DNA from: Aurantimicrobium photophilum
Lineage (GTDB): Bacteria > Actinomycetota > Actinomycetes > Actinomycetales > Microbacteriaceae
Direction of reading: 5' to 3'
NCBI RefSeq assembly: GCF_003194085.1
Contig: NZ_CP023994.1
Location: forward strand, 992,001-1,056,000
Length of the DNA: 64,000 nucleotides
The notes beneath the pieces were generated by a model. It made no database searches, was not told the origin of the DNA, and was given only the letters and a program-made list of their open reading frames with translations. How positions within the stretch are numbered: the first letter of the stretch is position 1; every line of letters starts with the position of its first letter. Made by a program: the position numbers and the translations under genes. Positions 1-64,000 of this stretch are shown one piece after another.

Positions 1-98
1 GCCTTCAAAACAGCCCGTGTGGGGTATTTGTGCTCCAGCTCAGTGACGATCAAAGACCGGAAAGCCGTCGATCTTCCTCCTGGGCTAGAGCTACCCAT
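1..98 (-). CDS. IS3-family transposase OrfB, N-terminal fragment (cut by window edge)
   Basis: In the frame -1 relative to OrfA, reading is open from the slippery A7 run (104-98) through the window edge. It encodes MGSSSPGGRS, then TAFRSLIVTELEHKY and PTRAVLK. The segment resembles the start of IS3 OrfB, a helical lead into the HTH_21 and DDE integrase core. The overlap with the last 16 or so codons of OrfA is the classical IS3 arrangement for -1 frameshifting. Only 32 codons are visible, so the catalytic DDE residues cannot be checked. Confidence 0.65.
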   Translation of the reverse strand, partial: MGSSSPGGRSTAFRSLIVTELEHKYPTRAVLK

Positions 99-523
99 TT
101 TTTTAGAATCTCGTTCTCCATTCGAAGAAACGCAAGTTCTTCTTCAGGCGTCATCGGCCCATCACCACGAGCTTTGCGTCCCGCAGTTTTCGACAAACCC
201 TCAGGTCCCTCGTTGCGATAAAGAACAACCCATTTATCGAACACGGCGCGAGTTGAGATATCGAACTCGACAAGAACATCCTGCTTCGGCGTTCCAGAGA
301 GGAACTTCTCAACAGCTGCAATTTTCAACTGAGGCGAATACTTTTTATTGCCCATAACAGCTGAGTCTAAAAGACGACCCTGCATATATTGGTCGTGCCA
401 ATTACGCACAGATTCCCGCTTGAGACCGAGTTGTGTAGCAATGGCATGAAAACCAAAACCCGCATCAAAAAGTCTTGCGACTTCGATGCGGGTTTCGAGT
501 GAATGTTTGACCCTGAGATCCAT
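50..523 (-). CDS. IS3-family transposase OrfA (helix-turn-helix subunit)
   Basis: A 157-residue DNA-binding protein that recognises the ends of the insertion sequence. Two helix-turn-helix segments are visible, around residues 10-45 (ending in SVRNWHDQYMQG) and 60-110, followed by a C-terminal leucine-zipper-like stretch (EEELAFLRMENEILKKW), the usual IS150/IS3 OrfA plan. The A-rich run at 104-98 on the minus strand is a likely programmed frameshift site producing an OrfAB fusion transposase. The start is the ATG at 523. The family assignment is firm; activity of this copy cannot be judged from one end. Confidence 0.88.
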   Translation of the reverse strand: MDLRVKHSLETRIEVARLFDAGFGFHAIATQLGLKRESVRNWHDQYMQGRLLDSAVMGNKKYSPQLKIAAVEKFLSGTPKQDVLVEFDISTRAVFDKWVVLYRNEGPEGLSKTAGRKARGDGPMTPEEELAFLRMENEILKKWVALAQEEDRRLSGL

Positions 524-561
524 GAACTTTCTTCCCTTTCAAGTAGAGACTCTTAATTACG

Positions 562-586
562 AGTCCCACTTTTGGGGTTCAGTTCA
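562..586. repeat. IS3-family terminal inverted repeat
   Basis: The plus strand here contains AGTCCCACTTTTGGGGTTCA followed by GTTCA. On the minus strand it starts TGAACTGAACCCCAAAAGTG, matching the shape of IS150-group terminal repeats. The partner repeat is outside the window. Confidence 0.6.
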
Positions 587-614
587 TTTCCCAGGGGCGT
601 TCTTGCTTTAGGAA

Positions 615-1694
615 TTAGATATACAGCTCTTCAGGAACGGTGAAACCGAAGATGGCCAAACCGCTGTCCCAAATCACCTGACACGCAGCACGCAATAGAT
701 CAAGCTTGTTCTCTCCCCGACTCACGATGGTGAGATTCATTCCGTCTTTGCGCACGGTTGCCCCTCGCACCGTAACAGAGCCATCTTTATTCGTGATGAC
801 GGCAGGATAGGGCTCTGAGAGCTCGCGCAAGTCATTCAGGATGTAATCAGGGCGAGAACCGACAGGGGCAGCTAACAACTGCTTGGCCTGGTCAATTCCG
901 GTCAGGACCAGCACCGTTTTCATTCCGGCACGATTGCCACCCATGACGTCGGTGTCGAGACGGTCTCCAATAAACAAGGCAGTCTCTGGAGCTGCGGCTG
1001 TGCCGAAGCGACGGGCTGCCTCGTCGAAGATGGGGAGTTCCGGCTTTCCCGCCACAACTGGAAGCCGACCGACCGCAGTGTGAACGGCAGAAACGAGTGT
1101 TCCGTTGCCAGGCGCAACACCGCGGGCAACAGGTATGGTCCAGTCCATATTGGTGGCAACCCAGGGAATACCAGCAGTTTCACCAGCCCCAGTAACAGTG
1201 CCACCAAAGGCATCTGCCGTTGGGCGAGCGTTCAATGCGAAAGAAGCTTCAGCCAGTTGCTTCCACCCCACATCGGGAGAGAAACCCTGAATTACAGCAG
1301 CAGGATTGTCTTCTGCTGAGAACGTGACAACGTAACCGTTCTTCTCCAGCTCATAGGTGAGGCCCTCACCACCGACAACCAAAATGGTGGAACCAGGTTC
1401 AACAAGTTCAGCAAGGAGATGCATGGCGGCCTGAGGTGAGGACACAATATCTTCGTCAGAGCAGCTCAAACCCAGCTCACGCAGGTGACCTGCGACACTG
1501 GCTGCCGTGCGCGAAGCGTTGTTGGTGATGTACCCCACACGTATGTGCTCAGCAACAGCATTCAACGACTCCACGGCATGTGGAATCGCTCCAGGCCCTG
1601 CATAGACAACACCATCGAGGTCAGCAAGAACAACGACCTTCCCCTCAATGGGGCTAGGGGCTAGTTCTGGCTGCTTCTTGGAGAAGAGGCTCAC
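615..1694 (-). CDS. HAD-IIA family sugar/nucleotide phosphatase (NagD-like)
   Basis: A 359-residue cytoplasmic HAD-superfamily phosphatase of subfamily IIA, the NagD / p-nitrophenyl phosphatase group. HAD motif I is ADLDGVVYAG with the catalytic Asp pair at residues 25 and 27; motif II is the TNNAS near residue 60; motif IV is IGDRLDTDVMGG near residue 245. The C-terminal 70 residues past the usual HAD core are an extension seen in actinobacterial relatives. Substrate is unknown; the family acts on small phosphorylated metabolites. The start is a GTG at 1694 that overlaps the stop of the upstream gene by 4 bp (GTGA), so the two are translationally coupled. Confidence 0.88.
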   Translation of the reverse strand: MSLFSKKQPELAPSPIEGKVVVLADLDGVVYAGPGAIPHAVESLNAVAEHIRVGYITNNASRTAASVAGHLRELGLSCSDEDIVSSPQAAMHLLAELVEPGSTILVVGGEGLTYELEKNGYVVTFSAEDNPAAVIQGFSPDVGWKQLAEASFALNARPTADAFGGTVTGAGETAGIPWVATNMDWTIPVARGVAPGNGTLVSAVHTAVGRLPVVAGKPELPIFDEAARRFGTAAAPETALFIGDRLDTDVMGGNRAGMKTVLVLTGIDQAKQLLAAPVGSRPDYILNDLRELSEPYPAVITNKDGSVTVRGATVRKDGMNLTIVSRGENKLDLLRAACQVIWDSGLAIFGFTVPEELYI

Positions 1695-3589
1695 GCCTTA
1701 TCTCCCTCGGCATCCAGGTGCGCTGTCTCAATCAGAATCTGGCGGACATCATCTTCGAGAAGGTCATCAGGACTAATTCCTTCAGCGATGAGGGCATCCT
1801 TTTCCTCTGAACTCAGTTCCACCTCAGCACTGTCCGATTCCTCGAACGCGCCTGAGCTGATGACATCAGCCAAAGCGAGACCTTCGTTATCAACCAGGCC
1901 CTCAGATACGAGCTCGAGCTCGTCTTCTTCGAGTTCTTCTTCGAACACGACAATGTCTTGTTCATCTTCGTCCGAAGATTCCATCAGGTCCGCAGCAACG
2001 AGAGCCTTCTCGGCAATTTCAGCACAGGTGGTCCACTCAGCAGCTTCTTGGTGTCGACCAAGCTCTTCCAGAACCTCTGCATAAGCACTAAATAATGCAG
2101 GGCTATAGGTGAACGCCTTGGTGGGATCAAGCTGAGGAATTTCGAGCTCGGCGAGAGCAAGGTCAACCTGATCGAGATCCAAACGAGCACCCGACATCGC
2201 AATAGAGAGAGCAACCTGTGTTGCTTCACTGAGTGTGGAGCGTTCAACAGAACGGCCCAGTTCCAGCGCCTTGTCTGGACGTCCAACACCACGCTCTGCA
2301 TCCACCATGAGTGCAATCTGCTCGTTCGAGCCAGAAATGCGACGGTAGGTGCGAAGTTCACGCAAAGCCAGAGCAAAGTCACCAATGGCATAAGCCGTAA
2401 TTCCGAGAGTTTCACGAACAATCGCAATACGACCAGCACGACGTGCTGCCGAGAGCACATGCTGGTGAGCCAGTTCAGGATTCTCATCCATCAAACGAAC
2501 CGCCATCACAAGGTGCTTGGCAACGCGTTCTGCGTTTTCCTTGGTCAGAGTTTTCAGCTCATTACGAGCGACCTTGTCGAGTTCATCACCGGTGACATCG
2601 TCATCGATCCAGGGGTCATCGTGGTGTGGACGAACCATACGAAGTTCGCGAGCCATGCGCTGCTCTTCAGTAAGTTCTGGCTCTTCCCAACGAGAAGAGC
2701 GGTCATCACGACCACGAGGAGCACCAGCACGATCTGGACGACCTCCACGGTCACCGAAACGGGGACGTTCTGAACGATCTCCGTAGGATGGTCGATCTCC
2801 CCCACGATCTGGACGAGGACCACGGTCACCATATGAGGGACGGTCTCCGCGTTGGGGACGATCTCCATAACTTGGACGGTCAGAACGCTCCGGACGGGGG
2901 CCTCTGTCGCCGTAGGAAGGACGGTCTCCACCGCGATCGGGGCGAGGACCACGATCACCATATGAGGGTCGTTCTCCCCGCTGAGGACGATCACCATAAC
3001 TAGGACGCTCGGAACGTTCCGGACGACCGTTACGGTCTCCAAATGAAGGCTTACCGCCTCTATCTCCGCCTGGACGTTCGCCTCGAGGAGCTCCATTTGA
3101 ACCGCCTCGGCCGAAACCACCGCGCTCTGGGCGTGCGTTACGGTCTCCGCGGTCACCATATGCGGGGCGATCACCCGCTGGACGGTAAGGACGGTCACCT
3201 CGTGGTGCACCGTCACGACTGCCGTAGGTAGAACGTTCTCCACGGGGTGCACCATCACGATCTCCATAGCGCGGGCGGTCTCCACGGGGGGCACCATCAC
3301 GATCTCCATAACGAGGACGCTCTCCCCTATCGGGACGAGCTCCATTTGAAGGTCGTTCTCCACGCTGAGGACGGTCACCGTAAGAAGGGCGCTCTCCACG
3401 CTGAGGACGGTCACCATAGGTGGGACGATCACCGCGTTGCGGACGTGACTGTCCATCACGGGGAACGCCATAGCGGTTGGGACGTTCTTCTCGAGAACCC
3501 TCTGAGCGGTTGTAGCGGGGGCCCTGGCCATCGCGGCGGGCTCGGTCAGCACGATCAGGCGTGCCAAAATCTTCGTTGTTATCGCTCAT
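1691..3589 (-). CDS. TPR-like helical protein with long RG/YGDR-repeat disordered tail
   Basis: A 632-residue protein in two halves. Residues 1-300 are almost entirely Arg, Gly, Asp, Pro, Ser and Tyr, with about 13 copies of [YF]GDR set in units like RGERPSYGDRPQ; this should be intrinsically disordered and resembles eukaryotic RGG boxes that bind RNA. Residues 301-632 are helical and TPR-like (for example ALRELRTYRRISGSNEQIALM), ending in a strongly acidic tail (EEELEEDELELVSEG). I choose the ATG at 3589 (MSDNNEDFG) because AGGA lies 8 bp upstream; an upstream in-frame ATG at 3643 lacks this. Relatives are conserved in Microbacteriaceae next to the HAD gene, but their function is not established. 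RNA binding is inference from composition. Confidence 0.8.
   Translation of the reverse strand: MSDNNEDFGTPDRADRARRDGQGPRYNRSEGSREERPNRYGVPRDGQSRPQRGDRPTYGDRPQRGERPSYGDRPQRGERPSNGARPDRGERPRYGDRDGAPRGDRPRYGDRDGAPRGERSTYGSRDGAPRGDRPYRPAGDRPAYGDRGDRNARPERGGFGRGGSNGAPRGERPGGDRGGKPSFGDRNGRPERSERPSYGDRPQRGERPSYGDRGPRPDRGGDRPSYGDRGPRPERSDRPSYGDRPQRGDRPSYGDRGPRPDRGGDRPSYGDRSERPRFGDRGGRPDRAGAPRGRDDRSSRWEEPELTEEQRMARELRMVRPHHDDPWIDDDVTGDELDKVARNELKTLTKENAERVAKHLVMAVRLMDENPELAHQHVLSAARRAGRIAIVRETLGITAYAIGDFALALRELRTYRRISGSNEQIALMVDAERGVGRPDKALELGRSVERSTLSEATQVALSIAMSGARLDLDQVDLALAELEIPQLDPTKAFTYSPALFSAYAEVLEELGRHQEAAEWTTCAEIAEKALVAADLMESSDEDEQDIVVFEEELEEDELELVSEGLVDNEGLALADVISSGAFEESDSAEVELSSEEKDALIAEGISPDDLLEDDVRQILIETAHLDAEGDKA
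2740..3540 (-). repeat. Degenerate tandem coding repeats (YGDR units)
   Basis: This DNA consists of imperfect repeats of about 27-36 bp encoding units such as RGERPSYGDRPQ and RPDRGGDRPSYGDRG. It also keeps long open frames on other strands and frames, which are shadows of the repeat and not genes. Such repeats are prone to slipped-strand length change. Confidence 0.8.
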
Positions 3590-3658
3590 AAGAGAGTCCT
3601 CTGTGTAGTTTGATCGCATCTGTGGCGTTGCCAACAGGTGCAATGTCTAGCTTAACGC

Positions 3659-3692
3659 AAAATAGCCACCCGTAAAAACGGGTGGCTATTTT
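3659..3692. terminator. rrn operon terminator, bidirectional in form
   Basis: A perfect 15-bp inverted repeat (AAAATAGCCACCCGT, loop AAAA, then its complement) lies just beyond the 5S gene. The stem is flanked by A and T runs on both sides, so it could stop minus-strand transcripts from the rRNA operon and shield the TPR gene downstream. Confidence 0.88.
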
Positions 3693-3701
3693 ACAAATAA
3701 G

Positions 3702-3818
3702 TCCGGCGGTGTCCTACTCTCCCACAGGGTCCCCCCTGCAGTACCATCGGCGCAGAGAGTCTTAGCTTCCGGGTTCGGAATGTAACCGGGCGTTTCCCTC
3801 TCGCTATGGCCGCCGAAA
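3702..3818 (-). rRNA. rrf: 5S ribosomal RNA
   Basis: About 117 nt. On the minus strand it begins GTTTCGGCGGCCATAGCGAG and ends in GGACACCGCCGGA, with the conserved internal CCGAACCCGGAAGCTAAG block. The two ends pair as helix I. It follows the 23S gene in the same operon; ends are set by the helix I pairing and may be off by 1-2 nt. Confidence 0.95.
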
Positions 3819-3954
3819 CACTATTGATGTATATCAAAGTGAAACGAGCACATACGAAATGTGCAGGTTCTCGACCGTACATCGAGAACCACTCAGTGGA
3901 CGCGAACATCAGGCCACACAACCCAGCCTTACAACGGGTTATGTGTAGTGATTA
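3819..3954 (-). other. 23S-5S spacer with processing-stem arm and hairpin
   Basis: Positions 3875-3910 are the 3' arm of the 23S processing stem: in the transcript they pair with 7184-7219 in the 16S-23S spacer over 36 positions with only two mismatches. Overlapping this arm is a local hairpin, GGTTCTCGA (3866-3874) with TCGAGAACC (3882-3890), which would compete with the long-range stem. No gene is seen here. Confidence 0.75.
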
Positions 3955-9011
<5,057 letters not shown>

Positions 9012-9278
9012 AGTTGATAGCCACCTAACCGAAGTCTGGTGGCAAATCTATTTATGTGACATTCCCCGGAATAAGGGCGAAAGTCACGAGTTTGAAACTG
9101 ACAGAACAAATCATTACTGACTTGCTTTGTTGTTTTAATTTTTATCCAAAGGAATCCGTACATCTACAAAAAGTAGATGCCGGGTTTTGGCATTTGACAT
9201 TGTGCACGCTGTTGAGTTCTCAAGGATCGGGCGCTCCTACTCCAATTCCTTTCGGAACCGGTTTAGGGCAACTGTCCT

Positions 9279-9306
9279 AACTTACCATCAAAAGCGATCT
9301 TGTCAA
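9279..9306 (-). promoter_or_regulatory. Likely main rRNA operon promoter
   Basis: The minus strand has a perfect -35 TTGACA (9306-9301), a 16-bp spacer, and a -10-like TAAGTT (9284-9279). It lies about 50 bp upstream of the leader arm of the 16S processing stem. The assignment rests on consensus match and position only. Confidence 0.55.
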
Positions 9307-9486
9307 ACTCATCACCGGAGAGTCGTAGACTCCCTGGCTGCCGTTCGCAACATCGCGATACATGATGGATTTTCATCCGGTTAGCTTCCAAGTGTGCGCC
9401 TAGGCGTTTTCTCAAAGAAGCTGAGATGGTCCCGCTTGAGGTCTGACGCTCTGAGGCAATCAGCACCTTTGGGGTGACAAGTGACT

Positions 9487-9515
9487 ACATTACGGGTTTA
9501 TTACGACCCGAGCAA
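9487..9515 (-). promoter_or_regulatory. Possible second upstream rRNA promoter
   Basis: TTGCTC (9515-9510), a 17-bp spacer and TAATGT (9492-9487) on the minus strand resemble a second promoter. The -35 is weak, and the match could be chance. Confidence 0.3.
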
Positions 9516-9570
9516 ATCACTACCGCATCCCGGGCGTGTCGCCCTGCTTGGCCCGTATAACGCAGTGGTT

Positions 9571-10860
9571 TTACTCGACGAATACGCCCGCCAGAGTCTT
9601 CTTTCCGCGACGCAACACAGCCATTCCACTGGGAAGTACATACTTTTCCAGTGTTTCGTCTTCAGCAGTGATCTTCACGTTGTTGAGATAGACGCCACCT
9701 TCAGCAATTGAACGGCGTGCAGCACCCAGGCTCTGCGATAGTTCAGTATCAACTAACAGCTGAGCAACAGGGGTATTTGCCGGCGTCGTGGTGTGAGGAA
9801 GCTCGCGTAAGGCAGCTTCGAGAGTAGCGGCATCGAGTTCGGCCAACTCCCCCTGCCCAAACAGTGCAGCTGCAGCCGCAATAGCGGCCTCAGTAGCAGC
9901 CTCACCGTGTACAAGTGAAGTTACTTCCAGAGCCAGGCGGCGCTGAGCAGCACGCTTGAATGGTTCTTCGGCGACCTGCTGTGCCAATTCTTCGATTTCT
10001 GCACGAGTGAGGAAGGTAAAGACCTTGATGCGATCAATCACATCTGCATCGTCGGTGTTGAGCCAGAACTGGTAGAACGCATAAGGGCTGGTCATAGAGG
10101 CATCGAGCCAGACGGCGTTGCCCTCACTCTTACCGAACTTGGTGCCATCACTATTGGTAATCAATGGTGTACCAATGGCATGAACACTCTTACCTTCGGC
10201 ACGGTGAATCAGATCAGTACCGCTGGTGAGGTTACCCCACTGGTCACTACCGCCGGTCTGCAAGACACAGTCATAGTTGCGGTAGAGCTCCAGGAAGTCC
10301 ATACCCTGAAGAATCTGGTAGCTGAACTCGGTGTAACTAATACCTGCTTCTGAATTCAGTCGCGCAGAAACAGCGTCCTTCTTGAGCATGGTGCCCACGC
10401 GGTAGTACTTTCCCACGTCGCGTAGGAAGTCAATCGCTGACATGGGGGCAGTCCAGTCCAGGTTGTTCACCATACGAGCAGCGTTGACGCCCTCAAAGCT
10501 GAGGAACTTAGAAATCTGTGAACTGAGGTAGCCAACCCACTCATTCACCGTGTCTTTGGTGTTGAGGGTGCGCTCAGCGGTGGGACGTGGATCTCCCACA
10601 AGTCCGGTGGAACCACCGACAAGCCCCAAGGGCTTGTGACCGGCGAGCTGGATACGTCGTAGCAACAGCAGCTGCACGAGGTTACCCAAGTGCAACGATG
10701 GTGCTGTGGGGTCAAAACCGCAGTAATACGTGATGGGTGGGCCCTGGAAGAGCTTCTTGAGCTCATCAGCATCGGTGGAGACATGAATCAGACCGCGCCA
10801 GACCAACTCATCCCAGAGGGTGTCGAAGCTGGAATCATTTGCTTGTGTTTCGAGTGACAC
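9571..10860 (-). CDS. tyrS: Tyrosyl-tRNA synthetase
   Basis: A 429-residue cytoplasmic class I synthetase that charges tRNA-Tyr. The HIGH motif appears as HLGN near residue 57 and the KMSKS loop as KFGKS near residue 240, with the tyrosine-site YTEFSYQILQGMDF segment between. A C-terminal S4-like RNA-binding domain (RRSIAEGGVYLNN) completes the normal length. The start is a GTG at 10860 placed directly after the TAA of argH (TAAGTG), so it is co-transcribed with the arginine genes. The argH-tyrS neighbourhood is common in Actinobacteria. Confidence 0.97.
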   Translation of the reverse strand: MSLETQANDSSFDTLWDELVWRGLIHVSTDADELKKLFQGPPITYYCGFDPTAPSLHLGNLVQLLLLRRIQLAGHKPLGLVGGSTGLVGDPRPTAERTLNTKDTVNEWVGYLSSQISKFLSFEGVNAARMVNNLDWTAPMSAIDFLRDVGKYYRVGTMLKKDAVSARLNSEAGISYTEFSYQILQGMDFLELYRNYDCVLQTGGSDQWGNLTSGTDLIHRAEGKSVHAIGTPLITNSDGTKFGKSEGNAVWLDASMTSPYAFYQFWLNTDDADVIDRIKVFTFLTRAEIEELAQQVAEEPFKRAAQRRLALEVTSLVHGEAATEAAIAAAAALFGQGELAELDAATLEAALRELPHTTTPANTPVAQLLVDTELSQSLGAARRSIAEGGVYLNNVKITAEDETLEKYVLPSGMAVLRRGKKTLAGVFVE

Positions 10861-12303
<1,443 letters not shown>

Positions 12304-12325
12304 TCAATCCTAGGGTTGTCGTGAA

Positions 12326-14142
<1,817 letters not shown>

Positions 14143-14158
14143 GAGAAATCCTTGAATT

Positions 14159-15328
14159 CTAGCTCGCGTACGCGCTGTTTTCGTGCACGTAGTCGTGGGT
14201 CAAATCATTGGTCCAGATTGTTGCAGTTTCAGTTCCGCTGTGGAGTTCAATCTGGATATCCACTTCGCGCGGGGTGAGATCAACCAGTTCACGAGACTGA
14301 TCAGGCTCCCCTGCGGTGCAGACGGCAACACCGTTGAAGCTCACATCAATGTTGTAAGGGTCAAAGACAGCAGAGCTGGTTCCTACCGCTGCCAACACAC
14401 GACCCCAGTTGGGGTCGTTGCCGAAGATGGCGGCCTTGAACAGGTTCGAGCGGCTCACTGTTCGTGCCACATCCACTGCATCATCTTCTGATGCAGCACC
14501 GGTGACAGTGATGTGAATGTTGTGGCTCGCACCTTCAGCGTCCTTCTGGAGCTGAATAGCGAGATCACGACACAGCTCTGTCAGACGTGCTGTGAACTCT
14601 GCCAATTCTGGTTCAACGCCAGAGGCACCTGAAGCCATCAGGGTGACCTGATCATTGGTAGACATACAGCCGTCTGAATCCAAGCGGTCAAAAGTCACAC
14701 GAGTGGCTGCGCGCAGCGCAGTATCCAGCTGTTCACTGGTCAACACCGCATCCGTTGTGATGACAACGAGCATGGTTGCCAGTCCAGGAGCCAACATGCC
14801 AGCACCCTTAGCCATACCGCCGATGGTGTACCCAGCACCGGTAGAGGTCGACATCTTGGGAACAGAGTCGGTGGTCATGATGGCGTGAGCAGCATCGATA
14901 CCGGCTTGTTCACTGGTGCCCGCGTCAGAAAGAACTTCCAAGCCCGAATCCCAGACACCGGTCTTGAGTTTGTCGAGGTCAAGTTGTTCACCAATCAGAC
15001 CAGTGGAACACACGAGAACGTCACCTGCAGAAACTCCCAGACGCTCGGCTACCGCCTCAGCAGTGGCATGCGTGGTTTGGAATCCACGAGCACCGGTGTA
15101 ACAGTTCGCACCACCCGAATTCAGCACGATAGCTTCCACCACAGGATCAGCCATAACTTGCTGACTCCAGAGAATGGGGTTGGCCTTGCATCGGTTCGAG
15201 GTAAACACTGCGGCTACTGACTTCAAAGGCCCCAGGTTTCGCACCATGGCGAAATCCTTCTTACCGGTGGACTTCAGTCCACACACAACACCTGCGGCAC
15301 TAAAGCCAGCTGCAGCGGTCACACTCAC
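14159..15328 (-). CDS. argJ: Bifunctional ornithine acetyltransferase / N-acetylglutamate synthase
   Basis: A 389-residue ArgJ that recycles the acetyl group from acetylornithine to glutamate. The autocleavage site [11 protein letters not shown] is intact, with Thr185 as the new N-terminal nucleophile of the beta chain. The presence of ArgJ means the cell uses the cyclic route to ornithine, so no ArgE is needed. The start is a GTG at 15328 overlapping the argC stop by 4 bp. Whether it is mono- or bifunctional cannot be told from sequence alone. Confidence 0.95.
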
Positions 15329-16368
15329 GGTGCAACTCCATTCGTGGTTAGTCCAGTAGTTTCTGGGATCCCAAGAGCAATGTTGGCGGACTGAATAGCC
15401 GCACCGGCAGTGCCCTTGGTCAAGTTATCGAGGGCGCTGATGACAACAACGCGACCGGCGTTCTCATCCAGTGCAAGGCCAATCAGGCAGGTGTTTGCAC
15501 CCACGGTGTCTGCGGTGCGCGGGAACTGACCGAGAGGGAGAACCTGAACAAAAGGTTCGTTTGCATAGGCAGCACTCCACGCAGCGTGCAATTTCTCTAG
15601 CGTCACACCAGGCTTGATGCGCGCCGTGGTGGTGGCCAGAATGCCACGAGACATGGGCACCAGCACGGGAGTCATGGAGACAGACACCTCGGCAGCACCA
15701 GCTTTACGCAGGTTTTGTGCAATCTCAGGAGTGTGGCGGTGAACGCCACCAACGGCATATGCCGAGGCAGAGCCCATGATTTCACTAGCCAGCAGATCAA
15801 CCTTGAGGCTCTTTCCTGCTCCAGAAGGGCCAACTGACAACACAGAAACAATATCTACCGCGTCAATGAGATCTGCCTGAACACCAGGAGCAATTGCTAA
15901 CGAAATCGCAGAAGCGTTACAGCCAGGAGCTGCGATGCGCTTCGTTCCAGCAAGAAATTCACGCTGGGAACCAGTGGAGAGGGGAAGTTCAGGGATGCCG
16001 TAGGTCCAGGCAGAGTTGAACTCGCCGCCGTAGAACGCATCCCAGTCTTCTTTGTCTTCAAGACGGTGGTCAGCACCGCAGTCAATAACGAGCGTGTCTG
16101 CACTCAGTTGTGCGGCGAGCGCGCCGGAAGAACCGTGTGGTAACGCCAAAAAGACAACATCGTGTCCCGAAAGAATCTCGGCAGTGGTGTCCTGCAGAAC
16201 GAGATCGCCGTAGCTACGCAGATGTGGCTGCACATCAATGAGACGTTGGCCAGCATTGGAGTGGGCGGTAACCGTCCGCACCTCAAGCTCGGGGTGACCT
16301 GCGAGCAGGCGAAGCACCTCACCACCGGCATAACCGCTGGCTCCAGCAATGGCAACCGAGTATGTCAT
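15325..16368 (-). CDS. argC: N-acetyl-gamma-glutamyl-phosphate reductase
   Basis: A 347-residue NADPH-dependent reductase, third step to ornithine. The Rossmann motif GASGYAGGE is at residues 9-17 and the catalytic Cys150 sits in PGCNASA. Argininosuccinate-independent, it works on the product of ArgB. It is first in the minus-strand arginine run, so the operon promoter should lie in the 67 bp upstream; no clear ArgR box is visible there. Confidence 0.96.
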
Positions 16369-16435
16369 TAGATAACTCTATCTAAACCTTCAACCAGTTA
16401 TTGAACTTTGGCAGGGCGGGAGAGCGTGTCCACAG

Positions 16436-16864
16436 TTACTGGCTAAGTTCTTCCGCAATGACAGGAACTCCACCATTCCAGGCCCACGCAATGGTGTGAC
16501 GGAGTGCTTCAAGATTGAGCGACGCAAAACGACCCAGGTATAGGCACCATTTGCCTGTTTTATAGGGGCCAATTTCTGTGAGTTGTGATTCAAATCCCGG
16601 GTAATACACGCCATACACAGACATGGAAGCCTTTCTCGGAGAGAAAGATAACACCGGCATATCTCCCTCATGGCCTGAGGCATATCGGTAATGAAATGAC
16701 CCAAATCCAATGATGTTGGTTCCCCACATCACAGGCTCAACACCAGAAGCGTCACGCATCAAGCCAAGCAACACTTCTGCATCCTCGCGGCGCCCGAGTG
16801 GTTCAACCTGTGCGAGGAATTCTGTTACCGACGCCGACGTGGGAACTGTCTTCGTTTCAGCCAT
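16436..16864 (-). CDS. DUF1801 domain protein (YdhG-like)
   Basis: A 142-residue soluble protein of the DUF1801 family, which has a compact alpha/beta fold related to iron-chaperone-like YdhG proteins; the role is not established. Recognisable segments are EPVMWGTNIIGFGSFHYRY and the family C-terminal pattern with GKWCLYLGRF. I choose the ATG at 16864 (MAETKTV). A GTG at 16873 in the same frame touches the pheT stop and is an alternative. It follows pheT directly on the same strand and is likely read from the pheST transcript. Confidence 0.8.
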   Translation of the reverse strand: MAETKTVPTSASVTEFLAQVEPLGRREDAEVLLGLMRDASGVEPVMWGTNIIGFGSFHYRYASGHEGDMPVLSFSPRKASMSVYGVYYPGFESQLTEIGPYKTGKWCLYLGRFASLNLEALRHTIAWAWNGGVPVIAEELSQ

Positions 16865-16872
16865 ACGAAGCA

Positions 16873-19413
16873 CTATTCGCGAATTGTTGCACCAAAGCGT
16901 GAAGCGGCGAGCGCAACACCCACTTCTTTGGAGGCAGTAGCTTCTGCAGCAGTCAAAGTGCGGTCATCAGCTCGGAATCGCAGTGCGAAGGTCAGCGAAC
17001 GCTGTCCTTCGGGGATTCCAGTGCCCTGGTACACATCAACCAAGGTTGCTGTTTCCAGTAGCTCCCCTGCACCTTCCGCCACAGCAGCAAGAACATCTGC
17101 TGCAGGAATGGTTTCAGCAACAACAAGTGAGAGGTCCTGAGTTGCTGCAGGCATGGTCTTGACATCCACTGCCACGTGGGGAACACCAGCTGCGTCAGTG
17201 ACGGCATCGAGGTTGAGTTCGAATGCAGCCACGGTGCGGGGAAGGTGTGCATCTTCTGCCACAGAAGGCAGAAGTTCTCCGGCATAACCGATCACAGCAT
17301 CACCAAGAAGAAGTTCTGCGGTGCGACCTGGGTGGAATGCCTTGTGGCTTCCCTGACGAACAGAAATCTGAACACCAGCACCCAGAGCAATCTGCTGAAC
17401 AGCAGCAAGTGCGTCCTGCCAGTCATACGCAATAGCCTTCTGGCCTACCTGCTTTGAGACGGCATCTCCAACAAACAGACCAGAGATGTAGCGAGGCTGG
17501 GGTGGAATACCTGCATAGAGCTTGGCTTCCACCTCAGGTGCGGGACGCACTCCCCCGGCAACAATGTCTTGACCGTAGTTCTTACCCTCTTCAGGAAGGA
17601 ACACGAGTCCCGTTTCAAACAGGGCGAGGTCCGTCAAACCACGTGAGCGGTTACGCGCTGCGGTGCCAATCAGACCCGGTAGCAACGACGTACGCATCCA
17701 GCCCTGGGTTGCATCCAGTGCATTTGCCAGACGAACCTGAGGAACAAACGGCGCAGTAGCCGAACCAAAAAGGTTGTTGGTCTCTTCATCGAAGAAGGGG
17801 TAGCTCAACACCTCGGTGTGACCGGTCGCGGCCAGAGTGTTGGATACTCGACGACGCACGTCCTGGGCAACGGTGTAACCACGTCCGGGAGGTGCCACAG
17901 GAAGCACGGCAGGAATGAGGTGGTAACCGACAATACGGGCCACTTCTTCTGCCAGAGTCCACTTGTCGGTGAGATCCGGACGCCAGGTGGGCGGTGTCAC
18001 AGTGAAACCTGTGCCTGCCTTGACCACAACACAGCCAATTTCAGTCAGCGAAGACTCAATCTGCGCGTCGGTGTATTCGAGACCAATCAGGTTGGTCACG
18101 AAACCGGCAGGAAGCTCAATGGCTGCAGGAGCAGAGAAGTGGTTGAAGTAGGAACCTTCATCCACGATCTCGCCACCGGCAAGCTCAACCAACAGCTGGG
18201 CAACGCGACCAGCTGCAACAGCTGCAACCTCAGGGTCAACACCGCGCTCGAAACGCTTGGAAGCTTCAGAGTGCAGCTTGTGGCGACGTGCTGAGCGAGC
18301 AATAGATACAGGATCAAAGTTGGCTGCCTCAACAAGAACGTTAGTGGTGCCATCACTGATTTCAGTGTTTGCTCCACCCATGACTCCAGCAAGTCCGATG
18401 GCCTTACCACCAGAGGTGATGAGCAGGTCTTCCACGTCCAGGGTGCGCTCTGCCTCATCGAGAGTGACGATCTTCTCACCCTTGGTGGCGCGACGAACAA
18501 CAATGTCACCGGCAAGCTTGTCTAGGTCATATGCGTGGTTGGGCTGGCCCAACTCGATCATGACGTAGTTCGAAATGTCCACCGGTAGCGAGATGGAGCG
18601 GATACCAGCCAACTTCAGGCGTGAAACCATCCAGGCAGGGGTAGGTGCCGTGGCATCGATGCCGCGCACGATGCGGGTGGCAAAGACATTGCAGCCCACG
18701 CGACCACGAATAGGAGCCTGGTCGTCGACCGACACGGGGAATTCTTTGCCAAACTTCTTCACTTCGGTCACACCGTGGGAAGAAATGACCTCAGTGGCAG
18801 GATCACGGAATGCAGCACCGGTTGAGTGCGCGTATTCGCGTGCAACACCACGGATAGAGAAGGCATATCCGCGGTCAGGAGTGACATTGATTTCAACTGC
18901 AGATTCAGACAGACCCAAAAGCTCAAGAGCGTCCGTGCCAACTTCAGGATCAAGACCCATTTCAGCAAGGCGAATAATGCCGTCGTGCCCTTCGCCGAGG
19001 CCCAGCTCCTTGGCCGACGCCATCATGCCGTCAGAAACGTGGCCGTAGGTCTTACGTGCCGCAATTGGGAACGGACCAGGCAGAACAGCACCGGGAAGTG
19101 TGACAACTACCTTGTCTCCGACAAAGAAGTTTCCAGCACCACAGACGATGCCGTGAATGGCGTCGCCACCATCGTCAGCGACCTGACCATCTGGAGCAAC
19201 ACGAACCTGGCACCAACGAATAGTCTTGCCATTGTTTTGCTCTTCTGGAGTGAATTCGAGAACTTCACCGACCACGATGGGGCCAGAAATGTCTCCGCCG
19301 TGGATGTCTTCTTCTTCAAAACCAACCTTGACCAGGTCTGCTTGAACCTGCTCAGGAGTGATGTCAGTTGCGAGGTCGACGTATTCGCCGAGCCAACTCA
19401 GTGGGACGCGCAT
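16873..19413 (-). CDS. pheT: Phenylalanyl-tRNA synthetase beta subunit
   Basis: An 846-residue subunit of the (alpha-beta)2 synthetase. Domains in order: EMAP-like tRNA-binding fold (about 40-150), B3/B4 editing domain (about 210-400), B5 DNA/RNA-binding domain (about 410-480), the core pseudo-catalytic domain, and a C-terminal anticodon-binding ferredoxin-like domain (from about 750, FRADDRTLTAAEA). Its ATG shares a base with the pheS stop (TGATG), giving tightly coupled 1:1 synthesis. Length is normal. Confidence 0.97.
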   Translation of the reverse strand: MRVPLSWLGEYVDLATDITPEQVQADLVKVGFEEEDIHGGDISGPIVVGEVLEFTPEEQNNGKTIRWCQVRVAPDGQVADDGGDAIHGIVCGAGNFFVGDKVVVTLPGAVLPGPFPIAARKTYGHVSDGMMASAKELGLGEGHDGIIRLAEMGLDPEVGTDALELLGLSESAVEINVTPDRGYAFSIRGVAREYAHSTGAAFRDPATEVISSHGVTEVKKFGKEFPVSVDDQAPIRGRVGCNVFATRIVRGIDATAPTPAWMVSRLKLAGIRSISLPVDISNYVMIELGQPNHAYDLDKLAGDIVVRRATKGEKIVTLDEAERTLDVEDLLITSGGKAIGLAGVMGGANTEISDGTTNVLVEAANFDPVSIARSARRHKLHSEASKRFERGVDPEVAAVAAGRVAQLLVELAGGEIVDEGSYFNHFSAPAAIELPAGFVTNLIGLEYTDAQIESSLTEIGCVVVKAGTGFTVTPPTWRPDLTDKWTLAEEVARIVGYHLIPAVLPVAPPGRGYTVAQDVRRRVSNTLAATGHTEVLSYPFFDEETNNLFGSATAPFVPQVRLANALDATQGWMRTSLLPGLIGTAARNRSRGLTDLALFETGLVFLPEEGKNYGQDIVAGGVRPAPEVEAKLYAGIPPQPRYISGLFVGDAVSKQVGQKAIAYDWQDALAAVQQIALGAGVQISVRQGSHKAFHPGRTAELLLGDAVIGYAGELLPSVAEDAHLPRTVAAFELNLDAVTDAAGVPHVAVDVKTMPAATQDLSLVVAETIPAADVLAAVAEGAGELLETATLVDVYQGTGIPEGQRSLTFALRFRADDRTLTAAEATASKEVGVALAASRFGATIRE

Positions 19414-20453
19414 CAGACCACCATTCCAAACTGCTGGCTGAAGCGAACATCGCCTTCGACCATGTCGTGCATATCGCTGACGTCATTGCGGAACATGAGC
19501 GTGCGCTCAACACCCACACCGAAAGCGAAACCGGAATACACCTCAGGATCAATGCCTGCCGAACGCAGAACATTGGGGTTCACCATGCCACAGCCACCCC
19601 ACTCGATCCAGCGAGCACCACCAGCGAAGGTGGGGTGCCACACATCGAGCTCAGCAGAGGGTTCCGTGAAGGGGAAGTAGTTGGGGCGCAGGCGAATCTT
19701 GGCACCTTCACCGAACATGATGCGAGCTGCGTGCTCGAGAGTTCCGCGCAGGTGAGCCATGGTCAGGCCCTTATCCACGGCAAGACCTTCGACCTGTGTG
19801 AAGACAGGGGTGTGGGTGGCATCTAGTTCATCGGTGCGATACACGCGACCAGGAGCCAGCACATAGATCGGAACTTCTCGCTCGAGCATCGAGCGCACCT
19901 GTACTGGTGAGGTGTGGGTGCGCAGAACAAGGTGAGAATCAACAGGCTCAACGAAGAAGGTGTCCTGCATCGCACGTGCAGGGTGGTCAGCATCGAAGTT
20001 GAGTGCGTCGAAGTTGAACCATTCTCCTTCGAGTTCTGGTCCTTCGGCAATTTCCCAACCCATGCCCACGAATGCATCACAGATGCTCTCCTGCAGAAGC
20101 ATGAGTGGGTGACGTCCACCTGCACTCCAGCGTGAGGCAGCAGCGGTGACATCGACCTTCTCGGCAGCAAGCTGAGCAGTCTGCTCTTCACGCACGATGG
20201 CTTCTTCACGGGCAGCAAAAGCCTGGTTCACCTCGGCACGCGCCTGACCTACGAGCTTGCCGACGGCAGCCTTCTGGTCTCCAGGAACGTCCTTCATCAG
20301 GGCATTCAGCTGGGAGAGAGTCGAGGACTCCCCCACATGGGCAGTGCGGACAGCCTTCAGCGCGGCGGAATCGACGGCAGCAGCGATAGCTGCCAGGGCG
20401 TCGTTGACCGCAGCCGTGACGGCTGCTTCGGTTATTTCAGTAGGTGCAGACAC
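19413..20453 (-). CDS. pheS: Phenylalanyl-tRNA synthetase alpha subunit
   Basis: Catalytic subunit, about 346 residues, class II synthetase. Motif 2 is in GGRHPLMLLQESICDAF and HTSPVQVRSM; motif 3 is GFAFGVGVERTLM near the C-terminus. An N-terminal coiled coil (about 1-90) clasps tRNA-Phe. The frame stays open to a TTG at 20462, but the GTG at 20453 (MSAPTEITEA) is the more likely start. No T-box or other leader RNA was recognised in the short upstream gap. Confidence 0.96.
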   Translation of the reverse strand: MSAPTEITEAAVTAAVNDALAAIAAAVDSAALKAVRTAHVGESSTLSQLNALMKDVPGDQKAAVGKLVGQARAEVNQAFAAREEAIVREEQTAQLAAEKVDVTAAASRWSAGGRHPLMLLQESICDAFVGMGWEIAEGPELEGEWFNFDALNFDADHPARAMQDTFFVEPVDSHLVLRTHTSPVQVRSMLEREVPIYVLAPGRVYRTDELDATHTPVFTQVEGLAVDKGLTMAHLRGTLEHAARIMFGEGAKIRLRPNYFPFTEPSAELDVWHPTFAGGARWIEWGGCGMVNPNVLRSAGIDPEVYSGFAFGVGVERTLMFRNDVSDMHDMVEGDVRFSQQFGMVV

Positions 20454-20519
20454 AGTTCCCAAGTTTAGTTGTCAGGTAGGCGGTTCATTTTCACCCTCAC
20501 CGAGAGTGCGGAGCTCACG

Positions 20520-20879
20520 CTAGACGAGCGTTGCTCCCAGGAAGTCACCAACCCAAGTCCGGACTGTTTTCAAACAGATAGGGCTGACAGCACCACGCAC
20601 ACCCAGGATGCGATCCCGAGAAATTGTTCGAATTTGTTCCGTCATGATCCACGAGTCAACAGTCAGGCCAGTGGGCCCGGTTGATTTCACATGATTTGGC
20701 CAACCACGATTCTTTTTCGTAAAGGGAACCACAATCGCCATCGTGTCCACGACAGACAAGTAATTCTCAGAAGACACAACAAGAACAGGCCTGCGTCCAG
20801 ACTGCTCCCTTCCTTGCGTAGGAGAAAGGTCAGCCCAGACCACCATGCCGGGAAGCAGCTGATTACCAAGCTTCATCAT
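20520..20879 (-). CDS. MazF/PemK-type mRNA interferase toxin
   Basis: About 119 residues. The PemK-like fold is clear: PGMVVWADLSPTQGREQSG, then RRPVLVVSSENYL and IVVPFTKKNR, with the conserved Arg in the first loop and the PFT strand that form the endoribonuclease site. Family members cut mRNA at short specific motifs; the motif here is unknown. The start is one of two adjacent ATGs (20879 or 20876), overlapping the antitoxin gene by about 17 bp, as usual for such pairs. An upstream open frame to 20915 lies inside the antitoxin gene and is not used. Confidence 0.87.
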   Translation of the reverse strand: MMKLGNQLLPGMVVWADLSPTQGREQSGRRPVLVVSSENYLSVVDTMAIVVPFTKKNRGWPNHVKSTGPTGLTVDSWIMTEQIRTISRDRILGVRGAVSPICLKTVRTWVGDFLGATLV

Positions 20880-21150
20880 TGAGCCCGTCAAAATCAGCAC
20901 CAGAAATCGATGCACTTTCTGTGCGGTAGTCAGCCCAATCAGCGGGCGTCATCTTCGCAAGAGATTCACGCATGGAGTCCCAGCGCTGCTCGCGTGCATG
21001 CAAATCTTCGAGAAAGTTGAGATGTTCTTCAATAGTGAGGTTCTGCTTAGCCGCATTGGCTTTGATTCGATCACGCGTAGCTTTGGAGAGCTTGATCGTC
21101 GTAGGCGCAGATTCCCGAGTTCGGGAACTATCTGAAAGGACACTAGTCAT
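20863..21150 (-). CDS. Antitoxin partner of the MazF-like toxin
   Basis: A 95-residue protein immediately upstream of and overlapping the toxin gene. Residues 18-45 (TIKLSKATRDRIKANAAKQN) look like a ribbon-helix-helix or MazE-like DNA-binding N-terminus, and the acidic C-terminal half (MTPADWADYRTESAS) would wrap the toxin. Start is the ATG at 21150, which lies within a palindromic operator. The short distance from the extended -10 (TGGTATACC) to this ATG suggests a leaderless message. The function is inferred from position and layout. Confidence 0.82.
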   Translation of the reverse strand: MTSVLSDSSRTRESAPTTIKLSKATRDRIKANAAKQNLTIEEHLNFLEDLHAREQRWDSMRESLAKMTPADWADYRTESASISGADFDGLNDEAW

Positions 21151-21175
21151 ACTCTAGGTATACCAGAAGTATGAC
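21146..21175. promoter_or_regulatory. Nested palindromic operator/promoter of the toxin-antitoxin operon
   Basis: A 30-bp symmetric element: GTCATACT, 3 bp, the self-complementary GGTATACC, 3 bp, AGTATGAC. It covers the antitoxin start codon and an extended -10 (TGGTATACC on the minus strand). Autorepression by the antitoxin or toxin-antitoxin complex is the family norm and fits the layout. Confidence 0.65.
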
Positions 21176-21184
21176 AAAGAGTGA

Positions 21185-21994
21185 CTAGTTTGAGACCTTA
21201 TTGTGAGCGAACGCGCTCTCGTAGATGAGCACAGCAGCAGCTGTGGCCAAGTTCATGGATTCGGCGTCACCATAGATGGGCACGGTGATGGCCTTCTCTG
21301 CCAAAGCAAAGTGTTCGTCGCTCAAACCGCGAGCTTCGTTACCAAACAACCACGCAGTGGGAGCATCGAGGACACCGTTGGTGCGAGCAAGCACGAGATC
21401 TTCACCCTTGATGTCGGCAGCAAGTAATTGCAGGCCAGATTCACGAACGTAGGGAAGAACGTTCTCGAGCTCCACGTCCACCGTGATGGGCAAGTGGAAC
21501 AGCGAACCAGTCGTGGAGCGTACAACCTTGGGGTTGTAGAGATCAACCGAGCGACCAGTCAAAATGACTGCATCCGCTCCGGCAGCATCTGCCACACGAA
21601 TAATGGTGCCCAAGTTTCCGGGATCACGGACCTCTTCGAGGATGACAACTAGTTTGGGGTCTTCCGCGAAGATGTCTTTCAAAGCTGTGGGGAACTGGTG
21701 AACCACCGCAATGAATCCCTGCGGGGTGACCGTGTCTGCCATGGCGGCGAGGACTTCTTCGGAGACGAACTCGACATCTACCCCGGCATCGACAGCAGTT
21801 GCTGCGATGTCCTGGTAACGCTCAAGCGCAGTGGGCGTGGCATAGAGCTCCACAATCAACTGTGGGCGATATGCCAATGCCTCAGCGACGGCTTGCGGGC
21901 CTTCCAAGAGGAAGAGCCCGGTCTCGGACCGGGCTCCCCTCGTGGCTAGCTTCGCAACCGCCTTCACGCGAGGAGCGCGGGGGTTGTCGAGCAT
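21185..21994 (-). CDS. TrmH/SpoU-family RNA 2'-O-methyltransferase
   Basis: A 269-residue SPOUT methyltransferase. An N-terminal substrate-binding domain (FLLEGPQAVAEAL) precedes the trefoil-knot domain with motifs 1 EEVRDPGNLGTIIRVAD, 2 LFGNEARGLS and 3 ESMNLATAAAVLIYE, which bind S-adenosylmethionine. Family members 2'-O-methylate 23S rRNA or tRNA; the site is not predictable here. It starts 8 bp after rplT and is the last gene of the infC operon, as in many Actinobacteria. Confidence 0.92.
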   Translation of the reverse strand: MLDNPRAPRVKAVAKLATRGARSETGLFLLEGPQAVAEALAYRPQLIVELYATPTALERYQDIAATAVDAGVDVEFVSEEVLAAMADTVTPQGFIAVVHQFPTALKDIFAEDPKLVVILEEVRDPGNLGTIIRVADAAGADAVILTGRSVDLYNPKVVRSTTGSLFHLPITVDVELENVLPYVRESGLQLLAADIKGEDLVLARTNGVLDAPTAWLFGNEARGLSDEHFALAEKAITVPIYGDAESMNLATAAAVLIYESAFAHNKVSN

Positions 21995-22002
21995 GATGTT
22001 CC

Positions 22003-22389
22003 TTAGGCCTTGACCTTGGGTGCAGAAGTATCTGCAGGAAGTGCCTTGCGTGCAGCTTCAACCAACTTGGTGAAGGTTGCAGGATCGGTTACAGCGATCT
22101 CAGCAAGCATGCGACGGTCAACCTGGATGTCAGCCAGAGCGAGGCCCTGAATGAAACGGTTGTAGGTCAGGCCGTTTGCACGGCTTGCTGCGTTGATGCG
22201 CTGGATCCAGAGGCGACGGAAGTCACCCTTGCGGGCACGACGGTCACGGTAGCTGTACACCAGCGAGTGAATGACCTGCTCTTTTGCCTTGCGGTACAGG
22301 CGCGAACGCTGACCGCGGTAACCGGAGGCGCGCTCGAGGATGACGCGACGCTTCTTGTGAGCGTTAACGGCTCTTTTTACTCTTGCCAT
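22003..22389 (-). CDS. rplT: 50S ribosomal protein L20
   Basis: A 128-residue primary 23S-binding protein needed early in 50S assembly. The basic N-terminus ([20 protein letters not shown]) and the globular C-terminal domain ([20 protein letters not shown]) are typical. L20 often represses its own operon by binding the infC-rpmI leader; the leader upstream of infC here is structured, but a specific L20 mimic was not identified. Confidence 0.98.
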
Positions 22390-22421
22390 TTTCTTATCCT
22401 TTTAGTTTTCGCTCAGCCGGA

Positions 22422-22616
22422 TTACAGACCGAGAAGCTTCTTGATGACCTTGGAGTCAGCTGGAGACAGGATCTGGTCCTGGTTCAGGCTGCGCTTGCGC
22501 TTGCCCGACTTGACTTCGAGGTTGTGACGCATGCCGGCCTGCTGCTTCTTGAGCTTGCCGGTACCGGTCACCTTGAAGCGCTTCTTGGACCCGGAGTGGG
22601 TCTTCATCTTTGGCAT
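22422..22616 (-). CDS. rpmI: 50S ribosomal protein L35
   Basis: A 64-residue basic ribosomal protein beginning [18 protein letters not shown]. The ATG at 22616 gives the normal L35 length and has AAGGAG-like sequence upstream; the longer frame to 22637 is rejected. It lies between infC and rplT in the standard order. Confidence 0.98.
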
Positions 22617-22664
22617 TGGATCTCCTTGGGGTTTCACATTCCCTGGTGAGGGAAGGCGGGGCTT

Positions 22665-23414
22665 TTAGTCGTCGAGCTCGTCTGAGACCGACTTGGTGGA
22701 CTTCTTGGGTGCAGCTGCCTTCGCAGCTGTGGTCTTAGGTGCAGCCTTAGCTGGCTTTTCGGCAATGACTTCAGCTTCAACAACCTGAACGGCATTTGCC
22801 TTGTCATCTTCAACAGCAAGAACGGATTCGCCAGAGTTGGCGACCTTCTTGTCGCCACGCTTGTTGGCATCGCGCTTCGCGTTCTGCTCTGCCTTGGCTT
22901 CTGACTTGCTCTTGAGTGGTCCAATGATCATGACCATGTTGCGGCCATCGATGGTGGGGCTGGATTCGACGGTGCCGAATTCGGCAACTTCTTCAGCGAA
23001 CTTCTGAAGCAAGCGAACACCCTGCTCGGGACGTGACTGCTCACGACCGCGGAAGAGGATCATGGCCTTGACCTTGTCACCGTCGTTGAGGAAGCCGATA
23101 GCGCGCTTCTTCTTGGTTTCATAGTCGTGTACATCGATCTTCAGGCGGAAACGTACCTCTTTGAGGATGGTGTTGGCCTGGTTACGACGAGCTTCCTTGA
23201 GCTTCTGCGCAGCTTCGTACTTGAACTTTCCGTAGTCCATGATCTTGGCCACAGGCGGCTTGGCTTCGGGAGCAACCTCAACGAGATCGAGGTCAGCCTC
23301 CTGTGCAAGTCGAAGGGCAACATCGATCGCCACGACACCTACCTGTTCGCCGTTGGGACCAACGAGGCGAACTTCAGGGACGCGGATACGGTCGTTTGTA
23401 CGTGGATCGCTAAT
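22665..23414 (-). CDS. infC: Translation initiation factor IF-3, AUU start
   Basis: A 249-residue IF-3. The frame opens with the conserved [20 protein letters not shown], which is encoded directly from an ATT at 23414, preceded by AAGGAG 6 bp upstream. No ATG, GTG or TTG precedes the conserved N-terminus; the first such codon lies 27 codons into it and would remove it. AUU initiation lets IF-3 repress its own mRNA by rejecting non-standard starts, as in E. coli. After the N and C domains (about 1-170) there is an Ala/Lys-rich tail of about 80 residues seen in actinobacterial IF-3. Confidence 0.95.
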
Positions 23415-23671
23415 GCGGTGCTCCTTGTTATTTCTCTAAAACCCTTACGGGGAGAAAGAGGAGTCTTACGCGCACACAGACTTTCATCCGTGAAAACACG
23501 ACACAAGATAAAAACCTTGTGGCACCCTGACCTACCTGCCCAGCAAGCTGAACCGGCGGAGTGCAAGAACCCAGTAACCTGATGGTGCGGGTTACGGGTG
23601 GGAGATAACTCCTCTTTCAATTTCTTGGCATGAGCTAAGAAACCTGCATAAGCCTAGCAGAGGAATACATT
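23415..23671 (-). promoter_or_regulatory. Structured infC operon leader and divergent promoter region
   Basis: No gene is seen. On the minus strand the leader can form GTAACC/GGTTAC (23574-23595), CACAAG/CTTGTG (around 23510-23522) and a hairpin TTTCTCCCC/GGG-GAGAAA just before the infC ribosome-binding site. An 11-bp long-range pair, 23608-23618 with 23454-23464 (GAAAGAGGAGT and its complement), encloses the first two. Such a nested leader suits control by IF-3, L20 or attenuation; which one is unknown. Confidence 0.5.
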
Positions 23672-24028
23672 GTGAGCGAAAGCGACCAGAACGAAGCCAT
23701 TCACAAGGCAGTTCTCGACATTGCTGAAGTCCCCGCCATTGAGGTCATTGTCGAGGTTGCCGTGAACCTGATGAGTGCTGCCGCGATCAAGTGCGGTCTG
23801 GCAGAAGGCCCCGATGCGGCTTCGCTGACGGATCTGGATGAAGCACGCAAGCTCATTAATGCTCTGGCCGGCCTCATTACTGCTGCAGCACCAGATATCA
23901 GCGACTCGCACGCTCGACCACTGCGCGATGGACTGCGTTCTCTGCAGCTCGCGTTCCGCGAAGCCTCCCCCATCCCTGATGAGATCGGCAAGGGTCCAGG
24001 CGAAAAGTGGACTGGTCCAGTCAACTAG
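23672..24028 (+). CDS. DUF1844 domain protein
   Basis: A 118-residue protein of the DUF1844 family, conserved in Actinobacteria next to infC and of unknown function. It has the family pattern with EVIVEVAVNLMSAAAIKCGL in the N-terminal half and a second helix pair (LDEARKLINALAGLI). Start is a GTG at 23672 with AGAGGAA 9 bp upstream. It is divergent from infC and convergent with the TetR gene, whose stop codon it overlaps by 4 bp. Confidence 0.9.
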   Translation: MSESDQNEAIHKAVLDIAEVPAIEVIVEVAVNLMSAAAIKCGLAEGPDAASLTDLDEARKLINALAGLITAAAPDISDSHARPLRDGLRSLQLAFREASPIPDEIGKGPGEKWTGPVN

Positions 24029-24699
24029 CTTGCTAGTTGGCCAATCAGGCCAAGCAATCGCTGCATAAACAGCTGGTGTGCATCTTCTTGCACCTTGTTT
24101 CCACCACGCATGATGGCTTCTTGAAGCGCTGCTTCATAGGTATTCATGAGCACGTTCGCGAGCTCAACAGAATCCAATGCAGGTGTGAGCCCCACAGCAT
24201 CGAATGCCGCTGAAATGATGCTGCCAAATTCGGTATCTGCGGCCTTCTTCTGCTCCAGGTAGAGCTTGCCCACTTCTGGATCTCGCATCGCTAGCAAGCG
24301 CAATTCAGATTGGAACAAGAACCATAAACGGTTCTCCCCCTGCTGCTCCAGGAAGCTGGCCACGATGGGGCCCAACTCAGCAGCGCTGAGTTTTCCCTCA
24401 GTGGACCCCACCAATGTGGGCATGATGACATCGATGTTGGCCACGCTTCCTCGAAGCAGAGCTAGGCGTTCGTTATTGCCGCGTTCGGCGAGCGCGAGGA
24501 AGAGTTCTTCCTTCGTGTCGAAATTGGAGTAAAAAGCTCCGCGGGTGAAATCTGCGCGTTCGGCGATCATTTCCACGCTGGCTGCGTGAATACCCACTTC
24601 AGAAAAGACCTCGAAAGCCGCATCCATCAAGCGTTCACGGGTCTTTTGACGCCGTGCTGACTCCGCCGGCTTGGCTTCTGTTTCGGTTGTGGTGCTCAC
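24025..24699 (-). CDS. TetR-family transcriptional repressor of the MMPL exporter
   Basis: About 224 residues. The N-terminal TetR helix-turn-helix spans about 15-62 (RRQKTRERLMDAAFEVFSEV, then RADFTRGAFYSNFDTKEELF). The C-terminal ligand domain is not diagnostic. I choose the GTG at 24699 (MSTTTETEAKP) since the open frame above it runs through the operators and into the neighbouring promoter. It is divergent from the exporter genes, with two palindromes between them, so it very likely controls both directions and responds to an exported compound. Confidence 0.9.
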   Translation of the reverse strand: MSTTTETEAKPAESARRQKTRERLMDAAFEVFSEVGIHAASVEMIAERADFTRGAFYSNFDTKEELFLALAERGNNERLALLRGSVANIDVIMPTLVGSTEGKLSAAELGPIVASFLEQQGENRLWFLFQSELRLLAMRDPEVGKLYLEQKKAADTEFGSIISAAFDAVGLTPALDSVELANVLMNTYEAALQEAIMRGGNKVQEDAHQLFMQRLLGLIGQLAS

Positions 24700-24707
24700 A
24701 TGCTTAA

Positions 24708-24741
24708 CGATACACTCATGTATCGGATACACCGGTGTATC
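24708..24741. promoter_or_regulatory. Twin TetR operators
   Basis: Two adjacent 16-18 bp palindromes share the half-site CGATACA: CGATACACTCATGTATCG (24708-24725) and the perfect GATACACCGGTGTATC (24726-24741). They lie 8 bp from the TetR start and 62 bp from the exporter start. Two side-by-side sites suggest cooperative binding of two dimers, as in QacR-like regulators. Confidence 0.75.
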
Positions 24742-24803
24742 GAAATGTGTTTTATCCCCGCAACGCCGGCTGATCCCCGCTGTTGCTGACACCAAGGACA
24801 GCC

Positions 24804-27560
24804 ATGTCATCACTGCTCTACTCTCTCGGACGCTGGGCATACCGCTCGCGCCGCCTCGTACTCGCTGCGTGGATCATCGTCTTGGTTGCTATCGGTGGTT
24901 CTGCCGCCGTATTCAACAAGGGACTCGACAACGGCATCTCTATTCCAGGTACTGAGTCCCAGAAGGCATTGGACTCCCTCTACACGACCTTCCCCCAGGT
25001 CAGTGGCGCCTCAGCACAGATCATTGTGGTGGCCGCTGACGGTCAGCTAATCACTGACCCCGCATACAAGGACGCTCTTAATAATGCAGCCGACGACATG
25101 GCCACGCTGCCCCAGATTGATAACGCCACCTCACCCTTTAACGAGCGCATCAATGGAGCGATCAGCAAGAACGACAAAGCAGGTCTACTCAACATTCAGT
25201 TCTCTGGCCCAACTGCAAGCATCACCCCCGAATCTTTAGCAAAGCTCGAAGGAGCTACGCAAACCCTGAGTGACGAACTTCCCGCAGGATCAACGGTGTC
25301 CTTGGGGGGTCAGATCTATAGCCAGAGCATGCCCAGCATCAGCCCCACTGAACTCATCGGCGTGGGCGTGGCATTGGTCGTGTTGATCATTACTTTCGGA
25401 TCATTCTTGGCAGCAGGTATGCCACTGCTGACTGCCCTGCTGGGTGTGGGCATCTCGATTGCACTGATTTTCCTGGCCACCGCATTCGCCAAGGTCACCT
25501 CCACCACTCCGATGCTGGCCCTCATGCTGGGTCTTGCCGTGGGTATTGACTACGCCCTCTTCATCATTTCCCGCCACCAAGACGAACTGCGCAAGGGGGA
25601 CACTCCCGAGGAAGCCGCTGCGCGTGCAACAGGTACCGCAGGTTCTGCTGTCATCTTTGCCGGCCTGACCGTCATGATTGCCCTGGTTGGTTTGGGCATT
25701 GCTGGAATCCCCTTCCTCACCACGATGGGTGTGGCAGCAGCAGTGGGAGTCGGCGTTGCCGTCATCATCTCGATTACGTTGATCCCTGCTTTGCTCGGCT
25801 TCGCCGGCGAGCGACTGCGCCCCAAGCCCAAAAAGACCAAGAAAGCCGAGGCTGCCTCACACAAGCCCAATCGCTTCTTCCTGGGTTGGGTCAAGGCTGT
25901 TACCCGCTTCCCCATCGTCACCATCTTGGCTGTGGTTGCCGTCATCACGATTGTGGCGCTCCCAGCACTCAACCTGCGCCTTGCTCTTCCAGATGCAGGC
26001 AGCAACGCTCCCGATGACCGCTCGCGCATTACCTATGACTTGGTCGCTGAGAACTTCGGAGAGGGATACAACGGTCCACTGCTCGTGACCGGAACCATCG
26101 TCACCAGCACAGACCCACTGGGACTCATGGACGACCTCAAGTCTGAGCTGGAAAAGATTCCTGGCGTTGCCGCCGTTCCCCTCGCAACTCCCAACATGAC
26201 TGCCGACACCGGCATCATTCAAGTGATTCCCACTGGAGCACCTGCTTCCGAGGAAACCAAGGCATTGGTTCAAGCCATCCGCGACAAGCATGACTACTTC
26301 CAGAAGAAATATGGGGTTGACCTCTCCGTCACCGGCTTCACTGCCAGTGGAATTGACGTCTCAGAACGCCTCGGGAATGCACTCCTGCCCTTCGGCATCG
26401 TGGTGGTGGGGCTTTCCCTCATCTTGCTCACGATGGTGTTCCGCTCAATCTGGGTGCCCATCAAGGCAGCAATTGGCTACCTATTTAGCGTGGTGGCCGC
26501 ATTCGGTGTTGTCACACTCGTGATGCAAGAAGGAGTGGGAGCACACCTCATCCATATCGACCGACCTGGGCCGGTCTTGAGCTTCATGCCGATCATTGTG
26601 ATGGGCATCTTGTTCGGTCTTGCCATGGACTACGAGGTGTTCCTCGTGGCTCGCATGCGAGAGGACTATGTCCACTCTGGCAAGGCACGAAAGTCCATCG
26701 TGACCGGCTTCGTCGGCTCCGCCAAGGTTGTGACAGCGGCAGCTGTGATTATGTTCGCCGTGTTCGCTGCATTCGTGCCTGAGGGTGATGTGAACATGAA
26801 GGGCATCTCACTGGCGCTTGCGGTGGGTATCTTCGTTGACGCCTTCATCGTGCGCATGACCTTTGTTCCCGCCGTACTCCAGCTCTTGGGCGACAAGGCC
26901 TGGTACATGCCCAAGTGGCTCGACCGCGTTCTCCCTCACTTCGATGTGGAAGGCGAAGGCGTTCAGCACGAGCTTGAGCTTGCCGACTGGCCAGCTCAGA
27001 AGAACATTGTCGTTGCAGCCGAAGGTCTGAGCCTCAAGAACGCCGAAGGAACCCGTTCTTACTTCAAGAACCTTGCCTTCACCGTTCCTGTGGGAACCAC
27101 GCTCTTTGTCACCGGTAGTGACAAGATTGCGACCTCAGCACTGCTGCTCACCCTCAGTGGCCGCCTCGACCCTGACGCCGGCAAGCTCAAGGTTGCTGAC
27201 ATGGTCCTGCCAGTTCGTTCCGGTGCTGTGCGCTCACGTGTTGCACTGATCGATGTCTCTGAACACGCCAACCGCAACACGGTTGCCGCCATCGAAGATG
27301 CGGCTTCTGAAAAGCCTCAGGTGATCATCTTGGACAACATTGACTTCCTCTCCTCCGAGAGCGAGCAATATGCCGTTGCTGATGCCCTCAATGCAGCTCG
27401 TGAGGCTGCAACCAAGGCAGGCAGAACCCTCACCGTATTCGTGGGAACAACCAATGACATGCCCGTGGAGACATGGGGAAATGTTCTCAGTGCCCGCGTT
27501 GACTCAATGGTCCTCGACCTCGACACTGTGTCCGCTTCGAGCAAGAAAGTGCAGGCATAA
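24804..27560 (+). CDS. MMPL/RND-type exporter with fused degenerate ABC-ATPase-like domain
   Basis: A 918-residue membrane protein. Residues 1-710 form an MMPL (mycobacterial membrane protein large) transporter: a first membrane segment near 15-35, an extracytoplasmic loop, two bundles of membrane segments around 190-340 and 530-700, typical of proton-driven export of lipids or drugs. Residues about 738-918 resemble an ABC ATPase: a beta-strand start (GLSLKNAEGTRSYFKNLAF), a P-loop position FVTGSDKIATSALLLTL, and a Walker B-like VIILDNIDF. The P-loop lacks the GKS/T, so ATP use is doubtful. ATG at 24804 follows AAGGA; an upstream in-frame ATG at 24783 is less likely. Confidence 0.9.
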   Translation: MSSLLYSLGRWAYRSRRLVLAAWIIVLVAIGGSAAVFNKGLDNGISIPGTESQKALDSLYTTFPQVSGASAQIIVVAADGQLITDPAYKDALNNAADDMATLPQIDNATSPFNERINGAISKNDKAGLLNIQFSGPTASITPESLAKLEGATQTLSDELPAGSTVSLGGQIYSQSMPSISPTELIGVGVALVVLIITFGSFLAAGMPLLTALLGVGISIALIFLATAFAKVTSTTPMLALMLGLAVGIDYALFIISRHQDELRKGDTPEEAAARATGTAGSAVIFAGLTVMIALVGLGIAGIPFLTTMGVAAAVGVGVAVIISITLIPALLGFAGERLRPKPKKTKKAEAASHKPNRFFLGWVKAVTRFPIVTILAVVAVITIVALPALNLRLALPDAGSNAPDDRSRITYDLVAENFGEGYNGPLLVTGTIVTSTDPLGLMDDLKSELEKIPGVAAVPLATPNMTADTGIIQVIPTGAPASEETKALVQAIRDKHDYFQKKYGVDLSVTGFTASGIDVSERLGNALLPFGIVVVGLSLILLTMVFRSIWVPIKAAIGYLFSVVAAFGVVTLVMQEGVGAHLIHIDRPGPVLSFMPIIVMGILFGLAMDYEVFLVARMREDYVHSGKARKSIVTGFVGSAKVVTAAAVIMFAVFAAFVPEGDVNMKGISLALAVGIFVDAFIVRMTFVPAVLQLLGDKAWYMPKWLDRVLPHFDVEGEGVQHELELADWPAQKNIVVAAEGLSLKNAEGTRSYFKNLAFTVPVGTTLFVTGSDKIATSALLLTLSGRLDPDAGKLKVADMVLPVRSGAVRSRVALIDVSEHANRNTVAAIEDAASEKPQVIILDNIDFLSSESEQYAVADALNAAREAATKAGRTLTVFVGTTNDMPVETWGNVLSARVDSMVLDLDTVSASSKKVQA

Positions 27561-27562
27561 CC

Positions 27563-29230
27563 ATGGCATCACTGATTACCCGCCTGTCCAAGAACTCTGC
27601 CAAGACAGAGGGCAAACCACGCATTCTCACGCTGGCTGCTCTCATCTTTGTTCCGCTCGTCGTCGTGGGAACTTTGATGTGGGGTTTGTGGAACCCTACT
27701 GACCGCCTCGATAACGTGACCGCTGCCATCGTGAACGACGATGAGCCTGTCACCATCAACGGTCAACTCACTCCTCTGGGTCGCTTGCTCACCGCAGGTC
27801 TTGTTGATGGCGCTGACGGAGCTTCTAACTACAACTGGGAAATCACAGACGCAGCAGAAGCGAAGAAGGGCTTAGAAAGCGGTAAGTATGTCGCCGCCGT
27901 GACCATCCCCAAGAACTTCTCCAAGGTAGCGACTTCTTCCTTTAGTGACGCTTCCAACCCTCAACAGGCCATCATTGACGTCACCTCGAGCGATAAGACA
28001 CGCCTGGTTGATGACGCCATCACCACGGCGATTACCTCAACCGCAGTCAACATGCTCAATCAGCAGCTCAGTGCCAGCTATATCGAGAACGTTCTAATTG
28101 GCTTCAGCACGTTGAGCGAAAGCCTGGGCAAGGCAGCATCTGGCGCTCATGACCTCAGCAGCGGCCTCGGAACACTCGCCGATGGAGCCACCCAGCTCTC
28201 CACCGGCGCAAGTCAGTTCTCCAACGGAATGTGGACTCTCCAGTCTCAGGCTTCTTCCATTCCCGGTAATGCACAATCACTAGCTGATGGTCTTGCTGGC
28301 CTCTCTGCCACCTGCACCCAGGTTGTTGTTGCCCCAGCACAAGCCCAATTCTGTGGAGGGCTCGCCCAGCTCTCTGGCGGCACTGCTGGCCTTGCAACGG
28401 GTCTGGGTGGTCTCAGTGACGGAATTACCAAACTTGCAGCTGGAAGCACCGACATCGCCACCGGAGTCGAAGGCATTGCCTCTGGAACCACGGCGATTGC
28501 TAGCGGTTCGACTGAACTCGCAAACGGTCTCGATACCGCGGTAGAAAACATCCCGGTCTACACCGAAGCAGAAACCAAGAAGCTCTCCGAAGTAGTCACA
28601 GCTCCTGTTGGGCTCAAGGATGCCGGCAACCTCAGCTTTGGCGCGAACAGCACTCCACTCTACGTCGTGCTCTCGCTCTGGATTGGTGCTCTGGCCATCT
28701 TCGTTGGTCTGCGCACACTCCCCCAGCGCCTGCTTGAATCAACCCGTTCCTCGCTCTCACTTGCCACACGATCCTTTGTGATCCCTGCTGTGGTCGGCAT
28801 TGCGCAGGGCGTTGCTGTCGCCACCGTCATTGCTGTGGCCAACGGCTATGACCTGGGTGAATGGGCCAGCGTGGCAGGCATTGCCGCCCTGATTGGTATT
28901 GCGTTCACGGCAACCAACCAAGCACTCAACGCTGTGCTCGGTGGTTTTGGCCGCATGGTGTCACTGGCGGTGGGAATTCTCATTCTGGTCACCGGCGTGA
29001 TCTCGACAGTGCCGGCTCTGCTGGACACACTCCTGGGATTCACCCCTGCCAACGATGCCGTGACCGCACTCCAAGCCGTTATCAACTCTGGGAATGTCTC
29101 TGGGTTTGCTTCAGCTGTCACCGCGCTGGTGCTGTGGAGTCTTGGTGGTGTTCTAGTGACCGCACTAGCCATCTCACGCAAGCGTCACGTCTCCATCACC
29201 ACACTCAGCAAAGAAACCCAGCCCGTCTAG
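27563..29230 (+). CDS. YhgE/Pip-type membrane protein
   Basis: A 555-residue membrane protein of the YhgE/Pip (phage infection protein) family, related to ABC-2 permeases. It has an N-terminal membrane segment (ILTLAALIFVPLVVVGTLMW), a large outside domain (AAIVNDDEPVTINGQ), a repetitive Gly/Ser/Ala helical stalk (LSTGASQFSNG and similar, about 190-330), and five or six C-terminal membrane segments. It starts 2 bp after the MMPL stop, so both are in one operon under the TetR protein. Relatives serve as export or envelope proteins; some are phage receptors. The substrate is unknown. Confidence 0.88.
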   Translation: MASLITRLSKNSAKTEGKPRILTLAALIFVPLVVVGTLMWGLWNPTDRLDNVTAAIVNDDEPVTINGQLTPLGRLLTAGLVDGADGASNYNWEITDAAEAKKGLESGKYVAAVTIPKNFSKVATSSFSDASNPQQAIIDVTSSDKTRLVDDAITTAITSTAVNMLNQQLSASYIENVLIGFSTLSESLGKAASGAHDLSSGLGTLADGATQLSTGASQFSNGMWTLQSQASSIPGNAQSLADGLAGLSATCTQVVVAPAQAQFCGGLAQLSGGTAGLATGLGGLSDGITKLAAGSTDIATGVEGIASGTTAIASGSTELANGLDTAVENIPVYTEAETKKLSEVVTAPVGLKDAGNLSFGANSTPLYVVLSLWIGALAIFVGLRTLPQRLLESTRSSLSLATRSFVIPAVVGIAQGVAVATVIAVANGYDLGEWASVAGIAALIGIAFTATNQALNAVLGGFGRMVSLAVGILILVTGVISTVPALLDTLLGFTPANDAVTALQAVINSGNVSGFASAVTALVLWSLGGVLVTALAISRKRHVSITTLSKETQPV

Positions 29231-29244
29231 GGCTGGGTTTCTGC
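29217..29244 (+). terminator. Terminator after the exporter operon
   Basis: AGAAACCCAGCCC, a 5-base loop and its complement GGGCTGGGTTTCT form a strong stem that begins within the last codons of the YhgE/Pip gene. It lies in a convergent gap with the sseB-like gene and may serve both strands. Confidence 0.75.
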
Positions 29245-29257
29245 TGAAGTTCCTCCG

Positions 29258-30070
29258 CTAAACAGCGGGAACGAGCTGAAGACGCATCGAGTCCACACGC
29301 TCGGAGAAGATGCTTTGCTGTGCCCATTTGTTGGACAGTGAGCGGATAACACGCTCTACTTCGTTTTGCTCAAGGCTCGGTGGCAAGACAACCTGAACGA
29401 CGAGCTCTTCATCGAATCCGCGCGCATCAGGATCACCCGAGGTGAGGCGAATAGCCTTCACAAAGGGTTCGTCGGTGATGGATTCGTCAAACACCTGCTG
29501 AAGCATGGGGTCAATCTGATTAGGAACCCAGGGTGTGCCCTTCGCAATGGCTTCAACCGTGGGACGTCGAAGAACAATCTCGGTTGAACTTTGTGGGTCC
29601 ACAACCATCCACTGCGCACCGTCCGCAGCAGCAGCGAGCGCAGCACGACGAGCTTCAACAGGAACGGGACGAGCCTCAGGCTTCCACTTCTGCATTGCCT
29701 CTACGGAGGTGAAGACAGGAAGAACCTTCTGACCGTTAGGCCCTGCCACGGTGACGATGGCCAGTTCTTGAGTCTTGTCAACGACAAGTCCAGCCGCGTT
29801 CACGCCCACTTCTCCTGCTTCAGCAAGGAGAGGAATAAGGAAACGAGAAACACGAATTGCGTCCACGACGTTCAAGTGACGACCAGCACGCTCTTCGGAA
29901 TCCAAAGGAAGGGCGTGGAAAGTATCCAGAGCTAGCTTGAGCCGCTCAGGGGTGGTGCCATCATCAGATGCGAAAGGGTTCGCTTCAAACTCGCGGCCTT
30001 CCCAAGGCTGCCCCGCAGAATCTGCGTGGTCGGAAGAACCAAACATATGACCGTCGTGGTTGTGAGACAT
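29258..30070 (-). CDS. SseB-family protein
   Basis: A 270-residue soluble protein containing an SseB N-terminal domain in its middle (about 70-170: RFLIPLLAEAGEVGVNAAG and KVLPVFTSVEAMQKW). The family includes SseB domain proteins of unknown biochemical role; this version has long been conserved next to hisA/priA in Actinobacteria. It starts 8 bp after priA and is the last gene of the histidine run. Confidence 0.85.
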   Translation of the reverse strand: MSHNHDGHMFGSSDHADSAGQPWEGREFEANPFASDDGTTPERLKLALDTFHALPLDSEERAGRHLNVVDAIRVSRFLIPLLAEAGEVGVNAAGLVVDKTQELAIVTVAGPNGQKVLPVFTSVEAMQKWKPEARPVPVEARRAALAAAADGAQWMVVDPQSSTEIVLRRPTVEAIAKGTPWVPNQIDPMLQQVFDESITDEPFVKAIRLTSGDPDARGFDEELVVQVVLPPSLEQNEVERVIRSLSNKWAQQSIFSERVDSMRLQLVPAV

Positions 30071-30078
30071 GGTTGTTC

Positions 30079-30813
30079 CTAGTTGTAGGCGACCTGGATG
30101 GCCTGCTCAAGCGTGAACTTCTGAGCATAGAGAGCCTTGCCCACGATTGCACCCTCCACGCCGATAGGAACGAGTGAACGAAGTGCAACGAGGTCATCCA
30201 GGCTGGCGATGCCACCTGATGCAACGACGGGCTTACCGGTCTTCTCAGTAATCGCAGTCAGAAGCTCTAAGTTGGGTCCGTTGAGCATGCCATCACGGGT
30301 GACATCAGTCACGACATAACGGGAGCAGCCAGCATCTTCGAGGCGTGCGAGAACATCCCAGAGGTTTCCGCCTTCTTCGGTCCAGCCACGTGCTGCAAGG
30401 GTTTCTCCGCGCACATCTAGACCCACAGCAATTTGCTCACCAAAGCGAGCAATCGCCGAGGCTGCCCAGTCTGGGTTCTCCAGAGCAGCTGTGCCGAGGT
30501 TCACACGAGTTGCGCCACTTTCGAGAGCGGACTCGAGTGACGCATCATCACGAATACCACCAGAAAGCTCAATTTTCACACCAGGAACCTCGGTGATCAC
30601 ACGACGCAGCAGGGCGCGGTTCTCGCCGCGACCAAATGCTGCGTCGAGATCGACGAGGTGAATCCACTCAGCGCCTTGACGAGCCCAGTCGGCCGCTGCA
30701 TCAACGGGATCACCAAAGTCAGTCTCAGTGCCGAGAGCACCTTGGGTGAGGCGAACAGCCTTGCCTTCAGCAACGTCAACAGCGGGCAGCAGCTCAAGAA
30801 TGGGCGCAGTCAT
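30079..30813 (-). CDS. priA: Bifunctional phosphoribosyl isomerase A (HisA/TrpF-like)
   Basis: A 244-residue (beta/alpha)8 barrel that isomerises ProFAR in histidine synthesis and, in Actinobacteria, phosphoribosylanthranilate in tryptophan synthesis. The catalytic Asp near residue 11 is in [10 protein letters not shown] and the second catalytic Asp is in [10 protein letters not shown], with the phosphate loops at ELSGGIR and VASGGIAS. Dual activity is the actinobacterial norm and would mean no separate trpF, but it cannot be proven from sequence. It follows hisH by 18 bp. Confidence 0.94.
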
Positions 30814-30831
30814 GAGTAGATATTCCTTTAG

Positions 30832-31464
30832 TTAGAGAGTCTCGAGCCAGTTGCGCAACAGCTGAATACCTGCTTCGCCAGACTTTTCGGGGTGGAACTG
30901 GGTAGCAACAAGAGGGCCGTTTTCAACAGCAGCAATGAAGCGCTGTCCGTGTTCAGCCCACGTCACTGAAGGCTTCGGGAACGGAGGAATGACATCGAGA
31001 TTCCACTCGGTCACTCCATAGGAGTGCACGAAGTAAAAGCGCTCGTTCTCGATTCCCTTGAAGAGTTTCGAGTTCTCGCCCACCTCGACGGTGTTCCAGC
31101 CCATGTGGGGAAGAACAGGTGCCTCGAGCTTGTGCACGGTTTCTTCCCACTCGCCTAGTCCTGGAGTGTCCACGCCACCCTCAAGCCCGTTGGCAAACAT
31201 GATCTGCATGCCCACGCAAATACCCATGACGGGACGACCACCAGCAAGACGACGCTCAATGATCTCGCCACCATCCACGGCGTTGAGTGCTTCCATCACG
31301 GCAGCAAAAGCGCCGACGCCTGGAACAAGCAGACCATCAGCCTCAGCGCACTTTGTTTTGTCGCGCGTCAGTTCGACCTTTGCTCCTGCGAGCTCCACCG
31401 CTTTGATAGCGGAGTGGATGTTCCCCGTGCCGTAGTCGAAAACAACGACGGACTTTTGGGTCAC
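30832..31464 (-). CDS. hisH: Imidazole glycerol phosphate synthase, glutamine amidotransferase subunit
   Basis: A 210-residue class I glutaminase that feeds ammonia to HisF. The nucleophile Cys is in MGICVGMQ near residue 80, and His/Glu complete the triad in TQFHPEKSG near residue 190. Start ATG at 31464 overlaps the hisB stop by 4 bp. The partner hisF is not in this window. Confidence 0.96.
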
Positions 31465-32069
31465 AGAGCACCCTTAGTGCTGGGGATTCCCTGCACGAGA
31501 GGGTCAAGTGCCTTGGCCTGGCGGAATGCACGAGCAAACGCCTTGAATTCTGCTTCAGCGATGTGGTGTGGGTCGCGACCGTTCAACACCGTGATGTGGG
31601 TGGTGAGACCTGCATTAAAGGTGATGGCTTCGAACACGTGACGAACCATGGAACCAGTGAAGTGACCACCAATGAGGTGGAATTCAAAACCAGCAGGCTC
31701 ACCTGAGTGCACCAGGAATGGGCGTCCAGAAATATCCACGACGGCCTGCACGAGTGCCTCATCGAGAGGAACCAGAGCGTCGCCGAAGCGGGAAATACCA
31801 GCCTTGTCTCCCAGTGCTTCGCGAATTGCGAGACCAAGAGAAATACCAATGTCTTCAACTGTGTGGTGAACATCGATGTGGATGTCACCGGAAGCCTTGA
31901 CGGTGAGGTCAGAAAGAGAGTGCTTAGCAAACGCGGTCAGCATGTGGTCGAAGAACGGAACAGTCGTCTCGATGTTGCTCACACCCGTGCCATCAAGATT
32001 GATCGTAAGTTCAATGCTTGACTCGCTCGTGGTGCGAGAAATGCTCGCAATGCGCGGTGCTGTAGTCAT
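31461..32069 (-). CDS. hisB: Imidazoleglycerol-phosphate dehydratase
   Basis: A 202-residue Mn-dependent dehydratase, normal length for a monofunctional HisB without a phosphatase domain. Metal-binding motifs [20 protein letters not shown] and the second-repeat [14 protein letters not shown] are intact. It lies 19 bp after hisC and overlaps hisH. Confidence 0.96.
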
Positions 32070-32088
32070 ATGACCAGTTTAGTAGGGC

Positions 32089-33183
32089 TTAGAGAGCGCC
32101 ATTGATCGAGCCATCGAGGGCTGCCAGTGCGTTCAAGAACTCCGTTGTTTCTGCTTCAGTTCCTGCCGTCACACGTAAGTGGTTGGGCATATCAATATCG
32201 CGAATGATGATGCCCTGAGCCAGAAGCTTCTCAAAGACTTCTTGAGGATCACGAACACCACCAAAGAGTACAAAGTTCGCACTCGAGGGATAGGGGGTGT
32301 ATCCCAGCACTGCCAGCTCTGTAACCAAGCGGTCACGCTGCTGGCGAATGTCTTCGACCATGGCCAGCATGGCTGGAGTGTGTGCCAATGCGCCTTCTGC
32401 CGCCGCCTGCGTCAACGCAGATAAGTGATAGGGCAAACGCACTAAACGTAGCGCATCAGCAACAGCAGGATCGCCTGCCAAGTAACCCAAACGAGCACCA
32501 GCAAAGGCAAACGCCTTACTCATGGTGCGAGAGACAACCAGTCGTGGACGACCAGCCAACAACGTCAACGCCGTGGGCTCACCTTCAGGTGCAAACTCTG
32601 CATACGCTTCATCAACGAAGACAATGCCGTCCGTTGCGTCATAAGCCGCAGCAATGGTTTCCAACGACACCGGTGTGCCCGTGGGGTTGTTGGGTGTGCA
32701 GAAGAAGACGATGTCGGGCTTGTTTTCTTTGATTGCCGTAACTGCAGTGGCTGGTGAGATTTCGAAGTCCGCATCACGCTGGGCAGGAATCCAGGTAGTT
32801 CCCGTTCCCGAAGCGATGATCGAGTGCATGGAATAAGTGGGCGGGAATGCCAGAACAGAGCGTCCTGGACCTCCGAAGGCCTGCAGGAGCTGCTGAATAA
32901 CCTCATTAGAGCCGTTTGCTGCCCAAATGTTCTCAGCAGAAAGACCGTGACCAAGATACTCAGCTAGGGCAACACGAAGATTCGTGAATTCACGATCGGG
33001 GTAACGGTTGATGTTCCCTAGGGCGGTGTGAATGCGCCCCATGATGTCCATGACCACCTGGGGTGGCACGGGGTGGGTGTTCTCATTGACGTTGAGCTCA
33101 ACCCGAACATGTGCCTGTGGTGCGCCATACGGCTTCAAGCCACGCAGGTCATCACGAATGGGGAGGTCTTCAAATGAGGTCAC
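32089..33183 (-). CDS. hisC: Histidinol-phosphate aminotransferase
   Basis: A 364-residue class I/II PLP aminotransferase converting imidazole-acetol phosphate to histidinol phosphate. The PLP lysine is in RTMSKAFAFAGARLGY near residue 235, and FVDEAYAEF carries the cofactor-binding Asp. It is the first histidine gene here; hisD, which precedes hisC in most relatives, is absent and its place is taken by the LysM gene. Confidence 0.95.
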   Translation of the reverse strand: MTSFEDLPIRDDLRGLKPYGAPQAHVRVELNVNENTHPVPPQVVMDIMGRIHTALGNINRYPDREFTNLRVALAEYLGHGLSAENIWAANGSNEVIQQLLQAFGGPGRSVLAFPPTYSMHSIIASGTGTTWIPAQRDADFEISPATAVTAIKENKPDIVFFCTPNNPTGTPVSLETIAAAYDATDGIVFVDEAYAEFAPEGEPTALTLLAGRPRLVVSRTMSKAFAFAGARLGYLAGDPAVADALRLVRLPYHLSALTQAAAEGALAHTPAMLAMVEDIRQQRDRLVTELAVLGYTPYPSSANFVLFGGVRDPQEVFEKLLAQGIIIRDIDMPNHLRVTAGTEAETTEFLNALAALDGSINGAL

Positions 33184-33207
33184 GAGATAAGTTTACGGGC
33201 GCTTGAA

Positions 33208-33244
33208 ACACACAAATGCCGGCCCCAAAAGGGACCGGCATTCG
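33208..33244 (-). terminator. Terminator after the LysM gene
   Basis: An imperfect stem GAATGCCGG-TCCC with GGG-CCGGCATT lies 20 bp past the LysM stop on the minus strand and is followed by a T-rich run. It separates the SOS-type LysM gene from the histidine operon. Confidence 0.65.
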
Positions 33245-33264
33245 CAGGAAAAGGGAGGAAAGGT

Positions 33265-33717
33265 TTAGTACCCGGCAGGAATCGCAATCTTCTGACCAGC
33301 CTGCACTTCACCGTGAAGCTGGTTGAGGGAGACAATCTCGGCAACAACATCGCGAGGATCTGCGTTGGGGGCAATCTCCTGTGCAAGCTGCCAGAGGCTT
33401 TCACCCTGAGCGATGGTCACGTAGGTGAAGTCGTTTGCTGCGCCTTCAGCAACAGCAGCTGCACCACCACTGTTGAGTGCTGCTACAAGTGCGCCGATCA
33501 CGAGGGGCAGTGCTACTGCGGCGGTGAGGACACGACGTCCACGCTTGGTAATGCGAAGACGGGTCTTGGGTTCTGCTGCGGGGAGGAAGTTCACATAGGT
33601 CACGTTGTTAATCTGGTGCGACCCACGGACATTGCCAGCTGCGCTGCATGGTTCGTCGATGTAGTCAGGCTCAACGGGACGGTGGATTGGTGCGGTGAAT
33701 GCGAGTACTGCGCTCAT
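33265..33717 (-). CDS. LysM-domain membrane protein, likely SOS-induced division inhibitor
   Basis: A 150-residue protein with a basic stretch and a membrane anchor (LTAAVALPLVIGALVAAL, about 65-85), then one LysM peptidoglycan-binding domain (YVTIAQGESLWQLAQEIAPN to QKIAIPAGY, about 98-150). Position and layout match M. tuberculosis Rv2719c and C. glutamicum DivS, LysM or wall-linked proteins divergent from lexA that delay division after DNA damage. Its promoter (TTGACA at 33821-33816, TATCTT at 33798-33793) is covered by a LexA box. The role is by analogy; sequence does not prove it. Confidence 0.85.
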   Translation of the reverse strand: MSAVLAFTAPIHRPVEPDYIDEPCSAAGNVRGSHQINNVTYVNFLPAAEPKTRLRITKRGRRVLTAAVALPLVIGALVAALNSGGAAAVAEGAANDFTYVTIAQGESLWQLAQEIAPNADPRDVVAEIVSLNQLHGEVQAGQKIAIPAGY

Positions 33718-33789
33718 GAGATTCTCCTTTTCCTGGTGTTTATCTCGAATCGGGCCCTCGGCCGGGAGAACCCGATTCGAAGATATATT

Positions 33790-33805
33790 TCGAAGATATA
33801 TTCGT
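33790..33805. promoter_or_regulatory. LexA (SOS) box over the LysM-gene promoter
   Basis: TCGAA-GATATA-TTCGT matches the actinobacterial LexA box plan TCGAA-N6-TTCGA with one mismatch. It covers the -10 of the LysM gene. A variant copy with 7-bp spacing starts at 33777 just beside it. Confidence 0.75.
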
Positions 33806-33892
33806 ATTTCTTCAATGTCAAGTACATATTGAAGGTTGATTGTGGATAAACCTCAAGAATCTTCGAATATGTGTTTGTTTTATTGACATTCT

Positions 33893-33908
33893 TCGAATAC
33901 TCTTTCGG
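33893..33908. promoter_or_regulatory. LexA (SOS) box at the lexA promoter
   Basis: TCGAA-TACTCT-TTCGG has the TCGAA-N6-TTCG(A) form. It overlaps the spacer of a promoter with a perfect -35 TTGACA at 33883-33888, so LexA would repress its own gene. A weaker half-site begins at 33863. Confidence 0.7.
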
Positions 33909-33988
33909 TATTGAGAAAAGTTCATCATGAGCCACGGACATTCACGTTCGTACAGCCCAGGACTTACCCAACAGAAACGGAAGATGCC

Positions 33989-34663
33989 ATGACTGAGTCA
34001 CCAGCTGGCGAAAGCAAACGACGCAAAGGCATAAGCGCGAAGCAGCAGCTCATCCTCGACGTCATCACTGCTTACATTGATGAGAACAGCTACCCACCCT
34101 CCATGCAGGAGATCGGTGATGCAGTAGGTCTCTCCTCGCTGGCGAGTGTCACCTACCAACTTCAACAGCTTGAACTAGGTGGCTACATCCGCCGCGACCC
34201 CAAGCTCCCCCGCGCACTTGAGGTACTCGGCCAGGGCACCGCTGCCCGCACGCCAGCACCTGTTGCTGACAACGTGTTCCCCATGGGTGAAGCAGTTCAG
34301 GTTCCGCTCGTAGGACAGATTGCTGCTGGTGGTCCCATTACAGCCGAGCAGAACACCGAAGACACCATGGCTCTCCCCCGCCAGCTTGTGGGCCAGGGAG
34401 AACTCTTCATGCTCAAGGTCAAGGGTGAATCCATGATTGATGCCGCGATCTGCGACGGTGACTTCGTCGTGGTCCGCAGGCAGCAGACAGCAGAGAACGG
34501 TGACATCGTTGCAGCCCTGCTCGATGATGAAGCAACCGTCAAGGTCTTCCGCCAGCGCGATGGTCACACCTGGCTCTTGCCTCGCAACAGCAACTACGAA
34601 CCCATCTTGGGCGACCACGCCACCATTATGGGAAAGGTTGTGACAGTTCTTCGATCTGTCTAA
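33989..34663 (+). CDS. lexA: LexA repressor of the SOS response
   Basis: A 224-residue self-cleaving repressor. The N-terminal winged helix (about 15-75, [16 protein letters not shown]) reads TCGAA-type boxes. The autocleavage bond is Ala113-Gly114 in VGQIAAGGP, with the catalytic dyad Ser148 (VKGESM) and Lys185 (ATVKVF). I take the ATG at 33989 (MTESPAGES) because it has a purine-rich site upstream and gives the usual length; the frame is open to a TTG at 33911 that lies in the promoter. Boxes upstream imply autoregulation. Confidence 0.97.
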
Positions 34664-34674
34664 CCCCACAAACG

Positions 34675-34716
34675 AAAAGTCCCGCATGCTGAATACAGCG
34701 TGCGGGACTTTTTATG
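34675..34716 (+). terminator. Terminator between lexA and metF
   Basis: A stem of AAAAGTCCCGCATGCTG with CAGCGTGCGGGACTTTTT, ending in T-run, lies 12 bp after lexA. A and T runs on both sides suggest it also ends the convergent metF transcript. Confidence 0.85.
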
Positions 34717-34724
34717 TTTATGAA

Positions 34725-35672
34725 TTATTGGAGACGGCGAAGCACATCCACAACCGGACCGCTTTGATTGAACGCATAGAGGTGAATACCTGGCGCTCCC
34801 CCGGCAATGAGCTCCTTAGCTAGGCTCACCGCGTGCTCAACACCGATCTCGCGCTGACCTTCAGTGGTGGGCTCAATCTCGAGAGCAATCTCGAGATCAC
34901 TGGGCATTTCTTCACCTGAGATCTCGATCATGCGACGTAGTCGCCCCGGGCTGATCACGGGCATGATGCCCGGAATGATGGGCATGGTGAGGCCTGCTTC
35001 TTTGGCCTTCTGGGCAAAAGAGAGGTAGTCATCTGCGTGGAAGAAAAGCTGGGTAATAGCTAGGTTGGCTCCCGCTGCTTCCTTTGCCAGCAGAACATCA
35101 ATGTCTTGAGTTTTTGAACGTGACTGAGGGTGCCCATTAGGGAATGCAGCAACACCAATGCGAACAAATTCACGCTTTTGGCTCAGGCGGGTAGCACCGG
35201 CATGCCAACGGGGTTCTTCTTCAAAGACGAAAGGCTCTCGCTCGGCCTGTACTCGGTGAATGAGCTGTGTGAGCTCTGCTGCACTGCCGAGGTCCCCAAG
35301 GAAGTCTTCGCCCTCCTGAGTGCCCTCTGGTGGGTCTCCACGCAGGGCGAGGAATGATCGCACACCAGCGTCGAGAAAAGTCCTTACAAGCTCATTGGCG
35401 CCCTGATAGGACTCGGCAACACACGTGAGGTGCGCCATGGGCTCCACGTCGGTGTTCGCGAGGATGAACTTCACGCAATCCAAAGTGGCATCACGTGAGG
35501 AACCACCAGCGCCATAGGTGACGGAGATGAAGTCGGGGCCCGTGGCAGCCAGTTCGAGGATGGTCTTGTTGAGTGCTTCACGCAGGTCTGGATTGCGTGG
35601 TGGATAGACCTCAAAGGAGAAGGGCACGCCAATGTTGAGCTCTGTTGAGCTAGTGGCTGGTGCGTTACTCAT
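34725..35672 (-). CDS. metF: 5,10-Methylenetetrahydrofolate reductase
   Basis: A 315-residue FAD-dependent TIM-barrel enzyme that makes 5-methyl-THF for methionine synthesis. Family segments SFEVYPPRNPD, FISVTYGAGGSSRDAT and LALRGDPPEG are present, with the FAD-binding PIIPGIMPVISP later. I choose the ATG at 35672 (MSNAPATSS), preceded by GAGGAA; the open frame starting at 35699 adds nine unlikely residues. No S-adenosylmethionine riboswitch is seen in the 120 bp upstream. Confidence 0.93.
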   Translation of the reverse strand: MSNAPATSSTELNIGVPFSFEVYPPRNPDLREALNKTILELAATGPDFISVTYGAGGSSRDATLDCVKFILANTDVEPMAHLTCVAESYQGANELVRTFLDAGVRSFLALRGDPPEGTQEGEDFLGDLGSAAELTQLIHRVQAEREPFVFEEEPRWHAGATRLSQKREFVRIGVAAFPNGHPQSRSKTQDIDVLLAKEAAGANLAITQLFFHADDYLSFAQKAKEAGLTMPIIPGIMPVISPGRLRRMIEISGEEMPSDLEIALEIEPTTEGQREIGVEHAVSLAKELIAGGAPGIHLYAFNQSGPVVDVLRRLQ

Positions 35673-35795
35673 CGATATTCCTCGGGGCACAATTCGCATG
35701 AAGGATAAACAGGATTGTTATCCGCGAAGCGTGGGCCGGGCTCGGCAGTCGCTTACTCACCAGTAATGGCGATATAGAAATGTTAGCAGTGCTGT

Positions 35796-37091
35796 TTAGG
35801 CAGTGCGTTCTTCAGGCGCATCCACGATGGCAGAAGCCAGGCGAGGCACGATGGTGGGTGCCGCGTTCTCGCTCACACATTCGGCCGTGATGATGACCTT
35901 GTGAATCTGATCGGTTGAGGGAACCTCGAACATGATGGGACCAAGAACGTTTTCCAAGATGGCACGCAGGCCACGTGCACCGGTCTGGCGAAGGACAGCA
36001 AGATCAGCGATGGCATCGAGTGCTGCAGGCTCAAACTCGAGCTCCACATCATCGAGAGCAAACATGCGCTGGTATTGCTTGACCAGAGCATTCTTGGGCT
36101 CCGTCAGGATGTCGATGAGGGCACTGCGGTCCAGCGGCGACACCGTTGCAATAACGGGAAGACGACCAATGAACTCAGGAATCAAACCAAACTTGTGGAG
36201 GTCTTCAGGGAGAACCTCAGCAAAGAAGTCGCGCGCTTCGTCCTTGCTCTGCAAGGGTGCACCAAAGCCGATACCGGTCTTGCCCGCACGCGACTGAATG
36301 ATGTCTTCTAGGCCCGCAAATGCTCCGGCAACGATGAAGAGAACGTTGGTGGTGTCGAGCTGAATAAATTCTTGGTTGGGGTGCTTACGGCCACCCTGCG
36401 GTGGAACGGAGGCAACTGTGCCTTCCAAAATCTTCAGCAGTGCCTGCTGAACACCTTCACCAGAAACGTCACGAGTAATCGAAGGGTTCTCTGCCTTGCG
36501 GGAGATCTTGTCGATTTCATCGATGTAGATGATGCCCTGCTCCGCACGCTTGACATCAAAGTCAGCAGACTGGAGCAGCTTCAAGAGAATGTTCTCCACG
36601 TCTTCACCAACATAGCCGGCTTCCGTCAGCGATGTTGCGTCAGCAACAGCGAACGGAACATTCAGACGACGCGCAAGAGTCTGAGCAAGATACGTCTTAC
36701 CGCAGCCGGTGGGACCGATGAGAAGAATGTTGCTCTTTGCAATCTCAACTTCGTTGGCCTTGTCTTCAGCAGTCTTGACACCCTCCCCTGCGCGCACACG
36801 CTTGTAGTGGTTGTAGACCGCTACGGAGAGAGCCTTCTTGGCTGGCTCCTGACCGATGACGTATTCCTCAAGGAAGGTAAAGATTTCGCGGGGCTTAGGC
36901 AGATCGAAATCTGCAATGACGCCTTCTTCGTTGGCTTCTGCCAGACGTTCTTCAATGATCTCGTTGCAGAGTTCCACACACTCGTCACAGATGTAGACGC
37001 CGGGGCCCGCAATGAGCTGAGCTACTTGCTTCTGGCTTTTGCCACAGAAGGAGCACTTGAGCAGGTCAGCGCTTTCGCCGATACGTGCCAT
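35796..37091 (-). CDS. clpX: ATP-dependent Clp protease ATPase subunit ClpX
   Basis: A 431-residue AAA+ unfoldase that feeds substrates to ClpP1P2. The N-terminal zinc-binding domain has Cys13, Cys16, Cys35 and Cys38; Walker A is GPTGCGKT near residue 120, Walker B is [10 protein letters not shown], and the ClpP-docking loop contains IGF ([10 protein letters not shown]). The ATG at 37091 has AAAGGAG 6 bp upstream. It stands apart from clpP2 by the orphan gene at 37265-37774, and may have its own promoter in the 170-bp gap. Confidence 0.97.
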
Positions 37092-37264
37092 GGTCAACTC
37101 CTTTAGACGTCTGAATATCTAGACATTCGAGCCTAACCCGAACCACAGACGTTCTTTGTCACCTGTGGATGTGACGCCTCGGCGTGCCGAAATACAGAAA
37201 ATATATTTGCCTTAAGTTTTTGACACTAATCAGAGGGCAAGAAAATCAACCCAAACAAAGGCAA

Positions 37265-37774
37265 CTATTTGGTGAAGCTCATTACCCACGAAGCGGTAGA
37301 CAACATTTTCTCCTGAGTGGTTGCCAAAGCTCCGTTGAAGTACGCGACACGAATCACAGCAAATCGAAATGTTCCCACTTGATCAACTTCAACGTTCATG
37401 GACGAATCTTCGAAAGTTATGCGACATTGGTCGGATTCGAAACAATCAATGTTTAAGCCCGACGACACCAAGGGAAATCCATATTCATCGGCGTCTGCGA
37501 AGAAACTGATGACAAACGCGGATGGTTTGGCGGATGGGGAAATAGTGAGACGAAGTGTTCGAGTTGCAAGCCGAACTGGTGTAATTACAGCGTCTTCAGG
37601 CTTCTCCACGATGTGAGAAACAAAACCGTCAGGGGTTGCCCATTCGTACTGGGTAATTGAGAGCTGAACATCATTGGCCCAAACCTGAGGAGGAAGACTT
37701 GGAGTCGGTTCCACGGACGTCAAACGAACGCCTTGTCGTATTGCCCCTTCATCTTCTTTCACAAAGTTAGTCAA
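37265..37774 (-). CDS. Orphan hypothetical protein
   Basis: A 169-residue protein I do not recognise. Predicted as mostly beta (for example LTISPSAKPSAFVISFFAD and MNVEVDQVGTFRFAV), without signal peptide or membrane segment. The alternating strands and Val/Thr/Phe content suggest a beta-sandwich, such as seen in proteins dealing with sensor or immunity functions of the DUF type, but no family is claimed. Start is a TTG at 37774 or a GTG at 37762; neither has a strong ribosome site. It sits beyond the clpP2 terminator and before clpX, and AT-richer codons suggest it is a later insertion. Confidence 0.55.
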   Translation of the reverse strand: MTNFVKEDEGAIRQGVRLTSVEPTPSLPPQVWANDVQLSITQYEWATPDGFVSHIVEKPEDAVITPVRLATRTLRLTISPSAKPSAFVISFFADADEYGFPLVSSGLNIDCFESDQCRITFEDSSMNVEVDQVGTFRFAVIRVAYFNGALATTQEKMLSTASWVMSFTK

Positions 37775-37785
37775 TCAGAAAATGA

Positions 37786-37813
37786 GAAAACCCCGACCGA
37801 AGCCGGGGTTTTC
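37786..37813 (-). terminator. Terminator of the clpP1-clpP2 operon
   Basis: GAAAACCCCG with CGGGGTTTTC and an 8-base loop lies 17 bp past the clpP2 stop on the minus strand, with T-rich sequence after it. Confidence 0.85.
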
Positions 37814-37829
37814 GTGTGACTTTCCGTGA

Positions 37830-38462
37830 TTACGCAGTAATTGCTGCATTCTTACGCGAAGTGAGAACCTGGTCGATCAAACCGTATTCGAGTGCCTCCG
37901 CAGCCGAAAGGATCTTGTCGCGGTCGATGTCCTTGTTGACCTGCTCGATGGAGCGGTTGGAGTGCTTGGACAGGGTCTCTTCCAACCATTCACGCATACG
38001 CATGATTTCCTTGGCCTGGATCTCGATATCCGAAGCCTGACCACGGCCGGCGTCACCGGTCGAAGGCTGGTGAATAAGAACACGAGCGTTGGGCAGAGCC
38101 AGACGCTTACCAGGAGCACCAGCAGCCAACAGGACAGCTGCAGCGGATGCTGCCTGACCGAGGCATACGGTCTGAACCTGGGGACGGATGTACTGCATGG
38201 TGTCGTAGATCGCGGTCATCGCGGTGAACGAGCCACCGGGAGAGTTGATGTACATCACGATGTCGCGGTCAGGGTCCTGGCTCTCCAGAACGAGAAGCTG
38301 AGCCATGACGTCATCAGCAGATGCGTCATCAACCTGGACACCCAAGAAGATGATGCGGTCTTCGAACAGCTTCGCGTAAGGGTCCTGGCGCTTGTATCCG
38401 TATGCGGTGCGCTCTTCAAAAGTAGGAAGAACGTAACGGCTCTCAAAGTTGGGAATAGTCAT
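37830..38462 (-). CDS. clpP2: ATP-dependent Clp protease proteolytic subunit, ClpP2-type
   Basis: A 210-residue serine protease subunit. The nucleophile Ser is in [13 protein letters not shown], the His in RVLIHQPS, and the oxyanion segment in YINSPGGSF. The N-terminal extension (about 1-30) is the ClpP2 form. In Actinobacteria two different ClpP rings pair to make the active ClpP1P2; the sister gene lies 27 bp upstream in the same operon. Confidence 0.96.
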
Positions 38463-38489
38463 AATGAGTCCTCGTATCTTTTCCGGCGC

Positions 38490-39077
38490 TTACGCAGTCT
38501 TGGTTCCGCCGCCACCAGCGACGTCGCTTGCGGATGCACGAACGTGGTCAACGAAGCCATACTCGAGAGCTTCCTGAGCGGTGAACCAGCGGTCGCGGTC
38601 ACCATCAGCGTTGATCTGCTCAACGGTCTTGCCGGTCTGAGATGCTGTGATTTCAGCCAGGCTCTGCTTCATCGAGTTGATGAGCTGTGCCTGAGTCTGA
38701 ATGTCAGAAGCAGTACCACCGAAGCCACCGTGAGGCTGGTGAAGAAGAACACGAGCGTTAGGGGTGATGTAACGCTTGCCCTTGGTGCCCGAGGTCAGAA
38801 GCAGCTGTCCCATGGATGCCGCCATGCCGATACCCACGGTCACGATGTCGTTAGGAACGAACTGCATGGTGTCGTAGATCGCCATACCTGCGGTAATCGA
38901 ACCACCAGGAGAGTTGATGTAGAGGTAAATATCCTTCTCGGCATCCTCAGCAGCAAGAAGCAACATCTTCGCGCAAATCTCGTTGGCGTTGTCATCACGC
39001 ACGTCCGAACCCAACCAAATGATGCGGTCCTTCAGTAGACGCTCAAACACATTGTTCGGCATTACCATCTCGGCCAT
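38490..39077 (-). CDS. clpP1: ATP-dependent Clp protease proteolytic subunit, ClpP1-type
   Basis: A 195-residue ClpP with Ser in [13 protein letters not shown], His in [10 protein letters not shown] and oxyanion YINSPGGSI. It is the first gene of the clpP1-clpP2 operon. In most relatives trigger factor (tig) is directly upstream; here tig is 7.3 kb away. Confidence 0.96.
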
Positions 39078-39204
39078 GTCAGCTCCATTTCAACAACCAC
39101 GAGACATTTCTCTTGCGGTGTTTCGAATCTAGCGGAGCAAACACGCTCAACACGGCAGTGTTCGCCTCAGGCGGAGTGCCGTTCGCCCACAGCGACGAAT
39201 TAAA

Positions 39205-39238
39205 AATGTCGGGCCTCCAGAGACGTGGAGGCCCGACT
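39205..39238 (-). terminator. Terminator downstream of the zinc-ribbon gene
   Basis: A perfect stem GTCGGGCCTCCA/TGGAGGCCCGAC with a 6-base loop, followed on the minus strand by ATTTTTAATT, lies 22 bp past the zinc-ribbon gene and upstream of clpP1. Confidence 0.85.
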
Positions 39239-39259
39239 ACCCAATGAGGCGTTGGGGGT

Positions 39260-39514
39260 CTAATCAAATATTTCGCTCAACCAGTTCTTGGGTCGCTTTT
39301 GGTAACCCTGGTTGTAGTTGTCATAACGGGGTTGTGGAGCATCCATGCGTGGAGCAGCAGAGACTGCAGGAGCACCGACGGTAGCGGAGCGTTCAAGAAT
39401 CTTGTCTAATTCACCGCGGTCTAGCCAGACTCCGCGACATTGTGGGCAATAGTCAATTTCGACTCCTGCGCGATCAGACATCACTAGTGTTGCGCCGTCA
39501 GTTGGACAGTTCAT
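39260..39514 (-). CDS. zf-TFIIB-type zinc-ribbon protein
   Basis: An 84-residue protein with the zf-TFIIB pattern: CPTDGATLVM at the start, then DYCPQCRGVWLDRGELDKIL. The first knuckle is CPTD and not CPxC, a known variant of this family, in which Asp may replace the Cys. The C-terminal half (about 50-84) is disordered and ends KNWLSEIFD. The role is unknown; the gene is divergent from the exporter at 39618. Confidence 0.85.
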   Translation of the reverse strand: MNCPTDGATLVMSDRAGVEIDYCPQCRGVWLDRGELDKILERSATVGAPAVSAAPRMDAPQPRYDNYNQGYQKRPKNWLSEIFD

Positions 39515-39617
39515 GCATAGCTCCCGGAATAGTTGTGGCTGTTGACAACAGTCAATCCATTGAAGCTGGGAATAAACCGGTAGCTAACTGAGAATATTCA
39601 GCAAGTATGCTCGAATC

Positions 39618-40250
39618 ATGACTCCTGTCCTGACTGCAGCACTTGCAGGCTTAGGCTTTGGGCTCTCTCTGATCGTGGCCATCGGAGCTCAGAACGCATA
39701 CGTTCTGCGACAGGGTTTACGCAAAGAGCATGTCTTTGTCATCGTGGCGATCTGTGCACTCTCTGACGCCGCTCTCATTGCTGTGGGCGTGGCAGGTCTC
39801 GGCGCGATTATTCAGCAGCTCGAATGGCTATTACTTCTTATCGAAGTCATTGGCGGTGTGTTCTTGTGCACCTACGGCGTCATGGCCGCCAAGCGCGCCT
39901 GGAAGCCCGAAGTTCTCAACACCGATACCGGCGGTGCAGCAATCAGCCTCAAGGTTGCCGTCGGCACTGTGCTGGCTCTGACCTACCTGAACCCCCACGT
40001 CTATCTCGACACGGTTCTGCTCTTGGGATCAGTAGCGGGAACCTATGAAGCCAACCGTTGGTGGTTTGCCGCCGGCGCCATGCTCGGCAGCATTATCTGG
40101 TTCAGCACTTTGGGCTTTGGCGCACGCCTCCTAGCCCCCGTATTCAAGAAACCAACCGCCTGGCGTGTTCTCGACGCCATCATTGCCGTGGTGATGTTCA
40201 CCCTGGGTATGAGCCTGCTGGTTAGCTTCGTACAGCACCTAGTAACTTAA
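39618..40250 (+). CDS. LysE/ArgO-family amino-acid exporter
   Basis: A 210-residue membrane protein with six membrane segments, beginning LTAALAGLGFGLSLIVAIGA and the family motif GAQNAYVLRQGL. LysE/ArgO proteins export lysine, arginine or their analogues, and this one would relieve overflow or toxicity. No LysG/ArgP-type regulator is next to it. A -10-like TATGCT ends 6 bp before the ATG, suggesting a leaderless message. Confidence 0.9.
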   Translation: MTPVLTAALAGLGFGLSLIVAIGAQNAYVLRQGLRKEHVFVIVAICALSDAALIAVGVAGLGAIIQQLEWLLLLIEVIGGVFLCTYGVMAAKRAWKPEVLNTDTGGAAISLKVAVGTVLALTYLNPHVYLDTVLLLGSVAGTYEANRWWFAAGAMLGSIIWFSTLGFGARLLAPVFKKPTAWRVLDAIIAVVMFTLGMSLLVSFVQHLVT

Positions 40251-40268
40251 CCAACCAAAGGAGGAACT

Positions 40269-40931
40269 ATGGATCTCGAAAAACTTAGGTTGCTCGTCTA
40301 CACAACCTTTGCCCAAACAGGTGCAGCTCCTGGGAGATGTTTCATTGCCGAGACAATGATGGTTCCAGAAGAAGAAGTTATCGATGGACTCAAAGCCCTT
40401 GCTAGCCAAAGACATCTTGCTTTAGACCCCAAAGATGAAATTGCAATGGCACATCCCTTTTCATCAGTCCCTCTTGGTTTTTCAGTAATGAGTGAAAACA
40501 CACTGTGGTGGGGAGGATGTGCATGGGATTCTTTCGCCCTCGTACATCTCTTGGACACCGAGAACTCCTATCTCGTCGCAACGACGTGCCCGAATTGTGA
40601 CAATGCGCTCGCTTGGAACGTGAGTACCCAAAAAGCTCCGCAAGGCAAGCAAGTTGCACACTTTCTGATACCCACCAGCCATATGTGGGATGACGTGGTT
40701 CACACTTGCAGTAATCAAAGAATTTTTTGTGATGAACTTTGCGTTGACGAATGGCTGAAAAGAACTCAGCATGATCGTGGTTACGTCATGGATCTGGATA
40801 CTTTATGGAAGCTTGCGTCTGACTGGTACACAGGAAGACTTGAAAAGGGTTACGTTCGCAGAGAACCCTCACAAGCTAAAGAATATTTAAGAAACGTCGG
40901 CCTCTCGGGTAGTTTCTGGGGACTTGACTAA
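40269..40931 (+). CDS. Alkylmercury lyase (MerB)-family protein
   Basis: A 220-residue protein with the MerB fold pattern. The organomercurial lyase triad is matched: Cys84 and Asp87 in WGGCAWDSFA (C-x2-D) and Cys154 in RIFCDELCVDEWL. MerB cuts carbon-mercury bonds. Extra Cys107 and Cys110 (CPNC) are unusual. No merA, merR or merT is seen nearby, so the real substrate may differ; MerB-like proteins without mer genes are known. AAGGAGG precedes the ATG at 40269, and it lies 18 bp after the lysE gene in the same direction. Confidence 0.75.
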   Translation: MDLEKLRLLVYTTFAQTGAAPGRCFIAETMMVPEEEVIDGLKALASQRHLALDPKDEIAMAHPFSSVPLGFSVMSENTLWWGGCAWDSFALVHLLDTENSYLVATTCPNCDNALAWNVSTQKAPQGKQVAHFLIPTSHMWDDVVHTCSNQRIFCDELCVDEWLKRTQHDRGYVMDLDTLWKLASDWYTGRLEKGYVRREPSQAKEYLRNVGLSGSFWGLD

Positions 40932-41024
40932 GGACTAGGAATGTTCAGTTTCGTGCAGTTGTTGATCGGCAGCTTCACCGCCTAGGACTTAACGAACAAA
41001 CCCCCGCAGTTTCTTGGGTTCTAA

Positions 41025-41067
41025 TGGTCGTTGCAACACTCCATCTTTTTGGAGGTTGCAACGACCA
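41025..41067 (+). promoter_or_regulatory. Hairpin covering the IS30 transposase start
   Basis: The left end's TGGTCGTTGCAAC (41025-41037) repeats in inverted form at 41055-41067, directly before and over the transposase ATG at 41067. The loop holds the GGAGG ribosome site. A transcript entering from outside would fold and hide the start, a protection against read-through known from IS10-type elements. Confidence 0.65.
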
Positions 41068-42482
41068 TGTCTTTTACCCCGCCACCCACAGGTTCCCGAA
41101 GGCGTTATTCCCAGGCTGAGAAGGCCGCATTTTTTGAGGCTTTTGAGCGTTTAGGAAATGCTAGAGCTGCCGCTAGGGAGTTAGATTTACCTTTCCTCAC
41201 CAGTTATCAGTGGCTTGTTGCTGCAGGTGTTGATGTTGGTGCGCCGCGTCGTCAACGCCACAGCCGTGTCCGTGAGCACTATTTCAGTTTGCGTGCTGCG
41301 GGCGTTTACCGATCGGATGCGGCCAAGCAGGCGGGTGTTCATATTCGTACTGCCCAAGATTGGGACAGAGGGATAGTGAAGAAAATCCATTCACGCATCT
41401 ATCCTGATGGCCGTGTTATCGACTACAACAAGAGTGTGAATGTTCAAGAGCGACTTGTTAGCGGTGTTCGTGTTTCTGCTCTGGAGCAGGTTCTGGATCC
41501 GAGGTTTCTCTCACTTGCTGAGCGGGAAAAGATTCGTGGGCTTCAGTCGCAGGGGGTGAGTGTTCGTTCCATGGCCACAGCGTTGGGCAGGGCTGCTTCG
41601 AGTATTAGTCGGGAGCTCAAACGCAATAGTGTCGAGGGTGTTTATGAGCCTTATGCGGCTCATCGGGTTTCTGTTATGCGCAGGCCGAGGCCGAAAACTC
41701 GTAAGATTTTGACTCAGCCGGCTTTGCAGGTGTTTGTTCAAGAGGGATTAGATAATCAGTGGTCTCCGGAGCAGATTTCCAACAAGTTGGTTGAAGAGTT
41801 TCCCGGCAGTCAGGAGATGCGAGTGTCACCGGAGACGATTTATCAAACCTTGTATTTGCAGGCTCGTGGTGGTTTGAAGAAAGAGATCCAGGCGGCTCTT
41901 CGCACCGGTCGCACCAGGCGCAAACCCCACAACACAGGGTTGGAGAGACAGCCTCGGTTTGTTGATCCGATGGTGATGATTTCTGAACGTCCTGCCGAGA
42001 TCGAAGACAGGGCCGTTCCGGGGCATTGGGAAGGTGATCTGATTGTTGGCACGCAAAACAGGTCAGCTATTGCGACGTTGGTGGAGCGCAGCACACGGTT
42101 TGTGATGCTTGCACACCTTCCCGGTGATCACACGGCAGAAACTGTTCGCGATGCACTAATCACAACGATGCAGACCCTGCCTGAGCATTTGCGGGGGTCG
42201 TTGACTTGGGATCAGGGCGTTGAAATGGCAAGGCATAAAGAATTCAGTATCGCCACAGACATGCCTGTCTATTTCTGTGATCCAGCAAGTCCTTGGCAGC
42301 GCGGATCAAACGAGAACACCAACGGACTCCTCAGACAGTATTTCCCCAAGGGCACTGACCTGTCAGTGTTTGGTCCTGAAGACCTTGAAAGAGTCGCCCT
42401 GCAACTCAACGGACGGCCAAGAAAAACACTCGGCTGGAAAAATCCAGCCGAGTGTTTAAGAGACCTACTAGTGTCGAACTAA
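41067..42482 (+). CDS. IS30-family transposase
   Basis: A 471-residue DDE transposase. An N-terminal region with helix-turn-helix segments (AAKQAGVHIRTAQDWDRG) and the IS30 HTH (LSLAEREKIRGLQSQGVSVR) precede the catalytic core: first Asp in GHWEGDLIVG, second Asp in LTWDQGVEM, Glu in SPWQRGSNENTNG. I take the ATG at 41067 (MSFTPPPTGS) with GGAGG 11 bp upstream; the frame open from 41031 is inside the terminal repeat. The frame and catalytic residues are intact, so it may be active. Confidence 0.93.
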   Translation: MSFTPPPTGSRRRYSQAEKAAFFEAFERLGNARAAARELDLPFLTSYQWLVAAGVDVGAPRRQRHSRVREHYFSLRAAGVYRSDAAKQAGVHIRTAQDWDRGIVKKIHSRIYPDGRVIDYNKSVNVQERLVSGVRVSALEQVLDPRFLSLAEREKIRGLQSQGVSVRSMATALGRAASSISRELKRNSVEGVYEPYAAHRVSVMRRPRPKTRKILTQPALQVFVQEGLDNQWSPEQISNKLVEEFPGSQEMRVSPETIYQTLYLQARGGLKKEIQAALRTGRTRRKPHNTGLERQPRFVDPMVMISERPAEIEDRAVPGHWEGDLIVGTQNRSAIATLVERSTRFVMLAHLPGDHTAETVRDALITTMQTLPEHLRGSLTWDQGVEMARHKEFSIATDMPVYFCDPASPWQRGSNENTNGLLRQYFPKGTDLSVFGPEDLERVALQLNGRPRKTLGWKNPAECLRDLLVSN

Positions 42483-42490
42483 ATCACGCC

Positions 42491-42506
42491 AGTGTTGCAA
42501 CGACCA
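42491..42506. repeat. IS30 right terminal inverted repeat
   Basis: AGTGTTGCAACGACCA is the exact complement of the left end at 41025-41040. Confidence 0.9.
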
Positions 42507-42558
42507 ATTGAATTCGCCTTTCCTGCGGGGATTTGGATGCTCGTAGGTCCGGAACGAA

Positions 42559-43311
42559 TTAGTCCTGTCGAGAACGAACGCGTGCAATGTTGATGACGAC
42601 TGCGCCAACGAGAAGAAGCACGGCACCCAGACCAAGGTATTGATATGACTGGACCTCGTTGATACCGGTGTGAACAAGGCTGGGGTCGGTAATAACTGAT
42701 GTGGAACTACTACTTGAAGACGGTTGTGAACTGGGGCTTACAAAAGTGAGGTACGTTTCAAAATCGAGGCACTCAGGTGTGGCAACCCAAGTACCAGGAG
42801 TAGTTGAAGTAACTCTCTGCCAACGGCCAGGATTTATTCCTACAGTGTAAACATTGTAAAAATTGCCAGCTCCACTTGAAGTAACACTGAAGACAACTGC
42901 ATAGTCGCTACCGCTAGTCAGCGAAGCGGGGGATGAAAAATCGACAGGAACCAAACCTGGCGTGGAGCTGGAAACCGCCGATTCTAAAATGGTGCCTGTT
43001 GAAAGCGATGGTCCAGTGGGTACACCGTTCGACGTGGCATAAACATCAACCGTAATTGCGCCAGGAGTTCCGGTCTTCAACAGCGCGACCTGGAAACGGT
43101 CAAGTAGTGCTGTATAACCCGATGTATAGACCTGGCCCTGTGTATGCGTTCCATCCAGTGTGACGTACTGTGACATCGATCCATGAGCAGATTCTTGGCG
43201 TATTCCAACGGCATTTGCTGGAATTGCAGAAAATAGACCGATAGCAAGGAAGCAAAGGGAAGTAACTATCGCTGAAATCTTAACAATCATCACTGAATAG
43301 GAAGTTGGCAT
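42559..43311 (-). CDS. LAxTG-like surface protein 1 (choice-of-anchor R-type domain)
   Basis: A 250-residue exported protein. A signal peptide (about 1-34, ending PANA-VG) leads to one beta-rich domain of the choice-of-anchor R type (LLDRFQVALLKTGTPGAITV, VPVDFSSPASLTSGSDY), a Ser-rich linker (SSSSSST), and a C-terminal sorting tail: LVHTG, a hydrophobic segment and RVRSRQD. The motif resembles the LAxTG of class E sortases, so covalent wall attachment is likely; a sortase gene is not here. Start at 43311 is supported by the promoter layout shared with its paralogue. Homologous to the gene at 43392-44192. Confidence 0.78.
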   Translation of the reverse strand: MPTSYSVMIVKISAIVTSLCFLAIGLFSAIPANAVGIRQESAHGSMSQYVTLDGTHTQGQVYTSGYTALLDRFQVALLKTGTPGAITVDVYATSNGVPTGPSLSTGTILESAVSSSTPGLVPVDFSSPASLTSGSDYAVVFSVTSSGAGNFYNVYTVGINPGRWQRVTSTTPGTWVATPECLDFETYLTFVSPSSQPSSSSSSTSVITDPSLVHTGINEVQSYQYLGLGAVLLLVGAVVINIARVRSRQD

Positions 43312-43349
43312 ATTTGAAAGATAACGAAACTCATGTACTTCGTTAGAAG

Positions 43350-43367
43350 TTCATACACATGTATGAA
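43350..43367. promoter_or_regulatory. 18-bp palindromic operator upstream of surface protein 1
   Basis: TTCATACA-CA-TGTATGAA, a perfect palindrome, repeated at 44232-44249. It sits 24 bp upstream of a -10-like GTTATC (43325-43320 on the minus strand), which in turn is 8 bp from the ATG. It is nested in a wider inverted repeat, CATGTACTTC/GAAGTACATG (43333-43374). Confidence 0.75.
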
Positions 43368-43391
43368 GTACATGCGAGCGTCTTTTCAAAA

Positions 43392-44192
43392 TTACTCTGA
43401 ATGAATTCGCCGATTACGAGTGAGATTTAACACAACTCCGATAAGAACAAAAGAAAAACCTGCTACGAGCAACAGCCCAAAAACCGAAGTTCCCGTAGAT
43501 GCAAGCGAAGCTGATGAACTTGCACTTGAAGATGCACTCGATGAACTGCTCACGCTTGGTGAGGAGCTTGGCGCAGTGACTGCTGTAACAAAAGTTGAGA
43601 ATCGGAACCCGTAATTCACGTTTTGCCAGTTGTTGGCTCCAAATTCATAAAGAACTTGATTCGCAGCTGGAGCTACGCCACCAATTGAAAAAAAATAACC
43701 ATCAATTTGGGGCGACATTCCTCCGCCTAATTGATTCAATAGAGAACTTTGGCTGGTAGCGGATGGAGACTTGAGCACTAAAACATAGTCAGCCCCAGCA
43801 GTAACACTGGCAGGAGAAGAAAAATCAAAAACGGCAATTGTCAGGGAACTCGAAACCGCAGAATCTGGAACTGAAGCAGACGCCATTACCGGCCCACTGG
43901 GAACTCCATTAGCAGCGGCATATAACTCCGCCGTTAGCAAACCGGGATTTCCGTTCTTCAGCAGGTTGACTGTTACTCGATCGAGCAATCCCGTTCGACC
44001 AGAAGTGAATCGTTGTGCCATGTTCATGTCCGAGTACATCTGAACGTACCCGTTGTCATTACCGACATACTGCTGATCTATAGTCCCGACTGCTGAGGCA
44101 GGGCTTGCAGTTAAGATTGCCGAGGCAAATACAGCAAATGCAGCGAAAAATGATGCGATAACTGACGTGCGGCGCGTAACTGACGTTGACAT
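43392..44192 (-). CDS. LAxTG surface protein 2 (choice-of-anchor R-type domain)
   Basis: A 266-residue exported protein, paralogue of the one at 42559-43311. Signal peptide about 1-34 (ending SPASA-VG); one beta domain with FTSGRTGLLDRVTVNLLKNG and FDFSSPASVTAGADYVLVL; a Ser/Ala-rich linker (SSSASSSASSSAS); then LASTG, a membrane segment (FGLLLVAGFSFVLIGVVLNL) and NRRIHSE. LASTG fits class E sortase LAxTG exactly. The ATG at 44192 is chosen as it begins the signal peptide; the open frame to 44327 runs into the regulator's promoter. AT-rich codons contrast with neighbouring housekeeping genes. Confidence 0.82.
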   Translation of the reverse strand: MSTSVTRRTSVIASFFAAFAVFASAILTASPASAVGTIDQQYVGNDNGYVQMYSDMNMAQRFTSGRTGLLDRVTVNLLKNGNPGLLTAELYAAANGVPSGPVMASASVPDSAVSSSLTIAVFDFSSPASVTAGADYVLVLKSPSATSQSSLLNQLGGGMSPQIDGYFFSIGGVAPAANQVLYEFGANNWQNVNYGFRFSTFVTAVTAPSSSPSVSSSSSASSSASSSASLASTGTSVFGLLLVAGFSFVLIGVVLNLTRNRRIHSE

Positions 44193-44200
44193 GGATTCAC

Positions 44201-44279
44201 GATAACCGGCGCCAAACTGCACGTGAAGAAGTTCATACAACTGTATGAAAGCACCTCCGTACCGGGGTCCCGCTATATG
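44201..44279. promoter_or_regulatory. Divergent promoter with shared 18-bp operator
   Basis: The palindrome TTCATACA-AC-TGTATGAA is at 44232-44249. Leftwards, 25 bp on, is GTTATC (44206-44201) with the surface-protein-2 ATG 8 bp further. Rightwards, 24 bp on, is TATATG (44274-44279), a likely -10 for the response regulator. One site is thus placed symmetrically for both genes, which suits activation by a dimeric regulator. Confidence 0.7.
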
Positions 44280-44316
44280 TTGTAAAAGTGAGAGAGCCTT
44301 TAGAAAGGAGGGGTCA

Positions 44317-44994
44317 ATGAGAGACACACGAGTTCTCTATGTCGAAGATGACCCCGCTCTGCGTGCCATCATGAGCAAACTCCTCCACAGTCAAGACGGC
44401 ATTGACGTTGTGGCAAACGTTGGAAACTCTCACGAAGCTCTTGAGTGTGCTCAAACATCTCAAATAGATGTTGCCTTGCTCGATATCGCTCTCGGTCACA
44501 ACAGTGCCACAGGCCAGGAACTTGCACTTCAGCTGAGATCCATCAACTCCAACATCGGTATCGTGATCTACTCTCAACATGCTGAGGTGAATTTCCTCTC
44601 TCAACTTTCAGCACGGAACCTCGAAGGATGGTCCACCATCCAAAAGAGCGCGTCCATCGATATGCCCTACTTGGTAGATGTCCTGCGCTCAACAGCACGT
44701 GGACTTTCCATCATCGACCCCAAAATCTTGGAAACAGAGCGAAGCGAATCCTCAACTGAGTTTGAGCAGCTCACCCCACGCCAGCACGAAATTATGGCTC
44801 TCATCGTGGAAGGCATTGATGTCCCCCACATCTCAGAGAAGTTAGGGGTTTCTGCGGTGACTATCCGTCAGGAACTTTCGAGAATTTACAAAGTGATTGT
44901 GCCCGAACCAGCTCCTGGCACAGACCTGCGCACAACTGCGGTTCTGCGATATCTGCGACGAAGCCGAAGCTATGCCTGGACTCATGGCGAATAA
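44317..44994 (+). CDS. LuxR/NarL-type response regulator
   Basis: A 225-residue two-component regulator. The receiver domain (about 1-125) has the acidic pair Glu10-Asp11-Asp12 (YVEDDP) and the phosphorylated Asp56 in VALLDIALG; the conserved Lys is in IQKSAS. The C-terminal helix-turn-helix of LuxR type is at about 145-190 (LTPRQHEIMALIVEGIDVPH). ATG at 44317 follows AAAGGAGG. The downstream histidine kinase gene overlaps it. It very likely binds the palindromes in front of itself and the two surface genes. Confidence 0.9.
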   Translation: MRDTRVLYVEDDPALRAIMSKLLHSQDGIDVVANVGNSHEALECAQTSQIDVALLDIALGHNSATGQELALQLRSINSNIGIVIYSQHAEVNFLSQLSARNLEGWSTIQKSASIDMPYLVDVLRSTARGLSIIDPKILETERSESSTEFEQLTPRQHEIMALIVEGIDVPHISEKLGVSAVTIRQELSRIYKVIVPEPAPGTDLRTTAVLRYLRRSRSYAWTHGE

Positions 44995-46081
44995 CAAACT
45001 CAGTTCGAGTAATCGTGCCCGCCGTATAGCTGAATTTATCGCGGGACCCTGGTCTATTCGCCCCATTGGATTTGGAGTCATTTCAGCCTTTCTGAACCAA
45101 TTCTCCGACGTTCGCGCAGCGGTGAGCGCGGGACGAGCACCGGTGATGGCCTGGCTGGAAAGCTTCCCCTCGAGTGCCGCAATTGGACTCTCTCTTGGTC
45201 TGAGTTTTGCCGCACTTGCGTGGGCCATGCGACGAACTGAGCCACTCCGACGGAAACAGCTCATCTACCACGTGGGTATTGCACTCATCGCCATAGGTTT
45301 TGCTGTGGCCTACGGCCTGTTTTATAACAGGCCCTTCAAGGATGTCCCGTTCAACAGCGTGCGAGTGTATCTCGCGATAATGGTTGTCTCCATCATCTTC
45401 GGCGTGGGAGAGAAGCGCGTGAGAGCACAAGCCAGTCGTGCCGAAAGTGCACTTGCCGAGGTAGACAGACAACGTTCACTTCTACTTCAAGCCGATGAGG
45501 ACACCCGCCGAGAAGTAGCGGACCTTCTCCATGACCGTGTTCAAGCTGGTCTCGTCGTGGCGAACCTCGAACTCAATAAGATTTCAGAAAAACTCTCGGA
45601 GCAACACAAAGCAGAAATTCGCTCTATCGTGGCCGAGCTGGAAGAAATCCGCCGATTCGATGTCCGTGATGCCAGCAGACTCCTCAGCCCCGACATTGCC
45701 GTTCAAGGTTTGAACCACTGCATTTCTGAACTGACGCAGCGCTACCGGAGCACCATGCAGGTCTCGGTTCAGCTTGATGAATATCATTCAGAATTTCCTG
45801 TTGAGAAACTTCTTGCGATTTATCGCATCTGCGAACAGGGACTTCTCAACGCTGCGCTACATGGGAATGCTGACCATTGCCTGATTCGAACATCAACCGA
45901 AAGCGACGGCACTGTTGTGATCCTGGTGGAAAACAACGGGGCACCACTATCCGAAAAACCTCACACTGCTGGTTCCGGTACTGCTGTTATCGACGCATGG
46001 GTGAGCAAATTTGGCGGGACGTGGTCCCTCACAAATAGCGGAAGTGGCCAAGTTCAGCTTCGCGCGACTTTGACCACGTAG
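44972..46081 (+). CDS. Sensor histidine kinase, HisKA_3/NarX-like, membrane bound
   Basis: About 369 residues. Three or so membrane segments lie in the first 150 (SAAIGLSLGLSFAALAWAM, IYHVGIALIAIGFAVAYGLF, VRVYLAIMVVSIIFGVG) with little outside the membrane, so the signal may be membrane-borne. A coiled linker leads to the phosphorylated His187 in ADLLHDRVQAGL, then a HATPase_c domain (CEQGLLNAALHGNADHC; VENNGAP; GSGTAV). Compared with classical kinases the H-box is LLHDRVQ. The start is ATG 44972 or 44984, overlapping the regulator by 11-23 bp, so both are made together. Confidence 0.85.
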   Translation: MPGLMANNKLSSSNRARRIAEFIAGPWSIRPIGFGVISAFLNQFSDVRAAVSAGRAPVMAWLESFPSSAAIGLSLGLSFAALAWAMRRTEPLRRKQLIYHVGIALIAIGFAVAYGLFYNRPFKDVPFNSVRVYLAIMVVSIIFGVGEKRVRAQASRAESALAEVDRQRSLLLQADEDTRREVADLLHDRVQAGLVVANLELNKISEKLSEQHKAEIRSIVAELEEIRRFDVRDASRLLSPDIAVQGLNHCISELTQRYRSTMQVSVQLDEYHSEFPVEKLLAIYRICEQGLLNAALHGNADHCLIRTSTESDGTVVILVENNGAPLSEKPHTAGSGTAVIDAWVSKFGGTWSLTNSGSGQVQLRATLTT

Positions 46082-46086
46082 AAAAG

Positions 46087-46407
46087 CTAGGGAACGATGA
46101 CGTAAATATATGCGTCAACAACTCCTGAAGGAGTCTGAACCTGCGTCAGGACCCGGTCATAACCGGGACCTTCGAATTCATCAAGGCGTTCAAGATGTTC
46201 TGAAAGAAGATCACTTTCCAAGAGATCAACAGCTACTTCGGGGCCGGTGGAATCGAGAACGATTCCAGGAAACCCGAGCTTGGCACCCCAGCCTGCTTCA
46301 TACAAAAAGCCACGTACGGAACCGCTTGACCAGTTCCCGTCAATCATCGAAACGTGATGATGGTTGGGTTTACCTGGCCCCAGAGTTCCATACGTGGCTA
46401 GACGCAT
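46087..46407 (-). CDS. Gamma-glutamylcyclotransferase-family (AIG2-like) protein
   Basis: A 106-residue GGCT-like fold protein. The substrate-loop motif YGTLGPGKPNHH opens it and the catalytic Glu lies in LDEFEGPGYDR. Such proteins act on gamma-glutamyl amines or peptides; the substrate here is unknown. It follows tig in the same direction after 14 bp and is convergent with the kinase gene. Confidence 0.85.
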   Translation of the reverse strand: MRLATYGTLGPGKPNHHHVSMIDGNWSSGSVRGFLYEAGWGAKLGFPGIVLDSTGPEVAVDLLESDLLSEHLERLDEFEGPGYDRVLTQVQTPSGVVDAYIYVIVP

Positions 46408-46421
46408 AAAAGTGTGAAGAA

Positions 46422-47789
46422 CTAGTCCTTCTTCGCTGCGGGCTTCTTAGCAGCAGGCTTCTTCTCAGCAGCTTCTGCCTTGTCAGCCTTTGCAGGCTTC
46501 TCAGCCTTCTTCTCTTCGACTGGAGCAAATGCGCTCATGTCGACTGCCTTGCCCTTGGTGTCAACAACCTTGGCCTTGCCGAGGATGATGCTGACAGCCT
46601 TGTTGCGAGCAACTTCAGCAACCATGGAAGGAATCTGGCCGTTGTCGGTGAGGATCTTGGCGAACTCAGAAGGATCCATCTGGTACTGCATTGCACCCTG
46701 GATGATGTACTGAGTGAGCTCGTCTTGGCTCACCTGAACATCTTCAGCTTCAGCAATGGTGTCAAGCAAGATCTGAGTTGCGAACAGAGTCTGTGACTCT
46801 TCGATGACCTCTGCGCGGTGCTTGTCATCTTCGAGACGACCCTCACCCTCGAGGTGACGGTGCACCTCGTCATCGATGATGCCCTGAGGAACCTCGATCT
46901 TGGCAGCTTCAACGAGCTGAGCAACGAGCTTCTCGCGAGCTTCACGAGCCTGAACAGCAACCTTGCGCTGCTCTGCCTGAGCCTTGAGGCTCTCGGTCAG
47001 CTCTGCAATGGTGTCGAATTCAGACGCAATCTGAGCGAAGTCATCGTCAGCCTTGGGAAGCTCGCGCTCCTTGACAGCAGTAACGGTGACAGCAATCTGT
47101 GCCTTCTCACCTTCGTGGTCGCCACCGAGCAGGTTGGACTCGAAGGTGGTGGACTCACCGGCGGTGAGAGATTCAATGGCTTCATCGATACCCTCGATGA
47201 GCTCGCCCGAGCCAACCTCGTAGGAGATGGACTGAGCAGTGTCGACCTCGGTGCCACCAATGGTTGCAACCAGGTCAAGCTGAGCGAAGTCACCCTTCTT
47301 AGCTGGACGGTCAACGGTGACGAGGGTGCCGAAGCGGCTACGCAGCTCGTCGAGTTCCTTCTGAACGTCTTCCTTGGACACAGCAGCTGCTTCAACTTCA
47401 ACGGTGAGACCGTCGAGCTTAGGAAGCTTCACCTCGGGACGAACGTCAACCTCAATGGTGACAACCAGGTCGCCAGAGAAGTCCTTCTCGGCTGGCCAGG
47501 TGGTGATGTCTGCCTCGGGGCGACCCATGGGGCGCACCTTCTCGTCGAGAACGGCCTGGCGGTAGAAACCTTCGAGACCCTCGTTCACAGCGTGCTCGAG
47601 CACAGCCATGCGACCAACGCGCTGGTCGATCAGTGCCGCAGGTGCCTTGCCCTTACGGAATCCGGGAACGTTGAGAGATTCAGCAATGTGCTCGTAAGCG
47701 TGCTTGATTGCTGGCTTCAGCTCATCTGCGGTCACCGTGATGGTGAGTTTTGCGCGAGTGTTGCTGAGTTTTTCGACCTTGGTCTTCAC
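46422..47789 (-). CDS. tig: Trigger factor (ribosome-associated chaperone)
   Basis: A 455-residue chaperone and peptidyl-prolyl isomerase that binds nascent chains. Ribosome-binding domain about 1-145 with the signature GFRKGKAP near residue 45, FKBP-like PPIase domain about 150-240 ([16 protein letters not shown]), and the helical C-domain, then a Lys/Ala-rich tail ([20 protein letters not shown]) as in actinobacteria. I choose the GTG at 47789 (MKTKVEKLS) with CAGGAG upstream; the open frame to 48014 runs through the tRNA-Pro gene. tRNA-Pro is directly upstream on the same strand. Confidence 0.95.
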
Positions 47790-47827
47790 GAAGGGGTACT
47801 CCTGCTTGATGGTGATGGATCTGGATG

Positions 47828-47905
47828 TGGTCGGGGCGACAGGATTCGAACCTGCGACCTCCCGCTCCCAAAGCGGGCGCTCTAGCCAAGCTGAGCTACG
47901 CCCCG
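47828..47905 (-). tRNA. tRNA-Pro (TGG), CCA encoded
   Basis: Cloverleaf: acceptor CGGGGCG/CGCCCCG, D-arm GCTCAGCTTGGCTAGAGC, anticodon loop TTTGGGA with anticodon TGG, T-arm with GGTTCGAATCC. Discriminator A is followed by a genome-encoded CCA (47830-47828). Confidence 0.95.
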
Positions 47906-48034
47906 GTCCTGCAGTCAAGTTATTCAAAGAAGACAACTTCGCAAGGCCGGTATTCGCCGAGGCGAAATGACCGAGTACCACTCTAACGTATAAGATAGGT
48001 CGAGTGCCCCGCACCGAAGGGTGTTGGACAGCAC

Positions 48035-48108
48035 GGGGATGTAGCTCAATGGTAGAGCCTCAGTCTTCCAAACTGATTACGCGGGTTCGATTCCCGTCAT
48101 CCCCTCCA
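48035..48108 (+). tRNA. tRNA-Gly (TCC), CCA encoded
   Basis: Cloverleaf: acceptor GGGGATG/CATCCCC, D-arm GCTCAATGGTAGAGC, anticodon loop CTTCCAA with anticodon TCC, T-arm GCGGG-TTCGATT-CCCGT, discriminator T and encoded CCA. It is divergent from tRNA-Pro. Confidence 0.95.
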
Positions 48109-48113
48109 ATCAC

Positions 48114-48144
48114 AGAAAATCCCCCGGAATTCCGGGGGATTTCT
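48114..48144 (+). terminator. Terminator after tRNA-Gly
   Basis: A stem AAATCCCCCGG/CCGGGGGATTT with a 4-base loop AATT and T-rich tail begins 6 bp after the tRNA. Confidence 0.88.
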
Positions 48145-48205
48145 TATTTCCCCTGAGCTGAAAATCTCGACTAGACAACACCCAGTGTCCGTGGGCTATG
48201 CTCAA

Positions 48206-48229
48206 CTATTCGAAGATATATTCGAATAG
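48206..48229. promoter_or_regulatory. LexA (SOS) box of the umuDC operon
   Basis: CTATTCGAA-GATATA-TTCGAATAG, 9-bp arms around a core TCGAA-GATATA-TTCGA (48210-48225). It shares the exact GATATA spacer with the box at 33790-33805 and lies directly before the ribosome site of umuD. A -10-like TATGCT (48197-48202) lies just upstream. Confidence 0.85.
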
Positions 48230-48244
48230 CAGGAGGGGATCCGC

Positions 48245-48682
48245 ATGGCGCAACAGCATCTGGAATTAGTGGTCAGACCACTCACGGGAGAATCTATTCC
48301 GGCAATTCTGGCTGCCTCCACTGCCGTTCAAGCAGGTTTTCCCTCCCCCGCGCAAGATTATTTTGATGGCCGAGTAGACCTCAACACTCACCTCATCAAA
48401 GATGTGAACTCCACGTTCATTGTGCGAGTAGCTGGCGACAGCATGAAGAATGCGGGCATTAGCGATGGCGATGAAGTCATCGTGGATCGAGCCCTGACAC
48501 CTCGCGACGGTGACGTCGTGGTGGCAGTGCTCGATGGTGAGCTGACCCTCAAGCGACTATTCATTCGTTCTGAGCGAGTACTGCTCAAAGCAGAGAATCC
48601 TCGCTTTCCCGACATTGCCGTGGACACCTTGAGTGAACTCACCATTTGGGGTGTTGTCACCAGGTGCCTCCACCATGTTTGA
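48245..48682 (+). CDS. umuD: UmuD-like self-cleaving mutagenesis protein
   Basis: A 145-residue LexA-type peptidase partner of the Y-family polymerase. Autocleavage bond Ala30-Gly31 ([10 protein letters not shown]), catalytic Ser66 (VAGDSM) and Lys103 (LTLKRL) are intact. Upon SOS induction RecA-stimulated cleavage would give UmuD'. AGGAGGGG precedes ATG 48245. It overlaps umuC by 8 bp. Confidence 0.93.
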
Positions 48683-49979
48683 TTCAGCTTCCCTGCCCAA
48701 ATCTCAGCGCCGTATTGCCCTCGTCGACGTCAATAGTTTCTTCGCCTCCTGCGAGCGCGTCTTTGACCCCAGCCTGGAAGGCAAGCCCGTTGTGGTGCTC
48801 TCTAACAACGACGGCTGCGTGGTGGCACTGAGTAAAGAGGCGAAGGCTCTGGGCGTAAAGATGGGTATTCCGTGGTTCAAAATCTCTGCTTGGGCACCAT
48901 CCGTGGGACTAGTGGCCAAGTCGTCTAACTACGAGCTCTATGGCGACCTCTCCTCACGCGTGATGAGTATCTTGCATGAGTTCTCTGCTCACGTGGAGGT
49001 CTACAGCATCGACGAGGCATTCCTGGAGCTCAAGGGAACCCCCGAAGAGCTTGTGGTCATGGGGCGTGAGATCAAGGCCGCTATTCAGAACAAGCTGGGC
49101 TTACCGGTGTGCGTGGGCATTGGCAGATCCAAAACCCAAGCCAAGCTCGCCAATAGTGGCGCCAAGAAATCTGCAGGACTGAACGGCGTATGTAACCTCG
49201 ACACCTTCACGCCAGAGCAGATAGACCACATCATGGCTGCTCTGCCTGTGGACAATATCTGGGGCATTGCGAGGCGCCTGAGTAAGCGCCTGAACAGCAT
49301 CGGCATCCACACCATCAAGGATCTGAAAGATGCGGACCCGGTCCGCATCAAGAAGAAGTTTGGTGTGGTGGTGCAGCGCTCACTCTATGAACTACGCGGC
49401 ATCGACTGCATCAAGCTCGAAGGCGAGCGCCTGGTGAAGAACCAGGTGATGTATTCACGCAGCTTTGCCACGCCCGTGACCACGCGGAAGCAGATGGAAG
49501 AAGTCCTGGCGGTCTATGCCCAACGAGTAAGTAAACGCCTGCGTAAGCAGGGTTCTGTGGCCGGAGCATTGACCTGCTTCGCCGGCACCTCCCGCTTTGC
49601 GAACGAACCCTTCCACTCCCCTTACAGAAACGCGGTGTTCTCGGTTCCCACCAACGACCCCGTGGAGATTCTCAAAGCATCGAGCGCCGTCCTGCTCGAC
49701 AGCATTGAAGACGGGCGGAAGTATGTGCGAGCAGGAATCATGTTGCATGATGTGAGCCCTAAGACTTCCCACCAATACCTCGACCTGTTCACTCCCCTTC
49801 ACGAGAGCAGACAGCTCGGCGAAGTACTCGATCAGGTGATGGAGAAGCACGGCGCCTTCAGCATTGGCCTCGGCGCCGCCGGCTTCAAGTCACCGCGTCA
49901 CTGGGAAATGAAGCGAGAGATGCTTTCCTTGAGAGCCACCACCCGCTGGGATGAACTGGCCACGGTGCATGCGCGTTAG
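48675..49979 (+). CDS. umuC: DNA polymerase V catalytic subunit UmuC
   Basis: A 434-residue Y-family translesion polymerase. Motif I is [17 protein letters not shown], the catalytic acidic pair is in [10 protein letters not shown] near residue 113, then helix-hairpin-helix ([16 protein letters not shown]) and a little-finger domain, and a C-terminal UmuC-specific domain. ATG at 48675 overlaps umuD. SOS control is shown by the LexA box. Most Actinobacteria lack umuDC and use ImuB/DnaE2, so this operon may be acquired. Confidence 0.95.
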
Positions 49980-50113
49980 CGGAGGAAATTTCCGAAGAAG
50001 TTAATAACCCCACTAACAAGCATGCTGATGATTCCAGGACTAGACGAGGCGCCATCATCTTCCATCGCGGCCTCGATGTTCAGATCATCATCGAGTTCTT
50101 CGTTCTTTTTCAT
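49976..50113 (-). CDS. 45-residue acidic/amphipathic microprotein
   Basis: A small gene, [20 protein letters not shown] at the start and then a Gly/Ile/Phe amphipathic helix ([19 protein letters not shown]). GAGGGGG lies 4 bp before the ATG at 50113. The stop TAA overlaps the umuC stop on the other strand by 2-3 bp. Charge pattern (acidic N, hydrophobic C) resembles small membrane-binding peptides or peptide leaders, but no family is known to me. It follows the ABC permease after a 28-bp gap and is likely co-transcribed. Confidence 0.6.
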
Positions 50114-50141
50114 GATTCCCCCTCAACACGAATTCTAAGAA

Positions 50142-50978
50142 CTACTGCGTTCCCGCGGTAATACCGCGCACCAACGTGCGCTGGAAGAACAAGAACACGA
50201 GCAAGGAAGGCAGCGCAGCAAGAACACTAGCCGCTGCAACGAGTTCACCTGGAGCCCCACCAAACTGGCCATAGTTGACCATCGAAATGGCAAGAGGAAC
50301 CGTCTGGCTTGCCGTGTCAGGCAAGAGCAGAAGGGTGAGCAAATACTCGTTCCAGTTGTTGACGAACAACAACAGAGCAACAGTCAACACCGTGGGCGTC
50401 ATCAGAGGAAGAACAACCTTCCACATCACCTGCCACTTGTTTGCTCCATCAATCTCGGCAGCTTCTGCCAGCGAGGCAGGAATGTGATTCATCACATTCG
50501 CCAGAAGGAAGATGGCAAAGGCGCTGCCGATAATACCCAGCGGCATGATCAAAAATCCGATGCTGCCGTATTGCCCGGTCATCTTGGAAAGCAAGTAGAT
50601 GGGGAATGCCACTGATTCAACAGGGAGCAAGAAGATCAACACGCTCAACGTGATGACGACGGGGCGTAAGCGGTGCTTGCCCACACTCACGGCATAGGCA
50701 ACAGGGAATGCCAGGAACAAACTGATCAGAACCGCACCAATACTGATGGTGAAGGAGTTAAGAATCTTCTGACCAATATTGATTCCACCAAAGAACATCT
50801 CGAAGTTGTTCCAGGCAATCTCTTTGGGCAGATCCAGGAAACCACTGGAGGCAAAGTCTTGACTGGACTTGACCGAAGCCAGCACGACCATGATTACCGG
50901 CAACAACCACATCACTGCCACAGCAATGACTAGCGCAATAACCCCAGACCTGGGCAGGCGAGAAAGTGCTCTACGCAT
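50142..50978 (-). CDS. ABC sugar-type permease, MalG-like
   Basis: A 278-residue inner-membrane permease of the CUT1 (carbohydrate) family, six membrane segments. The EAA loop that meets the ATPase is EAAEIDGANKWQVMWKVVLP. It starts within the previous gene by an 8-bp overlap. Substrate not predictable: likely a sugar or polyol, or a sugar-linked aryl compound given the neighbouring amidohydrolase. Confidence 0.92.
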   Translation of the reverse strand: MRRALSRLPRSGVIALVIAVAVMWLLPVIMVVLASVKSSQDFASSGFLDLPKEIAWNNFEMFFGGINIGQKILNSFTISIGAVLISLFLAFPVAYAVSVGKHRLRPVVITLSVLIFLLPVESVAFPIYLLSKMTGQYGSIGFLIMPLGIIGSAFAIFLLANVMNHIPASLAEAAEIDGANKWQVMWKVVLPLMTPTVLTVALLLFVNNWNEYLLTLLLLPDTASQTVPLAISMVNYGQFGGAPGELVAAASVLAALPSLLVFLFFQRTLVRGITAGTQ

Positions 50979-51891
50979 CGCGGTTCACCACCCGTGCACG
51001 CAGTCGAACAATCACGAAGGTGATACCGAGGAGTCCGCCAATGATGAGCGCCAACGTGGTCACCAAAGCAGAACCAATACCCACTGAGGCGCCGCCAAAG
51101 AAACTATCGATGGCAAAAGTGGACGGCGACATCGTCGCCCCGTTGGGGCCACCACCGGTGAGATAAAAGACAGGGGCAAAGACCTTCAACGCGCCCACAA
51201 TCAAAAACAACAGAACAACAAAACTCTCTGGGCGCAGGGAAGGACCAGTGACCCAGCGCAGCCGTTGCCACCAGTTAGCTCCATCAAGTTGAGATGCTTC
51301 TAATACAGAGGGGTCCAGTCGAGAGAGCCCGGCGAGGAACACAACGTAGGCAAACCCGGTTTGTAGCCACAGCATGAAGAACGCAACCGCCAACAGGGCA
51401 GTATCTGGTTCACGAAGCCACTCTGTGGTCACCTCACCCATGCCAAGTTGCTCAAGGAACGTATTGAGTGCACCCCCGGAACCATCCAGCATCCACATCC
51501 AGATCATTCCCGAGACAGCAATAGGAACAATCTGAGGCAGGAAGAAACCAGTACGGGCAACGGGAACAAGCCTGGAACCGAACTTGCCCACGAATGCGTC
51601 ATAGGTTGCCACCGCAAGCACTAATCCCAGAAGCGTGGGAATAAGGGCATAGGGAATCACATAAAAAGCACCATGAATCCACGATTCCCAGAAATCTTGA
51701 TTGTCCAGGATGTTGCGGAAGTTTTCTAAGCCAACCCATTTTGCAGGCCCATATCCTGGCCACTTAAGGAAGCTGATCCCGACGTTCCAAAAGAACATGC
51801 CAAAAAAGAACACCACGAGCACGCCAAGGCCGGGGTAGAGAAACCACCCATAGCCCTTTTGTCGCCTAGCGACACTCGTTCGTGCTGCCAT
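50971..51891 (-). CDS. ABC sugar-type permease, MalF/UgpA-like
   Basis: A 306-residue permease subunit of the CUT1 family, six membrane segments, starting after a basic N-terminus (ARRQKGYGWFLYPGLGVL). Its EAA loop is EASQLDGANWWQRLRWVTGP, ending without the usual LP. It pairs with the MalG-like protein. No solute-binding protein or MsmK-type ATPase gene is present nearby; a shared ATPase is common for CUT1 systems. Confidence 0.92.
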   Translation of the reverse strand: MAARTSVARRQKGYGWFLYPGLGVLVVFFFGMFFWNVGISFLKWPGYGPAKWVGLENFRNILDNQDFWESWIHGAFYVIPYALIPTLLGLVLAVATYDAFVGKFGSRLVPVARTGFFLPQIVPIAVSGMIWMWMLDGSGGALNTFLEQLGMGEVTTEWLREPDTALLAVAFFMLWLQTGFAYVVFLAGLSRLDPSVLEASQLDGANWWQRLRWVTGPSLRPESFVVLLFLIVGALKVFAPVFYLTGGGPNGATMSPSTFAIDSFFGGASVGIGSALVTTLALIIGGLLGITFVIVRLRARVVNRDA

Positions 51892-51893
51892 GT

Positions 51894-53378
51894 CTACAGC
51901 GCGTTGTGCGTGAGTCGACCACCATTGAATGTGGCGGCTACGGGCATGGTGCGCAGCTCCTCCACGGAGGCATACAGCGGATCAATATCCACGACGCAGA
52001 GGTCAGCACGCTGCCCCACCGCAACACGGGTGCGAACAGAGGCATCAATGGCAGCTTGTGGCTCAATGCGCTGCTCTGGATGCCATGGCTCACGCGTATC
52101 GCGTGTGCGCTCCACGGCGGAGGCAATAGCGAACCAGGGATCCAGTGGTGCCACCGGCGCATCTGAGCCCATGGTCAGCTTCACCCCCGCATCCAGCATG
52201 GACGCGAAGGGGAAGCAGCGGTCAGTGCGACCTTCCCACAGCACGTCTGCCACATCACGGTCATCCATGGCGTGCTCGGGCTGAACGGAGGCAACCACAC
52301 CCAACTCAGCAAAGCGCTGAATATCTTCCCAGGCCAGTAACTGGGCGTGCTCGATGGTTCCGTCGCAGCCCACTTCTTCAAACGCATTGAGGGCAAACGT
52401 GTTGGCGTCATCCCCGATGGCGTGGATGGAGCAATTGATGCCAGCAGAACTTGCTTTCGTCATCAACGCGACGAGTTGGTCATAGGAGGTGTTGAGCATG
52501 CCTCGGGCATGCTTACCGGTGAGCCCGGGATAGGGATCGTGACAGAAGGCGGTGCGGGTGTTGAGCGAACCATCGGAGATGAGTTTGTAATTCCCCATCC
52601 GGAGTAACCCTTCAGTGGACGCAATCGTGTCCCCGGTGCGCAGACCTGTCTCAATCGCGCGATCGAGGTTCTCGGTATAGACGCTGAACTCAACCTGCAA
52701 GTAGTCATTGCCATTACCAATACGGCGACGCCAGTCGGGAAGAATCCACCCCATCTCGAAGTCCACGATTCCCACGATGCCGCGAGCAGCGGCTGCCTTG
52801 GAACCTTCCAGCACTGCCTTGTCGAGTTCTTCAGGGCTCAAGTCCCCCAGCGAACCCCAAATGGCGAAGCAGTCATCTTCCACGAGCAAACCCGTGGGGT
52901 GACCTGCGTGACCACGAGCTTCAAGAGCTGTGGTGTTTAACCAAACGCTGTGACCATCGCCACTGAAGAGATAGACCTCTTCATCTGGGCATGCTGCATC
53001 AAGAATGCTGAAGTGGGGTTCTTCTTCCCACAAACTTCCCCGCCAGCCGAAACCCACCATTGTTCCGGGGTGAGTTACGTGACGAGCCTTCACGCGCTCG
53101 CCGACTTCACTAGCCGAGCTAACACCCTCGAGGTTCAACCGCTGCAGCAGCATTGACCACGAAGTGAAGTGGGTGTGGGTGTCCCACATTCCAGGGATGA
53201 GGTAGCGCCCACCCAGGTCGATGGTTTCACCAGCAGGGTCAAAGTCCAGACTGATAGCTCCTGTTGCCCCCACGAACTGAATGTCGCTGATGATGCCATC
53301 GGTGATGACGACATTGATCAAGCTTCCGATCAGTCCACGTTCACCAGGAATTCGTGCGTTAGTGAGGGTGAGTTGCAT
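51894..53378 (-). CDS. Amidohydrolase-family protein (YtcJ-like)
   Basis: A 494-residue metal-dependent hydrolase of the amidohydrolase-3 group. The N-terminal metal motif is WDTHTHFTSW, the middle His sites lie in SIHAIGDDANTF, and the last Asp is in MGSDAPVAPL. Family members hydrolyse amide or imide bonds on varied small molecules. Start ATG 53378 is 3 bp after nei and 2 bp before the permease genes, so they form one operon; an export/import link is likely but unproven. Confidence 0.87.
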   Translation of the reverse strand: MQLTLTNARIPGERGLIGSLINVVITDGIISDIQFVGATGAISLDFDPAGETIDLGGRYLIPGMWDTHTHFTSWSMLLQRLNLEGVSSASEVGERVKARHVTHPGTMVGFGWRGSLWEEEPHFSILDAACPDEEVYLFSGDGHSVWLNTTALEARGHAGHPTGLLVEDDCFAIWGSLGDLSPEELDKAVLEGSKAAAARGIVGIVDFEMGWILPDWRRRIGNGNDYLQVEFSVYTENLDRAIETGLRTGDTIASTEGLLRMGNYKLISDGSLNTRTAFCHDPYPGLTGKHARGMLNTSYDQLVALMTKASSAGINCSIHAIGDDANTFALNAFEEVGCDGTIEHAQLLAWEDIQRFAELGVVASVQPEHAMDDRDVADVLWEGRTDRCFPFASMLDAGVKLTMGSDAPVAPLDPWFAIASAVERTRDTREPWHPEQRIEPQAAIDASVRTRVAVGQRADLCVVDIDPLYASVEELRTMPVAATFNGGRLTHNAL

Positions 53379-53381
53379 AGC

Positions 53382-54362
53382 TCAAGTTTGGCATGACGGA
53401 CACCAATAAAGCTTGCGGTTTGCCATCTCATCCAGACGAATATTCGTGCCACATTTCAGACAGGGCATACCTTCACGTTTATAGACCCAGTGTCGGTCTG
53501 CCCGGTTGGCCATGGCCTTGCGCCACGCTTCACCTTCAAGCCCATCTATCGTCATCATTTGGCCGGTTTGAACACCAATCTCCAGCAAATACACCCAGTC
53601 TCGCCACAGCGCCCAGGCTTCATCTTCGGTAATGAGTTTTCCAGGACGATACGGATCAATACCGGCACGGAACAACATCTCTGCGCGATAGACGTTGCCG
53701 ATGCCTGCCACAACTGACTGATCCATCAACAGCAGACCGATTGCCGTGTTCTTTTTCCGAATGGTGTCCACAAACTTCTGCCCCGCCACATCACTGGGGT
53801 CGCGTTGAGGATCAGGTCCTAGGCGATTCAATACAGCATCAACTTGTTCTTGAGTCAACACCTCACATGCAGTTGGTCCGCGGAGATCTGCACATACCGT
53901 GTCGGTCAGCAGACGAACGCGGACCTGACCAATGGGCTCGGGAGGAAAGCTATTAGCGACATCTAGGGCTGATTCTTTCTCTGCCTCGGCCATGCGCACT
54001 CGAGTCTTCCGCGGTGCACCAATAGAGGTCAGTGAGTTCTCACCCTCAGCATCAAAGACTGTGCCCCGCTGATTCGTTTGCCCCATCCGACCGTTAGCCG
54101 AGGCAATCGTGGCATCGGCCTGGATATCTCCCGAGAAGTCCCATGCACCATAAATACCGAGGTGAATGCGCAACCAGTGATCTCCGGCAAAGCCCATGAA
54201 CATTTGCTTGCCCACTGCCCATACTTCGATGAGCTCTGTGCCGTTGAGCACTGCAGCACCCTCAGCAAATCGTCCCTGTGGAGACGACACTGCAATACGG
54301 TGTCCTACGAAGTTGCGTTCAAATTGCCGCGCAATGCGGTGAACGGAGTGACCCTCAGGCAT
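53382..54362 (-). CDS. nei: Fpg/Nei-family DNA glycosylase
   Basis: A 326-residue base-excision repair enzyme. The catalytic N-terminus is MPEGHSVHRIARQF (Pro2, Glu3), the helix-2-turn-helix is VVAGIGNVYRAEMLFRAG, and a zinc finger ends the protein (CLKCGTNIRL to CPSC). Nei2-type enzymes remove oxidised pyrimidines; Pro-Glu-Gly-His is the Nei form, unlike Pro-Glu-Leu-Pro of Fpg. Located 6 bp after rpiB. Confidence 0.93.
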   Translation of the reverse strand: MPEGHSVHRIARQFERNFVGHRIAVSSPQGRFAEGAAVLNGTELIEVWAVGKQMFMGFAGDHWLRIHLGIYGAWDFSGDIQADATIASANGRMGQTNQRGTVFDAEGENSLTSIGAPRKTRVRMAEAEKESALDVANSFPPEPIGQVRVRLLTDTVCADLRGPTACEVLTQEQVDAVLNRLGPDPQRDPSDVAGQKFVDTIRKKNTAIGLLLMDQSVVAGIGNVYRAEMLFRAGIDPYRPGKLITEDEAWALWRDWVYLLEIGVQTGQMMTIDGLEGEAWRKAMANRADRHWVYKREGMPCLKCGTNIRLDEMANRKLYWCPSCQT

Positions 54363-54368
54363 GGGTGA

Positions 54369-54860
54369 CTAGTACTTGTCTACGCCTTTGCCTGCGATAT
54401 CGCCGGTGGTCTCGTATTCAGCAAGCTGCGCAATGCGACGCACGTGACGCTCATCACCGGAGAAAGGCTCAGCAATAAACGCATCAATGAAGCCCACTGC
54501 TTCTTCGAGGGTGTGTTGACGTGCACCGATAGAAATCACATTGGCATCGTTGTGCTGACGGGCGAGCTCTGCAGTGGAGATGCTCCACACCAGTGCCGCA
54601 CGGATGCCCTTCACCTTGTTGGCAGCAATCTGCTCACCATTACCGGACCCACCAAAGACGATGCCGAGAGCCTCAACACCAGCAGCCTGGTCAGCAGCGA
54701 CAGCTGCTGCTGCATTGATGCAGAAGGCAGGGTAGTCATCAAGAGCGTCATATTCTTTCGGTCCGTGATCAACGACCTCGTGGCCTGCCTGAGCCAGGTG
54801 ATCTTGAAGGAACTGACTGAATTCGAGTCCAGCGTGGTCTGTGGCGATATGAATGCGCAT
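54369..54860 (-). CDS. rpiB: Ribose-5-phosphate isomerase B
   Basis: A 163-residue isomerase of the RpiB/LacAB family. DHAG at residues 8-11 and FGGSGNGEQIAANK in the middle identify it; the Glu-type active site, without the Cys of E. coli RpiB, matches the mycobacterial enzyme. It opens the rpiB-nei-amidohydrolase-permease run and is divergent from pepN. Confidence 0.95.
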   Translation of the reverse strand: MRIHIATDHAGLEFSQFLQDHLAQAGHEVVDHGPKEYDALDDYPAFCINAAAAVAADQAAGVEALGIVFGGSGNGEQIAANKVKGIRAALVWSISTAELARQHNDANVISIGARQHTLEEAVGFIDAFIAEPFSGDERHVRRIAQLAEYETTGDIAGKGVDKY

Positions 54861-54924
54861 TCCTCGATTTTAGGGGCGACGGAGCCGGGTTAGGCTCTTA
54901 ACTAAACCGCTGGAAGGAAAACAC

Positions 54925-57471
54925 GTGTCCGGAGAGAACCTCACCCGCCTCGAAGCCATTGAACGTGCAGAAAACATTGCCGTGGAGAGCTACCAGGTTG
55001 ACCTCGATCTCTTGCGAGGTGCTGACGTATTCGGCGCCACTACGACCGTGACTTTCTCAGCAACACCCGGCTACTCAACCTTCATTGATGCGATCACCTC
55101 CAGCGTGCACAGCGTCACCCTCAACGGTGTTGAGCATGACCCCGCACAGGTCTCTGACGGCACACGCATCCAACTGGATAACCTCGATGCACACAACACC
55201 TTGACCGTGGTCGCTGAAGCGAAATACACAAACACCGGTGAAGGTCTGCACCGCTTCGTGGATCCCGTAGATGGCGAGGTTTACCTCTATACCCAGTTCG
55301 AGGTTCCCGACTCGCGTCGCATGTTTGCCGTGTTTGAGCAGCCTGACCTCAAGGCAACCTTCCAATTCACCGTGACGGCACCTGAGAAGTGGGAAGTCAC
55401 CAGCAACCAGCCCACACCAGCTCCTGTCAAGCACAGTAACGGCTCAGCAACCTGGAGTTTTGCACCCACTCCCCGTATCTCCAGCTACATCACTGCACTT
55501 GTTGCTGGCCCCTATGACGTCGTGCGCAGTGAACTCACCAGTGCTGATGGTCGCGTGATTCCTCTCGGAGTCTTTTGCCGAAAGTCGCTGTCGGAATACA
55601 TGGATGCCGACTACGTCTTTGAAAAGACTCGTCAAGGTTTCGAATACTTCGAATCGAAGTTCGACTACGCCTACCCCTTCGACAAGTATGACCAGCTCTT
55701 TGTTCCTGAATTCAATGCAGGAGCGATGGAGAACGCAGGTTGCGTGACCTTCACTGAGGCCTACGTCTTCCGCTCCAAAGTCACCGATGCTATCCGCGAA
55801 CGTCGCGTGGTCACCATCCTGCACGAGCTTGCTCACATGTGGTTTGGCGACCTGGTCACCATGCGCTGGTGGAATGACCTGTGGCTCAACGAAAGCTTCG
55901 CTGAATACGCCTCCACCTTGGCCACCGCCGAAGCCACTGAATGGCACGAAGCCTGGACCACCTTTGCCGTCATGGAGAAGAGCTGGGCATACCGCCAGGA
56001 CCAGCTTCCTTCCACCCACCCGATCGTGGCCGATATTCCTGATCTCGATGCAGTGCGCGTGAACTTTGATGGCATCACCTATGCCAAGGGTGGTTCTGTG
56101 CTCAAGCAGCTTGGCGCATGGGTTGGCCAGGAGCAATTCCTCGCTGGTGTGGGTCAGTACTTCAAGAAGCACGCCTACGGCAACACCGAGCTCAAGGACT
56201 TACTTGTCGAGCTGGAAGCCACCTCCGGTCGCGACCTGACCACCTGGTCCAAGCTGTGGCTAGAAACCGCAGGTGTGAACACACTTCGCCCCGCACTGAC
56301 CACCGATGCAGATGGAATCATCACTGCGTTCTCGATTGAGCAAACTGCACCAGCAGATTGGCCCACCATTCGCCCACACCGCATGGCGATTGGTTTCTAT
56401 TACCTCAACCAAGGCAAACTCGTCCGCGACCACCGTGTCGAGCTCGATGTTGATGGTGTGAGCACTGAGGTTCAAGAACTCGTGGGTCTCACACGCCCCA
56501 ACCTGATCCTCATCAACGATGACGATCTTGCTTACGCCAAGATTCGTCTCGATGAGGCTTCGCTGCGTGTGGCAATTGCGAACCTCAAAGACATTGAAGA
56601 CCCACTGGCTCGTTCACTTGTGTGGGGTTCCGTGTGGGATTCCACCCGCGATGCAGAAACCGCAGGTCGTGACTTCATCGACTTAGTCCTCGGCAACATT
56701 GCCACCGAAACAGAGTCCACCGTGGTCCGCACCGTTTTGGGGCAGCTCCTCTTGGTTGCTTCCAGCTATGTAGACCCTGCAACTCGCGAAGCACAGACTG
56801 TGCGCGTGGCAGATGCTCTGTGGACTCTCGCAAACGACGCAGAAGCAGGAAGTGACAACCAGTTCCAGTTCTTGCGCAGTTTCGCTGCTCTGGCATCCAC
56901 AGTTGAGCACCTCGCTCACGTCAAGGAACTTCGAGACGGAAAGATCAACTTGGGTGGCCTCGACATCGACACTGACCTCGGCTGGGAACTCCTGATTTCT
57001 CTAGCTGCCGGTGGTCACGCCACCGAGGCAGACATCGATGAATACCTTGGTGAAGACAACACTGCTACCGGCGCACAGTCTGCAGCCCATGCGAAGGCAG
57101 CTTTGCCTTCGCTGGCTCAGAAGCAGACCGCATGGAATTCGGTGTGGGTTGAAGACGACAAGCCCAACTTGATCGTGCGCGCAACTGGCCTGGGCTTTAA
57201 CAAGGCACAGGACCTCGCTGTGCTGGAGCCGTTTGTGAAGCAGTACTTTGACTCGATCGAGAAAATCTGGGCAAACCGCAGCTATGCCATCGCGGAGGAA
57301 CTCGTCGAGAGCTACTACCCCGCTCCCCTTGCTAATGAAGCACTGGCACAGGCAACGCGTGACTACCTCGCGAAGAACAACCCTCCTGCTCCCCTGCGTC
57401 GCTTGATTGTCGAAAACTTGGCCGGCACCGAGCGCACACTCGCCGCTCAGGCTCGCGACAAGCAAGGATAG
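54925..57471 (+). CDS. pepN: Aminopeptidase N (M1 family)
   Basis: An 848-residue zinc aminopeptidase. The substrate motif GAMEN is at 266-270 and the zinc motif HELAH at 300-304, with the third zinc Glu 19 residues on (NESFAEYAS). Four-domain M1 architecture of normal length. Start is the GTG at 54925 with GGAAGGA upstream; a -10-like TAGGCT lies at 54891-54896. Likely co-transcribed with mscS and the globin gene. Confidence 0.96.
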   Translation: MSGENLTRLEAIERAENIAVESYQVDLDLLRGADVFGATTTVTFSATPGYSTFIDAITSSVHSVTLNGVEHDPAQVSDGTRIQLDNLDAHNTLTVVAEAKYTNTGEGLHRFVDPVDGEVYLYTQFEVPDSRRMFAVFEQPDLKATFQFTVTAPEKWEVTSNQPTPAPVKHSNGSATWSFAPTPRISSYITALVAGPYDVVRSELTSADGRVIPLGVFCRKSLSEYMDADYVFEKTRQGFEYFESKFDYAYPFDKYDQLFVPEFNAGAMENAGCVTFTEAYVFRSKVTDAIRERRVVTILHELAHMWFGDLVTMRWWNDLWLNESFAEYASTLATAEATEWHEAWTTFAVMEKSWAYRQDQLPSTHPIVADIPDLDAVRVNFDGITYAKGGSVLKQLGAWVGQEQFLAGVGQYFKKHAYGNTELKDLLVELEATSGRDLTTWSKLWLETAGVNTLRPALTTDADGIITAFSIEQTAPADWPTIRPHRMAIGFYYLNQGKLVRDHRVELDVDGVSTEVQELVGLTRPNLILINDDDLAYAKIRLDEASLRVAIANLKDIEDPLARSLVWGSVWDSTRDAETAGRDFIDLVLGNIATETESTVVRTVLGQLLLVASSYVDPATREAQTVRVADALWTLANDAEAGSDNQFQFLRSFAALASTVEHLAHVKELRDGKINLGGLDIDTDLGWELLISLAAGGHATEADIDEYLGEDNTATGAQSAAHAKAALPSLAQKQTAWNSVWVEDDKPNLIVRATGLGFNKAQDLAVLEPFVKQYFDSIEKIWANRSYAIAEELVESYYPAPLANEALAQATRDYLAKNNPPAPLRRLIVENLAGTERTLAAQARDKQG

Positions 57472-57475
57472 AACT

Positions 57476-58120
57476 ATGGACTCCTTCTGGTCATGGGTTG
57501 CTGCGGTCTATCACGCAGCTGAAATCCCGTTCAACATTGCACTGATCTTCATCGTTGCGGTCGTTCTGCGCAGTATTTTGCTTGCTGTCAGCGACCGCGT
57601 AATCAAGCGCCTGGTATCTGACGCCCGCAAGAAAAATGGTGGCACTGCCGACCACACCGGTCCTGTTGGTGTTCCAGCAGCGGTGACGGCAAGCCGCCAG
57701 GTTCAGCGCACGAAGACCATGGGTACGGTGTTCCACAACTTCATCACGTGGAGCATTGTCTGCGTTGCAGCAATACAGATTTTGCAGGTCATTGGCGTCT
57801 CTGTGACGGCCATTGTGGCAACGGCAGGTATTGGAACGGCAGCTCTGGGTTTCGGTGCACAGAACATCATTAAGGACGTTCTCAACGGCATGTTCATGGT
57901 CTTCGAAGACCAGCTGGGAGTGGGCGACAAGGTTGATCTAGGCCTGGCAACAGGAACCGTGGAATCTGTTGGACTGCGCATCACCACGTTGCGCGGCGAC
58001 GATGGCACGATTTGGTTTGTGCGCAACGGTGAAATCGTGCGCGTGGGAAACAAGTCCTATGGTGACCCCAAGCGTTTCGCCGCGAAGACGAAGAAACCCA
58101 GTTCGGCCAAGAAAGCATGA
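57476..58120 (+). CDS. mscS: Small-conductance mechanosensitive channel (MscS family)
   Basis: A 214-residue membrane channel. Three membrane segments (about 17-38, 85-105, 110-135) end in the pore helix TAGIGTAALGFGAQNIIKD, then a beta domain (VGDKVDLGLATGTVESVGLR). A basic tail (RFAAKTKKPSSAKKA) follows. It is shorter than E. coli MscS at the C-terminus. ATG 57476 comes 4 bp after pepN; the longer frame to 57407 lies within pepN. Role: release of solutes after osmotic down-shock. Confidence 0.92.
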   Translation: MDSFWSWVAAVYHAAEIPFNIALIFIVAVVLRSILLAVSDRVIKRLVSDARKKNGGTADHTGPVGVPAAVTASRQVQRTKTMGTVFHNFITWSIVCVAAIQILQVIGVSVTAIVATAGIGTAALGFGAQNIIKDVLNGMFMVFEDQLGVGDKVDLGLATGTVESVGLRITTLRGDDGTIWFVRNGEIVRVGNKSYGDPKRFAAKTKKPSSAKKA

Positions 58121-58506
58121 GCGAAGAACTTCTCTCCTTCTATGACGAAGTAGGCGGTGAGCCTGTCTTTGCCAAGCTGGCACACGAGTTTTACAAGGGC
58201 GTAGCCAAGGACCCTGTGCTCAAACCTATGTATCCCGAGGATGACTTAGGTCCTGCTGAGGAACGTCTCAAGCTCTTCCTGGAGCAGTACTGGGGTGGCC
58301 CCAGCACCTACAGCGACACACGAGGGCACCCCCGCCTGCGCATGCGACACATGCCCTACAAGATCAACCCCGATGCCAGGGATCGCTGGTTAGGCCATAT
58401 GGGGCATGCCGTGGACACACTGAACTTGCCTCCGCTCCAGCGCGAGACTCTGCTCGAATACCTTGAGCGTGCTGCTAACGCGATGACAAATACGTTCGAG
58501 GACTAG
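58117..58506 (+). CDS. glbO: Truncated hemoglobin, group II (GlbO-like)
   Basis: A 129-residue 2-on-2 globin. Proximal His lies in RMRHMPYKI near residue 75, and LFLEQYWGGPSTYSD with the conserved Trp is the group II signature. It binds oxygen and may detoxify reactive species. ATG overlaps the mscS stop by 4 bp (ATGA). Mycobacterial glbO is found in the same pepN-mscS-glbO setting. Confidence 0.93.
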   Translation: MSEELLSFYDEVGGEPVFAKLAHEFYKGVAKDPVLKPMYPEDDLGPAEERLKLFLEQYWGGPSTYSDTRGHPRLRMRHMPYKINPDARDRWLGHMGHAVDTLNLPPLQRETLLEYLERAANAMTNTFED

Positions 58507-58518
58507 CTACTTCACGAA

Positions 58519-59151
58519 CTATTTCGTCAAAATGTGACCGCGTTCGGTCGCAATGCGGGTCCATGCGCCCGACGTGGTCACCTGGGCGATACCAGTAACA
58601 AAGAACCCCAGGCCAAAGCCAGCAAAGGCAACACCAGCAGGAACAGTTCGAGGAATCTCAGTGTTTTGAACATTGAGCGGCCTGCGCCACACTTCTTCGC
58701 GCACCGCGGTGACGATGTTGGTGCCCAAGCCGTTGGCTTTGGCCACTTCTTCAATACCTGCTTTGGCCGCGAGTTGAAGTTCAATCTCCAAGAGTGTTCC
58801 CGCAGGAACCCAGTCAGTTCGAGGTGGGGCAACACCAGTCCACGCGATTCCTGCCTGACCTACAGGCAGAGGAATTGTGATCTTGTCATGGGCAAGGCGG
58901 TCGAGCATGGCTCGAACTTGAACCACCATGTCCAGCGTTCCTGTTTCCACCCGTTCGAATACGCGCAAACCTAAGACAGTCGGGGCGATATCCAATAACC
59001 CCTGCGGGGTCAGAACAGCCACATAGGCAGCAAGTGCAGTGCCCACACCAACCAACCAGACATGTTCAGCACCCAGGCGTTCTGCACGCTCTAGATAGGT
59101 CTGTAGGTCCGCAGAGTCGTGCTCGCTAGCGAGGGTCACCGTATTCGTCAT
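58519..59151 (-). CDS. Conserved actinobacterial hypothetical protein
   Basis: A 210-residue protein I cannot assign. It has an N-terminal hydrophobic stretch (VWLVGVGTALAAYVAVLTP), a middle alpha/beta part (LEIELQLAAKAGIEEVAKA) and a hydrophobic C-terminal stretch (GVAFAGFGLGFFVTGIAQV), so weak membrane association is possible. The ATG at 59151 (MTNTVTLAS) is preferred over the open frame to 59238, which runs into tesB. It is divergent from tesB and convergent with the globin gene. Similar genes beside this thioesterase occur in Actinobacteria. Confidence 0.7.
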   Translation of the reverse strand: MTNTVTLASEHDSADLQTYLERAERLGAEHVWLVGVGTALAAYVAVLTPQGLLDIAPTVLGLRVFERVETGTLDMVVQVRAMLDRLAHDKITIPLPVGQAGIAWTGVAPPRTDWVPAGTLLEIELQLAAKAGIEEVAKANGLGTNIVTAVREEVWRRPLNVQNTEIPRTVPAGVAFAGFGLGFFVTGIAQVTTSGAWTRIATERGHILTK

Positions 59152-59201
59152 CTTGCAACCTAAACTATCGAATGAAACACATCTCCATTCGCGAGGGACA
59201 T

Positions 59202-60092
59202 ATGCAGCCAGAACACATGCACGAAAACATCGAGGCATTACTCGAGACTCTGCACCTGACCGAAGAGCCAGCCATCAATGGTGAGGACCGCTTCTCAGCC
59301 CCTAGCCAGTTCATGCCACATGGTCGGGTTTATGGCGGACAGGTACTTGCTCAATCACTGATTGCTGCGTCAAAAACTATCAACGAGGACCGCCCCGTTC
59401 ACTCCCTGCACGGCTACTTTCTGCGCGCCGGGGACATTACGAAACCGATTGAGTTTTCCGTCGACCGCATTCACGATGGCCGTTCCTTCTCCACCCGCAG
59501 AACTCAGGCCTACCAAGATGGCGTTCCCATCTTCTCCATGATTGCTTCTTTCCAGGATGAAGACCCTGGACTGAACCATCAAATTGATATGCCAACGGGT
59601 TTACCCGAGCCCGAATCCCTCCCCACCGCAGGTGAACTTCTGGGCCCCATTGACCACCCCGTTGCGCAATACTGGGCGACTCAACGCCCTTTTGATTTAC
59701 GTCACTGTGAGTCACCGATATACATGAGCGTTGAAGGTGAGAATGTTGCCCACCAAGCGGTGTGGATGAAAGCCCTCTCTCCACTTCCGGATGACCCCCA
59801 GTTCCACCGTGCCGCTCTGGCCTATGCCAGCGACTACACGATCCTCGAGCCCATCTACCGCAAACACGGTATTCCGTGGGCAACACCAGGCCTCAAGGCG
59901 GCAAGCCTGGACCACGCCATGTGGTTCCACCGTTTTGGCCGTGTAGATGAGTGGATGCTCTACGTTCAGGAATCTCCCAGTGCCCAGGGCGGACGAGGTT
60001 TATCCTTTGGACGTATCTATTCTCGTGAAGGAATACTTCTTGCTTCAGTTGCCCAAGAGGGCATGGTTCGCGTTCCTGGATTGGACAAGTAA
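59202..60092 (+). CDS. tesB: Acyl-CoA thioesterase II
   Basis: A 296-residue double hot-dog enzyme that hydrolyses acyl-CoA. Conserved segments are FMPHGRVYGGQVLAQ, HSLHGYFLRAGD and the C-domain LDHAMWFHR, with catalytic Asp in the last region. I take the ATG at 59202 (MQPEHMHENIE) because GAGGG is 5 bp upstream; the ATG at 59172 lacks one. Its stop shares two bases with the start of the Rieske gene (TAATG). Confidence 0.92.
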   Translation: MQPEHMHENIEALLETLHLTEEPAINGEDRFSAPSQFMPHGRVYGGQVLAQSLIAASKTINEDRPVHSLHGYFLRAGDITKPIEFSVDRIHDGRSFSTRRTQAYQDGVPIFSMIASFQDEDPGLNHQIDMPTGLPEPESLPTAGELLGPIDHPVAQYWATQRPFDLRHCESPIYMSVEGENVAHQAVWMKALSPLPDDPQFHRAALAYASDYTILEPIYRKHGIPWATPGLKAASLDHAMWFHRFGRVDEWMLYVQESPSAQGGRGLSFGRIYSREGILLASVAQEGMVRVPGLDK

Positions 60093-60529
60093 TGGCTGCA
60101 CGTAATCTCACTCCCAAACTTTCCCGCCGTGAAGTACTTGGCCTCGGCGCTATTGGTGCTGCTGGCGTAGCTATTGCGATGACGGGCTGCTCAGCAGAAG
60201 CAGGAGATTCTGGTGGCGCTGGAAACGTGTTGAAGTCCGGACTGGAAATTGGCCCTGTCGCCGACGTTCCTGTCGGCGGGGGCCGCAACTTCGAGGTTGA
60301 GGGCACCAAGTTGGTTGTGACCCAACCTACTGAAGGTGAACTCTTGGCGTTCAGTGCGATTTGTACACACGAAGGCTGTGTTGTGGGCTGCCGGGACAAA
60401 GAGATACGTTGCGATTGCCACAGCGCGGTCTTCAGCATGACTGATGGCGAACCAATCAGTGGTCCAGCAGACGGTGCTCTACAGAACTACCCCGTCATTG
60501 TTACTGACGGTGTGATTTACACTGCCTAA
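60092..60529 (+). CDS. Rieske 2Fe-2S lipoprotein with twin-arginine signal
   Basis: A 145-residue exported protein. SRREVLGLGAIG is a twin-arginine signal, ending in the lipobox TGCS with Cys33, so it is a folded, lipid-anchored iron-sulfur protein outside the membrane. Cluster ligands are Cys91/His93 (CTH) and Cys107/His110 (CDCH), with extra Cys96, Cys100 and Cys109. It is shorter than the QcrA Rieske protein and lacks its membrane domain, resembling the stand-alone Rieske proteins of Actinobacteria with unknown partner. Confidence 0.85.
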   Translation: MAARNLTPKLSRREVLGLGAIGAAGVAIAMTGCSAEAGDSGGAGNVLKSGLEIGPVADVPVGGGRNFEVEGTKLVVTQPTEGELLAFSAICTHEGCVVGCRDKEIRCDCHSAVFSMTDGEPISGPADGALQNYPVIVTDGVIYTA

Positions 60530-61014
60530 GAACGACGCTTGAAGGTGATGTTCTCACCTGTATAGGGAGCGATTGCTTCCCTTTCCACGTCTGTCAGCCG
60601 ACGAGGCTTCGTCGTCTTGGCATCGACCAACACAATCGTTGTTGTAGCCCTGGCAAAGAGCTGCTGTGGATTCTCAGCTGTTGCGGTCTGCGTAGGTGAA
60701 TAGATTTCGTAGCAGACATCCAAGCTGGCTCCCCCGACATGGCCAAGCCACATCTGGAGGTCCAAGGTTTCGCGCATGTAGGGAATCGGAGCCAAGTATT
60801 CAATTTCTTGGTGCGCGATCAGTGTGAAGGTGTCAGCCGTAGGCCCACCTTCCAGGATGCGGGTAGCCAAGTGGTCGTCACCGTGACCGGAATCTCCTGC
60901 CCAAAAGGCATGAATACGAGCTTCTTCGAGCAGACCAAACATGGCTGCGTTGTTCACATGCCCGTAGGCATCCAGGTCAGACCAACGGATACTGGTGGGA
61001 ATGTGTAAACGCAT
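60526..61014 (-). CDS. Acyl-CoA thioesterase, 4HBT hot-dog family
   Basis: A 162-residue single hot-dog enzyme. The catalytic signature SDLDAYGHVNNAAMFGLLEE is near the N-terminus (Asp15). The substrate acyl group is unknown. It overlaps the Rieske gene tail to tail by 4 bp. Starts 8 bp after ettA on the same strand, so the two may share a transcript. Confidence 0.88.
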   Translation of the reverse strand: MRLHIPTSIRWSDLDAYGHVNNAAMFGLLEEARIHAFWAGDSGHGDDHLATRILEGGPTADTFTLIAHQEIEYLAPIPYMRETLDLQMWLGHVGGASLDVCYEIYSPTQTATAENPQQLFARATTTIVLVDAKTTKPRRLTDVEREAIAPYTGENITFKRRS

Positions 61015-61022
61015 AATCAGTC

Positions 61023-62705
61023 CTAGTCGCGAGTGAGTTTGCGGTAGGTGCTGCTGTGTGGCTTCGCCGCATCAGCACCGAGGCGCTCGATCTTGTTGGC
61101 TTCGTAGGACTCGAAGTTACCCTCGAACCAGTGCCAGTAGCTGGGGTTCTCATCAGTACCTTCGTAGGCAAGGATGTGCGTCGCAATACGGTCAAGGAAC
61201 CACCGGTCGTGTGTGATGACCACAGCACAACCGGGGAACTCGAGCAGGGCATTCTCGAGGCTTCCGAGAGTTTCCACGTCCAAGTCGTTGGTGGGCTCAT
61301 CGAGCAGGAGAAGGTTTCCACCCTGTTTGAGAGTCAGTGCCAAGTTCAGGCGGTTACGTTCACCACCGGAGAGCACACCAGCCTTCTTCTGCTGGTCTGG
61401 ACCTTTGAAACCAAAGGTGGAGACATAAGCACGGCTAGGGATTTCCACGTTTCCAACCTGGATGAAGTCCAGACCGTCCGAAACAACTTCCCAGAGGTTG
61501 AGGTTGGGGTCGATGCCGCCACGGCTCTGGTCAACATAGGAAATCTTCACGGTTTCACCGATTTTGACTTCACCACCGTCTGCTTCTTCCAGACCCACAA
61601 TGGTCTTGAAAAGGGTCGACTTACCGGCACCATTAGGGCCGATAATGCCGACGATACCGTTGCGAGGCAGCGAGAAGGACAAGCCGTCGATCAGAGTGCG
61701 ATCTCCAAAGCCCTTTTTGAGGTTTTTTACTTCGAGAACTACTGCACCCAGTCGTGGTCCTGCAGGAATAACAATTTCTTCGAAGTCGAGCTTGCGGGTC
61801 TTTTCAGCCTCCGCAGCCATCTCTTCATAGCGAGCCAAACGGGCCTTGGACTTAGCTTGGCGACCCTTCGCGTTGGAGCGAACCCAGTCGAGCTCTTCCG
61901 AGAGACGACGAGCAAGCTTGGCGTCCTTCTTACCCTGAACCTCAAGACGCTCACGCTTCTTCTCGAGGTAGGTGGAGTAGTTACCTTCGTAGGGGTAGAG
62001 GTGTCCGCGGTCTACTTCCGCGATCCACTCAGCAACGTGGTCGAGGAAGTAACGGTCGTGTGTTACGGCAAGAACGGCACCGGGGTACTTAGCCAAGTGC
62101 TGCTCGAGCCAGAGCACAGACTCGGCATCGAGGTGGTTAGTGGGCTCATCGAGCAGGAGCAGGTCAGGCTTCTGCAGCAGGAGCTTGCAGAGTGCAACAC
62201 GACGCTTCTCACCACCGGAGAGCTTGTCCACGGGCCAGTCACCGGGTGGGCAGCGCAGAGCATCCATCGCCTGAGCGAGCTGAGAGTCGAGGTCCCAGCC
62301 GTTGGCAGCGTCGATGTCTTCCTGGAGGGTTCCCATCTCGGCGAGAAGAGTGTCAAAGTCTGCGTCAGGCTCACCCATGGCGGCAGAGATTTCGTTGAAG
62401 CGGTTGATCTTGCCCATGATCTCACCCACGCCGTCTTGGACGTTCTCGAGAACGGTCTTGTTCTCATCGAGTTCGGGTTCTTGCATGAGGATGCCGACTG
62501 AATAGCCAGGGCTCAGCTTGGCTTCACCGTTCGAGGGGGTGTCGAGACCTGCCATGATCTTCAAAATGGTGGACTTACCAGCACCGTTGGGTCCTACGAC
62601 ACCAATCTTGGCCCCGGGGAAGAACGACATTGTGACGTCATCGAGAATGAGCTTGTCGCCCACTGCCTTGCGGGCACGAACCATGGAATAAATGAACTCA
62701 GCCAT
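61023..62705 (-). CDS. ettA: Energy-dependent translational throttle protein EttA (ABC-F)
   Basis: A 560-residue ABC-F ATPase with two ABC domains (about 5-255 and 325-545), each with Walker A GPNGAGKST and signature LSGGEKRRV or LSGGERNRL. The linker of about 80 residues (RSNAKGRQAKSKARLARYEEM) is basic and reaches the ribosomal E-site. It tunes elongation to the ATP:ADP ratio. Length and domain order match EttA, not Uup. Confidence 0.95.
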   Translation of the reverse strand: MAEFIYSMVRARKAVGDKLILDDVTMSFFPGAKIGVVGPNGAGKSTILKIMAGLDTPSNGEAKLSPGYSVGILMQEPELDENKTVLENVQDGVGEIMGKINRFNEISAAMGEPDADFDTLLAEMGTLQEDIDAANGWDLDSQLAQAMDALRCPPGDWPVDKLSGGEKRRVALCKLLLQKPDLLLLDEPTNHLDAESVLWLEQHLAKYPGAVLAVTHDRYFLDHVAEWIAEVDRGHLYPYEGNYSTYLEKKRERLEVQGKKDAKLARRLSEELDWVRSNAKGRQAKSKARLARYEEMAAEAEKTRKLDFEEIVIPAGPRLGAVVLEVKNLKKGFGDRTLIDGLSFSLPRNGIVGIIGPNGAGKSTLFKTIVGLEEADGGEVKIGETVKISYVDQSRGGIDPNLNLWEVVSDGLDFIQVGNVEIPSRAYVSTFGFKGPDQQKKAGVLSGGERNRLNLALTLKQGGNLLLLDEPTNDLDVETLGSLENALLEFPGCAVVITHDRWFLDRIATHILAYEGTDENPSYWHWFEGNFESYEANKIERLGADAAKPHSSTYRKLTRD

Positions 62706-62721
62706 GGCTCAATTCTAGGTG

Positions 62722-63195
62722 TTAGCCCAGGCTCTGAACTTCCGTTCCGAGCAGACAACCGCCTGTTGCCAAAACAGGAAGCACCCGGGAGATGACTTTG
62801 GGGGCAACAGGTCCAAACTGGCCAATCACACACTGGCCACCAAATTGGACGGCAACTTCCGATGTGTCAGCAGCAAGGCCTGCTGCTGTGCGCGAAAACG
62901 TGAACTGCACGGTCGCAGGATCGAACCCTGCAGCACCGACTGCTTGGGCAACAGCATAAGAATCGGCCGCAGGATCAGCGGCGAGTGTCTTTTCAATGAT
63001 CCAGGTGAAGTAATACAGATTGTCCTTGGCACTGCCGTTAGGCAGAAGCACAGGGTCTTTGGTGGGCTTGGGGGTTGCCGATGCGGAAGCTGTTGCAGTC
63101 TCGGTGGGCTTCAGATCTGGAGTGGATGCAGAGCAGCCTGTGAGTGCAAGTGCGCCAGAGAGAGCTAGTGCAGTGGCAATAACGCGAATCTTCAT
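62722..63195 (-). CDS. DUF6993-type lipoprotein
   Basis: A 157-residue lipoprotein. The signal peptide ends in the lipobox LALTGC with Cys21; then a Thr/Ser/Pro-rich linker (about 22-48) and a small domain with Cys138 and Cys146-region residues (GGQCVIGQFG, ATGGCLLGTEVQ). The family is seen across Microbacteriaceae without known function. It lies 16 bp upstream of ettA in the same direction and downstream of a terminator. Confidence 0.8.
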   Translation of the reverse strand: MKIRVIATALALSGALALTGCSASTPDLKPTETATASASATPKPTKDPVLLPNGSAKDNLYYFTWIIEKTLAADPAADSYAVAQAVGAAGFDPATVQFTFSRTAAGLAADTSEVAVQFGGQCVIGQFGPVAPKVISRVLPVLATGGCLLGTEVQSLG

Positions 63196-63214
63196 GGCTC
63201 TCCTTCCCTGAAAC

Positions 63215-63251
63215 GACAGAACGCCCCCAAGTCTAAAGGGGGCGTTCTGTG
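63215..63251 (-). terminator. Terminator between ssb and the lipoprotein gene
   Basis: Stem ACAGAACGCCCCC/GGGGGCGTTCTGT with a short loop lies 27 bp past the ssb stop. A-T context on both sides is modest, so efficiency is uncertain. Confidence 0.7.
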
Positions 63252-63277
63252 TTTTCGCTCAGTATGAGGAGGTGTTG

Positions 63278-63748
63278 CTAGGCAGCAACCTTTTTACGAC
63301 TCTTCGCAGCGAGAGGAAGGTCCTCTTCATCACTGTCCTTGTCGGGAAGGCCGCCCCAATCATCTTCAGCAACTGAGGTCACCTCTGTGGAGGACGAGTT
63401 ACGAGTGTACGAAGCGATGCCCCACGTCAGATCGTGACCGAGTGCTTCGGCTTCAATCTCAACAGTGGTGCCGGAGCGATCGGTGTTTTCCCAATCACGG
63501 ATACGCAGCTTGCCAGTGACAATGACACGGTCACCTTTCGACACTGAGGTGGCGGCATTCTCCGCGAGTGCTCGGAAGCTGGAAACGGTGTACCAGTTGG
63601 TGTCACCATCAACCCAGCGGTTTGCTGCACGGTCGAAGCGACGCTGACTGGATGCCAGACGAAAGCTTGTAATGGCAAGACCTTCGCTGGTGGTGAGGTG
63701 ACGTGGAGTGGTGGCAACCAATCCGGTGAGAGTGATGTTGTCCGTCAT
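63278..63748 (-). CDS. ssb: Single-stranded DNA-binding protein
   Basis: A 156-residue OB-fold SSB: ITLTGLVATTPRHLTTSEG, then SFRLASSQRRFD, DTNWYTVSSFRALAENA and GDRVIVTGKLRIRDWE. The C-terminal tail is short and ends KSRKKVAA, without the acidic DDDIPF tip that recruits repair proteins, so this is more likely a second or specialised SSB paralogue than the main replicative one. ATG 63748. Confidence 0.9.
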   Translation of the reverse strand: MTDNITLTGLVATTPRHLTTSEGLAITSFRLASSQRRFDRAANRWVDGDTNWYTVSSFRALAENAATSVSKGDRVIVTGKLRIRDWENTDRSGTTVEIEAEALGHDLTWGIASYTRNSSSTEVTSVAEDDWGGLPDKDSDEEDLPLAAKSRKKVAA

Positions 63749-63872
63749 GATGACGTCCTTTCGTTCGGGTTATGTGAACGAAGAATGCGTCAGGAGAGGT
63801 CACGGCACGACAAACAATCCCACATCTGGGATGAAGGTCACACGGCATTGCCCTGTGGAGGACTAGGAGAAG

Positions 63873-64000
63873 TTAGTCCTTGATGTAGCTAGCGAAAGAG
63901 GCGCGAACCTTGTTCACCTTAGGCACGGCAACAGCAAGGCAATAACCCTGTCCTGGGTTACGCGCGAAGAAGTTCTGGTGATATTCCTCAGCGTCATAGA
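63873..64000 (-). CDS. msrA: Peptide-methionine (S)-S-oxide reductase MsrA, C-terminal part
   Basis: The last 42 codons are visible and read YDAEEYHQNFFARNPGQGYC, then AVAVPKVNKVR and YIKD-stop. EYHQ, NP-GYC and the PKV-KVR segment are the hallmark of the MsrA C-terminus, including a resolving-type Cys. The rest of the gene, with the catalytic GCFW motif, is beyond the window. Confidence 0.9.
   Translation of the reverse strand, partial: YDAEEYHQNFFARNPGQGYCLAVAVPKVNKVRASFASYIKD

Follow-up and report, generated by a model that had tools for sequence, protein, structure and literature searches.

The best-described relatives of the system analysed here are regulators of the NarL/FixJ family. 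In Escherichia coli NarX/NarL, the regulator combines a receiver domain with a GerE DNA-binding domain, the 7-2-7 operator is an inverted repeat of about 7 bases around a 2-bp centre, and a single NarL dimer site at -44.5 activates the ogt promoter (PMC7419079). BldM of Streptomyces, also of NarL/FixJ type, controls development as an atypical orphan response regulator and binds 5′-TCACcCgnncGgGTGA-3′, a palindrome of 16 bp around a 2-bp centre; such 2-bp-centred palindromes are usual in the family (NarL; BldM, PMC4125116). In Streptomyces MacRS, the regulator belongs to the NarL family and the gene order is histidine kinase (HK) followed by response regulator (RR) (PMC9739842); the title of a reference cited in PMC10345050 gives control of multiple morphogenic membrane-protein genes.

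We analysed a window of 64 kb (the whole stretch of DNA under study) from Aurantimicrobium photophilum, in which a two-component system (TCS) adjoins two surface-protein genes. The RR gene (44317..44994, + strand) encodes a 225-aa protein with a receiver domain and a LuxR-type (GerE) helix-turn-helix, as in NarL, to which it is similar in sequence; both domains were matched above cut-off (PF00072, 53.5 bits; PF00196, 28.8 bits). The RR profile matched structures of DesR, NarL, VraR, and DevR, and residues E10, D12, D56, and K110 (the acidic pocket, phosphosite, and Lys) were invariant across seven RR orthologues. The preliminary description had spoken of a LuxR-type regulator, which is right for the DNA-binding domain, but the protein is a NarL/FixJ response regulator; an autoinducer-binding LuxR of the quorum-sensing type was rejected because the N-terminal domain is a receiver. 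The equivalog models of named regulators (NarL, UvrY, MadR, DesR, and others) gave at best 52 bits, below the cut-offs of 242-300 that apply to the top models.

The HK gene (44984..46081, + strand) starts within the end of the RR gene and encodes a protein with a membrane N terminus and a NarL/UhpB-type kinase core, matched by the UhpB, MctS, and NarQ equivalog models at scores below their cut-offs. The HATPase_c match (E = 0.01) was below the Pfam cut-off, and an LLHDR motif was recognised by eye. The DHp His motif and a HATPase domain, encoded beside a cognate NarL-type regulator gene, place the kinase in the HPK7/NarX type. Hydropathy analysis gave the HK orthologues between two and four membrane segments each; a large extracellular domain was absent.

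The locus also departs from each of the described systems. Unlike NarX/NarL, it has another site sequence, putatively leaderless actinobacterial promoters, cell-surface targets, and one site for two divergent promoters, and the RR falls below the NarL equivalog cut-off (50 versus 250 bits). It shares with BldM an actinobacterial NarL/FixJ-type regulator and a palindrome, here a candidate binding site, with a 2-bp centre; in contrast to BldM, it has an adjoining kinase gene, a conserved acidic pocket and phosphosite, and a very small regulon. The likeness to MacRS, by description only and for membrane-protein gene control as far as the cited title goes, is that of a TCS with a NarL-type regulator, whereas MacRS has the order HK-RR, a pleiotropic regulon, and another host organism.

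Both surface-protein genes lie on the - strand. Surface gene 1 (42559..43311) encodes 250 aa with an LVHTG sorting-like motif, and surface gene 2 (43392..44192) encodes a 266-aa member of the same family with an LASTG sorting-like motif; they are paralogues, with proteins that are 37% identical. Both proteins combine a hydrophobic N-terminal region with a beta-rich ectodomain, and a Ser/Pro linker, an LPXTG-like motif, a transmembrane segment, and a basic tail were also found in both. Sorting-signal models matched below cut-off. The LVHTG motif of surface protein 1 is atypical; this protein, which ends in a hydrophobic segment and a basic tail, gave a weak NCBIfam sorting-signal match. The genome contains two sortase-domain genes, and the surface proteins, predicted to be exported, are probably attached by sortase. 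A structure predicted for surface protein 2 (mean pLDDT 64) has a beta-sandwich ectodomain, for which Foldseek returned matches of low TM-score to phage baseplate and tail proteins and to carbohydrate-binding modules; we assign it no function.

Downstream, surface gene 1 is adjoined by an IS30-like insertion sequence (window 41019-42512) with 22-nt inverted repeats (41019-41040 and 42491-42512) and a transposase containing HTH_38 and rve domains. Between lysE and this element is a gene for a MerB-like protein (window 40269-40931; alkylmercury lyase PF03243, 70 bits), and no MerB-like gene was seen at the corresponding place in genome G201.

It had been claimed that an 18-bp palindrome, TTCATACA-N2-TGTATGAA, occurs twice at this locus, and both copies proved exact. 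Operator 1 (43350..43367, no strand; TTCATACA-CA-TGTATGAA) stands before surface gene 1, and operator 2 (44232..44249, no strand; TTCATACA-AC-TGTATGAA) is common to the divergent promoters of surface gene 2 and the RR; the proposed regulon here comprises three promoters and two sites. The operator has the form of an 8-2-8 inverted repeat, a candidate site for a regulator dimer, and both copies are followed by the same short run, CTTCT. A pattern search of the window allowing up to 3 mismatches returned operators 1 and 2 only (0.11 expected), and these were the only two exact copies in the complete 1.75-Mb genome, where all other matches had 3 mismatches, the same level as a reversed-pattern control. 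An RNA hairpin formed by the palindrome was set aside because its 2-nt loop is too short. Operator 1 is additionally bracketed by a wider inverted repeat, CATGTACTTC and GAAGTACATG (window 43333-43375), of which there is none at operator 2.

The preliminary description gave 24 and 25 bp from the palindrome to GTTATC for surface genes 1 and 2, 24 bp to TATATG for the RR, and 8 bp from GTTATC to the ATG. All of these distances are correct, but the hexamers themselves are better replaced by a TANNNT register 2 bp further inside. The -10 elements are then TATCTT for surface gene 1 (43318..43323, - strand) and TATCGT for surface gene 2 (44199..44204, - strand), which stand 26 bp from operator 1 and 27 bp from operator 2, respectively, and each 6 bp before the ATG, and TATGTT for the RR operon (44276..44281, + strand; 26 bp from operator 2). 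When 12 promoters from five genomes were compared (seven of exported genes and five of RR operons), it was found that all 12 had TANNNT starting 26 (n = 5) or 27 (n = 7) bp from the palindrome, and in 5000 shuffles no 2-bp bin exceeded 6 of 12. A 13th promoter, found blind through surface-protein homology, had TANNNT at 27 bp. The arrangement of operator 2, one site between two divergent promoters, is kept in genomes G201 and G173.

The distance from the -10 element to the ATG was 6-7 bp in six of eight exported-gene promoters, and a TANNNT element some 12 bp ahead of the start is a published mark of leaderless genes in Actinobacteria (PMC3160421). Because their -10 elements are only 6 bp from the ATG, both surface genes would be transcribed into leaderless mRNAs with 5′ ends at or adjoining the ATG, and a transcription start at this place would put the centre of the site near -47/-48. 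A search for a -35 element in the site-bearing promoters yielded 2.77 matches, versus 2.66 in shuffled sequences, and none was recognisable.

Relatives of the RR were sought in other genomes; a contig scan with the single RR protein found none, whereas an alignment query did. Orthologues were rare: they were present in 9 of 400 Microbacteriaceae (E <= 1e-45), in two of eight species of the genus, and in metagenome-assembled genomes (MAGs) of other Actinobacteria; a phylum-wide search of 395 other genomes gave no further RR orthologue. The palindrome is kept 85-90 bp upstream of the orthologous RR in G201, G173, G154, and G092 (A. minutum, a MAG of Aurantimicrobium, and a pair of species from another genus), with at most R/Y variation of its outer bases, and the DNA around it is unalignable. 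The gene order clpP-clpP-lysE-[surface genes]-site-RR-HK-tig is common to A. photophilum, G201, and G173, and the unit is therefore no recent arrival in A. photophilum. Among 396 genomes of the order, the form YYCATACANNTGTATGRR occurred in A. photophilum and in one of the 395 others (G381, single copy). No other RR-free genome of the order has a perfect palindrome. The G381 copy (L116:1501-1518) starts 9 bp past the stop codon of a gene for an unrelated NarL-type regulator, part of an HK-RR pair; it may be there by chance, or it may serve a second regulator of the same specificity.

The identity of the protein that reads the site was approached through the RR orthologues. The core ACA-N2-TGT was found within 130 bp upstream in 17 of 21 of them, compared to 0.57 expected from shuffles, and the bases flanking it change from one RR clade to the next in step with the motif of the recognition helix: VTIRQEL/DL pairs with TGTATG, VTVRQELSKC with TGTTCG, YVRKEL/YVRKQL or YVRAEL with TGTGACA, and GVVRQEL with TGTCT, with a weaker fit in L069 and L070. 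The clades were taken from a FastTree tree that was midpoint-rooted and carried no support test. This co-variation is the best computational evidence on the question, and it favours the RR itself as the protein that binds the palindrome. Were the binder instead another dimeric transcription factor, encoded elsewhere, with the TCS merely one of its targets, flanks that follow the recognition helix through the RR tree would be unexpected, and the site would not be predicted to be nearly absent from RR-free genomes. We regard such a factor as improbable; in its favour are the RRs of G010, L078, L079, and L080, which have no exact core within 130 bp upstream, and the indirect nature of the link between regulator and DNA, which is drawn from sequence. 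It is far less probable still, to the point of being scarcely credible, that the palindromes have no regulatory function and arose by chance or as a relic of the surface-gene duplication. The paralogy of the two surface genes, together with the operator and CTTCT shared by both, would suit a relic, but neither chance nor duplication accounts for a site that is conserved across genera within unalignable spacer DNA, keeps a fixed TANNNT spacing in every one of the 12 promoters, also precedes unrelated exported proteins, and is nearly absent from 395 other genomes. These results reject a chance or duplication origin, unless the conservation merely reflects the way in which genomes were sampled.

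We consider it highly probable that this NarL/FixJ-family TCS activates its own operon and a changing set of cell-surface genes from a dimer site near -47/-48. The kinase would sense an envelope or environmental cue and phosphorylate the RR at Asp56; the RR dimer would bind the 8-2-8 palindrome through its ACA-N2-TGT core and, centred near -47/-48, recruit RNA polymerase to TANNNT promoters that have no usable -35 element. Operator 2 would then fire both ways, towards the RR-HK operon (positive autoregulation) and surface gene 2, and operator 1 would fire surface gene 1. The proposal of a dimeric LuxR-type activator bound near -45, acting on itself and on two surface genes, is thus largely upheld by the conservation, the -10 spacing, and the helix co-variation. 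Activation is deduced only from the position of the site, and the sign of regulation is invisible to computation. Autorepression is common among response regulators, and the same RR might bind the site as a repressor, silencing its own operon together with the surface genes until a signal lifts the dimer. We think this unlikely, since 26-27 bp separate the end of the site from the -10 element downstream of it, so that the site is beside the core promoter and not over it, and the promoters, with no -35 better than shuffled, look activator-dependent. Against repression there is also the equal geometry at target and autoregulatory promoters, which is like that of NarL activation at ogt (-44.5; PMC7419079).

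Sites were also found before genes elsewhere. In G201, the gene for an exported 532-aa LAETG protein is preceded by a second perfect site, at 39 bp from the ATG, and G154 and G092 have second sites, also at 39 bp, before genes for exported proteins of about 945 aa with Listeria-Bacteroides repeats. On the contig, some 1.15 Mb lie between these latter sites and the RR, so the RR would act on them in trans. The G154 and G092 targets have no LPXTG tail, their C terminus looks OmpA-like by eye, and a sortase search gave no match in either genome. A search with the surface-protein family revealed a third member in G201 (L124:1462-2238) with a degenerate site, AATTCACACATGTATGAA, at 2302-2319, and no member in six congeners that do not have the RR. 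This third member, whose promoter with its half-degenerate operator is the 13th described above, has a leadered GTG start and a Shine-Dalgarno-like GAAGGAG. G201 also has, inside the cluster at the RR locus, an exported protein of the LARTG type, again with Listeria-Bacteroides repeats (L036:3474-5150), but no palindrome was present upstream of it.

The association with exported proteins was evaluated at 19 loci by scoring the neighbours of the TCS, up to 1.5 kb away, for an ACA-N2-TGT core near the start of the gene. The core was present at 17 of 20 exported neighbours versus 3 of 25 others (Fisher p = 8.6e-7), where export was called by a hydrophobicity heuristic, surface gene 2 of the window and one G201 gene were scored as non-hits because the longest-ORF start overran the site, and some counts are interdependent because divergent genes share one operator. 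The targets vary by lineage and include beta-sandwich LAXTG, Listeria-Bacteroides repeat, BspA leucine-rich repeat, Fn3, and DUF285 proteins.

The mechanism is of a kind already known, and the regulator is of the ordinary NarL/FixJ type; as far as the literature consulted shows, the regulator-operator family, the cell-surface regulon with changing targets, and the shared precise geometry are new. The unit had not been recognised at the outset, and in the literature, consulted largely outside subscription sources, we found nothing matching it, either for Aurantimicrobium or for surface proteins with LuxR-type regulators; it is not unique to this genome. The chances seem to us evenly divided on whether it represents an undescribed TCS family of aquatic Actinobacteria dedicated to a changing repertoire of large exported proteins, in which a gene would enter the regulon by gaining an operator at a distance of 26-27 bp from its leaderless promoter, with co-evolution of regulator and operator clade by clade. 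Streamlined planktonic freshwater Actinobacteria have few regulators, and their surface remodelling is little understood. If the reading is true, the TCS could be a switch of surface identity, for example against grazing or phages or for particle attachment. The concrete regulon, with transcript starts predicted to the base and a co-varying regulator-operator pair, is testable in a cultivable genus and could guide the search for surface-protein genes of uncultured relatives that are controlled in the same way.

At two loci, several cores were seen just downstream of the kinase gene and before an exported gene. L073 has three tandem ACA-N2-TGT cores 21 bp apart, or two helical turns (~4424-4473), and L072 has four such cores (~3832-3942). 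These tandem cores are a multi-site variant of the single-site design.
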